Positions 1 through 64,000 of a DNA stretch of 64,000 bases are shown here, piece after piece. A model generated the notes under the pieces. The model was not told the DNA's origin. It made no database searches and was given only the letters and a program-made list of their open reading frames with translations. Every line of letters starts with the position of its first letter. Position 1 is the stretch's first letter. Source of the stretch: Pedobacter riviphilus. GTDB taxonomy: Bacteria > Bacteroidota > Bacteroidia > Sphingobacteriales > Sphingobacteriaceae. The stretch is taken from NCBI RefSeq assembly GCF_014692875.1, contig NZ_CP061171.1, forward strand, positions 3,100,001 to 3,164,000, given 5' to 3'. Made by a program: the position numbers and the translations under genes.

Positions 1-336
1 TGCATTCGGTCGCGAACAGGGTAGATTTTGATAATCATACTTGATATTTGGTTTTGAAGTTGTCTGACCGTAGAGCTTAGTTTTACAGTAGAAATATAAA
101 GACTAAAATAAATAATAAATGTTATAACAACGTTTATTATTTGGTTTTTTATTTTTGCATGAGGAAGAAACTAATCAAGTGCCCGTTTTTGTGACAAAAT
201 TGCTCATACTGTCGTAAAACAGTGCTGCAATCACCGAGTCTCTTCCGCTTCAATAAATTTTGGATCTCTTTTAAAAAAAAATAAACCAGAAAAAGATTCA
301 AATGTTAATATACAGGCGAAAACTAATAATGAGCTG
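1..336. other. Left-edge non-coding stretch
   Basis: No convincing gene is visible on either strand. The sequence is AT-rich and leads into the receiver-domain gene that starts at 337. Any gene crossing the left edge would end within the first few dozen bases and cannot be identified. Confidence 0.4.
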
Positions 337-693
337 ATGAGAAAATATATATTGGTTGTTGAAGACAACAGTGATATAAGAGAAATCGTTTATCTTCTCT
401 TAAGTGAAGACTACGAGGTACATTTTTGTGAAGATGCAACAACATTCCGAAACACGATATTTAAGAAACGTCCCGACGCTGTGATTTTAGATGTTATGCT
501 GCCTGACGGAAACGGGATTGATTTATGCTGTGAAATAAAGTCAGATTACAGAACGGGGCACATCCCGGTATTGATGATGTCTGCAAATTCCTCTCTTGAA
601 GAAATCAAAAAGAAATGTGATGCCGACGATTTTATCCCCAAACCCTTTAATATTGATCATTTCATTAATAAGGTTGCGGTTATGGTAGCTTAA
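337..693 (+). CDS. Single-domain response regulator (CheY-like receiver)
   Basis: This 118-residue protein is a receiver domain with no output domain. The acidic pair is E9-D10 in VVEDN, the phospho-acceptor is D52 in ILDVMLPDGNG, the conserved Ser/Thr switch position is S82 in MMSAN, and the conserved lysine is K102 in IPKPF. Such proteins take a phosphoryl group from a histidine kinase and relay it by binding a partner. No kinase lies beside it, so its partner is unknown. It stands alone, ending about 250 bp before the convergent porV gene. The length is normal for a stand-alone receiver. The start is the only reasonable ATG before the first beta strand. Confidence 0.9.
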   Translation: MRKYILVVEDNSDIREIVYLLLSEDYEVHFCEDATTFRNTIFKKRPDAVILDVMLPDGNGIDLCCEIKSDYRTGHIPVLMMSANSSLEEIKKKCDADDFIPKPFNIDHFINKVAVMVA

Positions 694-949
694 TTTAGAG
701 ATATCTTTGTTACTAACTCATGCATTGGTAATATGCAAATAAAACTGTAAGAGACCGGATAAAGGCTGAACAAAACTTACATACCATATTTTTTTTTGCA
801 TAAATGAGGTTTCCATCTTATCCTAATTAATTTTTAACGGTAAAATGCAGGTCATTTAACTAAAAAAAATACAAAGTAATATTTCAAAGCCTTCACAAAG
901 TGAAATCCGTAGTCGTTTGTTCAGAAATTGAGTTTGTTTAACTTTTATT

Positions 950-2122
950 TTATCTGATCTTACTAAAATTTGCCTGCAAACCAAACCTTATGGTATTTCT
1001 TAGCGGACTCTGAACTGATCCCATCAGATAGGAGAAATCGAAGGTAAAACGGCTATAACGAACTCCCAAACCAAGGGTAAGGTAAGAAGCGTCTGCCTTT
1101 TGAGGATTTTGATAAAGGTAGCCTGTACGCAGGTATAGTGTTTCTTTAAAACTGATTTCTGCACCTGCAGATATGCCCACCTCCTGAAGTTCTTCCCTAA
1201 AACCTCCAGGAGCATCGCTAAAAGAGCCGAATATACCCGCAGGAACAGAACGGTCAGGATCTTTACCTTTTACTATATTTCCATCAGCATCGTAAATGGG
1301 TTGGGTAGGCGCCATCAATTTGTTAAAATCGAGGGCAAAACTAACTTTTGTTGGGCCTTCTCCCATTTTCAGTGCAGAACCTATTTTAAAATTTGCCGGA
1401 AGGAAATACGATTTTAACGAAGTGCCATAAATCATCTTGGTACCAATATTAGAAAGGCCAAGACCAAAACTCAATATTGCAGGGGTTCCACCTAACTGGA
1501 TTTCCGACTTTTCAAGCGCAGAAACATCTACCGCCACCGCTTTACCTGCCCTAACATTATTAACTGCCCCTCCTCCAATTAAGTTACTGTTAATGTAACG
1601 CAAATTACCTCCAAGGGCAAATCCGGGACCGAGTTTTAATGCATAGCCTATGTCGAGAGCAAATTCGTTTGGATTATAAACGCCGAGATCCTGAAAATTA
1701 TCATCACTAAAATTTACATTTCCGATTGAAAAATACCGCAATGAAGCCGAAACCGTATTCCGCTCATTTAATCTGTAATAACCTGTAAGGAACGAAATAC
1801 TCATACCTGAAGCAAGCTGTTTGAGCCAGGGGCTGTATGAAAGCGAAACACCGATATCTCCATCAGGCAGAAATGCCAGTGCCGAGGTGTTAATTGTGCT
1901 GGCGTTAGCATCGGCATTAAGCGCAACCCCGGCATTCCCCATTGCCGCTGCCCTGGGCTGTGGCGTAATAAGCAGGAATGGTACCGCGGTATAAATATTA
2001 CTTAATCTGCTCGCATCAGCCTGGATACCATTAATGGACTGGGCATTAAGACTATAATGCAATACAACAAGACTTAAAAAGAGCCAATACTTAAAAGGCT
2101 TAACCGATAAATAATTTTTCAT
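950..2122 (-). CDS. porV: Type IX secretion outer-membrane protein PorV (LptO)
   Basis: About 390 residues with an N-terminal signal peptide (hydrophobic WLFLSLVVLHYSLNAQ). The PorV-type hallmark after the signal is a segment reading VPFLLITPQPRAAAMGNAGV, followed by beta-barrel strands and an NPNEFALDIGY motif. In known systems PorV is a 14-stranded outer-membrane protein that collects cargo carrying a C-terminal sorting domain from the translocon and hands it to the PorU sortase. The start at 2122 is preferred over an in-frame ATG 57 bases upstream because an AGGAAA ribosome site precedes it and the signal peptide begins there. It lies 86 bp downstream of the GH35 gene on the same strand and could be co-transcribed. 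The modular protein at 36808-44192 carries a matching sorting domain. PorV paralogues exist in this group, so this need not be the main copy. Confidence 0.82.
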   Translation of the reverse strand: MKNYLSVKPFKYWLFLSLVVLHYSLNAQSINGIQADASRLSNIYTAVPFLLITPQPRAAAMGNAGVALNADANASTINTSALAFLPDGDIGVSLSYSPWLKQLASGMSISFLTGYYRLNERNTVSASLRYFSIGNVNFSDDNFQDLGVYNPNEFALDIGYALKLGPGFALGGNLRYINSNLIGGGAVNNVRAGKAVAVDVSALEKSEIQLGGTPAILSFGLGLSNIGTKMIYGTSLKSYFLPANFKIGSALKMGEGPTKVSFALDFNKLMAPTQPIYDADGNIVKGKDPDRSVPAGIFGSFSDAPGGFREELQEVGISAGAEISFKETLYLRTGYLYQNPQKADASYLTLGLGVRYSRFTFDFSYLMGSVQSPLRNTIRFGLQANFSKIR

Positions 2123-2208
2123 AATAGTTTCCTGATAATGGACTGATTCATTCTGTTCGTTCTTATGCCCAAGTGCCAAGCAGTATGTTTGCAGCCTGTT
2201 CTGCCTAT

Positions 2209-4658
2209 CTAATTGTTGTCGTTATTATAACTGCAGATTTCCATTGCCCGGATTACAGCGCCATTAACGGTTTGCCTTAAGCCGAGCGTAATGTTATTTT
2301 TCTCTCCCTCTTTAAGGTTCAGCCAACATTCGGGTATATAGAATTCCCTTTGTGGACCAGCCTCCCAGTGGCGGCCTATGTTATGGCCATTTATATAAAT
2401 AAATCCATTACCAGAAGCATTGATAAGAAGCCTCCATGTTCTTTTTCCATCATTTTTAGGCAATTTAAATTCTGCCCGGTACCAGGTTAAAAGTGCATTT
2501 TGTTTTCCTTTGGGTTGCAGGTTATTTCCCTTGCGTGGGATCTGAAAAGTGGTATCCAGCGGTACAACTTTCCATTGCTTGCTATCAAAGCCATTTTCAG
2601 TAAATTTTTGCGCTATACCAGATAAGTTAGCAGAATAATCCCACTCCAACTTTTTGTTAATCGCTGTTGTACCATCAGACAGGCCCGCAATGCGGATGCC
2701 GCAAAGTTCTTCCATCGGAAAATATCCATGTTCATGTCCTATATTCTCGTAAACCAGCCATACTTCATTATGGTCTTCTTTCAGTAGCCCGGTCAAATCG
2801 AATTGGTTATCGTATTCGGTTTCTTTTAAAAAAGTAAACGATTTATCGCGTTGGCGGGTAACCTCTGAAACCCACTTTTCAGCAGGAAATATACGGGGAG
2901 CAATTTTGCCGTTAACTTCCATATTTATGATATCCCTCGAATAGGTGTTGAATAACATTCGTGTATATTTACCAACTTCTTGTTTATTCAGGTTGAAACC
3001 TGAGCGGTAACGAACGTAGCGCAAATCATTTATCTCCATTTCAGGTAAAGATTTTCCCTGGTATAAGGGGTGCCAGAGGCCTTGTGCATCTTCATTGTAT
3101 TGTTGTACTGATTTAAAACGAAAGCTAACCGGCAAGGATACTTTTGCTATTGGTGCCTGGTAATACCACCAGATGCCTTTTTCAGCACCGCCTGTTGGAG
3201 GAATAATCAATACTTTTGTTTCAAGTGGTCCCAAATCGTAACGGATTAAAAGATCGGTTAACATTCCCTTTGTTGTATCGGCTTCATTTTTACTTTTAAT
3301 CAGGACTTTATTTTCATCCTGATCGATGTTGTACATAGGCTGTCCGGTATCGCTTTTACCCGCTTTAACTGTTGCAGTACCGCTATTACTTTGTTCTGTA
3401 GAACTGTTGTGCATAAATACAAAGCGTGTTCCATCTGCAGATATACGTTGTGCACCCACAATTTCGGCCGGAGCACTTTCAAAGCTGCATAAGCCACCTT
3501 TTGAGTTAATAAGCTCATGCCCATATTTTTTAATGAAATCACCTAAATTTTGTGCAGCATAATATTTTGGAGATAATGCTCCATTTTCACGGATCGCTGC
3601 GTTATAATCATAAGTTGTGGTTTGCCCCCGGGCACCCCAGCCCGCAAAATGCGTTCCTCCAACAAACACATAAGGGAAAATACCTGTGGCACCTCCTGCA
3701 ATTGACATCATTGCGAGGGCATAAAAATGTTTGTCGTTAGAGTAATGCTCTTCACTCAGTTTCCCTCCTACTGTTGCAAACCAACCACCTTGCAGCTCAG
3801 TAACGAATCCAGGGGCATCGGGCTGCTGTTGTTTTAAATCGCCCATGCGTTTTGCACAACTAATAGCATCTTTCAAACCAACATAATAGTTATCGCAATC
3901 GAAAACCTGCGATAATAAAGGATCTTTGCTTCCGCGGGTTTCAGATGTTAGGCAGGTAAATACAGGTATCGTTATCCCCGTGCCGCGCACACAGTTGTAC
4001 ATACGTTGCAAGGCATGAGATTTGTTTGTTGTTTTGTGTGCATTGTACTCATTTTCTATCTGTAAAAGAATAATTCCTTTCTTGCCTTTTTGTTTCGCGG
4101 TGATCTGCTCTTTCTGAATAACTTTACATACCGCTTTATACCAGTGATCGTGCCAGTCCAGATAACGGTCATCAGCACTTCGCAGCCAAAAGCCCTCCAC
4201 ATCATCAGGACGGAACTTAGCCAGCCAGCGGGGATAGCCCCTCCTGCAAATTCGGCACAGATAAATGCCCCTGGCCGGATAACAGTATAGAAACCAAACT
4301 CTTCCTGAGCCATACGAATCCAGTCTGTAAGATCTTTGAAATTAAACTGAGAATAGTCATTCAGCCCCTTCGGCATATTTAACTCACAAAGATTCCATGG
4401 AACATATGTTTCAACTGTGTTAAAGCCTGCCGACTTTATTTTGGAGAAACGATCACGCCAGAGTGCTTTAGGTGTACGGAAATAATGAAAAGCGGCACTG
4501 TAAACAAAAGTTTGTTTGCCTTCTATGTATAAACAGGCCCCATCGTACCTGATTTTATCAGGAAAGGGAAAAGACTTCTGCGGTTGAAGGTTTTGAGACT
4601 TTGACGACAGGGTTATTGCCATCATGATCAGGAACTGAAAAATTGTTTTTTTGAACAT
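2209..4658 (-). pseudogene. GH35 beta-galactosidase, frameshifted at a G run (probably intact in vivo)
   Basis: Two overlapping reading frames (4658-4056 and 4200-2209) together encode one secreted GH35 beta-galactosidase of about 816 residues. The first part has a signal peptide and the family opening (YSAAFHYFR, GFNTVETYVPWNLCE, RPGAFICAEF). The second continues with the substrate-site segment ending WLRSADDRYLDW, the acid/base Glu in IENEYN (about residue 204 of the restored protein) and the nucleophile Glu in VTELQGGW (about 288). A galactose-binding-like C-terminal region follows. The frame changes at the GGGG run (plus-strand C run 4238-4241). One extra G gives the family-typical GGGYPRWLAKFRPDD. 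Beta-galactosidases of this family remove terminal galactose, here plausibly from hemicellulose side chains. The break could be an assembly error or a true mutation; the former is favoured because the same pattern recurs in the window. Confidence 0.85.
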
Positions 4659-5041
4659 TCGAAAAAATAGGTGTTTAAATTCTAATCTGGCTGAGAGTAG
4701 ATACTTTTACAATTGACAAAGCAAAATGAAAACAATACTCTGTCGGTTTGTTGTAATTGAATAAAAAGGCAGCAAATACCTCGACATTGCATCCTTTGGC
4801 CTTACGCGATTAACATTTAACTTTTTTATTATAAAATTAACTGCCAATAAAAATTACGGTACAAAATCGCATTGTTCCTGTTCATTAGTTTTTTAAGCTG
4901 CCATGCAAATCATGGTTAACATCTGTAGATAATAATTTAACAAATGAGCCAATATATTTATACATAAGCTACTAATTTCGTTAACATAAGGGGTTGAAAG
5001 GTGCTGCATCGATCATAAAATCACTAACCAAATACCATAAT
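4659..5041. promoter_or_regulatory. Divergent promoter region between GH35 and GH5
   Basis: This 383-bp AT-rich region separates two divergently transcribed glycosidase genes and must hold both promoters. Sequences resembling the Bacteroidota -7 element (TAnnTTTG) occur, for example TAATTTCG near 4973, but none is a clean match with a -33 partner. No operator could be assigned. Confidence 0.35.
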
Positions 5042-6739
5042 ATGAGAACACTAAATTACCTAACAGGCATTATGCTGGCTGTTTTAGCGCTAGGCTGCCA
5101 AAAACAAAAGATTGAAAATCCTACAGTCCTTCAATCTACAAAACGAGCGGTTACCATGCCAACCGCCACGAGTTATCCCAATTATAATACTTCGCCACAA
5201 CCTGCAGACCAATCGGGGGTTGGTAGTACCGCAGTCCAGCTTGCTGCTAAATTTACACTGGGATGGAACGCCGGTAATAGCCTGGAAGCCATAGGTGGCG
5301 AAACCTATTGGGGTAACCCCGCACTTACCCAGGCAATGATTGACCAGGTAAAAAGAAGTGGCTTTACGGCAGTACGGCTTCCCTGTTCATGGAACCAGTA
5401 TATGGCCAACACCAGTACTGCTCAGCTTCAGCAATCGTGGCTTAACAGGGTAAAAGATGTGGTCCAATACTGCGTAAATGATGGTTTATACGTAATCCTG
5501 AATATCCACTGGGACGGAGGGTGGTTGGAAAACAACTGCACTACAGCCCAACAGCCCTATGTAAATGCCATGCAAAAAGCATTCTGGGAACAGATTGCAA
5601 CACAATTGCGCAATTTTGATGAACATGTTATTTTTGCCAGCGCCAATGAACCAGCAGTTTCTGATGCTACAGGAATGGGCGTACTGTTATCTTATCATCA
5701 AACTTTTGTAAACGCGGTTCGATCTACCGGTGGTAAAAATAGTTACCGTACACTTGTAATTCAGGGGCCTAGTACCAATATAGACCATACCAACAACCTG
5801 ATGAACACCTTACCAACTGATTCGGCCCCTAACCGATTAATGGTAGAAGTACACTACTATACCCCGTTCAATTTCGCAGGACTACCAGATGACGTAAGTT
5901 GGGGAAATGCCTTTTATTATTGGGGTAATGGTTACCACTCCACCACTGATGCTTCGCGAAATGCTACTTATGGAGAAGAAGCAGATGCCGGACCACAATT
6001 TGCCCTGATGAAAACTAAGTATATTGATAAAGGTATACCCGTTATACTTGGAGAATACGGCGCAATCAGGAGACCTAATACTTTATCAGGTGATAACTTA
6101 ACTTTACACCTGGCTAGCAGGGCTTATTATATCAACCATGTTACCCGGCAAGCGGTGCAATACGGATTAAAGCCATTTTATTTTGATGATGGCGCTTCAG
6201 GAAACAATGCATTCAGGATCCTGGACAGGCAAAATATTGGTGCAGCTGACCAACAAGCTTTGGCAGCGGTTGTACAGGCAGGCCAAAATGCCAATACTTC
6301 AAGCATTCAGGCCGGGCAAATTTACCAGATTTACAATAGGTATAGCTTTAAAGCCCTTGAAGCTGCCGGTTGGGGCAGCTCAAACGGAACAGTTGCACAG
6401 CAATGGTTATATGGTGCAGGCGCTAATCAACAATTTAAGGTAGAGGATGCAGGCAGTGGATTGTTTCGTCTTACCCCAGTTCATGCACCTACAAAGTGCC
6501 TGGAAATTAATGGCTGGAGCACCGCTGATGGTGGACAGGCCGTTTTGTGGGATTACAATGGCACTGCGAATCAAAAATGGTCTATTCAGATAACCGACAA
6601 TGGTTATTACCGGATATCGAATGCCAATAGCGGGAAAGCGCTTGATATGACAGGCTCATCGTTAAACAATGGAACTGCTGCTGTACAATGGTCGTACTCC
6701 GGAGGAAGAAACCAGCAATGGGGATTTGTAAAAATCTAA
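5042..6739 (+). CDS. GH5 endoglucanase lipoprotein with ricin-type lectin domain
   Basis: About 565 residues counted from the ATG at 5042, where a lipoprotein signal with lipobox LALGC (Cys19) begins. An upstream in-frame ATG at 4994 would put extra residues before the signal and is less likely. The catalytic domain has classic GH5 features: GWNAGNSLE, an Arg in TAVRLPCSWNQY, NIHWDGGW, the acid/base Glu in ASANEP (about E203), VEVHYYTPF, and the nucleophile Glu in ILGEYGA (about E338). The last 140 or so residues form a beta-trefoil lectin (CBM13/ricin type) with repeated QQW, NQKW and NQQW signatures. GH5 members of this type cleave internal beta-1,4-glucan bonds in cellulose, xyloglucan or mannan; the exact substrate cannot be read from the sequence. 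The enzyme is predicted to be surface- or periplasm-anchored. Confidence 0.88.
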   Translation: MRTLNYLTGIMLAVLALGCQKQKIENPTVLQSTKRAVTMPTATSYPNYNTSPQPADQSGVGSTAVQLAAKFTLGWNAGNSLEAIGGETYWGNPALTQAMIDQVKRSGFTAVRLPCSWNQYMANTSTAQLQQSWLNRVKDVVQYCVNDGLYVILNIHWDGGWLENNCTTAQQPYVNAMQKAFWEQIATQLRNFDEHVIFASANEPAVSDATGMGVLLSYHQTFVNAVRSTGGKNSYRTLVIQGPSTNIDHTNNLMNTLPTDSAPNRLMVEVHYYTPFNFAGLPDDVSWGNAFYYWGNGYHSTTDASRNATYGEEADAGPQFALMKTKYIDKGIPVILGEYGAIRRPNTLSGDNLTLHLASRAYYINHVTRQAVQYGLKPFYFDDGASGNNAFRILDRQNIGAADQQALAAVVQAGQNANTSSIQAGQIYQIYNRYSFKALEAAGWGSSNGTVAQQWLYGAGANQQFKVEDAGSGLFRLTPVHAPTKCLEINGWSTADGGQAVLWDYNGTANQKWSIQITDNGYYRISNANSGKALDMTGSSLNNGTAAVQWSYSGGRNQQWGFVKI

Positions 6740-6784
6740 AGATCAAAGTCTCCAGTTAATCTTGCTGACACAACCATATACAAT

Positions 6785-6814
6785 AAAGGCTTCATCTTAA
6801 TCGATGAAGCCTTT
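6785..6814. terminator. Bidirectional intrinsic terminator
   Basis: A perfect 12-bp stem (AAAGGCTTCATC with its complement) around a 6-base loop lies between the convergent GH5 and alginate-lyase genes, with A/T-rich flanks on both sides. It can end transcription from both directions. Confidence 0.8.
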
Positions 6815-6837
6815 ATTATTATTTAACGTATTATTAT

Positions 6838-8112
6838 TTAACGGGAAAAGGTCAAGGTCCCAAAGCCTAGCTGATCATAGCCCCCACTATTTGGCCCATA
6901 GTCTCCGCCTCCACCCTCAGGCCGTACTTTTTCGGCGAATTGGGTCGTATACGTAGCTGTTTTACCTTTTACCTTCACATAATAATTGTAAACCAGCTCC
7001 CATCCCGGGCGGATGTTACCCCTACCACCACTTGAGATAACCGTTTGATTTGAATTTTCGCAGTTATTATAGGTGGTAAAGGGAACAGTATTGGTTGTAT
7101 TGATATTATAGGCGGCTATGTATTCGCTAACCCCTAAAAGTGGCGGATTAACATGGCTCCAGGGGTTATAATCAAAAAAGTTCTGGCCCTGATTATACAG
7201 CATCTGGCAAAAGGTTCCGAAAAGGGGAACCTCCATTGTAGCATGGCCCTGATCTCTTCCAGCCTCCTGTGCCTGATCCATACCATTAGGATAAGTTGCT
7301 GTTGTTACCCTTCCGATGTAGGCGGTACCGGTTCCACTGTGCTGGTAATAATCTATAGCATAATTAATCTTGGCCACATCATCACAAAGAATGCCAATAG
7401 CTAACACCGTGCATAAGTTAGACATATCCCAGTTAAGCCAGTAATGGGTACCGCAGGTGTTGTTATGCCTGTTCAAAAAATCGCTCGAAACCGGATAATA
7501 TACATTAAGCATGAAATTTTTAAAAGCGGCGAAATCTGCTGCAGACCAACCGCTGTAACCACGCATAATTTCTGCAGCATTTGCCCATTGGTACCCTTGC
7601 AATCCTGCAGCCAGTTGTTTATTGCTATCACCATCAATATACTTGCATTTAACTGCCCAAGCATTCATAATGGCTACGGCATTTGCACCACAGGCTGCAT
7701 CTCCCTTAATTTTCCATCGTAAGGCATTTTGATAAGCTGCCGCAGCATCCTGACATGCCAGAATGTAATTTTCTCCTCTTCCGCTTGCTGCTCTTCCACG
7801 TACGATTGTATCTACCGGCCGTGGTACATAAGTGGCAGCAGAGCGACCATTAGCTACAAGTTTGTTCCAACCATCCAGCCAGGGTTGTGCCCCTGCATTT
7901 ACCTTGGTTGTCATTCGGATAAAATCAGCTGCAGAGTGAAGCATCCCTGGGTGTACAACAGTAGTTACCCGCCCAAGGGCAGTAGCAACCATTTGTTTTC
8001 CGGGCGCCAGACCGGTGCTCAAATTTGTAGTATCCTCAGCGGCAATTGGTTTACTGCATCCAAATGACAGGAATGCGATGCATAGCATGATTTGATTCAT
8101 TTTTGTTTTCAT
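6838..8112 (-). CDS. Alginate-lyase-family lipoprotein
   Basis: A 424-residue protein beginning with a lipoprotein signal (hydrophobic stretch ending LSFGC). The body matches the alginate-lyase (alpha/alpha-toroid) superfamily in pattern: VHPGMLHSAADF, ENYILACQDAAAAYQ, GYQWANAAEIMRGYSGW, NNTCGTHYWLNWDMSNL, AQEAGRDQGHATM. The His-rich NHW/GRDQGH-type positions are where catalytic residues sit in related polysaccharide lyases. Such enzymes cleave uronic-acid polysaccharides by beta-elimination; whether the substrate is alginate or another polyuronate cannot be told. It has its own 5' region and ends convergently with the GH5 gene at a shared terminator. The related N-terminal domain of the giant protein at 36808-44192 starts with a similar VHPG segment. 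Confidence 0.75.
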   Translation of the reverse strand: MKTKMNQIMLCIAFLSFGCSKPIAAEDTTNLSTGLAPGKQMVATALGRVTTVVHPGMLHSAADFIRMTTKVNAGAQPWLDGWNKLVANGRSAATYVPRPVDTIVRGRAASGRGENYILACQDAAAAYQNALRWKIKGDAACGANAVAIMNAWAVKCKYIDGDSNKQLAAGLQGYQWANAAEIMRGYSGWSAADFAAFKNFMLNVYYPVSSDFLNRHNNTCGTHYWLNWDMSNLCTVLAIGILCDDVAKINYAIDYYQHSGTGTAYIGRVTTATYPNGMDQAQEAGRDQGHATMEVPLFGTFCQMLYNQGQNFFDYNPWSHVNPPLLGVSEYIAAYNINTTNTVPFTTYNNCENSNQTVISSGGRGNIRPGWELVYNYYVKVKGKTATYTTQFAEKVRPEGGGGDYGPNSGGYDQLGFGTLTFSR

Positions 8113-8665
8113 AGGGTATATATAAATGAAGATTAAATACTATTATTTAAAGTATTCTCAATAGTCAGCTTATTTTAAACGGTTATACGCTTTTTTAAAG
8201 GCAAAGGTTGCCCAATTGGCCGTAACCAGATGTATCAAGTACTGTTCCATACTCCGCTTGTCTTTTGTAATACATAGTGATATGCTTCTACCCTATTGTA
8301 ATTTTACGGAAACTCACAAAAACAGCATTAAAATTCTCATTTACAAATATTTACAACCATTAACAGTGATTTTTTTCAACTTTATTTCTTATAAGACAAA
8401 ATCAGTATTTTTCTATACTCTTTCCGCTTAATTTTTCTTAAAAAATGATGTAACAACTTGAAGTTGTGCAATTTCAGCAAAAAATCAATTGTTTATTTGC
8501 AAAACCAGGACAGTTCAAGGATTTCATTGCGTAGACTAAATTATTCAGTGGTATCAGGAGACAGTGCAGTTGCCAAAACTCTTTCAGGAATAGTAAAATA
8601 CAAAGATTGGATCACCATACAGGTTGACCCAATCTATAACTGTTAAGCAATTAATTATTTTAAGC
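8113..8665. other. Intergenic region upstream of the alginate-lyase gene
   Basis: No supported gene. It should contain the promoter for the minus-strand lyase gene. Near 8607-8638 an imperfect inverted repeat (GATTGG with CCAATC) lies just past the 3' end of the GH29 gene and may mark its transcript end. It lacks a clear T run. Confidence 0.35.
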
Positions 8666-10329
8666 TTAAGTAATTTTAAGGGCATTAGCGTAGGAAGCCT
8701 GTGGCTGATTTGCAGGAAAATAAACCTTTAAACCTTGTGAATTTCTTTCAAAACGCAAATTTTCTTTGGTAGCAAGCAGTTGCACAGTGTTTATTTTTCC
8801 GGGATAATTTAATGATCCTTCGGCCAGACTGGAAATCAAAACCGAACCTTCAGCAGGCCAGGCCATAACCGTAGCAAACAATTCTTTTTCTTTAACGGCA
8901 AACCGGATATCTTTATCACTAAAAGGTACACCTTTGCCTTCATTAAATCCTTGCGCGCTTAATTTAGGTGATTTTTCCTGTGCAGGTCCTTCTCCAAAAA
9001 TTTTCCATGGCCGGGTGCCATATATACTGTCTCCGTTCGCTTTCATCCATACGCCAATGTCTTCAACGATTTTTCGCTCCAGCTCATCTATTGTACCATC
9101 GCCGCGCACAGGAATATTGAGCATCAGATTACCATTTTTGCTCACTACATCAATCAAGGTATGGATTACGGTTTTTGCAGTTTTATAACCATTTCTGTTA
9201 TAAATTCCCCGTTCGTAATGCCACCCCCTATACAGGTATCGGTTTGCCAAGGCAGGGGCTCAATGTTGTTGCTCTGCCCACGTTCTATATCCCACACCAT
9301 AGCCTTACGCTGTGTTTCATTAAGTATTTTTCCGGTAACTACTGCATTAAGCTTGCCTTTGTTCTTAATACTTTTGTTGTAAAGGTGTGCTGCAATTTTC
9401 AACCCTACATCACTAATTGGCCACATGGGCAATTGCGAATCGTCAAAATATACCATATCCGGGTTATATTTGTTGATCAGATCGATAGTGCGGTTATAAA
9501 ACTTGTTGATGTATGCACTGGTAGGCGGGGTAACACCATTGCCCCAATCCCATTGACTATGTATTGTTCCGTTATTCTGGCTATTTTGACTCAGCTGATG
9601 GTCTTGTGCATAAAGTTCTTGCGGATCAAGACCATCCCACCATTTACCTTTCCCATCTGCTTTTGTCAGCTTCCCATCGTATGGAACACCTGCCAGAGGG
9701 CCGTTTTTGTCTGCACGCTGGCTAGTTTCAAACCAACTCCATGCGTGTGCAGCATGCACACTAACTCCAAATGGCAATTGATGCTTTTTAGCCGCAGCAG
9801 CCCATCCGCCAATGATGTCTTTTTTAGGGCCTACTTTGGTAGAATTCCAGTTCTTCTGGTATTTACTGTTATAAAGATCCAGGTTATCATGGTGGTTGGC
9901 CAGCGCCATAAAATATTTGGCCCCGGCGCTTTTATATAGTGAAACAAGCGACTCAGGGTCCCAATTCTCTGCTTTCCAGACATTGATTACATCTTTAAAG
10001 CCAAATTTAGAAGGATGCCCATATTTCTCAATATGATATTTATATTTCCAGCTCCCCTCCATATACATTTCCCTGGCATACCAATCGCCAGCTTCTGGTT
10101 GGCACTGAGGCCCCCAGTGTGCCCACATGCCAAATTTCGCATCTCTAAACCATTCAGGGGTTTTATAATTAGCGAGCGACTCCCATGTTGGGGAGAATGG
10201 TCCTGCGAGGATCTTCTCTACAAACTCTTTTGCTCCATCATTATTTGACTGAAATCCGGAAAGTTTATTGGAAAGTAAAACTCCGGGAATACCAATAGCA
10301 AGGCTTTGGATTAGTTGTCTGCGGTTCAT
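8666..10329 (-). pseudogene. GH29 alpha-L-fucosidase, frameshifted at a G run (probably intact in vivo)
   Basis: Two overlapping frames (10329-9166 and 9250-8666) make one alpha-L-fucosidase of about 554 residues. The N-terminus has a twin-arginine-like leader (NRRQLIQSLAIG). Family features include WFRDAKFGMWAHWGP, AKYFMALANHHDNLD, the nucleophile Asp in DMVYFDDSQ (about D296) and, after the break, GWHYERG and NGNLMLNIP. At the plus-strand C run 9224-9228 the first frame reads CIGGGITNG. Adding one G joins it as CIGGWHYERG, exactly the family sequence. GH29 enzymes release alpha-linked fucose with retention. With GH95 and GH35 in the same window, this one probably trims fucosylated side chains. 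The break matches six other one-G losses here and is more likely an assembly error than decay. Confidence 0.86.
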
Positions 10330-10522
10330 AAAATTTGGTCAGTATTAATTGTGGAAACAAATTTATCGCAGCAAGCTTCAATATCTTTGTATTTAACAGA
10401 CTATTTTTTGCAAAATTCCGACATTCCCTATAAGTTCATGTATCCGTTTGTATAGAAATAAGTGTATTTTTTTATTCAAAATGCAAAAAAAATAAGTTTT
10501 CAAATCCTATATTTGCAGCCTT

Positions 10523-10594
10523 GCTCCCGTAGTTCAATGGATAGAATTATGGTTTCCGGTACCATCGATATGAGTTCGAATCTCGTCGGGAGCA
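10523..10594 (+). tRNA. tRNA-Arg (anticodon CCG)
   Basis: A 72-nt cloverleaf is fully paired: acceptor GCTCCCG with CGGGAGC, D-stem GTTC with GAAT, anticodon stem ATGGT/ACCAT around loop TTCCGGT, a 4-nt variable loop, and T-stem ATGAG/CTCGT around TTCGAAT. The discriminator base is A and CCA is not encoded. The anticodon CCG reads CGG. A strong terminator follows at once. The 3' end of the gene and the sequence beyond it recur elsewhere in the window. Confidence 0.95.
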
Positions 10595-10694
10595 CCTCAC
10601 GAGACAAATCAGTTTTTATGCTGTTTGTCTCGTTTTTTATTTTACGCAACTCACTATTAATCAACTACATTAACTCAAATCTTTTCGTTCAATC
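10589..10694 (+). repeat. Direct repeat copy 1 (tRNA-Arg 3' end and downstream)
   Basis: This segment spans the last bases of the tRNA, its terminator and about 55 bp beyond. It is repeated almost base for base at 12409-12514 and more loosely at 56754-56830. Conserved landmarks in all three are CTCAC, the terminator region, TTTTACGCAAC and CTATTA. Copies 1 and 2 also share CTTTTCGTTCAATC at their ends. The arrangement resembles attachment-site duplication at a tRNA 3' end. Confidence 0.8.
10599..10638 (+). terminator. Intrinsic terminator of tRNA-Arg
   Basis: A perfect 10-bp stem (ACGAGACAAA with TTTGTCTCGT) is followed by a T run, starting five bases after the tRNA. Confidence 0.9.
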
Positions 10695-10697
10695 TAG

Positions 10698-10932
10698 GTG
10701 TTCGATAACCATTCTCATGATACACCAATTTTTCGGGAAAAATTGCAGCGATTATTTCACGTTTTAGGTCTTATTACTGGGGAAATAAGTTTGGATAAAC
10801 TCGCAATGGAAAAGTTCATGAAGAAAGCTAAAATAAAAAAAAGGCATGTTTGGTTCCGCTGACGTTACCGCTGAAGAAAGTACGCTTTTAAAAAGGCTTT
10901 TAAAAAAGTATACCCCTTTAACAAAAAAATAA
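10698..10932 (+). pseudogene. Small helical protein fragment, frame broken at an A8 run
   Basis: Right after repeat copy 1 an open frame starts at a GTG and reads FREKLQRLFHVLGLITGEIS and then DKLAMEKFMKKAKIKK. It is then interrupted near the eight-A run at 10835-10842. The next frame continues as GMFGSADVTAEESTLLK, then RLLKKYTPLTKK and a stop. Removing one A would join the two parts into one Lys-rich, mostly helical product of about 78 residues. I do not recognise the family. The start coincides with the repeat boundary, so the 5' end may have been lost. Confidence 0.35.
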
Positions 10933-10955
10933 TTAACTTCAAACAATCCAATGAT

Positions 10956-11726
10956 ATGACAACATCTTTCAAGCCCATTTTTTATACCCTATCGATTATT
11001 ATATTTCTGGGATGTAATGGCAAAAAAGAGTTGAGCCCAGTAATTCAGCCTGCAGGTATTCTTCAGAGCAGTGATCAGATCTCAAAGTATATCATGCAAT
11101 ACGTCAACTTCGACTCTGATTTTAGTGCGTTTGACACACAAGGAAAATCGATGGATAAGCAAACATTTCTCAACGAAGTACTATCCGGCAGTTACTTACC
11201 TTTAAGGCTAAAAACCCAAACAGGTGAAAACTCATATCAGCTGCACAAAATTAATGTGCTAATTGAAGACTCGCCAAAATATTATCTGATAGACCAGGCC
11301 CGTCAGGGTCTTTTTCAACTTTCGCTCGTCGGCAAGCCCGCACCAAAGTTTGAATTTGTAGATTTAGCAGGACACAAATACAACAACCAAAATACCAGGG
11401 GAAAAATCCTTGTAATGAAATTCTGGTTTATAGGCTGTGTCGCCTGTGTACAAGAAATGCCTGAAGTGAATAAAATAGTTGATCGCTACCAGGACCGTAA
11501 GGACATTCTTTTTGTTAGTCTTGCATCAAACAAAGTCGAACCATTAAAGAAATTCCTTAAGCAGGTAACATTCAAATATCAAACTGTAGCAGATGCCGAC
11601 CATTACATGATCGATTCTATCGGTACCAAGGTATTCCCTTCACATCTGATTATTGGCAGGGACGGCAAGATCAGGAAATTCACGCTACAGTATACCGAGG
11701 TTGAAGAGCTGCTAAAAACCCTTTAG
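10956..11726 (+). CDS. TlpA-like thioredoxin-fold lipoprotein
   Basis: A 256-residue predicted lipoprotein (lipobox FLGC, Cys20). Residues 1-120 are an uncharacterised N-terminal region. From about 125 a TlpA/AhpC-type thioredoxin fold begins (GKPAPKFEFVDLAGH). The redox motif is CVAC (C161-C164) in FWFIGCVACVQEMPE, and the cis-proline region is FPSHLIIGRDGKI. Proteins of this type are periplasmic or envelope-anchored disulfide reductases or oxidases. The client is unknown. The gene is the only intact one between the two direct repeats at 10.6 and 12.4 kb, with fragments on both sides, so it may have arrived as part of a mobile segment. Confidence 0.8.
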   Translation: MTTSFKPIFYTLSIIIFLGCNGKKELSPVIQPAGILQSSDQISKYIMQYVNFDSDFSAFDTQGKSMDKQTFLNEVLSGSYLPLRLKTQTGENSYQLHKINVLIEDSPKYYLIDQARQGLFQLSLVGKPAPKFEFVDLAGHKYNNQNTRGKILVMKFWFIGCVACVQEMPEVNKIVDRYQDRKDILFVSLASNKVEPLKKFLKQVTFKYQTVADADHYMIDSIGTKVFPSHLIIGRDGKIRKFTLQYTEVEELLKTL

Positions 11727-11755
11727 CAATGAAACAAATTGGAAACGGGAATAGC

Positions 11756-12112
11756 CTAGAGCAGCAGAAACCATTTTAATTCCGCCATATTATTTACCTT
11801 GACACTATTTAAGGTAGACTTCATAGCTTTTAGATTCGCCGGCCTACCGTTTAATTGTTGTTCAAATATTTTGGGATCCAGCTTCACTTCGGTAACTTTT
11901 GTTGCAAACCAGTTTGTATTATCATGCGGTAAAGCTACTCCCAAAATCATCCCTGGCAGACCAGAAAATAATTCGGGGCCTCTCTGAGAAAGTATTTTTT
12001 CAGTAAAAAAGGCAACGACATAAGTCGAGTCAAGGATCAAACTGTTCGCTCTTCGACAACTGTAGCCCGCTATATCTCTTACTTCATCCGTAAGCGGTCT
12101 TATCCGTCTATA
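11756..12112 (-). pseudogene. C-terminal remnant of a GLPGLI family protein
   Basis: About 118 codons are open with no usable start and a stop just upstream. The sequence has the GLPGLI family pattern: RDIAGYSCRRA, then STYVVAFFTEKI, then FSGLPGMILGV and a C-terminal basic tail. GLPGLI proteins are secreted Bacteroidota proteins of about 250-300 residues with no known activity. Only the last 40 percent or so is present. The 5' end is missing, and a terminator hairpin lies directly beyond. A TTG at 12038-12040 could be called as a start, but the family pattern extends upstream of it. This is a truncated gene, not a small protein. Confidence 0.65.
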
Positions 12113-12119
12113 ACTTTAC

Positions 12120-12148
12120 AATGCCTCCTTAATAAATAAGGAGGCATT
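12120..12148. terminator. Intrinsic terminator hairpin
   Basis: An 11-bp perfect stem (AATGCCTCCTT with AAGGAGGCATT) surrounds a 7-base loop and is flanked by A/T-rich sequence. It lies upstream of the GLPGLI remnant on its strand, so it probably belongs to a transcript that is no longer complete. Confidence 0.65.
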
Positions 12149-12152
12149 TATT

Positions 12153-12695
12153 TACGTTTTTTAAAAAATTTGATCAAAAAATGAATGTTCGATAAATGAT
12201 ATCATTTTGATTTTGAGCTGAGTAGTTTGACCATTTTTCAAAAACAATGTCCTCTACCGCAGCACCAGAAATAAAACAAACTAAAAAACAAACACTTACA
12301 TAAATTCAGAATCCATTTCTAGCATCAATTTATTTTTTTCTTTGACATTAGTTATCGAAACTATTTTCCTAATATCCTCAATTAAAGTGTGTGTCAACGG
12401 AACATGGTGGAGCTCCTCACGAGACAAATCAATTTTTATGCTGTTTGTCTCGTTTTTTTATTTTACGCAACTAACTATTAATCAGACGTATTAACTCAAT
12501 CTTTTCGTTCAATCACCAGCTTCATTTTAAATAAGCTTTCAATGTCTTAAAAAAGCCGACTAATACCACCGCTAAAAAGCAGTATCAAATTTAAAAATTT
12601 GCTGTCTTAGAAACTAAGCTTTTAATTATAACTTAACATTACTTTCTGAACAGATCTAACATACAAGGACTCAACGTTCTCATACTCGGTTTACC
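12153..12695. other. Gene-free scarred segment
   Basis: Apart from direct repeat copy 2 there is no coding signal. It also contains a terminator-like pair of inverted sequences inside the repeat (12419-12453). The region separates the GLPGLI remnant from a membrane-protein gene whose own 5' end is unclear. Confidence 0.4.
12409..12514 (+). repeat. Direct repeat copy 2
   Basis: Near-identical to 10589-10694 over about 100 bp, including the tRNA terminator hairpin (ACGAGACAAA with TTTGTCTCGT), TTTTACGCAAC and the terminal CTTTTCGTTCAATC. No tRNA body precedes it; only a weak trace of the acceptor 3' end (GGAGC) is left. Together with copy 1 it brackets a 1.7-kb segment. Confidence 0.8.
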
Positions 12696-14093
12696 TTGAA
12701 AAATGGAGAAATTTTCATCATATTCCCTTCGTGGGTTTTCTCTTTTTTGGGTATGGGGTTTTCTCCGGTTCTTGCCTCCGCCTTAGGTACTTCAGCGCTT
12801 TTCTTCATTATTACAAGTTCGATCAGCGCGCACCAGTACCGAAACTGGTTGTTTTGGGGCATACTCATTACCTTTATGCTGCATCCTGCGTTCATTTTTT
12901 TCGCTGTATCAGGAAAAAGTTCGTACATGGTGCTCATCTTCTTCTATCTTTTTGTAATGAGCATTTTCCGGTATTTCAGCACCAATACATCTTACCATAT
13001 TTCGGTGGCCAGTATCTATTTCACACTGCTTATTTTCTGTTCGTTCAAGTTTTCCTGGCTAATGCTGTTTATCCTTCCCATTATTTTTTTTGTAGCCCTT
13101 CAATCCATGACAGTTGCAAAAAACGATCCAATGGACAAGATCGCAATCGCATTCAATACCAAATCGATACGGCGTAAACTGGCTAATAAAACCCTGGCCG
13201 TATACCTCATCATATTTGCCCTGCCGATAACTGCGATATTGATTTTCAGGATGCTGAACCAGACCTACACCGGAGATGCCGATTATTATTTAAACAGTCC
13301 TTATGCAAATTATAGCGCAATTACAGATCAGACAGATAATCTCAATAATTTAGCTGATAACAAACTGGGGCGTATATTTCCTGAGGTGCATTTTTTGGTA
13401 ACGGTAAGGATATTGATGTTTGCGCCCCTGTTACTGCTCTGCCTGGGCATTTTCAAGAGCATCAACCGCAACATCTTTATGGTTTTTTCCCTTTTCTTCT
13501 TCATGGAATTCTTAAAGATAAAATATCCCAATGTTTATATCCCCATTCATTTTTACGCAGCCTTTATATGCCTTTGTTGGGCTGTTATAGCAAACGCAAA
13601 AAGTACCAGAACACTTCGGTTCAATAAACATTTTTATTTCTCGATTATCATTTTACAGCTTGTTACCGCATACCTTACAATGAATGCAAGCCCTCTGCCT
13701 GAAGAAAAAAAATACCAGGGCGCACTTGTATCCATAATGACGCAAAAGCCGCTTGAAAGAGACGATGATGAAAAACTATCCAGCTACATCAAAAAGATCA
13801 GCGCTAATGATGGCATACTTGCAGATGATGCCAATGCCTACCAAATCATAGCATTAACAGGGTCTGCCAAAATTTTTCTGACTCCAGGCGAAAATAGGTT
13901 TTTGGCCGCAGTTGCTCAACCTGTAAACCATGTATCCTACATATTGGCAACCAAAAAAGAAAGCCAATACGATTCCTTTGGACTATTGAATAACAATACG
14001 GTACAAACATTACGTTTAAAAGGAATTTCGCTGCATCCGGTCTGCTCCAATAAAAACTGGATATTGTGGCATATCAAAAACGAGAAAAAATAA
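12696..14093 (+). CDS. Multi-spanning membrane protein, possibly 5'-truncated
   Basis: About 465 residues with roughly ten hydrophobic segments in the first two thirds and a soluble C-terminal region of about 120 residues (from PLPEEKKYQGAL). The pattern of many helices followed by a small soluble tail resembles bacterial glycosyltransferase-C-like or dolichyl-mannosyltransferase-like membrane proteins, but no diagnostic motif is visible and I do not assign a function. The only start is a TTG at 12696. The frame stays open a further 12 codons upstream without an ATG, so the true N-terminus may be missing. It ends head-to-tail against the GH31-like fragment on the other strand, with no spacer. 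Confidence 0.6.
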   Translation: MKNGEIFIIFPSWVFSFLGMGFSPVLASALGTSALFFIITSSISAHQYRNWLFWGILITFMLHPAFIFFAVSGKSSYMVLIFFYLFVMSIFRYFSTNTSYHISVASIYFTLLIFCSFKFSWLMLFILPIIFFVALQSMTVAKNDPMDKIAIAFNTKSIRRKLANKTLAVYLIIFALPITAILIFRMLNQTYTGDADYYLNSPYANYSAITDQTDNLNNLADNKLGRIFPEVHFLVTVRILMFAPLLLLCLGIFKSINRNIFMVFSLFFFMEFLKIKYPNVYIPIHFYAAFICLCWAVIANAKSTRTLRFNKHFYFSIIILQLVTAYLTMNASPLPEEKKYQGALVSIMTQKPLERDDDEKLSSYIKKISANDGILADDANAYQIIALTGSAKIFLTPGENRFLAAVAQPVNHVSYILATKKESQYDSFGLLNNNTVQTLRLKGISLHPVCSNKNWILWHIKNEKK

Positions 14094-14363
14094 CCATTCA
14101 GCGATACATACATCGGTTTCATTGCTTTTCAAGTCACCATCCGGAACACTTCTTACCCTAATAATTGCCAGATCTACAAATTCAACCCTCAGCGTCTTAT
14201 GTCCCGAACGGAGCAACAATCCGTTAGAGATCCTGGTGGCCTTAAAGGCAGATTGAGCAAATGTAACCGTAGCTGCAAGAGAAAATATCAGTATGCATAT
14301 TATTGTGGATGCGGAAAATTTTAGTGTTGCGTTAACATTCATCTGCCAAACCAGTTTTTTCAA
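14016..14363 (-). pseudogene. N-terminal fragment of a secreted glycosidase (GH31-like)
   Basis: An ORF starting 3 bp after the GH95 stop codon encodes a signal peptide (ICILIFSLAATVTFAQ) and then a beta-sandwich-like opening: NGLLLRSGHKTLRVEFV, then IIRVRSVPDG. This resembles the N-terminal domain of GH31 alpha-glucosidases and alpha-xylosidases. Similarity stops near 14095, exactly where the opposing membrane-protein gene ends; beyond that the frame is merely the antisense of that gene. About 85-90 percent of the enzyme is therefore missing. It was probably the last gene of the SusCD operon. GH31 assignment is tentative because no catalytic region is present. Confidence 0.5.
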
Positions 14364-14366
14364 ATC

Positions 14367-16814
14367 TTAGTTCCTTACTTTATAGCTTTTTCCTTTACTG
14401 GTTAAAAACGTTGTCAGGTATCCATTTGCTGATTTAGTGACTTTTGTTTTAACCCCATCAACACGAATCGGGATGCTTGTTCTGATCACACAATTACCCC
14501 CATTTCCAGATCTGATCAATGCCGACTTTAATTTACCTGCATTCCATTCCATATCAACGGTAAAAGCGCCTCTGGCCTTTAGTCCAGATATGTTTCCATT
14601 CGCCCATGATGTTGGAAGAGCCGGCAATAGATGCAATTCGCCCAGGTGGCTTTGCAAGAGCATTTCTGTAATGCCTGATGTTGCACCGAAATTTCCATCT
14701 ATTTGAAATGGAGGATGGGCATCGAAAAGATTTGGATATAAACCACCACCTTTTGAGACACTTAAATCGCGCATTAAATCACGAACCAGTTTATAAGCAT
14801 GGTCACCATCTAGTAAACGCGCCCAGAAGTTAATTTTCCAGGCAAGGCTCCAACCGGTTCCTTCATCACCGCGTAACTCCAACGTTTTTTTGCTGGCCGC
14901 AGCAATATCGGCATTGATTAACGGTGATATTTCACGCCCAGGGTGTAAACCATAAAGATGGCTTACATGACGGTGATGTGGTTCTACATCTCTCCAGTCT
15001 TTATACCATTCCTGTAAGTTACCCGCCTTGCCAATATGAAGTGGGTATAGCTTCGCTAACTTTGCTTTAAGTAACTTTCTAAATTCATTATCGGTTTTTA
15101 ATGCTTCTGAAGCTTCGATACAGTTACGGAAATGGTCGCGAACGATTGATATATCCATGGTTGTAGCGATAGAGGTATTTGCTTTTTTCCCTTTATCGTC
15201 ATAATATTCGTTTTCAGGTGAGAATGATGGGGCGGTAACCAGATATCCATTTTTATCTTCTACCAAATAATCTACTAAAAATTCTGCTGCACCCTTCATC
15301 ACCGGATAAACCTTTTTTAAAAAGTCTTTATCCTGGGTAAAGCGATAATGTTCATACAAATGGCGGCTTAACCAAGGAGCTGCCATATACCAGTTTGCCC
15401 ATTTGGGATCGCCTTTTCCTAAATTCCCTACCGGGTTACTTAAAGCCCATATATCGCTGTTATGATGGGCAACCCAGCCTTTCATATGATAAAAGTCTCT
15501 GGCTGTTTCTTTACCTGTTACAGCCAAATCGTTGATAAACTTAAATAATGGATATTCCATTTCTTCCAGGTTACTGATTGCCGCAGGCCAGTAGTTCATT
15601 TGGGTGTTAATATTGATGGTATAATTTGAGCTCCATGGTGGTCTCATTGAGGCATTCCATATCCCCTGAAGATTTGCCGGAGGTCCGCCAGGTCGCGAAG
15701 AACTAATCAGCAGGTATCTTCCATATTGGTACAAAAGTGTTTCAAATGCCGGGTCGGTTATACCTTTACTAAATTCAATGAGGCGCTCATTTGTAGGAAG
15801 TTTCGCATTCGAAGTATCGTTGGCTGTGCCTAGCTTAAATTTAACACGGTTAAAATAACGCGAATAATCTGCCAGATGCTCAGTATATAACTCCTTCCAT
15901 GGGCGCTTAATCGCTGCTGTAAGATTAGTACTGCAAATTTTTATCTCATCTTTCCCTTCGCTTACCGGACATTTATCAAAACCGTTAAAGCTGGTGGCGG
16001 CACAAATAAACAGCAACACTTCATCTGCATTTGCAACCTTCACACCAGAAGTATCCGACTTAACGCTTCCACCCTTCAAAACAGCGCGAACCTGCATGGC
16101 TACCCGCATACCGCGGCAATCGGCATCGTCATAGTTTATTGGCTTGGGATTATAGTTCACATAACTCGGATCAACCTGTGATGGGGCTTTTCCTTTAAAA
16201 ATAATACCATTGTTCCCATCTGCAGTTATAATCCCCTTAAGCTGACTACTTACACTGGCAAAAAAGTTGATCATGCCAGGTTTATTCGCACTTAAACGAA
16301 TAACAATGGCTTTACCTGGTGCAGTAGCTATCACCTCGCGTTTGTAGGCCACTCCATTTGCCTTGAAATTGACCGAGGCCAAACTTTCATCAATAGATAA
16401 GTCTCTTATATAATTCTCAAATTGACCGGGGCCAATATCCTGCTTCAACTTCAGGTCTGCCAAGGGCAGGTAAGATTGAGAATAAACGCCCTGCATTTTC
16501 TTTATCTCGGTATTTGCCTCCTGATAATTTTCATTTTTTAAAAGCAGCTCCCGGGTACGTAAAAGATATTCGGGTGCCTTGGGGTTTACATTAGCTTTTA
16601 CCGGACCGCCACTCCATAAAGTTGCCTCGTTAAGCTGGAGTAATTCATTAGACGGATCGCCATAAATCATGGCGCCCAACATTCCATTTCCAACAGGTAA
16701 AGCCTCAGTCCATTTTTTTGCAGGTGTATTGTACCATAATAAATCATTTTTCTGTCCAAAACATTGAAAGCATAAATTGAAAAAAATAGTCAGGAAAAAT
16801 AAGAAACGAATCAT
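14367..16814 (-). CDS. GH95 alpha-L-fucosidase
   Basis: An 815-residue secreted enzyme (signal peptide ending QCFGQ) with the full GH95 plan. The N-terminal beta domain begins [20 protein letters not shown] with GAMIYGDP and [11 protein letters not shown]. The catalytic alpha/alpha barrel carries the paired asparagines in [12 protein letters not shown], the acidic residue in SFSPENEYY, and the C-terminal DGNFG with its conserved Asp. GH95 enzymes hydrolyse alpha-1,2-linked fucose with inversion, for example the Fuc-alpha-1,2-Gal end of xyloglucan or milk and mucin glycans. Length is typical. It sits at the 3' end of a long minus-strand operon, after a GH43 gene with a 97-bp gap, and just before the truncated GH31-like gene. 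Confidence 0.9.
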
Positions 16815-16911
16815 AAATTATATTTGTGTGTGTGTATTTTAGTTTAAAAATGGGTGAAAGCGCTTATATGTTTCTCAAATTCGAATAACGAATAGTCGTA
16901 AATACCAAACC

Positions 16912-18522
16912 TTATTTGGTATACTTATACTTAAAGTAATCTATATCCACATAACCTTTATCTGCAAGTTTATTATAATTGAAGATGCCTATTCTATCGC
17001 CCCGGTAACTCCCCCAGGTTAATTGGGTAACATTGCCAATTGGTAAAAACGTTTCCCCATCTAAACTATAGAAGTAACGATTTTGGCCTTGGTAATCCCA
17101 GATCGACCTCAGCCAAACCGTGTTTTCTTTTATTTTTATCCCAGGTGATTCCTGCCCATCCGCATGGTACACCATCAACCTCTCCTCACCTTGCTGTATA
17201 ATACCCAGCATGCTTATAGATGTTGTAGAAAAGTGTGTTAGGCCGGCAAACTGTCCGTCGGCCATTCCACTGATATCCAGTTTCACGGTAGCCTCATTAG
17301 CCCTGGTTCGCATACTACGTTGCGTAATGGTATTACCAGCTCTTAATAAGATTTTTTTCGGATCTTCAGGTTTTATAGGTTGAAAAGCCTTAAGGCGAAG
17401 AAACCCTTTTCTTTCAGAGAGCGACCACCTGTCATTTCTGGGTTGATAGTTCCACTCCCATTGTGGACGTAATGTTGCGGATGAAAAATCGTCATCTGTT
17501 TGGATTTTTATATTTGAATTAAGGGGAATTGGGGCTTTTCCAGACCATACCATGTTCCCAATACGATCTTCGCCAACCTTACCAACTATCGGCCAGCCAT
17601 CTACCCAGGTTACAGGTAACAAACTTGCTGCCCTTCCTTCCCAATCGCCGGAGCCATGATGGGTAAAAAACCACCATTGTCCATTTTTCAATTGCATTAG
17701 TCCGCCTTGGTTAGGTTCTCTGTCTGTGTTTTTGTTTACGTGGTTTAACTGTTTAATTTCCCACGGGCCGGTAATATTCCGAGATCTTTCCATCATCATT
17801 ACACGGCCTTCTGCTTTTACTTCGCTAAAAAAATGATAGTATAAGCCATTGATCTTATATAATTTATTTGCCTCACTGCCTGAAGATTGATGAATAATCG
17901 TATCAGTATCCATATGCAGGCTCTTGCCGTCCTGAGCCATCTTAAAGAGATGAATGTTGTACTTTTTATTGGTTTTAGTATCCAGTTTAAAGTTTGTCGC
18001 TATAAAATAAAGCTGTCCGTCATCATCACAGAAAGAAGAACAATCGTCCCATCCCGACACCTTCCAAACCTGGTGTAGTGGCGCCCAGGGCCCTTTAGCA
18101 TCAGTGGCTGAACTCATAAAAAATCCGTCGTCCGGACTACCGAAATAGACCCAAAATTTATTTTTATAATACCGGATAGACCCAGCCCATATCCCTTTGC
18201 CATAACTGTTCATCTTCGTCCAGTCCAAATTAGGACTGATCCGAGTGAGATCAGCAACTACATGCCCCGCAATTTCCCAGTTCACCAGATCTTTAGAGTG
18301 TAATACAACCATTCCGGGCGAAAACTGCATGGTTGAGGATATGGCGTAAAAATCATCGCCAACACGGATGGCATCTAAATCACTATAATCAGCAGGTATA
18401 ACCGGGTTATAAAAGGTTCCATCCTTTTGCCCGCCCCAGCTTTCCGTTTTCTGACCGAAAACAGTGGCACTAAGCGTAACAAACAAAAAAGTCTGGTATA
18501 AAAAATTAAGTGCAAATTTCAT
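16912..18522 (-). CDS. GH43 glycosidase with C-terminal beta-sandwich domain
   Basis: A 536-residue secreted protein (signal ending TVFGQ). The five-bladed GH43 domain opens with TFYNPVIPADYSDLDAIRVG, which holds the catalytic-base Asp. It continues with SPGMVVLHSKDLVNWE, the pKa-modulating Asp in SSFCDDDGQLYFI and the acid Glu in SGSEANKLYKINGLYY. The last 200 or so residues are a concanavalin-like beta-sandwich typical of beta-xylosidase/arabinosidase forms (WEWNYQPRNDRWSL, FAGLTHF). These enzymes remove arabinose or xylose from plant glycans. It is part of the minus-strand polysaccharide operon, between a DUF1735-type lipoprotein and GH95. Confidence 0.88.
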   Translation of the reverse strand: MKFALNFLYQTFLFVTLSATVFGQKTESWGGQKDGTFYNPVIPADYSDLDAIRVGDDFYAISSTMQFSPGMVVLHSKDLVNWEIAGHVVADLTRISPNLDWTKMNSYGKGIWAGSIRYYKNKFWVYFGSPDDGFFMSSATDAKGPWAPLHQVWKVSGWDDCSSFCDDDGQLYFIATNFKLDTKTNKKYNIHLFKMAQDGKSLHMDTDTIIHQSSGSEANKLYKINGLYYHFFSEVKAEGRVMMMERSRNITGPWEIKQLNHVNKNTDREPNQGGLMQLKNGQWWFFTHHGSGDWEGRAASLLPVTWVDGWPIVGKVGEDRIGNMVWSGKAPIPLNSNIKIQTDDDFSSATLRPQWEWNYQPRNDRWSLSERKGFLRLKAFQPIKPEDPKKILLRAGNTITQRSMRTRANEATVKLDISGMADGQFAGLTHFSTTSISMLGIIQQGEERLMVYHADGQESPGIKIKENTVWLRSIWDYQGQNRYFYSLDGETFLPIGNVTQLTWGSYRGDRIGIFNYNKLADKGYVDIDYFKYKYTK

Positions 18523-18624
18523 AAATAAAGGTAATCAAGGACGCTTTAACCTCATCTGGTTTTTAAGGGGTTTAACTAATTTACAATTTTGACTTCCAAT
18601 TCTGAGGATATTTTCTAACAAATA

Positions 18625-20202
18625 CTAAGGGTTTAACGTACGCGTTAACGTTACTCCTGATATATTGACCGATTGGCTACCAGAAAGTGTGGCAACAAAG
18701 CCCATCGATACCGTAGCAGCAGCGTTTAGCGTAAAGGTAAATGATTTGCTTCCTGCCCCATTTATAGCCACCCTGCCTACAAAGTTTGCAGGGGTTGTTG
18801 GAGCAGCAATATCAGGAATATTAGTACCTATTGCAGCAACACTGTAGGCCCCTTTGATGTTATCGGTTGTTACACCTCCACGCACGTTTGCATCAAATTT
18901 GTAAGTACCCGCCGGCAATAAAACAGTCTGATAAATCTTCCCGTTTGTAATATTGGGTGTTGTTGGAGAACCTCCCGGCTTTCCGGCATCTGAAGCGGCA
19001 TAACCAGATTCGAAGGCAATTTGGGTGCTATTGTTATTATCAAACGAGCCATAGGCACCATTCAGTTCGTTTGTTAGGCTGTAAGATTGGTGAGTATTTC
19101 CTTGCGCATTAAACAGCCAGCCCGAAAGCACGCCCCATCTGCCCTGATTTGGGTCTATGGTGCTGGTTTTAAAGGGTTGTGAAGTGTTTTTCAACACTTT
19201 TGTGATATCGGAAAATATACGCAGCGGGTCTATTAAATAAATCAGTGTGCTTTTTGCAGCATTTACCTGGTATTTTTCAGGATTAGATAAGGTAAATGCC
19301 ACTGCAACTTTTGATGGAAATCTTGCAAAGATACTATCGATGTTAACCCTCATTTCAACAATAGCCGAACTCTTATAATCATCAAGGTAAACATCATTAA
19401 GATCCAATGCGGCATTTGTAAGAATAGCGGTGCCTGCAGGAAGCAGTCCTTTTGCAAGCAATTTTTTTAATGTATCGGCATTATATGCAATTGATGTTTT
19501 AAAGCCTCTTGAGGCTTTTCCACCTAAATCTACCTGTGCTTTTATAGAGAAACCATTATTATCAAAGCTTACATTATTAGCGGTTAGATTAGGAGAAGTT
19601 AGTTGCGTTACCACCTGGTTTGGATTGCTTACCGCAGCAGTAAATGATAAAAAGTGTAACTCATCTATTTTAGCTATATCTGCAGTATTTAATGTAAGCA
19701 CTACAGATTTTTTACTTTCATCCAATTTTTGCGATTTTGACGGATTGGAAAGCGTGATGGCAAAAACCAGATTTTTACCATAATTCCGCTCAATAGCACT
19801 TGCAGAAACGGCTACATTAAAGGTTACACTCTTTGTACCAAACCGCACTTCAACAGATTGAGGCATTGAAAAATCAGGGAAATTGATCACTGCACCATTC
19901 GTCACCGTTTGCGAAATTGCCAGCTGTGGCTCAGGCGCAATATTAACGGTAAAAGTAGCATTAGCAGGGTTTTCCAGTGCTATCCGAACAGGAAAAATAA
20001 TTCTATCGTCTCCTTTTGTGATATCACCAACATTAACTGCATTAACCAGCGATGGATAGTCGAATTTAAGCACTCCGGGCGAGGAACTCACCTCATCAAC
20101 AAAGTCTTCCTGTTTACAGGAGTACAGAAAAGTGACCGTAAGCACTAAAAAGGTACAAAAGATGATCAATATTTTACTATGATTTTTATAAAACGTATTC
20201 AT
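18625..20202 (-). CDS. DUF1735-type surface lipoprotein
   Basis: A 525-residue predicted lipoprotein (lipobox region FLYSCKQ). Two consecutive beta-sandwich repeats of the DUF1735 kind can be seen (about residues 45-175 and 180-340), each ending in a NPEKYQVNAAKSTLIYLI or NPSKSQKLDESKKSVVLTL type strand. A C-terminal beta domain follows that resembles the carbohydrate-binding DUF5013 or LamG-like modules of SusCD operons (QGRWGVLSGWLFN). Proteins of this type are thought to sit on the cell surface and bind glycan near SusD. The gene lies 9 bp after the LamG lipoprotein gene and precedes GH43. The exact domain names are from memory of family patterns; the beta-rich lipoprotein nature is clear. 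Confidence 0.7.
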   Translation of the reverse strand: MNTFYKNHSKILIIFCTFLVLTVTFLYSCKQEDFVDEVSSSPGVLKFDYPSLVNAVNVGDITKGDDRIIFPVRIALENPANATFTVNIAPEPQLAISQTVTNGAVINFPDFSMPQSVEVRFGTKSVTFNVAVSASAIERNYGKNLVFAITLSNPSKSQKLDESKKSVVLTLNTADIAKIDELHFLSFTAAVSNPNQVVTQLTSPNLTANNVSFDNNGFSIKAQVDLGGKASRGFKTSIAYNADTLKKLLAKGLLPAGTAILTNAALDLNDVYLDDYKSSAIVEMRVNIDSIFARFPSKVAVAFTLSNPEKYQVNAAKSTLIYLIDPLRIFSDITKVLKNTSQPFKTSTIDPNQGRWGVLSGWLFNAQGNTHQSYSLTNELNGAYGSFDNNNSTQIAFESGYAASDAGKPGGSPTTPNITNGKIYQTVLLPAGTYKFDANVRGGVTTDNIKGAYSVAAIGTNIPDIAAPTTPANFVGRVAINGAGSKSFTFTLNAAATVSMGFVATLSGSQSVNISGVTLTRTLNP

Positions 20203-20211
20203 ATCGACGAA

Positions 20212-22083
20212 TTAATTATTTAAAAATACTTTCCCATCTAAATTCCAGTTTTCCTTGATCGGAATACTTAGCCACGACAAGATCTGTGCGGTTATATCAT
20301 CCGATCCTGGTACTGTTGCAGATATATCGGGAAGTGAAATTGGACAAACGATGTAATTGCTTTTTTCCCACACGGTACTATTTCCAAGTTCAGTGCCCTT
20401 TACAAGGGGTGTGCCCCCTTTGAGCACTTTAAAATCATAATTACCATTCTCCGTTAATATTTCATTCTTAAACCTCCCGCCAGCTCCATCCCTGCAAGGC
20501 CAGTAGCTTGCGAGATAACTGTAATCAGGGTGAGAACTACTCACATAGGTGTCGCAAGAAAATTGCTTGATGGTCTCATCAGATAATGCTTTTCTCCAGA
20601 TTCTGATATCAGACACATTCCCATCAAAGGGATCTTTGTTTTCATCGGGAATATAACCTATAGTATAGGGTGCATTATAAGTATCGATTAAAGGCCATAA
20701 GGTTTCAGGAATTTCTGCTTTAGTATTAAAAATGCCATCGGTATACAGCGAGACGAAACGCTTTGTGCCCTCTGTCCTAATTACAACAGCAATCGCATGC
20801 CAGTTTCCATCGGCAATAATAACCTTCTTATCATCGGCATTTACCCCAATCTCATTAGTACCTGCGGGTGTTGCCCCTCTGGCAAGTGAAAAACGCCAGG
20901 TCAGCTTTTCTATAGAAAGGCACCAGCCAACACCTCCGGTATTGTTAAGCCTGGTAATCTTTCTGCCAAAGAAACTTGGCCATTGATAGGTATAAGTGCC
21001 TATATTTTCCTTTGCAAAAGTGCCTATTGTGTTTTTGTTCTTTCTTACCTTCATTTCAATGGTAAAGTCGCCTTTACTACCGAAATTCAATGGATTTATA
21101 GCGGAAGATTTTAAAACGTCATCAAATCTGAGTTCAGCCCTGATCGCACCGCTTTGCAGCGCTGCTTCAGACGCTACTCCCGTAGATGAATAAAAGCGAA
21201 CGAAGTTTCCGTCATAAACATTGCCGGTAAATGGTTTGTCTATTAGTTTTGATTGATACTTATCGTTATAAAAAAGCGTAAATGTATTGGCCTTTGGGTT
21301 TGAAAATATAGTATTATCGTTCACCACACTTGCTGCCGCCCCTCCGCGACTGGAAGTAATGATCACCATCCAGTTTTCCTTGCTATAATTTTTTCTATTT
21401 TTTAATGCCTCCATGGCCTGGCCAACATAGGTATCAAACTGAAGGATAGCATTTTTGTATTGTTGATTTGAACTCTCGTAAGCATTGGTGCTACCGGCAG
21501 TATTTACACTTTTATACATACCCACTACCACACCGGCATTATCATCCGCCAACTCTTTTAAAACAGCATTTTGGATTTCCGTATCACTATTATAGGTTGC
21601 CCTCGAATCAACAGAAGCGTCGCTTGTAAAATTGTCTGTAAACGTATTGCTGTAAGAAAAAGTTGCAATTCTAACATTTGCATTTGCCTCCTTGATACGC
21701 TGAAATACTACCGGATACAAATTCAGTTTATTATTGCCGAGTGTTGCACTTGTTACCTCGTGCTTGGCTTTTGATACCCCGGTAAATAGGTCCGCCCATG
21801 TGGTCGCCTCATCATAACCTTCATCGCTTACGGAGTAATACGAATAGGTAGACTTTTTTAAAAGGCTGGTCATATTAGGAGGCCCAACTTCTTTTAAAGC
21901 CACCCCACGCAATCCATCAACAACCAAAACCAACACTTTCCTTGCTTTCGGACTATTGAAAGTGGTATCGTTTATCACTAAAGGGGCTACCTTGTCAAAT
22001 TCACTTTGGCAAGAACTTCCCAAAATGGCCACCATCCAAAAGCAGAACAGCCTTACCATTACCGTTGTAAAATTCTTTTTCAT
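20212..22083 (-). CDS. Phosphodiesterase-fold lipoprotein with inserted LamG domain (DUF4983-type)
   Basis: A 623-residue lipoprotein (SSCQSEF). Residues 45-290 have an alkaline-phosphatase/phosphodiesterase-like fold: KVLVLVVDGLRGVALKEV with a metal-type Asp, and EATTWADLFTGVSKAKHEVT with a nucleophile-like Thr. The usual SDHG metal site is replaced by TSSRGGAA, so catalysis is doubtful. A LamG/concanavalin-like domain follows (about 300-560: GDFTIEMKVRKNKNTIGTF, VSDIRIWRKALSDETIKQF). The last 60 residues (ISATVPGSDDITAQILSWL) return to the phosphatase fold. It likely serves as a surface glycan-binding protein of the SusCD operon. It overlaps no gene and is 13 bp from the upstream DUF5008-like gene. 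Confidence 0.72.
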   Translation of the reverse strand: MKKNFTTVMVRLFCFWMVAILGSSCQSEFDKVAPLVINDTTFNSPKARKVLVLVVDGLRGVALKEVGPPNMTSLLKKSTYSYYSVSDEGYDEATTWADLFTGVSKAKHEVTSATLGNNKLNLYPVVFQRIKEANANVRIATFSYSNTFTDNFTSDASVDSRATYNSDTEIQNAVLKELADDNAGVVVGMYKSVNTAGSTNAYESSNQQYKNAILQFDTYVGQAMEALKNRKNYSKENWMVIITSSRGGAAASVVNDNTIFSNPKANTFTLFYNDKYQSKLIDKPFTGNVYDGNFVRFYSSTGVASEAALQSGAIRAELRFDDVLKSSAINPLNFGSKGDFTIEMKVRKNKNTIGTFAKENIGTYTYQWPSFFGRKITRLNNTGGVGWCLSIEKLTWRFSLARGATPAGTNEIGVNADDKKVIIADGNWHAIAVVIRTEGTKRFVSLYTDGIFNTKAEIPETLWPLIDTYNAPYTIGYIPDENKDPFDGNVSDIRIWRKALSDETIKQFSCDTYVSSSHPDYSYLASYWPCRDGAGGRFKNEILTENGNYDFKVLKGGTPLVKGTELGNSTVWEKSNYIVCPISLPDISATVPGSDDITAQILSWLSIPIKENWNLDGKVFLNN

Positions 22084-22096
22084 AATTTACTTTTAA

Positions 22097-23746
22097 TTAA
22101 TCCTCAAGCACTAAACCTTTGATATTCTGAACAGCTTGCGAATCGAATTTTCTAAACGAGCCAAGCAAAACGATGCTTCGCTTATTATCTTTATTTCTCT
22201 CCTCTAAAACCCTGTTAATTGTTCCTGTTAACTCGCCCAGGGTATTGTAACCTGGAGCCAAGCCTCCCTGTGGCGATAAAATCATAAATCCGGCACGCCG
22301 TACATTGTTATATTTTTTAAAATTACCCGATACCACAATCAAGCCGTTAGACAACTGCTGCGCAAACAACGGATAACCGCTATCAAAGTTTCCCGAAACA
22401 AAAGTATCATCAATTGATCCGTCGGCTTTGAGCACCAAAATATTCTGAATGGGCTGGTTGTTAAATGAGCTAAAAACACCTGTAAGTACAAATCGCTGCG
22501 TAGTACTGTTCCAGTTGATGCTTGTGATATAACCAGTAGCACCTTTACCTGCCTGAAAAGAATCGTCAACAGTTCCGTCCGTATTAAGCCTAACAATTCC
22601 ACCGGCTGCCTTATTATCAAATTTTGAAAAGGCCCCTACCAATACCAATTTACCATCGGCCTGCATTACGGCATCTAAAATGTTACCATTACCGCCTTCA
22701 AGGGTAGTTCCTCCAGAGAAATGGTAAGTATTGTCAAGACTTCCATCCAATTTAAAACGTACTACCTGCCTGATGGGAACAGAGTCACGAACAAGACTAT
22801 CTCTATAGCCGGTTAAGGTTGTATTTCCAGATGTGTAGGTAAACGTTCTACCCACATCGTACCGGTGGGAGATATAATATTTAACTCCTCCTACGGCAAT
22901 TATTCCGTTATTGAAGTAAAAAATCCGCTTAATCGGGGCGTCTGTTCCTCCATTGAAAACGGGAACGGTAAGTTTTGGATAAGTGGCTCCACCATTCTTT
23001 GATGAATAGGTATCAACCTGCTTAAGGTCAATCGCCCCAAGAGAAGTAAGTCTTGTGATATTTTTAACCGGCCCCTTGAGGTCGAATGCAGACATATTTC
23101 CCGCAACGAAAATATTGGCATCGTTCGGGCTCGACGTAACAGCACTGAGGTAACCGCTAACTACCCCCGTACCCAATTGCAATGTTCGTTGAACCTCCCC
23201 TTCGTACGTAGTCTCCGCTATTTTTTTAATGGCCAAAACAATTCCTTTATCATTAAAGTCGGTAAATTCTCCTACCATCAGGTATTTTCCACTCCTCATT
23301 TTATAGGCATCGTAAATGGTGTTATTGGCACCTATTTTTGCCTTGAAGTAGGGATCATCCGATATTTTGCCAAAAACCTTAAACTGTGGACCAAAAAAGA
23401 CCTGGTCGCCAATTTGTATGGAAGTTGAGCCTGAACTACCCGCAGCAGGAACTTTAACTTTTACCACATCGCCAACAATCGAAACGATCTCCGCTTCTTC
23501 ACCACTAAACTGGAAATGAAGTTGTGTTTTATATTGTTCGGCTCCTATAACGCTTACCGTTACCACATCATTGGCACTGCCTTGTGTAGGTTCTATAGCA
23601 CTGGCTGTGTTAAATTTTAATCCTAAAGGCATTTTCCCGCCTATATAGGGGTTTTCAAACTCTGTAACTTCATCCTTGCATCCGGCTAGCAATAGCAATG
23701 AAAGGCTGCAGGCCGTAAACCAAATTTTTATTTTAAAAACTGACAT
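22097..23746 (-). CDS. IPT/TIG plus delta-60 repeat lipoprotein (DUF5008-type)
   Basis: A 549-residue lipoprotein (LLLAGCKDE). After a TIG/IPT-like beta domain (about 45-130, SGSTSIQIGDQVFFGP) it has a run of delta-60-type beta-propeller repeats, for example DAVMQADGKLVLVGAFSKFD, IVRLNTDGTVDDSF, ILVLKADGSIDDTF and QQLSNGLIVVSGNFKKYN. This architecture is known from accessory proteins of Bacteroidota SusCD operons. It presumably binds glycan or stabilises the surface complex; no enzyme motif is visible. The gene follows the fasciclin lipoprotein by 8 bp, supporting translational coupling. Confidence 0.75.
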   Translation of the reverse strand: MSVFKIKIWFTACSLSLLLLAGCKDEVTEFENPYIGGKMPLGLKFNTASAIEPTQGSANDVVTVSVIGAEQYKTQLHFQFSGEEAEIVSIVGDVVKVKVPAAGSSGSTSIQIGDQVFFGPQFKVFGKISDDPYFKAKIGANNTIYDAYKMRSGKYLMVGEFTDFNDKGIVLAIKKIAETTYEGEVQRTLQLGTGVVSGYLSAVTSSPNDANIFVAGNMSAFDLKGPVKNITRLTSLGAIDLKQVDTYSSKNGGATYPKLTVPVFNGGTDAPIKRIFYFNNGIIAVGGVKYYISHRYDVGRTFTYTSGNTTLTGYRDSLVRDSVPIRQVVRFKLDGSLDNTYHFSGGTTLEGGNGNILDAVMQADGKLVLVGAFSKFDNKAAGGIVRLNTDGTVDDSFQAGKGATGYITSINWNSTTQRFVLTGVFSSFNNQPIQNILVLKADGSIDDTFVSGNFDSGYPLFAQQLSNGLIVVSGNFKKYNNVRRAGFMILSPQGGLAPGYNTLGELTGTINRVLEERNKDNKRSIVLLGSFRKFDSQAVQNIKGLVLED

Positions 23747-23754
23747 ATTTCGAA

Positions 23755-24459
23755 TTACTTAGTTAATAATACGTCCTGGATTAAATTTTGAGGATCAGCC
23801 CCAAACGGAAAATCTGTACTCAGCACATGCACTACAGCATGCTTAGGCTGCACATCCGAAGAAGTGATGGGGATACTGACCCAATTATCTAAAGGCTGGG
23901 ATACATTCGGTATATAAGACAGCAGTAACTGCCTGTAGCCCGTGTATTTCACCCCGCCGGCATCCGCATATCTTACACCGATATTAAATACATCTCCACT
24001 ATACGCTACATAATTTTGGCCCGGGAATATGGCTTTTGCGCCAACATCTATTTGTGGATAATCGTTAAGCTTGTTCGCGCCTTTAAAAATATAGTTGGAA
24101 AGATACCTGCGCCAAATCAATCCATCTATATCGGTAAGCGTCTTCACCGTGTCTTTTCCATAGGTAAATAATGTCGAATTAACTTGTTTGATCAACAAAG
24201 CAACAGCATAATCCTGCGGGGCGAAAAAGGTAAGGGTATCTTCGCTAAACTGGCGTTCCATGCCGGCTATTTTAATGATGTTGACAATAGTGTCAAAACT
24301 TCTCGGATTCGACTTTAGGTATTCTAAAGTAGTTCCGGGAAAAACAGGATTAGATTTGCCCCCATCAAAATAGTATTGATCTTTTTTGCAGGCAAAAATG
24401 AGCAGGCAAGAAAATAATACGAATAGCCATGGGCTTGATAATTTCTTAAAATAGTTCAT
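23755..24459 (-). CDS. Fasciclin-domain lipoprotein
   Basis: A 234-residue lipoprotein (LLIFACKKD) containing one fasciclin fold: TTLEYLKSNPRSFDTIVNII, then FSEDTLTFFAPQDYAV, then a late VVHVLSTDFPFG strand. Fasciclin-like lipoproteins accompany SusCD pairs in Sphingobacteriaceae and are thought to mediate surface adhesion or complex formation. It follows SusD (17 bp gap) in the operon. A second, longer fasciclin protein accompanies the other SusCD pair. Confidence 0.8.
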   Translation of the reverse strand: MNYFKKLSSPWLFVLFSCLLIFACKKDQYYFDGGKSNPVFPGTTLEYLKSNPRSFDTIVNIIKIAGMERQFSEDTLTFFAPQDYAVALLIKQVNSTLFTYGKDTVKTLTDIDGLIWRRYLSNYIFKGANKLNDYPQIDVGAKAIFPGQNYVAYSGDVFNIGVRYADAGGVKYTGYRQLLLSYIPNVSQPLDNWVSIPITSSDVQPKHAVVHVLSTDFPFGADPQNLIQDVLLTK

Positions 24460-24476
24460 TGTGATTATATAAATTG

Positions 24477-26045
24477 TTAGAACCAGTAATCATTTAATGT
24501 CATAAAAGGGTTTCTATCGCGGGCAGCCGGGTCTATCGGCCATGTCCAAGCCCCTCTGTTAAATTGATCGATTGATAGCGGGTTTGAAGTCCATTTCGGA
24601 TCAAGAATCCGTTTTGTACGTACCAAATCGAAAAAACGGTAGCCTTCCCCAAGCAATTCGCGCCCTCTTTCCTTAAATATCTCATCTTTCAGATCCTGAC
24701 CTACCAAACCAGATAAAACAGGAGCATTAGCCCTCATCCTGACCAAATTAACCGTAGCCGCCGCCTCTCCGTCCCTTCCTAAGTTGGCAAGGGCCTCGGC
24801 CTGGAGTAATACCGCATCAGCGTACCTAAAGAGCACAAGTGCCCAGTCGGGAAAGCCCAGCACAGATACCGGACCTTCAAATTTAGATAAGGCAAACCGC
24901 CCATTTTCCTGATCCCTATTTTGAATCATATCTGCCCGGTAATCACTCCCGTTGCCAAACAGAAAATCGATATATACTTTATTATAATGCAGCTGCGTTG
25001 TGGTTCCGTTTTCTTCATGTTTGGTTAACACAACCGGTTCGCCAGGAAATGCTGATTTATAAAAAAGATTGGAACCCGATGTAAAGGCAGAACTTTCTTT
25101 CAATTCAATTAAACTTTCGCTTGTTCCGCCAAGGAATATCCGACTTGTTTCTTCAATCGGAATAAGCGAATGCTGGTTACTCTGAATAAGTTCGTTTCCT
25201 AAAGCAGCTGTTTTCTCATAATAACTGCTTTTGTTTGCCTCATCAAATCCCGCATTCCACATATACATGTTCATTAAAAGTGAAATTGCTCCTGCTCTGT
25301 TTGCACGTACGCCATTTAACGCCGGATCATCATATTTCCATGGAAGATTATTTTTTAATGGTTCAAGTTCGGCGATACATTTGTTCAATACACTTACAAA
25401 TTTCTCCCTTCCCAGTGGCGTAGCGTGATTTGCATCGATATAATAAGCAACATCACCATATATCCTAACCATAATGAAATAGGTGAGGCATCTGATAAAT
25501 ACAGCTTCAGCCATATACCGCTGTTTATCGGTATCACTTAACCCGGGAATTCCTTTGTTCACCTCCTCATACATGATATTGGTTTCCTGTATAACCCTGT
25601 AAAAATCCGTCCAATTGGTATTAACCGCGAAATTGAAAGCCAGCACCGTATTAAATGTTCTGGGCGATGCACCGTTAGTTAACCATGGTGAGTTTGCCGT
25701 TATTCCATAAACTACAGCCTTCATATCGTTTTTAACCAGATAATCATAAACCACTCTTCGGTTCTGGTCATTGGATTGAAAGCTGGTAACACCTGCGGCT
25801 GCTGTATTTGATGCAAGCTCTCCGAGCCTAAATTCGCCTGCAGCTGGCCAAAAGCAAGAGTTAGAGAGTTTATCCCAAAGCCTTGCGTAAATATCAATGG
25901 TAAATGCCTCCACGTCGGCACCTGTTTTCCAGTAGCGATTTCCGGAGAATCTTTCTATCGATTCAACCTCAAGAAACTTCTTACAACTTGTCCCGGTTAA
26001 CACAAGTAAAAGAATTAAATAAAACCGTATATTTTTAATGTTCAT
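24477..26045 (-). CDS. susD-like: SusD/RagB family nutrient-binding lipoprotein (pair 2)
   Basis: A 522-residue surface lipoprotein (LTGTSCKKFLEVES; lipobox Cys). The SusD layout is clear: an N-terminal tetratricopeptide-like region (NTVLAFNFAVNTNWTDFYRV, YMAEAVFIRCLTYFIMVRIY), then NLVRMRANAP and the closing block LKDEIFKERGRELLGEGYRF with FDLVRTKRI. SusD caps the SusC barrel and binds oligosaccharide. It starts about 10 bp after the restored end of the SusC gene upstream, the usual tight SusC-SusD coupling. Confidence 0.93.
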   Translation of the reverse strand: MNIKNIRFYLILLLVLTGTSCKKFLEVESIERFSGNRYWKTGADVEAFTIDIYARLWDKLSNSCFWPAAGEFRLGELASNTAAAGVTSFQSNDQNRRVVYDYLVKNDMKAVVYGITANSPWLTNGASPRTFNTVLAFNFAVNTNWTDFYRVIQETNIMYEEVNKGIPGLSDTDKQRYMAEAVFIRCLTYFIMVRIYGDVAYYIDANHATPLGREKFVSVLNKCIAELEPLKNNLPWKYDDPALNGVRANRAGAISLLMNMYMWNAGFDEANKSSYYEKTAALGNELIQSNQHSLIPIEETSRIFLGGTSESLIELKESSAFTSGSNLFYKSAFPGEPVVLTKHEENGTTTQLHYNKVYIDFLFGNGSDYRADMIQNRDQENGRFALSKFEGPVSVLGFPDWALVLFRYADAVLLQAEALANLGRDGEAAATVNLVRMRANAPVLSGLVGQDLKDEIFKERGRELLGEGYRFFDLVRTKRILDPKWTSNPLSIDQFNRGAWTWPIDPAARDRNPFMTLNDYWF

Positions 26046-26092
26046 ATTCGTGATTTATAGTTCTAAATTCAAGCCTATTGTATACCTTCTTG

Positions 26093-29000
26093 CTAGCGGG
26101 TATCCCCGGAATTATCAAAACCAAGTGCAGTTACATTTTCTGGGTTGGGTCCGCTGTATCGGGAAAAAGTGGCCAGGTTATCTCCGGTTAAATAAACACG
26201 CAAATTATTAAGTCTAAGCTTATTCGCCAGTTCCTTTGGAATAGTATAACCCAGCGTAACCGCGTTTATTTTAAAATAAGAACCGTCTTCTTGAAACAAG
26301 CTCTGATTGGTTCTGAATGGAGCAACCAGAGCTGCCCTTGTATAGTTGTAGGGATTCGGATATTTTGCAATGTCGCCTGGTTTAGTCCAAATATCCAGCC
26401 CACTCAATGGTAAAACGGCTTGCGTACCAAACGGGTTTCCAGTCATGACCAATCTTTCGGCAATGGCTGTATTCATAATATCACGATCGATAGTGAACGA
26501 GCCGTTCAATGAAAGTGAGAAACTTTTATAACTTACTGTTGTTGCAAATCCGCCTGTGTATATCGGTTGCGTATTTCCGATCACCGTACGGTCATCCAGG
26601 TCGCTTATAACATAATCGCCATTACGGTCAACAAAAATGGGGTCTCCCGCCTGGTAATATCCGCCACCAGAGCTTCCCTGCCGTAACGGAAGCCCGGTTA
26701 CAGGGTTTACAGGAACATCAGATTGATTGGAATAAACACCTTTGTTCTCATATATAAAATTTGACAACGAATTACGCCCTACGTGTAACACTGTACCGCC
26801 GATTACAATTTGTTGCACGCCCCCAGGCAACCTGGTTAACATATCTCTGTTCATTGCTCCGTTGATGGTGAAAGACCAATTCACTTTACTATTTAATGGA
26901 AGCGGGCGAAGCGTAAGAGAAATTTCGTTACCCCAGTTGCGGATTGATACCTCATTGCTTAAAACATTGTCAAACCCTATTATATTTGGAAGGGTTAAAG
27001 TTCTGGCCTGGCGATCGATGGCACGATAGTACGACTCAAAAGTTAGTTGAATCTTATTATTAAACAAACCTAAATCATAGCCCAGATTGTATGTTGTTCC
27101 TACCGCCGAGCCCAGGTTTTTATTTGGAAGTAAAGCCTGGTCAATTGTTATTCTTGATTGACCGTTATAGGTTCCATTTGGATTATAAGTTCCATAAACC
27201 GTAAATATGTTTCCTGTTGGCGTTATATTTTTACCCCACGTTAATCGTAACGAACTATTGGTTAACCATTTCCATTCACTAAAAATAGCTTCCCTTTCCA
27301 TATTCCATCTCAAACCGATAGAGGGGCTCCTGGTATACGGATCGTCAACACCGCTGAAAGAGGTGGCGTCCATTCTATAACTGGCGTCGAAAACGTATTT
27401 TCTTCGAAAATTATAGGAGAAACTGCCCGCGAAAGAAACTGCCCGTAAATTACTGTAGGCACGTAGTCCCGCACCCCTGGTAGAAGAAGCAGCACTGATA
27501 AAGCCAAAAGGGCCCAGATAATGGTCTGAAGACAGCCCCACCTGCTTAAGATCGTTCGCCTGGTATTTTTTAAAATAAACCTCGTTAAAGCCAAATATGG
27601 TAAAGTCATGCCCGCCTTTTAAACTTTTTGAAAAGGATATTAAATTTCGGTTATAAAGTGTCTTACGGGTATCATTGAAATATTGTATTGCCGCCTGTTG
27701 TGTATTGGCAATTGCAGGTGTAAAAGTATAATCAACTGCATTTAAAATATCATAACTACCAGTCGTACGTAATGTTAATCCAGGTATTGGGTAATAGGTA
27801 AATTCGAGATTGGTCTTTAAATTCTTAGTTGGATTGCTGTTATCTACATTAAGATTGGCAAGGGCATCATTAGAGGCTAAAAATAATGAGGGGCCAGGCA
27901 AGAGAGACGATGCAGCCGCACTTCGTGCAATTCCTGTATTGAGCAGGCCAACGCCATTTCCCTTTTTTCGGTCCATAATACTTCCGTTGATCAGAGCGAA
28001 AAGTGAAATTTTTGAATTTGGCTTATATTCAAAATTATTACTAAGCGTAAAGCGGGTAACCCCTGTATTTACCTGGATACCAGTTTCCTTATAATAACCA
28101 AAATTGGTCTTGTAATTAAAACTTTTATCGCCACCTTCTACACCGATGTTATGCGTTTGATTATAGGTAGTACCATAATAGATGTCTTGCCAGTTTGTAG
28201 AGTTACTATAATAAGGATTTAAACTATCAACCAAAGCCGCAGTAGAGTTTAACAGCGAATTAATATCCCTAAAACTTCCATACTGGTAAATCTGTTGCAG
28301 TTTTAAGTCGCGTTCTGCCTTACCACCAATTGTAGCCCTTAGCTTCGGAGGCGTACTGATAAAAAAATTGGTGGTGTAACGCAATCTGGGTATTGCCGAC
28401 ATTCCCCGGCGGGTTGTGATCAGAATAACACCATAAGCCCCGCGCGACCCATATAACGAGGTTGCCTGTGCATCTTTGAGCACTTCTATATTAGCAATAT
28501 CTTCCTGGGGGATCAGCGACAGCGGACTTGCACCACCAAAAGAATTAAAACTATCTGCAGTGGCAGGATCTACATCGGTCGGCACCCCGTCGATTACATA
28601 CAATGGTGAAGTTGGACTAAGAAAAGCATCCGCATCATTCCCTGTAGTTGATGCGCTGACATCCACGTTCGAAAGCCCCCTCAGCAATACACTACCCCGA
28701 AAACCCGGTGCCCCGGTATTTACCTGTATATTTAACCCTGCCACCTTACCTTGTAGCAACTGTTCGGCATTTGCAACAGGAACCTGCTGTAAATCGTCGC
28801 CAGAAATCTTTACCGAAGAACCAGAGCTTAAATCGCGGGTCTTGGTAACAAATCCACGTATAACCAGGTCATTTAAAGTGCTTACATCCGGATTTAGTAC
28901 AATATTAAGGGTCTTGGCAGCAATAACTTCTCTCGGCTCAAAACCTACTATCGTAAATTTTAATCTTGCATTTACCGGTACGCTTACCGTGAAGCTACCG

Positions 29001-29239
29001 TCAGCCCTTGTTGAGCTAAGCGCTCTATCCGGAGGCCCTTTCAATGTTATACTTACACCTGGCAGGCCAACATTGGTCCCTTTCTCTTTAACGGTACCAC
29101 TCACAATCAAGGTACCCTGAGCTGAAAGGTCCTTTATCGAGCATAAAAGGATGAACATGAGTACGGAAAAAAATATTTTCATTTGAGTAAAATCTAAACC
29201 AGATAATAATTGATTTTTAAGTTTTATGTCCTTATTCAT
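26093..29239 (-). CDS. susC-like: SusC/RagA TonB-dependent receptor (pair 2), last residues lost by a frameshift
   Basis: About 1,048 residues as read. An N-terminal carboxypeptidase-regulatory-like domain (VSGTVKEKGTNVGLPGVSIT) is followed by the plug (LLQGKVAGLNIQVNTGAPG, YVIDGVPTDVDP, NIEVLKDAQATSLYGSRGAY) and a 22-strand barrel. The frame ends early in FDNSGDTR. One extra G at the plus-strand C run 26104-26107 gives GGYPLARRYTIGLNLEL and a stop at 26055, which is the normal SusC C-terminus. The start at 29239 overlaps the upstream DUF5007 gene by 8 bp and is preferred to an upstream in-frame ATG at 29278. SusC imports glycan fragments through the outer membrane using TonB energy. The missing tail includes the last strand, so if real it would harm barrel assembly; an assembly error is favoured. 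Confidence 0.93.
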   Translation of the reverse strand: MNKDIKLKNQLLSGLDFTQMKIFFSVLMFILLCSIKDLSAQGTLIVSGTVKEKGTNVGLPGVSITLKGPPDRALSSTRADGSFTVSVPVNARLKFTIVGFEPREVIAAKTLNIVLNPDVSTLNDLVIRGFVTKTRDLSSGSSVKISGDDLQQVPVANAEQLLQGKVAGLNIQVNTGAPGFRGSVLLRGLSNVDVSASTTGNDADAFLSPTSPLYVIDGVPTDVDPATADSFNSFGGASPLSLIPQEDIANIEVLKDAQATSLYGSRGAYGVILITTRRGMSAIPRLRYTTNFFISTPPKLRATIGGKAERDLKLQQIYQYGSFRDINSLLNSTAALVDSLNPYYSNSTNWQDIYYGTTYNQTHNIGVEGGDKSFNYKTNFGYYKETGIQVNTGVTRFTLSNNFEYKPNSKISLFALINGSIMDRKKGNGVGLLNTGIARSAAASSLLPGPSLFLASNDALANLNVDNSNPTKNLKTNLEFTYYPIPGLTLRTTGSYDILNAVDYTFTPAIANTQQAAIQYFNDTRKTLYNRNLISFSKSLKGGHDFTIFGFNEVYFKKYQANDLKQVGLSSDHYLGPFGFISAASSTRGAGLRAYSNLRAVSFAGSFSYNFRRKYVFDASYRMDATSFSGVDDPYTRSPSIGLRWNMEREAIFSEWKWLTNSSLRLTWGKNITPTGNIFTVYGTYNPNGTYNGQSRITIDQALLPNKNLGSAVGTTYNLGYDLGLFNNKIQLTFESYYRAIDRQARTLTLPNIIGFDNVLSNEVSIRNWGNEISLTLRPLPLNSKVNWSFTINGAMNRDMLTRLPGGVQQIVIGGTVLHVGRNSLSNFIYENKGVYSNQSDVPVNPVTGLPLRQGSSGGGYYQAGDPIFVDRNGDYVISDLDDRTVIGNTQPIYTGGFATTVSYKSFSLSLNGSFTIDRDIMNTAIAERLVMTGNPFGTQAVLPLSGLDIWTKPGDIAKYPNPYNYTRAALVAPFRTNQSLFQEDGSYFKINAVTLGYTIPKELANKLRLNNLRVYLTGDNLATFSRYSGPNPENVTALGFDNSGDTR

Positions 29240-30296
29240 CTTCAAACTTTGGATTCTCGTTATGAAAGAAAAACACAATCTCCCAATCGCCAGCTTGATA
29301 GATATTAAATGGCAATGTCATGGTTGCTACCACCCTAAGACCGCTAAAACCAATTCTATTGTAACTAAAAGTCAATAGTGCCTGAAGCCCGTCTGCGGTG
29401 GTGTAAGGTGTGGGTAAGTTTGTTAATGGAATTGGATAGGCTACATCATACTTCACCGAAGTAGGACTAATTACAGGGTTGAATCCATGAATCAGTTTCT
29501 GCCAGTTTGTACCATTAAATTTTAAAGGATTGATGGCGATTGAATCCTTGTCGAAAAATTTGATCGTAAGTGTATTTCCATCACCTTTGCGCTTAAAATA
29601 TACCCAAACATCTTGTTTCAATGTGGTGGTTCCTGCACCTGTCTCTCTAACTAACGGATTACCGGTAGTTACGCCAAACATGTTTACCAAGGTTGCAGGT
29701 ATTAGTCGTTTAACAGCACCAGAAACTTCTTTTCGTGGAGCTGCAGTAATTTCATTAAGATGATAGGATGGTTCGTAAGGTCTTGTAGCTAAAGGAGCCA
29801 GGAACAAGGGGCCCAAAACTCTTTCACCACCACCATTGCTGATCTTTACATTAAACCGGTAAGCAGTATCTGGTTGGGGTTTTCTAAAATCTGCATCAGT
29901 GGCAGATGACCACATAATAAACTCACCAGCCGAATTAACCTGGAAAAGAGGGCGTTCTTCTATACTGCGTTTGGCATTTATTTCTTCAATGCTTTTCTCA
30001 TTACCCGTATAAGCTTGTTTCCAAACGTAAACATTACGCTTCAGGTTCAATTTATCTGAAGGAGATCGATCAAGATTGGTAAAATCGACAATTTCAAATT
30101 TAATCGGGAAACTCGAATTATCCGATTTAAAATAGCTAAATAGGCTACTACGGCCCATAATTGGCCTTAATACGGGTGCCGAAGTATAATTCGCATCCGG
30201 GCTAAGAAATGGCTTATCTTCAGGTAAATTGAATATTTTTTTGCATGAAGAAAGAAAAAAAACTGCTATTGCTACAAATAAGATAGTTTTTTTCAT
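29232..30296 (-). CDS. DUF5007-like surface lipoprotein
   Basis: About 354 residues from the ATG at 30296, where a lipoprotein signal begins (FFLSSCKKIF). An earlier in-frame ATG at 30329 would add 11 residues before the signal. The body is beta-rich with few motifs (YVWKQAYTGNEKSIEEIN, FRVNVK-like strands, PYEPSYHLNEITAAPRKEVS). It matches the DUF5007 type of operon lipoprotein by context and general pattern; I am not certain of the family name. It lies between the first fasciclin/CBM protein and the second SusC, overlapping the latter by 8 bp, so it belongs to the same transcript. Likely a glycan-binding accessory protein. Confidence 0.6.
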   Translation of the reverse strand: MKKTILFVAIAVFFLSSCKKIFNLPEDKPFLSPDANYTSAPVLRPIMGRSSLFSYFKSDNSSFPIKFEIVDFTNLDRSPSDKLNLKRNVYVWKQAYTGNEKSIEEINAKRSIEERPLFQVNSAGEFIMWSSATDADFRKPQPDTAYRFNVKISNGGGERVLGPLFLAPLATRPYEPSYHLNEITAAPRKEVSGAVKRLIPATLVNMFGVTTGNPLVRETGAGTTTLKQDVWVYFKRKGDGNTLTIKFFDKDSIAINPLKFNGTNWQKLIHGFNPVISPTSVKYDVAYPIPLTNLPTPYTTADGLQALLTFSYNRIGFSGLRVVATMTLPFNIYQAGDWEIVFFFHNENPKFEDE

Positions 30297-30328
30297 TATC
30301 AATAAGGTTGTTCTATTACTTTGGTTCA

Positions 30329-31540
30329 TTAGTTAACACGTTTAAATACAAAAGCATCAAAACTTAAATCAGGTACAGAGGTCATGGTACAAAAAGTCAG
30401 GTAATGATTTCCCTTTGTTAAATAAAAGGTGCCTGCTTTTATTTCATCCATCTTTCCACCGGTTATCGGCAGCGCTACACGCCTGGTCAATATTTTCCAG
30501 TCAAGCCGGAGATCGCAGTATGCAGGAGGGTTGCCCGTGCTATTTTGTACGCTATAGTGCAATTTGATTTCGTAGTTACCATCTGCGGGTACATCAATAG
30601 AATAATTGGTCCATTCACCAGTTCTCATAGCAGCAATCCTATACCCTTGCCTGTAATAAATACCTTTGTTGTATGCTGCAGGTTGCCCCCAGAGATCTAC
30701 CCCTTCCGTAGTTCTATACTGCCCACCATCATTCCAGTATCTTCCGTCAATCTCGTTACAAGGGCTTCTGGTATCGTGGTAGGCTACACCGCAGCCTCCA
30801 TTATCATAATCTTCCGCTTCTAAAGGTTCCGAATCAACATCGAATGTTTCTGGCAGTCTGTATGCAAAATCGCGGAAAGATGTAGAAGGTTGCTTGCTGT
30901 AATATCCAAAACCAAAAAAGTTCTTGTCATCAATGATATGTACCAGGCCGTTCTTGGTTGGTATATCGATAGAATAGGCTATGGCCGACGACCAGTTCGC
31001 TTTAAACTCCGTTCTATTTTTACTGCTGTAAACGATTGATGATGGCCCCGCGCCCACCTGCCCCATTGCAGACGAAGCGGTGGCCTTAGCATTCAGCTCA
31101 TATCCGTATTTGTATGCAAAAACATTTATTCCGTTAAGAACCGATAACTTTTTAGAAGAAAAAGTGCCTTTGAGTATATAACGGCACATCAGGCTATCCA
31201 ATTGATCCAAGCGGTAATCCTTCAGGTAGATCGGTTTTTTGCCTGTACGCAATCTTTGTGCATTTAAGTCGTCAGATGCCAATCTAAAACTGGCATTTGT
31301 AGAGGCAAAAAGGGTTATTGAATCTGACTTCAGCACATCGGCCAATTTCAACCGGTCGATCACAAATAATAACGAATCGAAGATTCCGGGTTTACTTTTA
31401 AGATAATCGTAAGTATTGCCTGAGAAACCCCCTCCTGTTTCCGAAGAACCACCCTTTAACTCGTTTTTTTGACAGGAAGGTAACAACAATGCACCGGCTA
31501 CCAAGCCAAGTATCATTATAATAAAACTAAATCTCTTCAT
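30329..31540 (-). CDS. Fasciclin plus CBM6-like lipoprotein
   Basis: A 403-residue lipoprotein (LLLPSCQKNE). Residues 35-215 form a fasciclin domain (NTYDYLKSKPGIFDSLLFVI, SITLFASTNASF, GLVHIIDDKNFF). Residues 235-403 look like a family-6-type carbohydrate-binding module: EAEDYDNGGCGVAYHDT, a YRTTEGVDL segment, YEIKLHYSVQ, and a final FDAFVFKRV strand. The CBM suggests direct binding of polysaccharide on the cell surface. The gene is 1 bp from the upstream SusD stop and is followed at once by the DUF5007-like gene, so all are translated from one message. Confidence 0.78.
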   Translation of the reverse strand: MKRFSFIIMILGLVAGALLLPSCQKNELKGGSSETGGGFSGNTYDYLKSKPGIFDSLLFVIDRLKLADVLKSDSITLFASTNASFRLASDDLNAQRLRTGKKPIYLKDYRLDQLDSLMCRYILKGTFSSKKLSVLNGINVFAYKYGYELNAKATASSAMGQVGAGPSSIVYSSKNRTEFKANWSSAIAYSIDIPTKNGLVHIIDDKNFFGFGYYSKQPSTSFRDFAYRLPETFDVDSEPLEAEDYDNGGCGVAYHDTRSPCNEIDGRYWNDGGQYRTTEGVDLWGQPAAYNKGIYYRQGYRIAAMRTGEWTNYSIDVPADGNYEIKLHYSVQNSTGNPPAYCDLRLDWKILTRRVALPITGGKMDEIKAGTFYLTKGNHYLTFCTMTSVPDLSFDAFVFKRVN

Positions 31541-31541
31541 A

Positions 31542-33113
31542 TTATTTCCAATAAGGATATTGTGTTAACATTGGATTTTGACTGATCAACGTTCGGGAAA
31601 CGGGCCAATAGATACCGCCACTTTGGATGAGCTGGTTAAACTTTGGATCGTTATTTTTGATTTTCTTAAACCTGACATAATCATACCATCGCCAACCCTC
31701 TCCCATCAATTCGCGCCTTCTTTCCTTGAAAATGGCATCCACGAGCGGACCATTATCCCGTTCGCTTACATAGGCTGGTACGCTGTTATTGAGCCTGACC
31801 TGATTTAAAATAGCAATTGCACCATTTTTATCATTTAATGCCGCTTTCGCTTCTGCCAGAAGTAGTCCCATTTCTGTAAATCTGCTGAAAACGATTGGGC
31901 TGGCAAAAACGCCTAAATCTGAGGGCACATTAATACCTTGCTTATTTGGGAAACTAGACCATGGCACGAATATTTTCCTGAAAACAGGATAGGGTTTATC
32001 AAATCCTGTAAAAAAGCCGTCGGCCGACCTCACAATCTTCGTTACACTGTCTACCGTGAAGCGGGCATCTGCTCCCTCGTTATAAATGGAGAATAAACTG
32101 TCTTTAGATACATAAATTGCCGGGATTTTTCGGTTTGGTACAATGGGATCAGCGGCAGTTAATTCTTCTATTACACCCGATGTTGCCAATTCACCCCGGG
32201 CTACTGCAAACAATACTGCTGGGTGATTCGCGGCCCACATATACCCGATGTAACGAACGTTTACTGTAAGTCCGTCGTTTACATTACGGAATGTTCCGGC
32301 CAATGCTGCCCCAGATCCTGAAGGCCGCACGGTTTTATCAACTATCTTTTGCGCATAAATGGCCGCATTCGCATAATCGCCCTTCCAGGCATACATGTGA
32401 GCAAGCATTGCCCAAACCGCTTGTTTACTAACCAGGTAACCGTAGCCGTAGTAAGTTGCGATGTTCTGCCCATAATAAGCTCCTGTTTGTTCAGGATCAA
32501 AACCATCATAAGCATAAGGCAATTTGGGTTCCGCTTCAAGCAAATCATGTTCTATTGCAGCAAAAACCTTATCCTGGGGATCGCGTGGCTTATTGGTAAA
32601 ACTACCTTCATGTGAAGATAAAATAAGCGGTACATCGCCCCATATTCTGCACATATAAAAATAAGAGAAAGCCCTTAAAGCTTTTACCTGCGCCCTGTCT
32701 AAATTATAAGTTTGCTCTACAAATCTTTTATCCTTTTCATACACTTCATGGATTCTTTCCAGGTATAAATTGGCGGCATTAATGGTGGCATAAAATGGGC
32801 GCCAGTCTGAAAGGTCATTAAGGAGCTTATAATCGGCATTCAGCATGTTATTGTGAATGGCCTTAAGATCGAGCCTCGAAGTAGGCTCAAAATCGGCCAA
32901 TCGAACATCTCCGTAAATTACGTGTCGGTTATTATCAGACATTGCAGCCCGGTTAAGTGCATAAACGCCAAACAATGCAGCTCTTGCATCTTCCAATGAG
33001 CTCCACATATTGGTTTCCCCGATGGCACGTGTAGATTCTACATCTAAAATCTTCTTGCATCCTAATAAGGGAAGCAACAGGCTGATAAGCATTATATAAC
33101 TTAATCTTCTCAT
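31542..33113 (-). CDS. susD-like: SusD/RagB family lipoprotein (pair 1)
   Basis: A 523-residue lipoprotein (LLPLLGCKKILDVES). Helical SusD features include TINAANLYLERIHEVYEKD, AQVKALRAFSYFYMCRIWGD, a late ILNQVRLNNSVP and the closing VDAIFKERRRELMGEGWRW with YDYVRFKKI. It partners the SusC that starts upstream (8 bp between stop and start). It is only distantly similar to the second SusD in the operon, so the two pairs probably take up different glycans or chain lengths. Confidence 0.93.
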   Translation of the reverse strand: MRRLSYIMLISLLLPLLGCKKILDVESTRAIGETNMWSSLEDARAALFGVYALNRAAMSDNNRHVIYGDVRLADFEPTSRLDLKAIHNNMLNADYKLLNDLSDWRPFYATINAANLYLERIHEVYEKDKRFVEQTYNLDRAQVKALRAFSYFYMCRIWGDVPLILSSHEGSFTNKPRDPQDKVFAAIEHDLLEAEPKLPYAYDGFDPEQTGAYYGQNIATYYGYGYLVSKQAVWAMLAHMYAWKGDYANAAIYAQKIVDKTVRPSGSGAALAGTFRNVNDGLTVNVRYIGYMWAANHPAVLFAVARGELATSGVIEELTAADPIVPNRKIPAIYVSKDSLFSIYNEGADARFTVDSVTKIVRSADGFFTGFDKPYPVFRKIFVPWSSFPNKQGINVPSDLGVFASPIVFSRFTEMGLLLAEAKAALNDKNGAIAILNQVRLNNSVPAYVSERDNGPLVDAIFKERRRELMGEGWRWYDYVRFKKIKNNDPKFNQLIQSGGIYWPVSRTLISQNPMLTQYPYWK

Positions 33114-33121
33114 TTCTAAAA

Positions 33122-36067
33122 CTATTTAAAATCAACTTTTAATCCGGCAATAAACATCGTTGGCAAGGAAAGTCCGTAGCCGGTATCAATACCGCTGGTA
33201 TTAACCAGTTCGGGGTCGCGCCCGGAGTATGGTGTTATTTTGAATAAATTATTCGCAGAAACAAAAACATAAAAGGACTTAAATTTTGTTGCCTTATTCG
33301 ACTTCAACAACTTGTCGGTTAGATCGAAACCAAGGCTAACGCTTCTCAGCTTAAAAAAAGAGGCATTTTCTAAAAACAGGTCCTGCTCTGTCCGATAAGG
33401 AACAACCGGACTCCAGGGGTTATATATAGGATATAAAGCCGTATTACCCTGTTCCTGCCAAAACGTAAACTCTTTTACCGAATTGATGCTGTTCTCTGCT
33501 TCCTGGTTAATGAAATTGAAGCGGTTAGCCATATTTTGATTCAGCACTTTTCTACCTAAATTAAAATAGAAACTGGTTTGCAAGTCCCATTTTTTGTATC
33601 TCAGGCTGTTGTTCCAACCTCCTGAAACCACAGGTAATATATGCCCCGTTAAAATCTTGTCTTTATCGTCAACATTATAATCACCATTAATGTCTGCCCA
33701 TTTCGGATCTCCTGCTTTTAATTCGGTGCCTTTATAGGTCATTTTATTTCCTGTAGATGGATTTACAGGAACCTCGTCATCAGCATTGTATATACCATTA
33801 TTCTTTAATACCCAAAACTGATCAACGGCCTGGCCAACCTGTAACTTTCTATCATCTATAATAATTTCAGATAAGCCGCCCGGCAAAGCTTTTAAGGTAT
33901 TCCGGTTAAAATTTATATTAACAGCGGAGTTCCAATTAAAACTTTTCTTTGCAACAGATTTTAAAATATCTGCTGATAAAAATAAATCGACACCCTTGTT
34001 ATTAATATCCATACCTGGCTGAAACAATCCTTTATAGCCATACTCTGCAGCCCCCGGAATATTAATCAACTGATTTTTTGTTGTTGTTGAATAAAAGCTC
34101 AGTTCTCCTACAATCCTGTTTTTAAAAAACCCAAAATTTGCCCCTGCACTTAACTGCTCGTTATAACTCCAGGGTATATCATAACCCAGATATCCATATA
34201 GGTAAGACCTCATTAATGTTGCGGTATTCAGGTAAGAAGCAATTCTGAGTTCATTTGTCCAGCCAGCTTCTGATGCGTATTGCGTTCCCAACGAAATACG
34301 ATCGGTTAATTGAGCCATACCAATCCGCCCCACACTGGCTTTAAGCGTTAAAGCCGAAATGATCGGAGACTTTGAGAGTTTGTGATTTTTGATGTCCCAG
34401 GCCCCTGAAATTACTGGAGAAAAGAACCAACGGTGAACCGGTTGCATATTAGATGCGCCATCGGTTCTGAGCAATAAACTTGCGCTGTAAAAATCTTTGA
34501 ACTTATAGGTTGCAGCACTATAAAAAGATAAAAGGTTTGTAGCGGTTTGGTCGAGAAACTTGAAGGTTAACTGGTCTTTAAAAGCGCCATTGGAGCTAAA
34601 ACTGCCTGCTTTGAGCAAATTCACCTTTAAATAGTCGCTTACGCCTTTATAAGCGTAAGAATAGCTGTACCGGTCTTTATCCCATTGGATAGAACTGCCT
34701 ACTGAGAAATCAAAGGAGTGCTTCGAATTTAGGCTAATTTTGTAGTTGAGCGAATTATCATAAACCAGGCGCTGGCTAAGCCCAAAATAGTTGGATGCAT
34801 AGTTCGAATTATCTAATAATGTACTCGGATAAAACAGGTCTCTTCCCCCTTCATTGTAACTCACTCCAAAACGGGTATTGTAGTTGATATCAAACGGTAG
34901 TTTGATCGCCACATTTAAAAAACCATTCACAATATTATTATAATTCTTATCAAATCCTTTATTGTACTCATTGATGAAAGAATTGTAACTGTCAATATTT
35001 GGTGCAGGAGCCTCTGCTAAGTCTGGTAAATACCCCACCTCTGCGAGGCGGTCCCTGTTGTACCTATTCCGATTCCGGTCTAACCGGGTACCTTTTATAT
35101 TAGCACTCACCGTTATCCAGCTTCTCGGTATAATATTCAGGTCAATAGAGGTGTAATATTTATTCAAAGAAGTTTCGTCTGCGTTGCCTGAGCTTTTTTG
35201 TGTTCCCACATTAAACTTAAAGGTGGCTCTCTTAGACCCTCCAGACATTAAAGCATCAGCATTATATATTAATGCATTTTTATAATAAGCATCTGCCCAG
35301 GATGACTCACCATAATATTTGGTTGTAATTGAATCGCGCAAAAAACCAGGATAGGACTGTAACTGTGCAGGAGTAGCATATCTGGTGTAAAAGCGTTGTC
35401 TGAAACTATCTTCGTAACCCCCATTTAAGGTGGTAATTGATGGTTTTGCTGCAATACCAAGAGAAGAGTTAAAACTTATATTTGATGTTGTTGACCCCGC
35501 CCTTGTTCGGATATAAATTACACCGTTTGCGCCGCGGGGTCCGTAGATTGCCGTTTTAGACAGATCTTTTAATACTTCTACTGATTCTATATCAGCAATA
35601 TTTAATCCCGCAAGCAGATTGGTTGACGGGCCAATTCTATTAAAACTATAATCAGGGCGTTGTATATCGTAGGTATATGGGTTTTCGCTTGAAAGAACAG
35701 GCAATCCATCAATAACCACCAATGGTTGGGTTTTTAAAACGTCTTCCTGCGTAATCAACGGAGTAGATGTACCATGAACAAACATGTACTGATAAGTGCC
35801 TGGCTCGCCACTAGCCTCGGTAGCAAACAACCCTGAAACATTGCCTTTTAGATATTGCTGTATACTATTAGCTGGAAAGTTAGATTTTATAGGCACCGGA
35901 ACACTCTGAAGCCCCTTTGATTTGATCGGTTGCTTTTTGATCAGGATTTTCGAAGTATCTTCTAAAGGCTTTTTACTCGAAAGTGAATCAGATTGAACTT
36001 TTTGAACTGCACTTGCAGTACTTAAAAAGCCCAGCAAAAAAACACACAAAACAACAATAATACGCAT
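33122..36067 (-). CDS. susC-like: SusC/RagA TonB-dependent receptor (pair 1), first gene of the operon
   Basis: A 981-residue receptor. Unlike its partner copy it has no carboxypeptidase-regulatory-like domain at the N-terminus. After the signal peptide (VFLLGFLSTASAVQK) a short linker leads straight into the plug (QYLKGNVSGLFATEASGEPG, PLVVIDGLPVLSSENPY, IESVEVLKDLSKTAIYGPRG). The barrel follows and ends in a complete C-terminus (TMFIAGLKVDFK). It is the first gene of the minus-strand operon, so the promoter lies in 36068-36300. No adjacent sigma/anti-sigma pair or hybrid sensor was found, so control may be encoded elsewhere. Confidence 0.93.
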   Translation of the reverse strand: MRIIVVLCVFLLGFLSTASAVQKVQSDSLSSKKPLEDTSKILIKKQPIKSKGLQSVPVPIKSNFPANSIQQYLKGNVSGLFATEASGEPGTYQYMFVHGTSTPLITQEDVLKTQPLVVIDGLPVLSSENPYTYDIQRPDYSFNRIGPSTNLLAGLNIADIESVEVLKDLSKTAIYGPRGANGVIYIRTRAGSTTSNISFNSSLGIAAKPSITTLNGGYEDSFRQRFYTRYATPAQLQSYPGFLRDSITTKYYGESSWADAYYKNALIYNADALMSGGSKRATFKFNVGTQKSSGNADETSLNKYYTSIDLNIIPRSWITVSANIKGTRLDRNRNRYNRDRLAEVGYLPDLAEAPAPNIDSYNSFINEYNKGFDKNYNNIVNGFLNVAIKLPFDINYNTRFGVSYNEGGRDLFYPSTLLDNSNYASNYFGLSQRLVYDNSLNYKISLNSKHSFDFSVGSSIQWDKDRYSYSYAYKGVSDYLKVNLLKAGSFSSNGAFKDQLTFKFLDQTATNLLSFYSAATYKFKDFYSASLLLRTDGASNMQPVHRWFFSPVISGAWDIKNHKLSKSPIISALTLKASVGRIGMAQLTDRISLGTQYASEAGWTNELRIASYLNTATLMRSYLYGYLGYDIPWSYNEQLSAGANFGFFKNRIVGELSFYSTTTKNQLINIPGAAEYGYKGLFQPGMDINNKGVDLFLSADILKSVAKKSFNWNSAVNINFNRNTLKALPGGLSEIIIDDRKLQVGQAVDQFWVLKNNGIYNADDEVPVNPSTGNKMTYKGTELKAGDPKWADINGDYNVDDKDKILTGHILPVVSGGWNNSLRYKKWDLQTSFYFNLGRKVLNQNMANRFNFINQEAENSINSVKEFTFWQEQGNTALYPIYNPWSPVVPYRTEQDLFLENASFFKLRSVSLGFDLTDKLLKSNKATKFKSFYVFVSANNLFKITPYSGRDPELVNTSGIDTGYGLSLPTMFIAGLKVDFK

Positions 36068-36807
36068 AGTTTGTTCGTTGATAATAAAAGTTCTTAGGAC
36101 GGTTAGCTCTAAAAGATATTTTTGAACATTTTAGATTTAACTGGTCTATATTGGTTAGTTATTTACTCAGAGGTGAGTTAAGCCTCCGTGTGATGAAAGA
36201 TTTCTGAATTAATCTGCTCCCAATTTGGTCGGTCTTTATCCGTTTCCTGCGGTTTAATTTGCTGTGGCAAATTTTATATACAGTAATGTGAAACTTTTAA
36301 AGTGGCATGTTTTAATATATCCGGTTCTCAAGGGCGAAGATTAAGGCTCTTCAACATCTCATCTAAAGCTTTTTCAAGCTATTTACCCAATAGACACGGC
36401 TCATCAGATTTAATACTCTGTTTATTTTAAAAAAATAAATATTTATCTATAGGTATTCGAAAAGTAATCTCCGAACAGGAAAAAAATGATCGGCCCCCAG
36501 GTGGCTAAACCCTTCTATTATAGTTTACTAATAGGAACATACAACTGCGGGTTTTTCCATTTTTAAATCAAGCCGGTTAATCTATCAGCTATCGGATCGG
36601 GCTTAAAGTACCGGGAATTTGTTCTTTATGGCAGTTTTTTCCCTTGCACCGGCCTTTGTTAAACAAATCGAACTCAGGTTTATCGTTTTCAGACTTCCAT
36701 TTATATCTGCCTGATGGCTAGCATAACTAAAAATCACAGATCAGATAGTGCATAAAAAAACCGCCCCATAATTGCTTATGAGACGGTCTTTTTTGTCAGA
36801 TGATATT
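36068..36807. promoter_or_regulatory. Upstream region of the SusCD operon and terminator region
   Basis: This 740-bp gap has no gene on either strand. The part next to 36067 must hold the operon promoter (AT-rich, with a TATCTTTT sequence near 36120 resembling a Bacteroidota -7 element, unconfirmed). The other end carries the terminator of the giant lyase gene. Nothing else was recognised in between. Confidence 0.4.
36754..36794 (-). terminator. Terminator after the giant modular protein
   Basis: A hairpin with an interrupted stem (ACCG..ATAA with TTAT..CGGT) is flanked by A and T runs on both sides, 14 bp beyond the stop codon at 36808. Confidence 0.6.
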
Positions 36808-39800
36808 TTATTTATCTACGATCAGCCTGATCGGTGTTAGTTTATTCAGATACACGAAATAAACGCCTAAACGATAATTTCCTGATAAACCCACCTGCAG
36901 ATCGCGGTCTGCAGCGCGATAGCTTCCGCTCTGCATTACCCGGCCTACTACGTCTCTGATGGTTACCGTAATATTCTGATCTCTGAGATCCGGCGTAAGC
37001 CTCACTTTGAAAGACTGCTCTCTAACTGGATTCGGATAAATGATATTGCTGGTTAAAGACTCTGGCGTAAGAGGCTGTGCCGTGATTACATCTGAACGGG
37101 ACTGTGTACTTGAAAGACTACCCGTAGCAGGCGCTGTTCCGTACACCAGTTGCCCTTTGTAATACAAGGTAATATGTGCATTGCTGTCCATTGCGGCTTT
37201 TGGCAGATACGAATGATCGTCAGCCTCGTTAAAGGCAGACCAGTTGCTTTTATAGATGCGGAACTGGATGTTTCCGGTACTGCTTAAAGGATGCAGTTTC
37301 CCTGCCGACTGGTCGATCGATAATTCCAGGTGGCTATCGGCCCCGGCCAGCGAAGGACTGATCTCTGTAAACTGCCCTTTGATCTTGTTATTCCCCAGTT
37401 TGGCATAATCAACTACCATATTTAATCCGGCTGTTCCGTCTTTGCTAAACCAGTAACGCGCAGTCAGATCACTATAATCAATAGCACTGTTGCCTGTGTT
37501 TTTAATGGCAATAAAAGCACTGATTGTATTGCTGTTTGCATTCTGGTTTTGATTCTGATACAACACATTCAGTTTAGTTATAACTGGTACAAGTGCCGGT
37601 TCTTCTCCAGATATCAATTTACCATTGCGGTATAAGGTTATCCGGTTGTTTGTTCCGTAGCTGCTGGTATTGGCCTGGTAAGAATAATCATCTGCTTCTG
37701 AGAAATTAGACCAGTCTTGGTTGGCAAACCTGGTACGGATTACCCCGCTGTTGCTGTTTGCATTTAACTTTCCGCCAGGTATAAAACTATATTCCATGTA
37801 ACCCAGCGCTCCAGAAGCAGGATTTGGTAGTTGTACGTATTTCATTTTCACGTTACTGTTTCCCATCTGGGCATAGTCTATCCAGGTATTTATCCCGGCG
37901 TAATTTTCTGCTGTAAACCAGTAACGCAGGGTTAGCTCATTGTAGTTTATCCCGATCGAATCCTGGTTAACCAGGCTGAAATTTGGCCTGATCACATTGT
38001 TGGTGAGCTGGCCACCATCGCCATCCATTGATTGTACCTGGATATTGAAAGGGATCACGTTAAACGGCTGGGTCGAACTAACTGAAGCATAAGTGTCGTT
38101 CCCTGCCTGTATTGCCGTAATAACGGCCGTTCCCTTACCTACCACCTGCAGTTTATCATTTACGATCTTGGCAACCGTGGTATCGGAACTCGAATAGCTA
38201 ACCGGTAAATTAGCATTTGTTGTCGCACTTAATGTTACATCGGCATCTCCTATCCTTTTGGCAGGTAAGCTGGCGAAACTAATGGTCTGTTCAACTTTAT
38301 GAACGGTTAAGGCCTGGCTTACAGGCGCGGCAGCCGCATATATTGCATTGCCTGCCTGGGTGGCGGTAATGGTGGTAACACCTGCCCCTTTAACCTGGAT
38401 CATATTGTTGGCAACCCTTGCCACCGTGGTGTCTGAACTGGCATAACTGATGGCCAAACCCGAACTGGAAACTGCACCAGCGTTAAAGCTCGTATCGGTA
38501 ACCGTTTTTTCTGGCAAAGCATTAAAGGTGATGGTTTGCGCAACTTGATAAACGGTTAAGGCCTGGCTTACAGGCGCGGCAGCCGCATAGGTTGCATTGC
38601 CTGCCTGAGTGGCGGTAATGGTGGTAACACCTGCTCCTTTAACCTGGATCATATTGTTGACAACCTTTGCCACTGTGGTGTCTGAACTGGCATAACTGAT
38701 GGCCAAACCCGAACTGGAAACTGCACCAGCGTTAAAGCTCGTATCGGTAACCATTTTTTCTGGCAAAGCATTAAAGGTGATGGTTTGTGCAGTTGTTAAA
38801 CTTTCGGCAATCTCCGCATCACTTAATGCCCTGCTATAGATCTTAAATTCATCAATTGAGCCCTTAAAAAGGGGATCATTAAACTGCGATTTACCCAGGT
38901 AATTCAACGTAGTGCCCGTAGTTGTACCTGAAGCGGTGAGCTGCGAAGGTTTAATGTTCAGGTTGGTATTGGTTGATACCAAAGTACCGTTAATGTACAG
39001 CTTTGCCGTATTTCCTGATTGGGTAACGGCCAAATGTGTCCAGGTATCCAACGGAAAAGCAAAGTTGGCACTTACGTTTAACTCTGTACCCCCGTTTTTA
39101 ACGGCATAACGAACCGTTGATAGCTTTACACCATTTACAGTAGGCGTTCCCTGCTGAACGGTAAGGAACATATACTGTGTGGTACTGGTACCAAAATCGA
39201 ATACACGCATCCAGGTAGAGAGTGCATCCATCCTTACCCAGGTCGAAACGGTAAAATCGGATACTGTTTTTACAATCCCTGCTGGCAAGGTAGCGTAAGA
39301 AGTAGCTGTACCATCGAGTTTTAGCGAAGTTCCATCTTTTCCGGCTGCACGGGTTGCCGTTGCCGCCAATGTTCCGTGTGTAGCGCCCCAGCTGTCAATA
39401 GCGCGGGTTCCGCTCCCCTCATCGAATTTAAGGTAAGTAAGCTGGCCAGCCGCAGGTTTTGCGGTTACCGCTGTACCCGGAGGCAATTCTCCTATGCTAT
39501 CAACCGCTGCAATTACATAATAATAAGTAGTTCCATTGCTCACACCGGTATCTGTAAATTTAGGGCTACTTGTACTACCCACTGCAATATAAGGACCTCC
39601 TAATGCGGTTGAACGCTTAACGTTATAGGTAAAATTCTGAATAGCATCCCATTCCAGTACATTTTTTGCATCACCTGCAGCAGCAATTAAATTGCTTACC
39701 GCATTATTTTTCACCGTTAAGGTGATCGTTTGTGTATTGGTAATGCTGTCTTTAACAGCACCTATAATTACTGGAAAAGTACCATATTCGGTAGGCGTGC

Positions 39801-42800
39801 CTGATATTACGCCCGTTGTAGCATTTACATTTAGCCCGGCTGGCAAACCTGTTGCCGTAAAATTACTTAATGGCTTATCGGTAATGGTATAGCTAAATGG
39901 CCTACCCAATAAAGTAGTAAGCTGTGTATTAGTGGTAATGCCAACCAACAAGGTTCTTGCTTGTGATATTGGCCCATACACTTCATCTCCTGCCTGCGAA
40001 GCCGTAATGATTGCTGTTCCGGCCGATACGATATGGACATTCCCTTCCACTATAGTTGCAACTGCAGGGTTCGAACTGGTGTATTCTACCGGAAGCCCTG
40101 AAGAAGCGACAGCTTCCGGATCAAAATCATCACTACCTACCAGTTTTGGTGTAATGGTATTGAATGTAATGGTTTGGAAAACCTTCATGCCCTCTACAAT
40201 TTCAGAAGCACTTAAAGCCCGCTTGTAAATCTTAAACTCATCAATTGAACCTCTGAACATCGGATCATTAAATTGACCTCTGCCAAGGTAGTTTAAATTT
40301 GTACCGGTAGTAGTACCCGTAGGGGTAAGTTGTGAAGGATTAATATTAATTGCGGTATTGGTTGATTTCAGCACGCCGTTGATATACAATTTGGCGGTGG
40401 TTCCGGATTGGGTAACCGCCAGGTGTACCCAGGTATTCAACGGGAAGGCATATGGAGAAGTTATACCTAACTCTGTACCCCCGTTTTTAGTTCCATATTT
40501 AACGGTTGATAAGGTTACCCCATTCGCTGTAGTGGTTCCTCCCTGCACGGTAAGGTACATATACTGGTTAGTACCGGTACCAAAATCAAATACACGCATC
40601 CAGTTGGCAAGGGCATCCATTTTTACCCAGGCCGAGATGGTAAAATCAGTTACCTTACTCACAATTCCGGTAGGAAATGTAACATAAGAAGTGCTTGCCC
40701 CATCCAGCTTAAGGGCATTTCCTGTTTTACCTGCATCACGTGTTGATGTAGCTGCCATAGTGCCATAAATAGTTCCCCAGCTGCTCACACAACGGTTTCC
40801 GCTGGTTTCGTCAAACTTCAGGTAAACCATTCCTACATTCCGTGAGGCCGAAACTTCCGGACTGGATGCAACACCATCCGGCGAAGCAACGATGTAATAA
40901 TAAGTTGTCCCATTCACAACAGCAGTATCAGTAAAGGCTGTGGTGTTCACTGTGGCAATATCGGTATAAGGCCCGCCTGGTGTGGTTGAGCGTTTGATCG
41001 TATAGGTTAAATTTGCAATTGGGTCCCATTCCAGGATGTTTTTTCCATCGGTAGCCGAAGCAGTCAGGCTTATCGGAACCGTTCCAACCGGTACAAAACG
41101 GAACGGAAAAGTATAGGGAACCGGGTCATTATCATTTCCAAGCACAGCAAGTATCTGATTGCCATTTTTATACCAATAGCCGTTTCCAGCGTTTTGTGCC
41201 CGCTGAACCGCATACGAGGTACCGTTACCATAAATATTAAATGAATTGTAAGCGTCGTTGTAGGCAATAACATTACGGCCAAATAAGGCATCCTCATAAA
41301 TATAATTGCTAAATGCCGGAAGTGGCGAGCTCAGGCAAATAATTTTATACCTGCCATTCCCTTGCTTTTTCACATTCCACATTTGAGTTAAGGGATTAGG
41401 ATTCAACACATCAAATAAGGGCCTGTTCGTCTCGTTTTTCGTCCATAACGAATCGCTGTCAAGCGGTTTAAGATAGTAATTCCCGTCAGCAAGGCTATTC
41501 GTATAGTAATACATGGTAGCCTTATACCGTTCCATCGCATTCTCCAATATCGTAACATAGTCACTAATCTGAAAAACTGTTGATTGGGGGTTGTACAAGG
41601 ATTGTACATGGGTGATACTATCGTTCAACTGTACCTTGGCCGCCACCGGAAATTTACCGCCTTCCACTGTTGTACTCGTTTGGGTGGTATCGCGTAGTTT
41701 TATCGCTTCAGCCAGTGTTTTAAGGTAAGCAGAAGACATGTCTGGTTGCGTAACCGGTTCTATTCTATAAATCTGGTTGGGGTTATCCAGCCACCTGTTC
41801 AGGTTCATTGCGGCACCATTTAACGTACTCGAGCTGGCAACCTCTAGTGCTTTCTGGCTTGGTTTCCCCACAATACTGAACGTGCTGTTCTCCCGGTCCT
41901 TAATAGACCATATCTGGGCTGAATCTGTAGCCGAATAACTGCGTTGCTCGATAAGTGCATTATTGGTTATAGCGTTGTTCACCACATCCATCGCTTTCCC
42001 ACTCCGCAGGTTTACAATCTTATAATCGGTACCTGATAAAGGCGTTATTCTCCAATGCTGGTTACTGGAAGAAGAATAGGCATTTTGTCCCAATAAGGCC
42101 CCTTCGGCTGTTGATCCGTTTTTAACCTCCACGGCTTTATTGCTGTGTACGGCTATAATCCGGTACACCCCATTAAAACTATCTGAATTTAATACCTGCG
42201 GAACCGGTGGCGCCTCCGGAGTACCTCCGTCTCCTGGTGAATCTGCACTGGTGCCCGCAGTATTTACTGCACAAACTTTATAATAATAAGTCTGGCCGTT
42301 TGATAAATTATTATCCAGAAATGTATTTCCGGAAAGGCCTGTAGCAATGGTAGAATAGCTCCCGTTCAGGGAAGACGCCCGTTTAAGCGTATAGCTCACT
42401 GCGCCAAAGGAGGATAACCACCTTACCCGCATCTCTTTATCTCCGGGATAGGCATATACCGAAAGCGGGGCTTGGGGTGCAGTAACCACTCCGCCCTGCC
42501 CGCCGGTAATACTCACATTACTAAAAGTAGCGGTATTTAAAGCACCGCTGCCAGATGAACAAACCGCCAGGCCAATGTAGGCCCTGCCGGTAAAGCCAGT
42601 ATACCTGCCCTCATGTGAGGCCGCCCAACTTACCCCATCAGGAGAATAATAAACGGCAACCATCTCCCCTACACGCTCAACTTTCACCCAGTAAGGAATG
42701 CTGGTTACCGGTCTCGACGCTTTCTCATAATAAGCACCACCCCTTAGTTCTGACCATCCATGCATAAACGCCTCGGCTTTCACCTCAGGCGTTATCGCTA

Positions 42801-44192
42801 TCCATGCCCTTTGCGCGGCATTAGGGCTCAGATCAGAACGGAGCATTACCCCCGCTTTAGAACTGGAAGTAGTACCCTCAACAGATTCTACTTTAGCAAT
42901 GATGGAACAATTTCCGGTCACTTCCTTATATACAAAGTGCAAGGCATCTGCCCCATGGGTCCAGATATCTCCTTTTCCTTTTACCGTCCACACATTGTTA
43001 TTGTAGGAACTGCTTCCGGCAGCCGATACCGTGCCTATATCAACAGAGGTTAAGCCCCCTGTTCCAACTTTTGTAGGCTCAGGAACAATTTCTGTTTGCG
43101 TCGGTACCGTGGCTGTAGCGTTGTCTTCTGATTTATAGAACCAGGTAATTACCGGGTCAAAACGTCGGGGGATGTTATTTAGCAGTTTGTTCAGGTAAAC
43201 CGAACTTTGCTTTTTACGGACGATATAGGCCCCATGGGCTATAGTCGGGCCAAACCTTCCCTGATCCCATGGAACGGTTACATCATTTAAATAATAGGCA
43301 TCAATAGTGCCAAAAGGAACGTAAGGGATGGGCAGGCTTAAATTTTTCCTGGAAAAATATTCGGCATTGGCCATAATCCGGTCTTCCAGGTCCGAATAAA
43401 TGTCGATACCCTGTTTATAGAGCACTTCTGCAACGAAGGCCAGGTTGTTCCAGGTACCATGGGCATGCCCCTGGTCTCTTAAACTTTCTCCGTTCTGGCC
43501 ACTGGGTAAGGTATTTTTAATTCCGCAAGAGGCGATATTTCTCGCCAGGTATACGATATGCGCTATCTTGGCGGGATCATCGGAAAATGCGGCGATCACC
43601 GCTCCTGCAGATATACTCAGGTTACCTTTATTGGATGGGCCTATAGCATAAAAAGTGCAGCCCGAAGCCGGCCAGTATACGTTGTTAAAGAGGTTTTTTA
43701 CGGCTGCTGTGTTCGCCGCCGTCCAACCACTCCAGCTGCCGCGGAGGATAGAAGCCGCGCCCCCATAGGCATAGGCATAATCCCTAAGTCAAGGTTGCCC
43801 AACTGGCCTCCAAACTCTGTTTGGGTAGTGGCCCAGGCAATTAAAATATCCCTCGCTTTTGCAGCATAAGCTTCATTTTCAGTAAAATACCACATTAGTG
43901 ATAAATAAAAGGCCGCAGTCATATCGTTTCTCCAACGATAAAGGTTTAAATCAGGGCTACGGGTAACCGTAGCAAAAGCCTGATATGTGTAGGTCAGTTG
44001 CGCCTTGCCATCGGCAGCCATAACATCATAAGCCTGTTTCCAGGGATAATCTCCGGCCCTAATGTGTGCTTTTAAGATACTCAGATCAGAAGCCGACAGC
44101 GGAGCCCCCGGATGCACGAAGGTTTGGGATCGTGCCGAGAAGCAAACACTCAAAATGAATAACAGCAGGATAAAAAAGTACTTGTTCATCAT
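36808..44192 (-). pseudogene. Giant modular T9SS-exported alginate-lyase-family protein, frameshifted at a G run (probably intact in vivo)
   Basis: Two frames (44192-43698 and 43599-36808) make one protein of about 2,460 residues; they join if one G is added at the plus-strand C run 43782-43784, giving DLGDYAYAYGGAASILRGSW. Order of domains: signal peptide; alginate-lyase-family toroid (to about residue 350); DUF1349-type beta-sandwich; fibronectin III; ricin-type lectin (NQHWRI, AQIWSI); an unclassified region with a second lectin-like part; fibronectin III; LamG; Ig-like; putative-Ig; fibronectin III; LamG; three Ig-like repeats; two CBM3-type cellulose-binding modules (GINYNELTLRYWFTAENYAG, AIDYSDLTARYWFSKDG); and a T9SS type A sorting domain (IIYPNPVREQSFKVRL). 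It is therefore a secreted or surface polysaccharide lyase with cellulose-targeting modules. It is monocistronic by position. Confidence 0.85.
38302..38791 (-). repeat. Tandem 249-bp repeat encoding Ig-like modules
   Basis: Two adjacent units of 249 bp (83 codons), starting at 38302 and 38551, are nearly identical in DNA. Each encodes an Ig-like domain opening QTITFNALPEK and ending in SQALTV. More diverged copies of the same module flank them in the protein. The high DNA identity points to recent duplication or gene conversion. Confidence 0.85.
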
Positions 44193-44637
44193 ATTTAATG
44201 GTTTAGGTTATTAATTATTTAAAAGGTTGCAGAAAATTGAAGTGCCACGCAAAACTTTTAACAGGTTCTTTGCTAAAAAAAAGAATGTCTGATCTGTTGA
44301 ATAGTGCCAAAAGCAGCACAGCGGTGTATCGTCTTTCGGTATACGTTCAGGAAGATGCTTACAGGCCATAGCCTGGGCATGATGCGTTTTAAGTGAGACC
44401 ATTTGTTAATTTATTCGAGCAATATTTTAGTGTTAAGCGTTGGCATATAGTACCCTATATGTTTTCATATAGACAAAATTATTATTTGCCCATACTCTCT
44501 TTGTAAACAATATTCTACAAACAAAAATTAATAACCAGTAAAGTATGGCATTATATGATATACATTTCTTTAGTGGCCCGAAAGTACAGCAGGCAAATTA
44601 TGCCCATATTATATATTTGTTAATCTATTGATTTAAG

Positions 44638-44973
44638 TCAAAGTTTGCCGCCAGGAACAAAAAAGTTCGGCTCATCGCGGGCAATACCTGGGAAATAGAA
44701 GGAGTAGCGATAACAGAAAACTGACTTTTTTGGTAGAAATGTCAGAACAATGAAATATTGATAGGCGTTTGCGTCTGCCCTGCTGAGTTGGTTTGATTTT
44801 TGAATTGTTGTCCGTATGAAAAAGTATCTTCCATATTTGTTTGCCTCTGGCGTTTCAGCAGCAGCCATTATATCCTCCTTCACTCTGGCCGACCCTGAAC
44901 TGGGAATTTCAACAGCTTTCTTAAGCTGGGTAACCTGTTTCTGGATTATTTCCCGAGACAGGAAAAACCGCAA
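44638..44973 (-). CDS. Unrecognised small ORF downstream of the RHS gene
   Basis: A 111-codon frame on the same strand as, and about 650 bp downstream of, the RHS gene. It has a plausible protein-like composition (VKEDIMAAAETPEANKYGRY, then FIRTTIQKSNQLSRADANAY) and an aromatic-rich C-terminal half (YQYFIVLTFLPKKSVF). It has no signal peptide or known motif, and its start is a TTG. It could be a gene remnant, for example a displaced RHS tip or immunity gene, or simply chance. Confidence 0.25.
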   Translation of the reverse strand: MRFFLSREIIQKQVTQLKKAVEIPSSGSARVKEDIMAAAETPEANKYGRYFFIRTTIQKSNQLSRADANAYQYFIVLTFLPKKSVFCYRYSFYFPGIARDEPNFFVPGGKL

Positions 44974-45523
44974 CTGCCTTTCATAAGTTTAGCATTCCAT
45001 TAAGGCTCAAAGTTACCTGCGGCCGTAGCCGGTTCGCAAAGGGCTTCGGATATTACATCGCATTTTCCATTGATGGAGGCTATGCTCACCAATCATATAA
45101 TATCGATCTAAAACAAGCAATTGTTGGAAACCACCAGTTACTACAATGATCTATATTTCACACATACTGTCGAAATATGAAATAAGTAGGTTATCAACGA
45201 AAGTTAAACAGACTATAGCCCAGATTGAGTCAATTAATTACTGTTATTTTTTTATCTAGTGTTCGAGTTTTCCGACCAGCTGGATACATGGCAGTGACCG
45301 TAAATGAAACAAATAAATTCATTAGGTAATAAGATCATTGATCAGAGCCTATTCCAAGTACAAATCTTTATGTGGTAACCAACGGCTTGCATCGGATGGC
45401 AGTTATTTTATCACACGTATTCATCTGTGTATATCTTCCTATCTTTGGGTATCTTCGCTCGGTTATGATGTCTGAACACAAACTGGAATTCTTCGAATTA
45501 TTTGGTGTGGTTTTGATGGAAGT

Positions 45524-45556
45524 AATAAGGGAAAGCAAAAGAAACTTTCCCTTATT
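45524..45556 (-). terminator. Hairpin downstream of the RHS gene
   Basis: A perfect 12-bp stem (AATAAGGGAAAG with its complement) and 9-base loop lie 65 bp past the RHS stop codon. A strong T run is missing on the minus strand, so its role as a terminator is likely but not certain. Confidence 0.5.
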
Positions 45557-45620
45557 ATAATATATTCTGATATCCCTGCTGTCGGTGGCGTTGGAGTTGA
45601 TTTTGGGCAGGGATGCTTTT

Positions 45621-48600
45621 TTAATAGCTTATTGCCCTGAAATTCTGCCGACTTAGAACCCAGTTTTCAAATTGACGGTTAAATTCGGCTAAGTTTCTGG
45701 CCATAGTATTGGCGATGTTGCTAAAGTTGAAATTAACGCTTACTTCGTAATTTGCACCGAATGCGCCAGCTGATCCAAAGAATCCGTTTTTGGATCCCAT
45801 ATTGATACCCATACTCGCTCCTCCAACTGTCTTAATATCCCAGCCGTAACCTGCGCTTACAGTAGTTTCATGGGTAATGAGGTTGTGGCTGACTCCTCCT
45901 CCTACTCCCATATAAACGCCGACGCCAAGGTCGCCTTCAAGGCTTGCGTTTGCAAAGTTGCCAAGGCTTACACCGCCTTCGATACAAATACTCTTATCAT
46001 CGGTGCAGAATTCGAAACTTCCGTCTTTGGCATCGCTAGGATGGGTCTGGTTTTCATTAAAGATCTGCACCATAGCTCCTGATACTGCTCCGTTGGCAAA
46101 TTTTCCCCCTCCCAGAGCAGATGCGGTACCGCCAACAAGTCCGGAAAGCAAGATACGCTGCTCATTTGTTACACCAGGGAGCTGTGTTACTGGAGTGGCA
46201 GCTGAAGTAAAGGATCCTGCCAAGAATCCATGTTCAAAACTTCCTCCCATAGCCTCTGTAGCTATTCCCTGGTTTAGTCCATGCAATGAGGCTTTAGCAA
46301 AGTAGTTTCCTTTTAAGAATTCGGGGTTATTGCCGAATGCCTCTCCGATCCCGAAGGTAAAGCAGGCGGAAACACCACCAACTATGCCACCCTTCAAACC
46401 ATTTTCAAATGCTTGTCCGAAAGTACCACCATTAACCAGTGTGGAGGTGAAACTGCCGGCAAAACCTGCTGCTGCACCACTTGCAACAATCATTCCTGGG
46501 GTGACAGTAGCTCCTGCGGTATAAATTGCCGGGGCGGCCAGGTATCCACCTGCAACAGATATTCCCCCCACCAGGGCCCCTTTCCACCAATTTTCATTCC
46601 ATTGCCAAGGAAGAAGCGAGCCTCCTGCGGCTGAGGCACCCAGGTATGCGCCTACAATAACAGCCACGAGAAATCCAAATTTGCCGTTTTTGTCGATATA
46701 GACTGTGGGGTTATTGTACCCATAAAGATATCCGTTAAAAAACTGGGTATTGGCATAACGGTTGTTGGTAATAGGGTCTACACCTGTGAATCTGCCAGAT
46801 ATCGGATCGTATAACCTTGCCGCCATATCTACCAGCCCATAACCATCAAGAGCTATATTGTTCAAATAGCCTTTTTCTTTGGTACCCGTTTCCATGTTTT
46901 TTAAGGCATTCCAGTCGTATTTCCATGTTAAGGGATCTCTGCGCAGCCCCCAAATGTCGTAGGCGAATTCTTTCAATATCTTTCCTTTTTCATCTGTAAC
47001 TGCAATTACGCTCTGCAGGGCATCTTTCAAAAAGTATTCTGCAGTACCTGAGTGACTGTAGAAACTTGCAACAGTTTTGCCTTCAATCTGTATGTTTATC
47101 TTTTGGTAGCGCAGCTGTTCTGCCATATTGAGTTTATAGTTGTATTCTGAAAGTCCTCCCAAAAATAGACTTCCACTTCCGCTAGAACTGTTATAAAGGG
47201 CACATTTTGTTTCGTCATATGCGTAATGGAATCGGGTATCGGAAATAGAATAAGGAAGGTTGAACTGATTGTAGACGATATCAGTTCTGCTTCCGCCGAA
47301 AAGATAGACGAAAAATGCTTCCTGGATATTGCCCGCAGCATCGTAATCGATGGGGTCTTTTCTAACGGTGCCGTTTGAAATATTGGTCAGCTTTACTTCC
47401 TTAAATCTGTTGCTGCCAACTTGGTATGCATATTCCAGTTTATAGTCAGCCCCGTACTGTTTTTCTCTGATGTCGCCATCATCTTCATATTTTACAGTTG
47501 TGCCATATATCCCGGTTTTGACTGCGATAACCCGGTTAAGTTTGTCATAGTAAATGGAATCTGCCAGGAGAGAATCTTTCGAGGACTGTCGGAAGACAAG
47601 GTTTCCTATCTCATCATAGCTGTATTTCATTCCTGCGATGACTTGGGCATTTCGAGTGTATTGGATGCTTTTCAGGCTGTTTAGTTCAGGGCTAAATTCC
47701 TGCACTGATCTAATACTGTCGCCCAACTGATAAGCAGTTGTCGTGCCGATCGCATTTTTATCAAGGAGCTTCCAAAATTCTATGGTACGCCCTGCTGTTT
47801 TTGAACTGGCACGAACAAGCGTTCCGTTCTCATAACTGTAATCGAGCACAAATTTACTGTTATCATTTTTCATCCCGGTATTAGGATAAATCAGGCTAGA
47901 GAGTTGACCTCTTATGTATCTGTATTCATAGATGAGCGTGTTTTTGCTTTTACTCGATGAATGGGGCTCATATAGCCACGATCCTTTGCGGATCTGGTAG
48001 CTGTGGGTAAGCATCTGTCCAGAGCTATTATAAGTAAAGGTCTCATCTAGCGGATGGTCGTCGGAGTTAGATGAGATAGATTTTAAGCGCCCTTTTCCCT
48101 CCAGAGCTTCGTCCTGGCGGATATAAGTGTAACTGAATTCATGTCGGTTGTATCCAGGCCTATCTGCTTTGATCCCTGTGAGCCTATCGAGCTTATCATA
48201 GCTGAAGGCTTTTTCATATCCTTTTGGATCAGTGGTTTTAATTCTTCGTCCATAGGCGTCATATACCGCCGACTCAGGTTTTGAGAAATTGGGACTGATA
48301 TACTGGGTCCGATTTCCGTTAAGATCATATTCCATTCGGTAGGCCAATCCGTTTTTATCGGTAATGGTCCGTACCCTTCCAAAGTTATCATAGGCGTAGC
48401 TGATTGTAAAACCGTTATCGTCGGCTGATTTTTCCAGTTCTCCAAGGATGTTTTTTATGGAGGTGCTTCGCTGTCCTTTTTGATTTATGATTTGGGAAGT
48501 AAGGCCAATGTATTCGTTCTTAATAGTTGTATTGTCCGGAAGCAGTGTTAATATTTTTCTGTTGAGCGCATCGTATCTAAAGGTGGTATAGTTTGTTTTT

Positions 48601-51600
48601 TCTCCCTCAAAGTATGGACTGGATGACCGGGTAAGGTTGCCTTCAGCATCATAATGGTAGCTGGTAAATACTTTTTTGAATCTATAGTCAAGATTTACTT
48701 TGAAGACTACTTTACCGGTATTATCGAAAAAATTGATTACGGGAATGCTATGATCTGAGATGCTGCTGGTTTCGACACTAAAATAGCTTGCATTACCGTA
48801 GATTGAGCAGTTAGTGCATATGCGCATTTCTTTTCTATTTTCAATGCCTTCTGGTAAAAGTACCTTCTGAAATCTTCCAAATTCATCTGCTGTAGTTGTA
48901 GTCCTGCATCCTTTGTCTGCCAATACGCTTTCGACTACCAGACCACTTATAGGATCGGTAAGCTTGGTACTCAGGTACCCCATGGCATCTATTGTGCTTT
49001 CCACAAACCGATTGTCCTTGTTGTAAACAGTGGAAATGGTTTTGATCATTGCAGGATCCGGGTTATTGGTAGGAAATATTTTGCTCTCCAAAATGCTACC
49101 CGACTTGTTATAGCTATAAGTCTTGGTCAGGCTCAACGGACTCACAGGGTCATCTGCGTCTGATATTTCTTTGATTAGCTGGCCAGTTTCATTGTGGTAG
49201 AAGAAAATGGAGGTTCTAACTGTTTTCTGCTCGCCGCGTTGGGTAGTAATTTCTGAAGACTTTAATCTACCCAGTAACCATTTATCTTCATCTATCCATC
49301 CATCTTCTACAGAATCGTAATAAACATTGCGAAGGCTTTGGGTGATTTCACTTAGTCCTTGCCCTTTTTTTATCTGGGAGGATAAAATATTTCCCCACCT
49401 GTCATATTTGCTTTCTATATCTGAAAAACTCGTAGGTATACCTAATAGATCAAAAGTAGCCGAAGTTTTTTTGATGTTAAATAGGCTATACACGTTTTTA
49501 TTGTCCAGATGGAAAGTTGTTTCGTATCTCATGCTTTCATCCGAGACCTGGCCCAGCGCCCCATGTACGTAGGTTTTAATTGATTTTATGGGCATTATGC
49601 CAAGTTTTAACAGCGAGGAATCCACTAAGCTGGTCTGATCGGTACGGTTTCCGTTGTTTTCATTGATAACCTGTTTGTGCTCAAATCCCAGAAACCCTCG
49701 CCCATTAAGTGATACGACGGCATTATAGTAATTGTAGGAGGTATAGTTGAGGGATTTAGAAGAAAGACCGTTAGTAACACCTACCCGCGATACGGTATAG
49801 ATCGGCGCATGACAGGGGATATAAGGGTAGGAAAGAGCTGTAGATGTAAAAGGATTTTTCTTTTCAATTGTGGATGATGCATATTCCAAGCTTATTTTGC
49901 TTTGGTTGGAATGGGTGATGAGGCTGATGTAGCCGTTTTTGATAGTTTCATTTATCGCTACAAATGCAAATAAGCGATCTTCGAGTTCGTTTTTCGGCAG
50001 GCCGAGGGCAGAATCGCTGGGTACCTGCCTTGGGTAAGCGAGCATTAGGTCTGAAATGCCGTCGGCATTAAGATCGGCCACATAGGGCTGCCAGTAATCT
50101 CCATAAGTAAACTTTGTATAGTACTTATAGCTCTGGTTGCCGCAGAACCAGCCACTTGCCGTAGTGGTAATCGAATCTCCCCAGTAACTGCTTTCGATGA
50201 TACGTTTGATGTTGTTTTCGATGTTGAGCTTCTGAGGGATGAAGTTTTTGAGGATATCTGACATGGGTGCCTGGTATGGGCGGGAAACCCTCTGTGGATA
50301 AAATCCGGTCTCTTCGGGGAATATCTGCCTGATGTTGCGCAGTAGGCATTCATGTTGGCTCATTCCGGCGCAGTCTACTATTTTTTTTATGCGGCCGTCG
50401 TCCCAGATTCTTTCCAGTCTGTACAACTGGGAAGCGCAATAGGGCATTACGTAGTCAGTTATGTATCTTTGGCTATAAGAAAAGTTTTTAGCCAGTAGCA
50501 ACTCGAAATCTCCATCGGCTTTGCTGAGTTTGAACTGTCCTTGCCCATTTCCGTAAGCAATGAGTTGAAACCAGCCTTTTTCATCGGTCTTCTGAAGAAT
50601 CAGGTCCGGATTTCCGTCTCCGTTAAAGTCCCCGAAGCTGGATTTATGGTTGTAAGCAAATTTTTTGCTGTTTGTTAAGACACTCTTGTTACGAAAAGTA
50701 AATGTTCCGTCTCCCTTTCCCAGGGCAACATATACTGCCCATCCGTCCTGATCTGAGTTAGATATGAGGATATCAATATTGCCGTCCTTATTGATGTCTG
50801 CATACATGAGGTTTCCCAGTTTGGAATAATCTCCTTCTGCGATGGTCTGGTTGGTACCTTTTTCGATCAGGGAATCTAGCTGGCTCTGGTTGAGCTCGCC
50901 AGCCGCTATCTTTTTCATGATATCGTCATAAGACATTCCATCTGGAAATTTGATGTCCACTCCAGGGTTAAAAACAACCTGATCTGCTTTGTTCTCTTCA
51001 CTTTGGATAAAGCCCAAGTCTTTGCTATTGGCAAACATGAAGGATTTAATGTACCAGCCATCTTTGTTTGTCCAGGTATATAGCAGATCAGTTATGCCAT
51101 CCCCATTTAGGTCTGTTGCCTGGGAGTTGTAGTTTTCATCTGGTATGTTGCCTTTACTGTATACTCTGCGTGTACCAGCCTTGATAGCGGAAGGAGAATA
51201 AAAGAAGGATTGGTAGTTAATCTGTTTTTTATCTATGTAGTAAAGCAATATATCAGAATATCCATCTGCATTGAGATCGCCTACGCCAAAGCAGAAGTTC
51301 TTAAATTCGAGGGCAGGTAGAGAGGCGATATTGCGTGAGATGGACTCCTTTAATTTAAAATTGCCATTGGATCCACCAGTTGAAGAGTAGTAAGTGTAGA
51401 TACAGAATTTATCGTTTTCTTTAGAAAGGTAGACCAGATCGTTAAGCCCATCGGCATTAAAGTCTCCTGTAAAAGATTTTGCTTTGGCATCGATGGTGGT
51501 TAGCACCGTATCCACATGTGTAAAGTGCGTAAAGTTTCCCTTTCTATCGTTTAGCGACAGAAAGTATGTGAGTTTGTTACCGTGGTTTTTGTGCATGAGC

Positions 51601-52822
51601 TTATCGGGAAACCCGTCGCCGTTAAAATCTGCTATGGCCACTTTATAATCTTCCTCTAAAGTAATATCTTCTTTAAATGGGGCTTTGGAAGAAAGTCTGT
51701 GCTCGGTTTTGGCCTTAGACCAGTCAAACAGAATGGCATTGGAAGCATCGCTCATTTTTTTTCCATAACTGGTTTTGTTGTTTTTGTCAAGGTATCCTAT
51801 GGTAGACTGATAAACCCTATTCAATAAGAGGCGGTTGGATACGGGATCGAGAATGTAATCAAAATTGTATTCTTTGAGTAGCTTTTCAGATGTACTCTGT
51901 TGTGGTTTATAGTAAGAAATAATTGAGGCGAGGGGCTTATTTATAGTAATGGTTTCTCCTCTGAGATACTGCGTTCTGCTCCAGTTAACTGGATTAGACT
52001 GCCCGAAGAGTCTTTTGCCCCAGTCGTAATTAAACTTTACCTTGCCCGTGGCGGATTGATCGTTGCCACCATAGTAAATTTCATCGGGAGAATAGTAATT
52101 GTTTTCCAGATTATATTTAAAATAGATCCAATTATTATTCTTATCTCGGATGAGGGTCACAAGCCATATCAGGGGCACGTTTTCGTTAATGAGTGTTTTA
52201 GTGTAGACGATGCCTTTAGTGTTCTCCTCTTCTAATTTTGACATTCCTGCCATACTACGGAGGTTCTGGATATCGCCGTAATAGTATTCCAGTCCGTCTT
52301 TGGTTTCAACCTTGATCAGCCTGATGCCGTTGATGGTGTTTACTCCAGTGTTTTTCTCTATAGTTGCTCTTTTAAAAGAATTGTTTTCGGTAAAATACCT
52401 GCTGCCCAGCAGTCCTTCATCCCCTACTACAGCGAAAAGGCGCTGACCATCGAGCTGCAGGTGGTCTTCAGCACTGAATAAAACTGGCTGGGAAAATCCG
52501 TCAATGCTGTTAGAGTTACCTGTCCTTGTAATCATGGAGAACCCGTTCAATGACCATCCTTCCCCAGGATCGAGGATGAACTGCTTGAACTGTAGGATAC
52601 CGAAAGCTGTGGTGTCATGCCACCAACGCCAGGTGATACCGAGAAAGGTAAATCATACAGCGCCGAACCTGTTTCGGAAACAGAGAAGGCTCCCTTAAAG
52701 CCCGAGTATAGTAGCGGATTATCCTTTTTTAGTTTGTTTAAAAAATCGAGTCCGGGGTTCTGGGCAGCAGCCTGGAAACCAAAGATGATTAGTAGGGCGA
52801 TGTAGATGAATAGCCGGTTCAT
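45621..52822 (-). pseudogene. SpvB/FG-GAP/RHS-repeat giant protein, frameshifted at a G run (probably intact in vivo)
   Basis: Two frames (52822-52547 and 52550-45621) form one secreted protein of about 2,400 residues; one G added at the plus-strand C run 52562-52565 turns SILGKDGH-stop into SILGEGWSLNGFSMITR. Order: signal peptide (FGFQAAAQ); SpvB-like N-terminus (YDLPFSVSPGVGGMTPQLSV); many FG-GAP/VCBS calcium-type repeats (DFNGDGFPDKL, DFNADGLNDL, DLNADGYSDI, DLNGDGITDL, DFNGDGNPDL); then YD/RHS repeats; and the RHS-associated core (RLYDPISGRFTGVDPITNN, YGYNNPTVYIDKNGKFG). The last 320 or so residues are a variable tip, Gly/Ala-rich with hydrophobic segments and no recognised toxin motif. 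Proteins of this plan are toxin-delivery shells of the Tc/RHS type. No adjacent immunity gene is convincing. Confidence 0.85.
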
Positions 52823-53558
52823 AGTGAGATTACGTTTATTTGTTTCTGTAATGGTGCTTTAATTTACCTATAGAATTAGATCTGCGGTTTCATTTTATAT
52901 ATCTGCTCTGATTCACAGCACATTCGTACTGGTACAGATAGGAAATCGGCTTGAACAGTTTGCTTGTTTTTCCGACACGTTAAGTATCAGATACTGAAAA
53001 TTACAGATAAATACTCTTATGATCAATACCTAATTTTGAGTACTTATTACCTTTGACTATGATGGATTGTTTATCTTTTTTGAAGCTACACGAAAGTCAG
53101 TGTATGAAACCTGAATATCAAACGAATCCAAATGATTTTATGGCTGGTATTGATAAGACAGAAAACTAAATGATCTAAAAGACTAGCACGTTTGTTCTGC
53201 GCCCTTGTTTTTTCTGAAAATAGCGGAAAAGGTAATTCTTTCTTCATAAAAGAATGATGGATGATTTGCATTTATTTAATTAGCCATGGGTTGATGTTTA
53301 CCCAGGTGATTCAAAATTACCATTACAACCATCAACCAAACTGAAATTGGCGAATTACTCCATTTTATTGCCATCTGCAATTGAATTTGATCATATTACC
53401 ACTTTAGAACACACACTAGTTGTCTTTTTTTCATTTTCATTTTATACTATCAAGACCTTATACCCTTTCAATAATTGAATAAATATCCATAGCTATGTTT
53501 TTTTATTAAATTAGAATATATATATATTCGATAACCAAATATCCATCCGAACGCGCTT
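52823..53558. other. Intergenic region between divergent genes
   Basis: About 736 bp of AT-rich DNA separate the RHS gene (minus) from the secreted-protein operon (plus) and should hold both promoters. An AT-repeat stretch (TATATATATATTCG) lies 20-35 bp before the ATG at 53559. No other gene was supported. Confidence 0.4.
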
Positions 53559-54062
53559 ATGAACTTGTCCAAAATTACATCTGTACTATTGCTAATTCTT
53601 GTGATGGCTTCGCCTAAACAGAAGCCCAAATCTTTTTTAAAAAAAAACGTTAAGGAAATAAATATAAATACTGTTGTAAATGGCGCCAGGTTTGTCGACT
53701 CTAAAAATCTTTATGACTCGGTAGTGTATGTCCCCCTAAAAACTACCCGGAATAATCTGATTGGCAAGATTGATCAACTGGGAATAACCGATAAATATTT
53801 TATAATACTGGGCCAGGCTTCAAAATCTATTTCAATCTATTTAAAGGATGGAAAGTTTAGCGCTTGTTTCATCAGCCATCTTCCAGCGGCCTATATTTTA
53901 AAATCTTATCAGCAAATAGCCAAGACAGAAAAACTTCCGCCCTTTACTGTGCAATCCCGCAGTTTATTCGAAGGCATCAGAAGCCTGGACAATCCGGTCT
54001 TGGTCAAACTTTATCCAAAAAAGTTCATTTTTCCTAAAAACTTTTCTGCTAAAGGGATATGA
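53559..54062 (+). CDS. Short secreted protein resembling the first blade of a 6-bladed beta-propeller family
   Basis: A 167-residue protein with a signal peptide (SVLLLILVMAS). The stretch DSVVYVPLKTTRNNLIGKID, then YFIILGQASKSISIYLKDGK, resembles the opening of the 6-bladed beta-propeller lipoproteins common in Bacteroidota, but only one blade's worth is present and the C-terminal third (AKTEKLPPFTVQSRS) is unlike a propeller. The stop codon overlaps the next start (ATGA at 54059), so the short length is probably genuine and the gene is translationally coupled. Function unknown. Confidence 0.6.
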   Translation: MNLSKITSVLLLILVMASPKQKPKSFLKKNVKEININTVVNGARFVDSKNLYDSVVYVPLKTTRNNLIGKIDQLGITDKYFIILGQASKSISIYLKDGKFSACFISHLPAAYILKSYQQIAKTEKLPPFTVQSRSLFEGIRSLDNPVLVKLYPKKFIFPKNFSAKGI

Positions 54063-55138
54063 AAAATCTTATATCCGGCAACCCTTGCTTGGTGAATAAG
54101 GTTTCACAACAGCAGTTAGTATTTATATTGATATTATTCCTATTTTCATTTCAGTTTAGTACTGTCTGCTCTCAGGTAACGTATAAGGGAACTGTGATCA
54201 GTGAAAATGAAAAGAAACCGCTTGCACTGGTAACGGTAAAACTTCAGCAGCAACAAAGAGATTCCATTTCAAACGAAAAAGGAATTTTCGAAATCCATGC
54301 CAACCAACAACGGGATACGCTGATCTTTAGCTGTATCGGCTACGATATCAAAAAGATACCTACAGTCAACTTTATAAATGGACAGACTGTACTGTTGAAA
54401 GAGGATAATTATACACTAAACGAAGTGCAGATCAGCGTGAAGAAACAATTCGAAGTTTTAGGTAAATTTTCTTATGATGAGGTCAACTATAGCATTAAAA
54501 ACGAAAACCAGGAGCTATTCGTTTCCTCACCACGGCCCATTGCAAAATTGTTTGAGACGACGGCAAGTGATTTTAAACTGGAGTATATTACTCTTGGCCG
54601 TTTTGTGCAAAAACATTCTCCTCCATCCAAACCGCTTTTTTCACCAAATGGCCGTACTACTTTATTTCCGCTTAACGATGAACTTTATTTTAATAGGAAT
54701 AAACACCTCGATACATCGAAGGTTAATATTTATATAACAGGCGTAGATTCTATAACCCGTGGACCCGACACATTGCTCTACTACAAAAAGATAGAAGTAA
54801 TATTGAACAGTTATCAGACCTTGAACCAGATCGATCTGCGGAAGCTGAACATCCGTCCTCCCGGTTCAAGGTTTTTTGTTATTATAGAATGGCTTTATGA
54901 ACTCCAGAACCAGACCTACAAAATCGGCCATAAAATGGTGACCGACAATCTTCAGAACGTTTTTATCCCCCAATATACCATTGGCTATGAACCTTTTATT
55001 GCGCTATATCCACAATCTGCCGATAAAACAAGTAATCGCTTTATCAAACAAGACGGAAAGTGGTATGCGCTGGATAAACCTGCAGGAGATGCTTCAAGGG
55101 AAATCGCACTGTCCATAAATATCTCATACTACAAATGA
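54059..55138 (+). CDS. Secreted protein with carboxypeptidase-regulatory-like domain
   Basis: A 359-residue protein with a hydrophobic leader (FILILFLFSFQFSTVCSQ). Residues 40-130 form a carboxypeptidase-D-regulatory-like beta-sandwich (YKGTVISENEKKPLALVTVK, FSCIGYDIKKIP, YTLNEVQISVKKQ). The remainder is a beta-rich domain with SRFFVIIEWLYEL, GYEPFIALYPQ and GKWYALDKPAG. It has no TonB plug or barrel, so it is not a receptor. The C-terminal domain closely parallels that of the next gene. Coupled to both neighbours by ATGA overlaps. Role unknown; surface or periplasmic structural function is plausible. Confidence 0.7.
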   Translation: MKNLISGNPCLVNKVSQQQLVFILILFLFSFQFSTVCSQVTYKGTVISENEKKPLALVTVKLQQQQRDSISNEKGIFEIHANQQRDTLIFSCIGYDIKKIPTVNFINGQTVLLKEDNYTLNEVQISVKKQFEVLGKFSYDEVNYSIKNENQELFVSSPRPIAKLFETTASDFKLEYITLGRFVQKHSPPSKPLFSPNGRTTLFPLNDELYFNRNKHLDTSKVNIYITGVDSITRGPDTLLYYKKIEVILNSYQTLNQIDLRKLNIRPPGSRFFVIIEWLYELQNQTYKIGHKMVTDNLQNVFIPQYTIGYEPFIALYPQSADKTSNRFIKQDGKWYALDKPAGDASREIALSINISYYK

Positions 55139-56130
55139 AAATGCTTAAATACCTGATTCTGTTCTGTGCTTATGCGTTGTTTGGGCAGATACCAACGTTA
55201 CAAGGGCAAGAAATCAACCGTGTTACGATTTTAATCACCGACAGTACGACTAAAAAACCTATAATCGGCGCTCTGGTGTCCTGTAAAGCCAGACAGACCT
55301 ATACCATGGCCGATAAAGTGGGAAAAGTGGATCTGATAGCTACCAGAACCGATTCGATTTACGTCGAGATGCAAAACTACTTATCAAAAAAAATCACGAT
55401 AAAAGATGCGGAAAATGGAAGGGTTCAACTGGTCCAAAAAAAGGCAATAGCAAGCGGTTTTAAACAGATCAAAAGCATTAAAAAATTAACGCTTAACGAA
55501 TTTAACATCGCCAATGTGAAGCACTATGTGTATTTTCCAGATCCGTTTAACCCTTTGCCATACCAACAGGTGGCTCAACGTTTATATAATCCGGCAGAAC
55601 GTTATATGTTGGAAAAAATTTCTGTTGCCCAGCTCTTGTTCGACGTTAAGCTAGCAGTTTCTGAGAATAACCGTCTTGTTTTCACTTACAACTATAGAGA
55701 TGGCGATTCTCCTGGCGGAGATAACAGCAGACTTTACAAGTATGAGGATTTGCAAAATACTACTTTTAGGGTCAGGGTCTATCGTGCCGATGCTGCTGGT
55801 TTTCCCGCTGAAGATCTATGCAATGAGGAAATCAATATAACTGCGGAAAACTCAGAAAAAATCGTGGCGAACCTTTCAAAATATAAAATTATCATACCAA
55901 AGGGCGACTTCTTTGTCGCCATACAATGGTTGCCTAACATAGATAATGCAAGTCAGATCGCATACAGTACGTTTTCTTCAACCAAACTAACCGGTTTCAA
56001 ACCTTATGTAGGTGTCGAACCAATCAAGGGTAAAGACGTTACATTTTTTGTGAAAGATTATTCAGGAAATTGGAAAATAAGTCCGGATAAAGTAAAATTG
56101 GCCATAGCTATTACAGGCAGCACAGAATAG
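55135..56130 (+). CDS. Secreted paralogue of the preceding protein
   Basis: A 331-residue protein with a signal peptide (LFCAYALFGQIPTLQGQ). It starts with a regulatory-like beta-sandwich (VTILITDSTTKKPIIGALVS). The C-terminal half (FRVRVYRADAAGFPAEDL, then GDFFVAIQWLPNI, GFKPYVGVEPI, GNWKISPDKVKLAIAITGS) aligns in order with the matching parts of the upstream gene product, so the two are paralogues. Third gene of the coupled operon. Function unknown. Confidence 0.7.
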   Translation: MKMLKYLILFCAYALFGQIPTLQGQEINRVTILITDSTTKKPIIGALVSCKARQTYTMADKVGKVDLIATRTDSIYVEMQNYLSKKITIKDAENGRVQLVQKKAIASGFKQIKSIKKLTLNEFNIANVKHYVYFPDPFNPLPYQQVAQRLYNPAERYMLEKISVAQLLFDVKLAVSENNRLVFTYNYRDGDSPGGDNSRLYKYEDLQNTTFRVRVYRADAAGFPAEDLCNEEINITAENSEKIVANLSKYKIIIPKGDFFVAIQWLPNIDNASQIAYSTFSSTKLTGFKPYVGVEPIKGKDVTFFVKDYSGNWKISPDKVKLAIAITGSTE

Positions 56131-56177
56131 GCGCTATAGAAAACTACCCGATGTTAACCGTCAATAAATTGACCATT

Positions 56178-56306
56178 ATGAAAAGAAAAAATTTAATCAA
56201 AGGTACATTGATCCTCTTTGCACTAGCAGGCGGTGGAGTCCAAATTAATCTCCAGACTGAAGAGATAATCCAGAGGCATTTTTTTGGCATCAAAAATACT
56301 TGTTAA
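56178..56306 (+). CDS. Possible truncated leader-type small ORF
   Basis: A 42-codon frame begins MKRKNLIKGTLILFALAGGG, which resembles the leader of small secreted Bacteroidota peptides of the NVEALA kind that often sit beside propeller lipoproteins. From about codon 17 the sequence is the antisense of the decayed AbiEii-type gene on the other strand, so the natural C-terminus was probably lost at that junction. The encoded product may not exist. Confidence 0.3.
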   Translation: MKRKNLIKGTLILFALAGGGVQINLQTEEIIQRHFFGIKNTC

Positions 56307-56663
56307 GATGCCCAAATCCTCAACGGAATCAAACTTGAGGCTGAATGAAGATACTAGGTTGTGAATATCATAAAAATCTCTAGCCCTAGACTTCTAGGTC
56401 AGACTAAACGCAATATCTCTATAAGAAGGATTTTGCTAACAATGCGCCCTATATTTCTCAAGAGCCAGCATCTCAGGAGAATAAACATAGACAATAGTCC
56501 CATCAAAATCCTTTGCCATCGAAAAATCAATATCGATACTAGATCGGCTAGACAGATCATATAAAAGATTAATTTTATTGGGTGTTGGATGTTGGTCCCC
56601 TTTCGGGATGTCACTCTGATGGAGCACGACCCCTTCTAGTAAGAGATTTTTAATTATCGACTT
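56223..56663 (-). pseudogene. Decayed AbiEii/AbiGii-type nucleotidyltransferase toxin gene
   Basis: Reading the minus strand from 56663, one frame gives NLLLEGVVLHQSD, IDIDFSMAKDFDGTIVYVYS, PEMLALEKYRAHC, a TAG, QNPSYRDIAFSLT, a second TAG, KSRARDFYDIHNLVSSF and FDSVEDLGILTSIFDAKKMP. The pattern (expression of PEMLA-EK-RA, then NPSYRDI and KSRARDFYDIH) is that of the AbiEii toxin family, whose members are nucleotidyltransferases of toxin-antitoxin and abortive-infection systems. The two in-frame stops and missing N-terminal third mean the gene is dead. No antitoxin partner is visible. Unlike the frameshifts elsewhere, this decay cannot be repaired by one inserted base. Confidence 0.65.
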
Positions 56664-56753
56664 TTAAAATCTGAAATTATTTTCTCGACTCATTTCTAGG
56701 AATCTTCAACTCCGCAATCCGCTTCAAATCCTCCATAAAAAAGTTCGTTAACG

Positions 56754-56830
56754 ATCTCGTTGGGAGCACCTCACCAGCCAATCAGTTTTAGGCTTGGTTG
56801 TCTCATTTTTTATTTTACGCAACCCGCTAT
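56754..56830 (+). repeat. Direct repeat copy 3, carrying the tRNA-Arg 3' end
   Basis: The first 20 bases (TCTCGT-GGGAGCACCTCAC with one mismatch) match the 3' terminus of the tRNA-Arg gene at 10581-10600. They are followed by a diverged terminator-like stretch and the shared ATTTTTTATTTTACGCAAC block, with CTATTA a little further on. No tRNA body precedes it. This is what a residual right attachment site of a tRNA-targeted element would look like. Confidence 0.65.
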
Positions 56831-56901
56831 TATGCTATTAATTATTATTTACTCGATTACAATTGATGGATGGTGATAGTGTTTAGAGCTGATTATAAAA
56901 T

Positions 56902-56935
56902 AAATGCTCCCCTAGCTGGTTTAAAGGGAGCATTT
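56902..56935. terminator. Intrinsic terminator hairpin
   Basis: A 10-bp stem (AAATGCTCCC with GGGAGCATTT) around a 14-base loop lies just past the small minus-strand ORF and the XRE regulator, in the right place to end their transcript. Confidence 0.65.
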
Positions 56936-56941
56936 AAATAT

Positions 56942-57013
56942 TCAGGTAAATAACCGTTTTCTCATTAACCAGCAAGCCAGGCCCAGTACCGCTACCAGCC
57001 CGATGTACAACAT
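56942..57013 (-). CDS. Possible 23-residue membrane peptide
   Basis: Directly downstream of the XRE gene a frame encodes a single hydrophobic span (MLYIGLVAVLGLACWLMRK) with a basic tail. The frame is also open for several codons upstream of the ATG. It could be a small membrane protein translated with the regulator, or a remnant. No ribosome site supports it. Confidence 0.25.
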   Translation of the reverse strand: MLYIGLVAVLGLACWLMRKRLFT

Positions 57014-57043
57014 AGCCAAACGCGGCTTTCTGCTTATATGTTA

Positions 57044-57310
57044 TTACTTCACGGATTGATCAAACCCGTCGCTGAAGAACTCAGCAAGGCTAATATCCAA
57101 TGCTGAAAGCACTTTGAGCAAAGATGAGAAATACAGATCTTCTCCATTTTCATATCGCCAGAGCTGGGTATGGTTAAGGTCATGTTTAAAGGCAAATTTT
57201 TCATAGTTCCGTTCCCCTTTAGCTTCCCTAAGGGAACGAATCCGTGCACCAAGCAATTTTAAAACTTCCTTTATATGCTCGCTCTCCTCTTCGTTTTTAG
57301 CTCTACTCAT
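57044..57310 (-). CDS. XRE-family helix-turn-helix regulator
   Basis: An 88-residue protein with one Cro/C1-type DNA-binding domain (about residues 17-78): IRSLREAKGERNYEKFAFK, HTQLWRYENGEDLYFSSLLK, ALDISLAEFF. The size is that of a bare domain with no ligand-binding part. It is divergent from the alpha-CTD-like gene at 57430, leaving a 119-bp shared promoter region that it may control. Genes of this kind often accompany integrated elements in Bacteroidota. Confidence 0.85.
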   Translation of the reverse strand: MSRAKNEEESEHIKEVLKLLGARIRSLREAKGERNYEKFAFKHDLNHTQLWRYENGEDLYFSSLLKVLSALDISLAEFFSDGFDQSVK

Positions 57311-57429
57311 AACGTAAAGTAAACCAAAATGATGCGCGAGAGGTACTTCTAAAAAGAAACATCATAACAGATACATCTTATTAGAAACAAATTTATTATC
57401 TTTATAAAGCTGCAGATATTAAAAAATAT

Positions 57430-57612
57430 ATGGAAAAGGAGGAATTATTACAGACCCCTATTAACAGGCTTGGTTTTAGTACTGAATTCTGTAAAGCTTG
57501 TGATTCAATGCATTTCAGCACATTGAAGGACATCACATCTCTTTTGCCTGAACGACTGATCAATAAAAAAGGGTTTAGCTATAGCTGGCTGGGGAACTCA
57601 GCGCATATTTAG
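57430..57612 (+). CDS. Small helix-hairpin-helix protein (RNA polymerase alpha-CTD-like), C-terminus frameshifted
   Basis: As read it has 60 residues: TPINRLGFSTEFCKACDSMH, then TLKDITSLLPERLINKKGFS and SWLGNSAHI. The pattern (a first helix, TL-DI, GFSYSWLGEL) is that of small Bacteroidota proteins related to the DNA-binding C-terminal domain of the RNA polymerase alpha subunit. Adding one G at the G run 57591-57594 changes the tail to WLGELSAYLDKRGLLHLLQRP and the stop to 57650, a much more typical ending of about 73 residues. The 3' end overlaps the convergent RteC-like gene. Function unknown, presumed regulatory. Confidence 0.6.
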   Translation: MEKEELLQTPINRLGFSTEFCKACDSMHFSTLKDITSLLPERLINKKGFSYSWLGNSAHI

Positions 57613-58743
57613 ATAAGAGAGGACTGTTGCATTTATTGCAACGGCCATAGGAAAAAAATTACGGTTGATCCGCAGGACCATACGCTGTAACAGGTCACGC
57701 ACACGTGCGGCAGTATGTTGGTCAATACTATAAAATTCTTTACTCAGGCTTCCAGGAGAAATAACAGCTTGTCTTTTACTTTGATAGTGACCAGCGAAAC
57801 CTTTAAAAATAAACTGAAGATTCTGAGTGGCGAAAACACTTTCTTCAAACAATAAACGGATTAGACAGGAAAGATGTGCAACAGACAATTCCAATGGTAT
57901 CTTAGGAATAGCAACTTCACTCCTCTTGCTCAAAGACTTTTCTGTTAGCAGAATTTCTTCCTGGAGCCAATCTCCCAACATAATTTTTAGAGATGGCCAT
58001 GAAATATTATAAGCTATGTGTTTCACTTCAGGAACAGATGCCACCGTAGCCTTTTGATTATGTAGATAGTTGATTTTGTCGTCTAAACAAATAAAAGCTT
58101 CCAATTCCTTACGGATCTTATTCTGTCGGTAAACTAAAAAAGCAAGGTGGTTAAAATTAGCGCTGGAAAGAAAAGAGATGAGATTGTTATCTGCCTTGTC
58201 CGAAAAGATATCAATCAAAAGCATTTGCTCAATAATATACTTAGAATAGGATATTTCCCGAAAAGAATACCGCCTGGAGTAATTGATCTCATTGAGTTCC
58301 TCTACCCATTTACAGACCGAAGTTTTCAGCTCAGCGCTTATTTGTGCTTTTTTAAGTTTACTTTTCAGCAGCCGAACATCCTCGCTCCATTGTTCAATTG
58401 AGCGTTGATGATAGGCTATAGGCGCCATAGCATCATTATTAAAATAGTTCGGAAAATATTGCTTTAAATGGTCAAGGAGGAATAAAGGGTCAGTAGTTTT
58501 TTTTGAAAGTTCAATATCTGCCATATTAAAAAGGGTATCCGAAATTTTCAGGATACCCTCAAGCTGATAATAAAAATAACGCCTTAAGCTTTTATCAGAA
58601 ATCTCCGAGAAAGCCATCATTTTCCATCCTTCAAAAAGCCGTTGGGATTTTGATTGGAAAGTCGATTCTACGATAATATCGTTACCTGAATTTCCCCATG
58701 TAGAGAACAGTTTCTCGATATCATGTAATTCATCTTTAAGCAT
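57598..58743 (-). CDS. RteC-like protein
   Basis: A 381-residue mostly helical cytoplasmic protein. The C-terminal third (IPLELSVAHLSCLIRLLFEE, then ISPGSLSKEFYSIDQHTAAR and VRDLLQRMVLRINRNF) resembles the C-terminal region of RteC, which regulates excision of Bacteroidota conjugative transposons. The N-terminal part (LHDIEKLFSTWGNSGN, LRRYFYYQLEGILKISDTLF) is less conserved. No other transfer genes are in the window, so it is either an orphan or has another job. Start at 58743 is the first ATG of the frame; the next gene upstream is the small peptide. Confidence 0.5.
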   Translation of the reverse strand: MLKDELHDIEKLFSTWGNSGNDIIVESTFQSKSQRLFEGWKMMAFSEISDKSLRRYFYYQLEGILKISDTLFNMADIELSKKTTDPLFLLDHLKQYFPNYFNNDAMAPIAYHQRSIEQWSEDVRLLKSKLKKAQISAELKTSVCKWVEELNEINYSRRYSFREISYSKYIIEQMLLIDIFSDKADNNLISFLSSANFNHLAFLVYRQNKIRKELEAFICLDDKINYLHNQKATVASVPEVKHIAYNISWPSLKIMLGDWLQEEILLTEKSLSKRSEVAIPKIPLELSVAHLSCLIRLLFEESVFATQNLQFIFKGFAGHYQSKRQAVISPGSLSKEFYSIDQHTAARVRDLLQRMVLRINRNFFPMAVAINATVLSYLNMR

Positions 58744-58773
58744 AAGATGTGATCAATTCCAATACCTTTGTAA

Positions 58774-58917
58774 CTAATTTTTTAACAAATGGGTACTGGT
58801 TATACTGATTGTAAGGCTAGTCGTATCGGTATCACGATTTTGCAGCTTGGCACCCATTGTCTTAAAGTTGCTCACTCTAATAGTTTTTTTCTCTGGAAGT
58901 TTAATTGAATTTTTCAT
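58774..58917 (-). CDS. Candidate RiPP precursor peptide (Ser/Thr-rich, Cys-free)
   Basis: A 47-residue peptide with no annotated domain. It has a Lys-rich leader-like N-terminus (MKNSIKLPEKKTIRVSNFKT), a short linker (MGAKLQNRD) and a tail in which nine of the last 19 residues are Ser or Thr (TDTTSLTISITSTHLLKN). There is no cysteine, so a classic lanthionine cannot form within the peptide. It lies 104 bp from a divergent LytS/LytTR pair, which is followed by the convergent LanB-type dehydratase gene. Size, composition and position match precursors of class I dehydratase clusters in Bacteroidota, where the leader is recognised by the dehydratase and tail Ser/Thr are dehydrated. The 5' region is AT-rich with no Shine-Dalgarno. 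Function is inferred, not shown. Confidence 0.65.
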   Translation of the reverse strand: MKNSIKLPEKKTIRVSNFKTMGAKLQNRDTDTTSLTISITSTHLLKN

Positions 58918-59021
58918 GATTTTATATTTTTTATATTAAATTAAGAGTTTGCGAAGTTGCAAGGATATTTATTACAGATTCGTAAAGTTTTGGAGTAAAA
59001 AAAGCTTTCATAGTACAGGAT

Positions 59022-60104
59022 ATGTTAAAACTAGTGGTAAAAAAGTTTAATAAAAATTTCTTGTTGGTACACATTATCTGCTGGGCTTCGTTCATCACCT
59101 ACGAACTGACAATGGTCTATATTGCCTTAGGTACCTTAGAAAGACCTTGGGTTTATATAGTATTTTATACGATTAATATTTCATTTTTTTATCTATTTGC
59201 CGCATTACTGAATTATGTTTTCAAAGAAAGGAAACCTCGGTATTTCAAAGGTATCCTGGGGTACATTTTGCTGTTTAGCATATACATGATAACTAAATCA
59301 GTTGCCGATTATCTGATTAATAGTTCGCCTGCAAATCATTCCAACACCATCCTTTATGTGGAAAGTTTCTTACAGCGAAATATCATGAGAGCATTATACT
59401 TCTCTATTTTGGCCATGTTTTATTCGTTGGCAGGTCGCATAGCTTTTTTCAAAAGACAGACGCTGGAGGCGGAAAAGCGTCAATTAATTATTGAAAAAGA
59501 AAAAGCAGAGTTAGAAAACCAGCTTACCAAATCCCGTAACGCCTATCTGCAACAACAGATTAACCCCCATATGCTCTTCAATGCGCTCAACTTTGTTTAC
59601 AACAGCGCCCAAAAATATTCCGATGATGCCGCTAATTGCATTTGGCTCCTTTCGGAGATCATGCGTTTCAGCCTGGAGGAAGCAGGTTCGGATGGAAAAA
59701 TTAAACTGGATAGAGAAGTTGAGCAGATTGAAAATCTCGTGGCCATTAACCGCTACCGGTTTAAAGAGCCGCTATATCTCAAGCTAGAAATGCATGGTGA
59801 TTTCAGTCGCTATAAAATAATTCCACTGATCTTGCTTACACTGACAGAAAACCTGTTCAAACATGGGAACTTGACCGAAGTTACCTCTCCGGCTGTACTG
59901 AAGTTAACCACAAACGAAACAGGACAACTAACCTTTTACAGCAGAAACTTAAAAAAATCAAAGAACGGACATCCGCGTCAGCGAAAAGCACTGGGTCTAC
60001 AAAACATCCGGCTTCGCATGGATTCATTTTACAAAGGCAATTACAAGCTGGAAATCAATGAGCCTGGCGAATTTTACGAACTCACTTTAACCCTTAAATT
60101 ATGA
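59022..60104 (+). CDS. LytS-type sensor histidine kinase
   Basis: A 360-residue membrane kinase of the His_kinase (LytS/YehU) class. Four hydrophobic spans occupy residues 10-135, followed by a coiled segment (140-175). The phospho-acceptor box is LQQQINPHMLFNALNFV (His183). The ATP-binding part has the N-box (TLTENLFKHGN, E276-N277) and a late glycine motif (ALGLQNIRLRMDSFY). It couples to the downstream LytTR regulator by an ATGA overlap. The stimulus is unknown; the neighbouring peptide and dehydratase genes suggest it may sense the peptide product or cell-envelope stress. Confidence 0.9.
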   Translation: MLKLVVKKFNKNFLLVHIICWASFITYELTMVYIALGTLERPWVYIVFYTINISFFYLFAALLNYVFKERKPRYFKGILGYILLFSIYMITKSVADYLINSSPANHSNTILYVESFLQRNIMRALYFSILAMFYSLAGRIAFFKRQTLEAEKRQLIIEKEKAELENQLTKSRNAYLQQQINPHMLFNALNFVYNSAQKYSDDAANCIWLLSEIMRFSLEEAGSDGKIKLDREVEQIENLVAINRYRFKEPLYLKLEMHGDFSRYKIIPLILLTLTENLFKHGNLTEVTSPAVLKLTTNETGQLTFYSRNLKKSKNGHPRQRKALGLQNIRLRMDSFYKGNYKLEINEPGEFYELTLTLKL

Positions 60105-60838
60105 GCTTAACCTGCTATATCATTGATGATGAATATCATTCAATTGAAGTACTCGCTAAGTACATCAATCAAACCCCAGGCCTGGAACTGGTTGGTAGCT
60201 CCACCAACCCGCTTTTAGCACTGGAAGAATTATGCACTATCCAAACTCCCGATATTGTTCTTTTAGATGTCGATATGCCACAGCTCAACGGCCTTGATGT
60301 GGCAGACCTTATCGGTTCAGCAAGCAACATTATTTTCACAACCTCCTACCGCGAGTACGCACCTGAAGCATTTGAAAAAGATGCAGTAGATTACCTGCTA
60401 AAGCCCATTAATTACGCCAGGTTTTTAAAGTCAGTTACCAGGGTGCGCTCAAACCTTACCAGTCAGGTAGATCAAATTGCTGCTAGCCCATTTTTTTTCG
60501 TCAAAAGCAACATTAAAGGAAAATTTAACCGGATCACCATCGCAGAGATCCGTTATATCGAAAATATTGGTAACTATATCATTATCCACATGAATGACGA
60601 AAAAGTAACCACTTACATCACTTTAGCGGAAGTCCTTTCCAAGTTGCCTGTTGAAGGTTTTTCCAGGATCCATCAGTCTTATATTGTCAACCATGCAGCT
60701 ATTCGTTCATTGGAATACGCCCAGGTAAGGCTAAGCGGAGGAGTGAGTGTTCCGATTGGAGGGACTTACCGCACCGCCTTCCGGGAAAAAATCCAGCCCG
60801 CTTTACTCATCAGTAAAAGAGACAAAAGTGATCACTAG
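60101..60838 (+). CDS. LytTR-family response regulator
   Basis: A 245-residue regulator. The receiver domain has acidic residues D9-D10, phospho-acceptor D56 in IVLLDVDMPQLNG, the Thr switch at FTTSY and K101 in YLLKPINYARF. A LytTR DNA-binding domain follows (about 130-240): FFFVKSNIKGKFNRITIAEI, RYIENIGNYIIIHM, FSRIHQSYIVNHAAI. Its start overlaps the kinase stop, and its own stop overlaps the end of the convergent dehydratase gene by 4 bp. Likely targets are promoters in this locus, but no repeated binding site was identified. Confidence 0.92.
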   Translation: MSLTCYIIDDEYHSIEVLAKYINQTPGLELVGSSTNPLLALEELCTIQTPDIVLLDVDMPQLNGLDVADLIGSASNIIFTTSYREYAPEAFEKDAVDYLLKPINYARFLKSVTRVRSNLTSQVDQIAASPFFFVKSNIKGKFNRITIAEIRYIENIGNYIIIHMNDEKVTTYITLAEVLSKLPVEGFSRIHQSYIVNHAAIRSLEYAQVRLSGGVSVPIGGTYRTAFREKIQPALLISKRDKSDH

Positions 60839-63800
60839 ACTGAAGATTTTCCGCGGGCCAAAAGCGAAGCATTATACTTTTGCAGGCAATAGTAAACGAG
60901 CAACTCCTGTTGCCTTTGTCTAACGGAAAAAGTCCGGTTCAGTTGCATATGTACCAGATCGGCTAATAGCACCATTTTTTTATCATTTGAATAGCTGCTG
61001 GTAAGCCCGTTTAAAACTGACATCTGCTTTAAAAGCGGCAAAAGGTGCTTCGATAATTCTTTGCTTTCCAGCAAATCCGCTATTAATAATTTCTTCTCCC
61101 GGTATTTCTCATCCATTGCGATCTTAAGCGTTTTATCTGCCCTGAACTCCGCCATAAACCGGTCCTTCACCTTACCAAGGTAATCCAGAGCATCAGCCAG
61201 AGACGGAAAAAAGCAGCTGACCATGCGATAGGCAGTAAGTGTGGCCAGTTCAAATTCGCTAAGTTGAAGGGAACTGTTCCCCCTTAAAGTTAACGCAAAC
61301 GCAGCAAGGTGGCTTCCCACGCAAAAAAGTTCCTCAACATGTGAAATGAGACCGGGGCCATACCGTTCGAGTTCTCTCCGGTAGGTATCTCCCTGGAAAT
61401 CCCGGATGAGTTTATCATGTCCGGATGATTCAATTTTTTTTCGCAAGGCCACGAGTATTGCGCCAAGATCATGTTCTTCCGCCTGAATACGCAAACGCAG
61501 GTGATAACCTTTATCGCTGTAGCGGATGAAAAACCAATTTTTGATCCGCTTTTTCTGTGCTTTGATGAACGGAAAAATCACCTTACTAAGGATTTCTTCC
61601 GAAGCACGTGGAATGCAGAAAATTTTAAGGTAAAGCCAGTTACTCCCCATTAAAAAGTCGCGTTGCTTTTCGCCGTAAACAGTAGTACTTTCCTTTTTTA
61701 AGGGTTTATAAATATTATTTTCGTGGGCAAGAAAAGCAATCATCTGTCCTGCAAGTGGCTTTTTACCAGACAGAACGGAGCGGTCTGGCAATAAATATTC
61801 CTGAATGGTTATCTGCTTTAAACCATCAATGCACTGCAGAAAAAACCTCACCTCAGTGGAATTGGCCAGATCAAAAACCAACTGCTGGTCTGTTGCCCCT
61901 ATGGTGATGTGCCGGGGCAGGTGGTGCTTTCTGCGAAAACCATCCAGGGTTTTGAATGGATCAACGTTATCTCGTGCAGTTAATGGCGCTATGTCAGATT
62001 CCTTAAAATTCCATTTCGCCAGGCAGAGGATCACCTTTCCGTAACAGACCCGTGGATAAAAAGTAAGGCCTGGAAAAAAGTTCTCCAGGCTAAATGACAG
62101 TCCTGCCTGTACCCCCTGAAATTGCAGATCGCACAATAGCCGGAAAACCGGCGAATGGTTATTTCGAAAGTTATAGGCCGTCGCCAGCCGGGGAATTACT
62201 CTTTTGTTCAACTTAGACGACTCTAATATCAATTCATCCCCTTTAAGAGAAAGCATGAGTTCGCCTGGCAGTACCAGGTTTTCAGCTGGCTGCGAAGGAA
62301 ATACATTCAGGGGTATCTCGTGAGCATAAATGGGCTTGCGACGATTGATATTGTCCACATGGCTATCAGACTGCTGGGCAATGTCGGCAAAAACAACTTC
62401 TGGGTTTGCAGTAGTTTCCTTTGCGGCAAGCTCGCGGCAAAACTGGTGTACCGGATCACTGAAACAGGAAAACCTTCCGATCAGCGAAGCGGCGGTTACC
62501 CCACCCGAACTTTCGATGATCAGGTGCTCGCCCGTCGAACGGTACATGAGCGCCTGCGTCTGGGGCAAAGGCAATACTGCCTTTTTATGATTTTCCAGTT
62601 TAATCACATCACCTTCACTGATCTGCAGGGGCGACCAGGGATCGCGAAGGGTATCCCCTATCCAGAGCCTGAAGATAAACTGCTGGGAGGCATGCCATCC
62701 AAGTGTTCTATTTTCATCTTCCGGTTCAGGGAAAGGAATATTCTCCAGGATATCCTGGTCAGGCATGGATGGCGCCATCTCCCCATAATGCAGCCCTCCA
62801 TCGGGATCTAAGGCCAGCAGCAAAGGCACCCTTTCCTGATCAAAGCGGGCACGGAAATCACGGATAAAACGCGACAGATCAGCAGGCTGCTCAGCGTTTG
62901 CCAATAACTGCAGCACATGGACTGCTTTGGACAATTCTTCCTGTTCAGCGCTATCTGGCCCCCAGTGTTATTTGGCCTTTCCAGTGCTGCATAAAATGGC
63001 TGGCCAAAAGGCTTATTTTCCTTTGCAATTTTACCGACATCCCTGGCCAAAGCCGACAGATCGGCTTCACCCAATAAGGGAATCCTGATGTAATTTTTCC
63101 AGAAATTACTCCAGCCAGGTAAGCCAGGGAAGCGCTCACTCACCTCATTGCTGATTACTCTTCCCTGAGTGCCATTGAAAACCGCCCCTGCATCAAGCAG
63201 AAACCCGATGTATTCTTCTGCATCTTCTGCTAAACATTCAGCGTGCTGCACAATCCAGCTCAGCAGTATTTTTTTTGAAATCTTCTTTGAAGATAAAAAT
63301 GAAAACAGCTGTACATTAAATTTTACGGCTGCAATCCCTTCCAGAGAAAAACTAAACCGGCCCTTATCATCCAAAGATGATTTCGTATAGCGGAAAACGT
63401 CATTAAACCGGTACAGCGTAGGGTTGACCATTAATCCGTCTGGCAGATCAGCCTCCGCCCTGTTCTTCAATTTTCTCAAAAAATTCTGGTCAGGCCATAA
63501 ATGAAGGATTGACTCATCGCTTCCGGCAAGCCTGACCTGACCACCGCTTGCCCATTGCAGTAAAGTGAAGGAGGAGAAGCTTCCAAAAGGGGTTGGCCGG
63601 AAACACATCCGGTTATAATACTTATAAAGGGTATGTTTTTCCTTATCTGCTAATTTATCGAAATCAAATTCCTTTTTTTCAAGCAGCGCATAAAACGCTG
63701 CGCTTGCCAAAAAAACTGCATTGCGAAAAGCCTGTTCCTGCAACACTTCCGGCAACCGCGAGAGATCATAGCCTGTAAAGCTATAGTACGGTGCCCGTAA

Positions 63801-63848
63801 AAATAACTGCGGTAAAAACCGGTATAGCATTGACTGACTTTCTTTCAT
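60835..63848 (-). pseudogene. lanB-like: Fused LanB-type peptide dehydratase, frameshifted at a G run (probably intact in vivo)
   Basis: Two frames (63848-62808 and 62934-60835) combine into one protein of about 1,004 residues; adding one G at the plus-strand C run 62959-62963 joins them as NNTGGPDSAEQEELSKAVHV. The N-terminal two thirds is the glutamylation domain of class I lantibiotic dehydratases (FLRAPYYSFTGYDL, YNRMCFRPTPFGSFSSF, RFIRDFRARFDQERVPLLLA). The C-terminal third is the thiopeptide-type/SpaB elimination domain (WLYLKIFCIPRASEEILSKV, WFFIRYSDKGYHLRLRIQ, YRRELERYGPGLISHVEELF). The enzyme uses glutamyl-tRNA to dehydrate Ser/Thr of a leader-bearing peptide. Both halves being present marks a complete LanB rather than a split system. 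A LanC cyclase is not seen in the window. Its gene is divergent from the partial gene at the right edge and convergent with the LytTR regulator. Confidence 0.85.
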
Positions 63849-63937
63849 CTCTTCGTCGCTTAAAAGGGTATACTACCCATCTCATACTGTTTTGGCTTTT
63901 CTATTCGCCCTTAATTTGTTTCTATAATTCTTTTACC

Positions 63938-64000
63938 ATGAAGGCAATTTTTAAATCCACGGTTCCTCCCCTGCTCGTACTGCTGTTTGTATACGCTGCA
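63938..64000 (+). CDS. 5' end of a membrane or secreted protein, cut by the window edge
   Basis: The first 21 codons read MKAIFKSTVPPLLVLLFVYA and continue past the edge. The hydrophobic run indicates a signal anchor or first transmembrane helix. It is divergent from the dehydratase gene with an 89-bp gap, so it may belong to the same locus, but its identity cannot be told. Confidence 0.55.
   Translation, partial: MKAIFKSTVPPLLVLLFVYAA

Follow-up and report, generated by a model that had tools for sequence, protein, structure and literature searches.

What does a lantibiotic-type dehydratase do beside a peptide that has no cysteine from which to build a ring? This question is raised by one end of a 64,000-nucleotide stretch of Pedobacter riviphilus DNA (here called the window; contig NZ_CP061171.1, positions 3,100,001 to 3,164,000), in which a 47-codon frame, a LytS/LytTR pair and a LanB gene lie together. 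A preliminary description of this DNA had proposed the 47-residue peptide as the substrate of LanB. The features, numbered within the window, are as follows.

57044–57310, − strand: small HTH-like gene, found after Y381 in 8 of the 14 orthologous loci (BLAST)
57598–58743, − strand: 381-aa neighbour, here called Y381; residues 1–245 (58009–58743) vary with the peptide, the remainder is conserved
57950–59450, no strand: allelic block of kinase sensor, peptide and Y381 N-terminal part, seen as a continuous drop in DNA identity; borders approximate
58774–58917, − strand: candidate Cys-free precursor peptide of 47 aa, with leader KLPxKxT and Ser/Thr-rich tail (from sequence, homologues and dN/dS)
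58777–58833, − strand: peptide tail, residues 29–47, with nine Ser/Thr; dehydration site as predicted from linkage to LanB
59022–60104, + strand: LytS-type histidine kinase (PF06580 His_kinase match)
59022–59471, + strand: variable membrane sensor of the kinase, residues 1–150, four hydrophobic segments
60101–60838, + strand: LytTR response regulator (Response_reg and LytTR matches)
60835–62934, − strand: C-terminal LanB frame, with the end of the glutamylation domain and the elimination domain (profile matches)
62808–63848, − strand: frame for the N-terminal part of this LanB, separated from the C-terminal frame by a break in reading frame
63860–63893, − strand: conserved element upstream of LanB (comparison of upstream stretches)

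The peptide (MKNSIKLPEKKTIRVSNFKTMGAKLQNRDTDTTSLTISITSTHLLKN) has a Lys-rich start, no Cys and nine Ser/Thr among its last 19 residues, and both its coordinates and its content had been described correctly. A homologous ORF lies next to LanB in all 14 orthologous loci fetched (13 genomes), following the kinase in 13 of them and LanB directly in one, L085, where LanB and peptide are present and the kinase and regulator are not adjacent. Among close peptide pairs (at least 55% identity, not independent of one another), dN was below dS in 14/14. Because homologues adjoin LanB in every orthologous locus fetched and dN<dS in every close pair, the 47-codon frame is, as judged from its sequence, a real gene of this Pedobacter genome and more than a chance frame. 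The preliminary description had named a lack of homologues near LanB as evidence against a LanB-linked precursor, and the opposite was found. Its suggestion that the gene is too short for ordinary gene calling did not hold, since a homologue is annotated in Pedobacter sp. ISL-68 (J7E50_07745), for example. Ser and Thr make up 0.44 of the last 20 residues of these peptides, which we call type A, versus 0.16 of the residues before. No Pfam or NCBIfam model fits the type A peptide, and no NCBIfam model fits the type B peptide introduced below; we attribute to chance the isolated profile matches at E 0.04–0.13, each of which concerned a single member. A plasmid origin was rejected, as neither the peptide (protein search) nor the 6.3-kb locus (near-mode search) had a match in the plasmid collection. 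By its homologues and their linkage, this threonine-rich peptide gene of a soil bacterium belongs to a little-noticed LanB-linked family.

Profile searches matched the glutamylation domain (PF04738) in both LanB frames and the elimination domain (PF14028/TIGR03891) in 60835–62934, so that the window holds a full-length LanB spread over two frames, in the company of the LytS and LytTR genes that had been named beside it. The report of a broken frame is true of the window's assembly and does not extend further: LanB is a single frame of 1004–1034 aa in 14/14 orthologues, and among the 15 loci compared the split was confined to the window. The window's copy may therefore be silent, unless the split is an assembly error. 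Every LanB compared, of type A (14/14) as of type B (23/23), has counterparts of NisB R83, R87, R464, R784, R786, E823, R826 and H961, and those of T89 and D121 were present in 13/14 and 23/23, respectively; all 10 active-site residues checked thus have a counterpart in the orthologues, eight of them without exception. These are the residues that we take to be catalytic in the two half-reactions of NisB, with positions mapped by alignment. Given their conservation, dehydration of Ser/Thr by these LanBs is plausible. Peptide aminoacyl-tRNA ligases (PEARLs) are LanB relatives without an elimination domain, and a PEARL-like use of LanB was ruled out by the presence of that domain and its residues. 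Conserved stretches lie upstream of both LanB and the peptide gene; compared by eye they differ from each other, and therefore a shared operator or common LytTR site cannot be claimed.

The arrangement recurs in a second LanB family (type B), which has short peptides of its own, in 1–7 copies, and likewise adjoins LytS/LytTR genes. A candidate peptide was found beside this LanB and LytS/LytTR in 23/23 loci examined, 20 of which carry one clear peptide family. This second family is widespread in the genus: its peptide profile matched 93 of 145 genomes, 92 of which also had a LanB match, and 1 of the 29 LanB-less genomes carried the peptide. The tails are again rich in Ser and Thr (0.33 of the last 20 residues versus 0.18 before), and alignment of the type A and type B peptide families by hhalign gave a probability of 43% and an E-value of 2.5e-4.

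Neither of the two marks of a class I lanthipeptide, a core Cys and a LanC cyclase, was found at the locus. A PF05147 (LanC-like) match was absent from 52 of the 93 genomes with the type B peptide and from 8 of 14 type A genomes. The window's own genome, counted among these 14, has its sole LanC-like matches ~0.9 and ~1.0 Mb from the locus, and five other type A relatives have theirs on other contigs or far away. The pair of LanB and peptide therefore persists without a lanthionine cyclase, and the interpretation in the preliminary description is supported in part. Cys was present in 10 of 69 unique peptide ORFs (in the tail in five, solely in a frame extension preceding the peptide in four, and before the last 20 residues in one) and in 4 of 52 database relatives.

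We also inspected the sequence right of 64000, where cyclase, protease or transporter genes had been suggested. ORF lists, read by eye, gave a MauE-like gene and a small ORF followed by SusD, SusC and TlpA-like genes; in the locus, neither a leader protease nor an exporter was recognised by eye or in BLAST comparisons with a few reference proteins, one PCAT among them. On the other side, the AlphaFold2 model of Y381 was all helical (pLDDT 77.5) and had no PDB match at E<=0.001. A relation to RteC, considered because of its C-terminus, was not supported, as Y381 did not match the Pfam model (PF09357).

The locus is a mosaic. Compared with the nearest locus, L074, identity was 90% in LanB, 91% in the regulator, 94% in the kinase domain and 85% in the Y381 C-terminal part, and fell to 43% in the sensor, 36% in the peptide and 37% in the Y381 N-terminal part, with one continuous drop in DNA identity across the block. 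The gene trees conflict (AU test, p=4.9e-7, 4e-83, 2e-5 and 2e-43, for clades and block borders picked after the data were seen). On these comparisons, the peptide lies within what reads as a swapped allelic block. Exchange does not always involve the entire block, as L074–L076 and L079–L082 differ in sensor and not in the Y381 N-terminal part, and the trees of these two parts are not identical. Joint variation of the peptide, the sensor of LytS and the Y381 N-terminal part as an allelic block points to signalling; the preliminary description had noticed neither this block nor the type B family. As in pheromone systems, the sensor is variable and covaries with the peptide while the kinase domain and regulator are conserved, although variable sensors also occur without LanB.

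We favour, with a probability of roughly 0.55, a LanB-dehydrated, lanthionine-free peptide signal that is sensed by the adjacent kinase, peptide and sensor being parts of an exchangeable specificity block. The leader KLPxKxT of a Cys-free, Thr/Ser-rich RiPP precursor would be recognised by the full-length, glutamyl-tRNA-dependent LanB, which would dehydrate Ser/Thr of the tail to Dha/Dhb; LanC would take no part and lanthionine would not form. Once cleaved and exported, the modified tail would most likely be a secreted signal that the LytS-type kinase binds and senses with its membrane part; the kinase would act through the LytTR regulator on its targets. Strains would exchange sensor, peptide and often the Y381 N-terminal part together, as a block that sets specificity, in the manner of agr/comQXP pherotypes.

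The product could instead be a bacteriocin-like RiPP, a linear dehydrated antimicrobial autoinduced through LytS/LytTR as nisin is through NisRK, the blocks being peptide variants with matching sensors. Many known LanB products are bacteriocins, the allelic diversity is consistent with an arms race, and an outer-membrane SusC/SusD pair lies close by. Lanthipeptides can stimulate their own production, as passages of PMC10301443 describe. We nonetheless consider an antimicrobial unlikely: the same ORF lists and BLAST set revealed neither an immunity gene nor an exporter in the orthologous loci, and a spread over 93 of 145 genomes would be unusual for such a product. In a class-wide sample, 1 of 7 LanB loci with LytS/LytTR and 5 of 13 without had a PCAT relative nearby, numbers too small to weigh much.

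Covariation of peptide and sensor bears on a further alternative, in which LanB and the peptide do belong to one RiPP unit, LytS diversifies for other reasons and the adjacent peptide gene is carried along by recombination. For type A (14 loci), peptide identity covaried with sensor identity when LanB was taken into account (partial r 0.71, p=0.0005), and leader and tail did so alike (0.59 and 0.62), as hitch-hiking would have it. Among control LytS pairs away from LanB (n=8), L202/L203 had an equal drop from kinase domain to sensor (0.45), and another pair had one of 0.26. (Of 40 places, 11 were left out because the motif was not recognised; 20 of the 29 usable frames gave 10 reciprocal pairs.) With two of eight such pairs diverging strongly, sensor divergence alone is insufficient as proof, and linkage of adjacent genes may be part of the cause. 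In type B, however, the tail tracks the sensor (partial r 0.58, p=0.0002) and the leader barely does (0.16, p=0.049), although the leader codons lie between those of sensor and tail; the tail did not follow the kinase domain (−0.13) or the regulator (0.06; all 20 loci). Moreover, like tails occur with like sensors across different LanB lineages, and where LanBs are 95–96% identical and sensors differ, tails differ (L096/L093, L107/L100, L099/L103). Tails are not restricted to a single sensor group: TSFI occurs in two groups, one tail type is common to L095 and L106 although their sensor groups differ, and STHIFNQ ends are found in two type A groups. We regard hitch-hiking as the full cause as rather improbable. 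That the peptide is no LanB substrate and is instead a small protein that partners the kinase, for instance as an inhibitor, with LanB acting elsewhere, is very improbable: satellite loci L089–L091 keep kinase, regulator and peptide with LanB absent from the stretch fetched, but the near-constant company of LanB across peptide-positive genomes and the leader/tail build with its Ser/Thr enrichment in both types argue against it, and an unsystematic look noticed no other short conserved ORF next to type A LanB.

More tentatively, and at slightly less than even odds, Pedobacter and its relatives would have two parallel LanC-free LanB signalling channels, in each of which a polydehydrated, lanthionine-free peptide serves a LytS kinase as its pheromone and specificity groups can be exchanged. 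If the signalling reading is true, Bacteroidota would have a class of peptide quorum sensing made by a lantibiotic-type enzyme, and LanB a role apart from lanthionine rings, which could also explain LanB genes without an adjacent LanC or Cys-bearing precursor. The three locus pairs with near-identical LanBs offer testable sensor/peptide pairs. Lanthipeptides of Pedobacter lusitanus were reportedly described by Caetano et al. in 2020; in the titles, abstract openings and few passages of open-access literature surveyed, Cys-free peptides of LanC-less LanBs or LanB-made pheromones in Bacteroidota were not described.

The agrBDCA systems have a hypervariable block of peptide and sensor, and the locus resembles them in this. 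It also shares with agrBDCA of Firmicutes, in the sections of PMC10301443 and PMC8895600 consulted, a LytTR-type regulator and a peptide gene near the kinase; it differs in that no AgrB-like protein was recognised in the locus, the kinase matches PF06580 and the peptide is predicted to be dehydrated, unlike the agr thiolactone. According to passages of PMC10301443, the LanM-like CA_C0082 of Clostridium acetobutylicum is likewise a relative of lanthipeptide synthetases that adjoins a quorum-sensing system based on a peptide, but conserved catalytic residues are missing from it and it serves as an effector dispensable for making the signal, whereas the orthologues here have a LanB with an intact active site. 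Closer in phylum are the pinensin-type class I lanthipeptides of Bacteroidota, whose leaders follow the pattern LxLxKx5L (Walker et al. 2020, PMC7268733, in part), which share a full-length LanB with NisB active-site residues and a short Lys-rich leader; unlike them, the locus has no LanC, mostly no ring-forming Cys, no GG site seen and no PCAT recognised, and has a LytS/LytTR pair instead. In the sections consulted, that study sought precursors near LanC-domain proteins and omitted some Cys-free peptides, and the present peptides are therefore not expected there. The comQXPA system of Bacillus, as far as covered in parts of PMC4008528, combines a short modified peptide beside a kinase with specificity groups, and its kinase has a variable N-terminal membrane part and a conserved cytoplasmic part; the locus resembles it in all of this, its modification being predicted. 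Unlike comQXPA, it has as presumed modifying enzyme a LanB rather than a prenyl transferase, lying outside the variable block, and it has LytS/LytTR, a peptide on the strand opposite the kinase and a Gram-negative host. On present evidence, the locus would work like comQXPA without being a member of that family.

The window spans bases 3100001–3164000 of a 5.8 Mb host genome in one contig, and its 47-aa frame, LytS-type kinase, LytTR regulator and split LanB match the preliminary description. Beside these lie a 381-aa neighbour of the peptide, here called Y381, and a conserved element found by eye:

57598–58743, (−) strand, same strand as the peptide and to its left: Y381, 381 aa; no Pfam or NCBIfam model matches convincingly, and none of its 102 database homologues carries a named function
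58774–58917, (−) strand: the 47-aa Cys-free, Ser/Thr-rich peptide (N-terminal leader, C-terminal tail)
59022–60104, (+) strand: LytS-type kinase (sensor, residues 1–150)
60101–60838, (+) strand: LytTR regulator
60835–62934 and 62808–63848, (−) strand: LanB, two frames
63860–63893, (−) strand: conserved element upstream of LanB, AAAACAGTATGA..GGGTAnTATACCC

Using the LanB fragment as a query against 145 genomes of the genus, we obtained matches in 116 genomes. Fourteen loci in 13 genomes matched at 39–90% identity (type A); the other listed matches reached at most 35%. LanB had been described as frame-broken, and this holds for the window, where two overlapping frames meet near a homopolymer run, but not for the orthologous loci, as all 14 fetched type A loci carry a single intact frame of 1004–1034 aa; the split may be a mutation or an assembly error. 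We mapped LanB residues to NisB by phmmer alignment and compared the catalytic ones. Counterparts of NisB R83, R87, R464, R784, R786, E823, R826 and H961 are identical in 14/14 type A enzymes and in 23/23 of a second family, type B (see below); those of T89 and D121 are kept in 13/14 and 23/23. Because these residues are conserved, glutamylation and elimination should both be functional in the orthologous LanBs.

By peptide search, 12 of the 14 type A LanBs have a homologue nearby, and the co-occurrence of peptide and LanB that the preliminary description had proposed as a check was found in all the fetched loci, with a short homologous ORF in 14/14. In 13 this ORF follows the kinase; in L085, the exception, it comes directly after LanB, and neither kinase, regulator nor Y381 could be recognised there. 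The type A consensus is KLPxKxTQ ... TDTTTxTTTxITSTHIF, with D31 invariant and K6, L7, P8, T33, T42 and H43 kept in at least 90%. dN was below dS in all 14 peptide pairs sharing 55% identity or more, and by these sequence criteria the type A peptide gene is real. When 5.8 billion proteins were searched with a peptide profile, 52 relatives came up, and no Pfam domain or named function is attached to any of them; those named in public records belong mostly to Pedobacter, and orthologous LanB loci in named records come from Pedobacter, Mucilaginibacter, Pontibacter and two unassigned MAGs. Scanning named genomes, we obtained 38 loci, partly repeats of the same genomes, of which 30 had a profile match at E<0.05, mostly adjoining the kinase, and eight had none (L129, L130, L136, L139, L141, L143, L149 and L150). 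Satellite loci carry kinase, regulator and peptide without a LanB in the 18 kb fetched; their peptides are of the same kind, with LytS/LytTR:

L089, 8818–8961: satellite peptide
L090, 8525–8668: satellite peptide
L091, 8660–8791: satellite peptide

The upstream element, a candidate operator, was spotted by eye in 13 of 14 loci compared (window locus included, L087 lacking it, L085 outside the comparison); L086 has it too, with a LanB of 42% identity. ORF lists for the 26 kb right of 64000 contain what we take to be a MauE-like gene, a small ORF, SusD, SusC and TlpA-like genes. Most of the 14 type A loci have this set (L009 8791–15728) next to LanB, a similar set adjoins the LanB-less satellites L089 and L090, and the MauE-like/SusD/SusC/TlpA-like set is possibly a target of the LytTR regulator. 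We recognised neither an exporter nor a protease in the locus.

The host genome also encodes a paralogous LanB (L011 16992–19790; 33% identical) that adjoins a LytS/LytTR pair of its own; a Cys-free ORF of 47 aa lies between this kinase and its regulator. We examined 23 such type B loci from 23 genomes (the host included), a non-random set consisting mostly of the best-scoring in the LanB search. A candidate ORF adjoins the kinase in 23/23, and 20 of the peptides form one clear family (MKxQ..KLxKKTVFVYKxxKxxNN..T.PTGD.S....TSxI); the divergent candidates of L104, L112 and L113 were chosen by eye. Near-identical tandem precursor copies occur in L101 (five, 12674–13457) and L110 (seven, 11479–12707). 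The type B profile matched 93/145 genomes at E≤0.01, including 59 strong matches at E≤1e-10. LanB was matched in 92 of the 93, and the peptide in 1/29 LanB-less genomes (G100, an 80% complete draft; E=1.8e-7).

Comparison of the window locus with L074, which has the nearest LanB, revealed an allelic block. LanB C-part, regulator and kinase domain are 90, 91 and 94% identical and Y381 beyond residue 245 is 85% identical, with the sensor (1–150) at 43%, the peptide at 36% and Y381 residues 1–245 at 37%. For L077 the same regions give 86, 92, 88 and 86%, and 79, 67 and 87%. In steps of 150 bases, DNA identity to L074 is 0.79–0.97 across LanB, regulator and kinase domain, drops to 0.44–0.65 from about 59450 to 57950, and returns to 0.83–0.95; identity to L077 within the block is 0.75–0.99, with no drop. 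The LanB sisters L080 and L081 show the same drop (0.35–0.57). The block is not always exchanged as a whole, since in L074–L076 and L079–L082 the sensor differs (0.49–0.64) more than the Y381 N-part (0.70–0.90). The core tree (LanB C-part, regulator and kinase domain) joins the window locus with L074 (85/87) and L080 with L081 (100/98); the sensor tree conflicts with it, joining the window locus with L077 (97/94) and then L080 (84/93). In AU tests of clades picked post hoc on data already seen, with L086 and L087 as long branches, core data rejected window+L077+L080 (p=4.9e-7), sensor data rejected window+L074 (4e-83) and L080+L081 (2e-5), and the Y381 N-part rejected window+L074 (2e-43); the Y381 C-part did not reject window+L077 (0.41). 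Sensor and Y381 N-part trees are unlike each other.

We found that peptide and sensor covary, with p values from permutation of loci and the tree accounted for solely through LanB identity. Across 14 type A loci (the window's and 13 others; L085 omitted, having no kinase), peptide identity followed that of the sensor, which in the window kinase has four hydrophobic segments, with LanB identity held (partial r 0.71, p=0.0005), followed the kinase domain weakly (0.24, p=0.04) and the regulator non-significantly (0.18, p=0.09), with no contrast between leader (0.59) and tail (0.62) against the sensor. For Y381 (11 loci) the values were 0.69 for the N-part (p=0.0005) and 0.27 for the C-part (p=0.06). 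For type B we used 20 loci, excluding the three with divergent peptides; here the whole peptide followed the sensor (0.54, p=0.0005) and neither kinase domain (0.09) nor regulator (0.26, p=0.06) significantly. Taken separately, the type B tail tracked the sensor (0.58, p=0.0002) but showed no such relation to kinase domain (−0.13) or regulator (0.06). The leader tracked the regulator (0.44, p=0.002) as well as the kinase domain (0.42, p=0.003), and had a weak link to the sensor (0.16, p=0.049). Because the leader codons sit between sensor and tail codons, adjacency alone is insufficient for the tail–sensor covariation. Over LanB lineages, sensor groups correspond to tail types, with TSWI in 4/4 members of one group, TWIFGL in 2/2 of a second and TSFI in 7/7 of a third. 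TSFI is also found in 2/2 of a fourth group, L095 and L106 have the same tail type but belong to separate groups (sensor identity 0.55), and the type A end STHIFNQ is present in two. L096 and L093, with LanBs 96% and sensors 56% identical, differ in their tails.

As a control, we took kinase-domain minus sensor identity for 10 reciprocal LytS pairs between the host and a second genome (G130). The two LanB-linked pairs had gaps of 0.45 and 0.21; the other eight, none near a LanB of the host, had gaps of 0.45, 0.26, 0.16, 0.12, 0.08, 0.03, 0.02 and 0.00. Sensor variability thus also occurs outside the LanB loci, and the argument rests on the sensor–tail covariation and on a block that also includes Y381. 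In two genomes, LytS kinases adjoining a conserved 93-aa ORF and no LanB (L242 7769–8800, L243 8202–9236) have kinase domains 98% and sensors 54% identical, perhaps another recognition system.

PF05147 (LanC-like) matched 52/145 genomes, and no match was found in 64/116 LanB-positive genomes, 8/14 type A genomes (the host included) or 52/93 type B peptide-positive genomes (30/59 of the strong ones). The host's own LanC-like matches lie elsewhere, outside the 26 kb right of the window; it has two further LanB+LanC loci (L011 6492–10882; L013 6234–13891), L013 also having a presumably PCAT-like gene and a Cys-bearing small ORF (13964–14155). Cys occurs in 10/69 unique peptide ORFs of the loci examined: in the tail of five (as TTTC or TGTC in three, near the end in two), ahead of the last 20 residues in one, and solely in a frame extension preceding the peptide in four. 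By comparison, the same loci contain 3447 ORFs of 43–55 aa, 26% of them without Cys. The Ser+Thr fraction of the final 20 peptide residues is 0.44 in type A and 0.33 in type B, versus 0.16 and 0.18 in the preceding part. In a class-wide sample, the second LanB was matched at E≤1e-20 in 40/395 genomes, and we examined 20 of the places listed, of which one belongs to the genus and four to the family. LanC was missing in 5/7 with LytS+LytTR within 3 kb, whereas it was present in 11/13 lacking the pair (Fisher p=0.022, post hoc and ignoring kinship). By eye, Cys-rich GG-leader peptides occur at several LanC loci (L188, L197, L200, L201), and Cys-free peptides at L182, L183 and L186, all with LytS/LytTR.

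From the conserved active site and gene linkage, we infer that LanB would dehydrate the peptide tail. No lanthionine is held to form, because Cys and LanC are absent, and the covariation suggests that the lanthionine-free product would most likely be the ligand of the neighbouring LytS-type kinase. The best analogue of such a system, in working and not in kinship, is comQXPA, where the predicted peptide-interacting N-terminal part of the kinase is variable and the cytoplasmic part conserved (PMC4008528).
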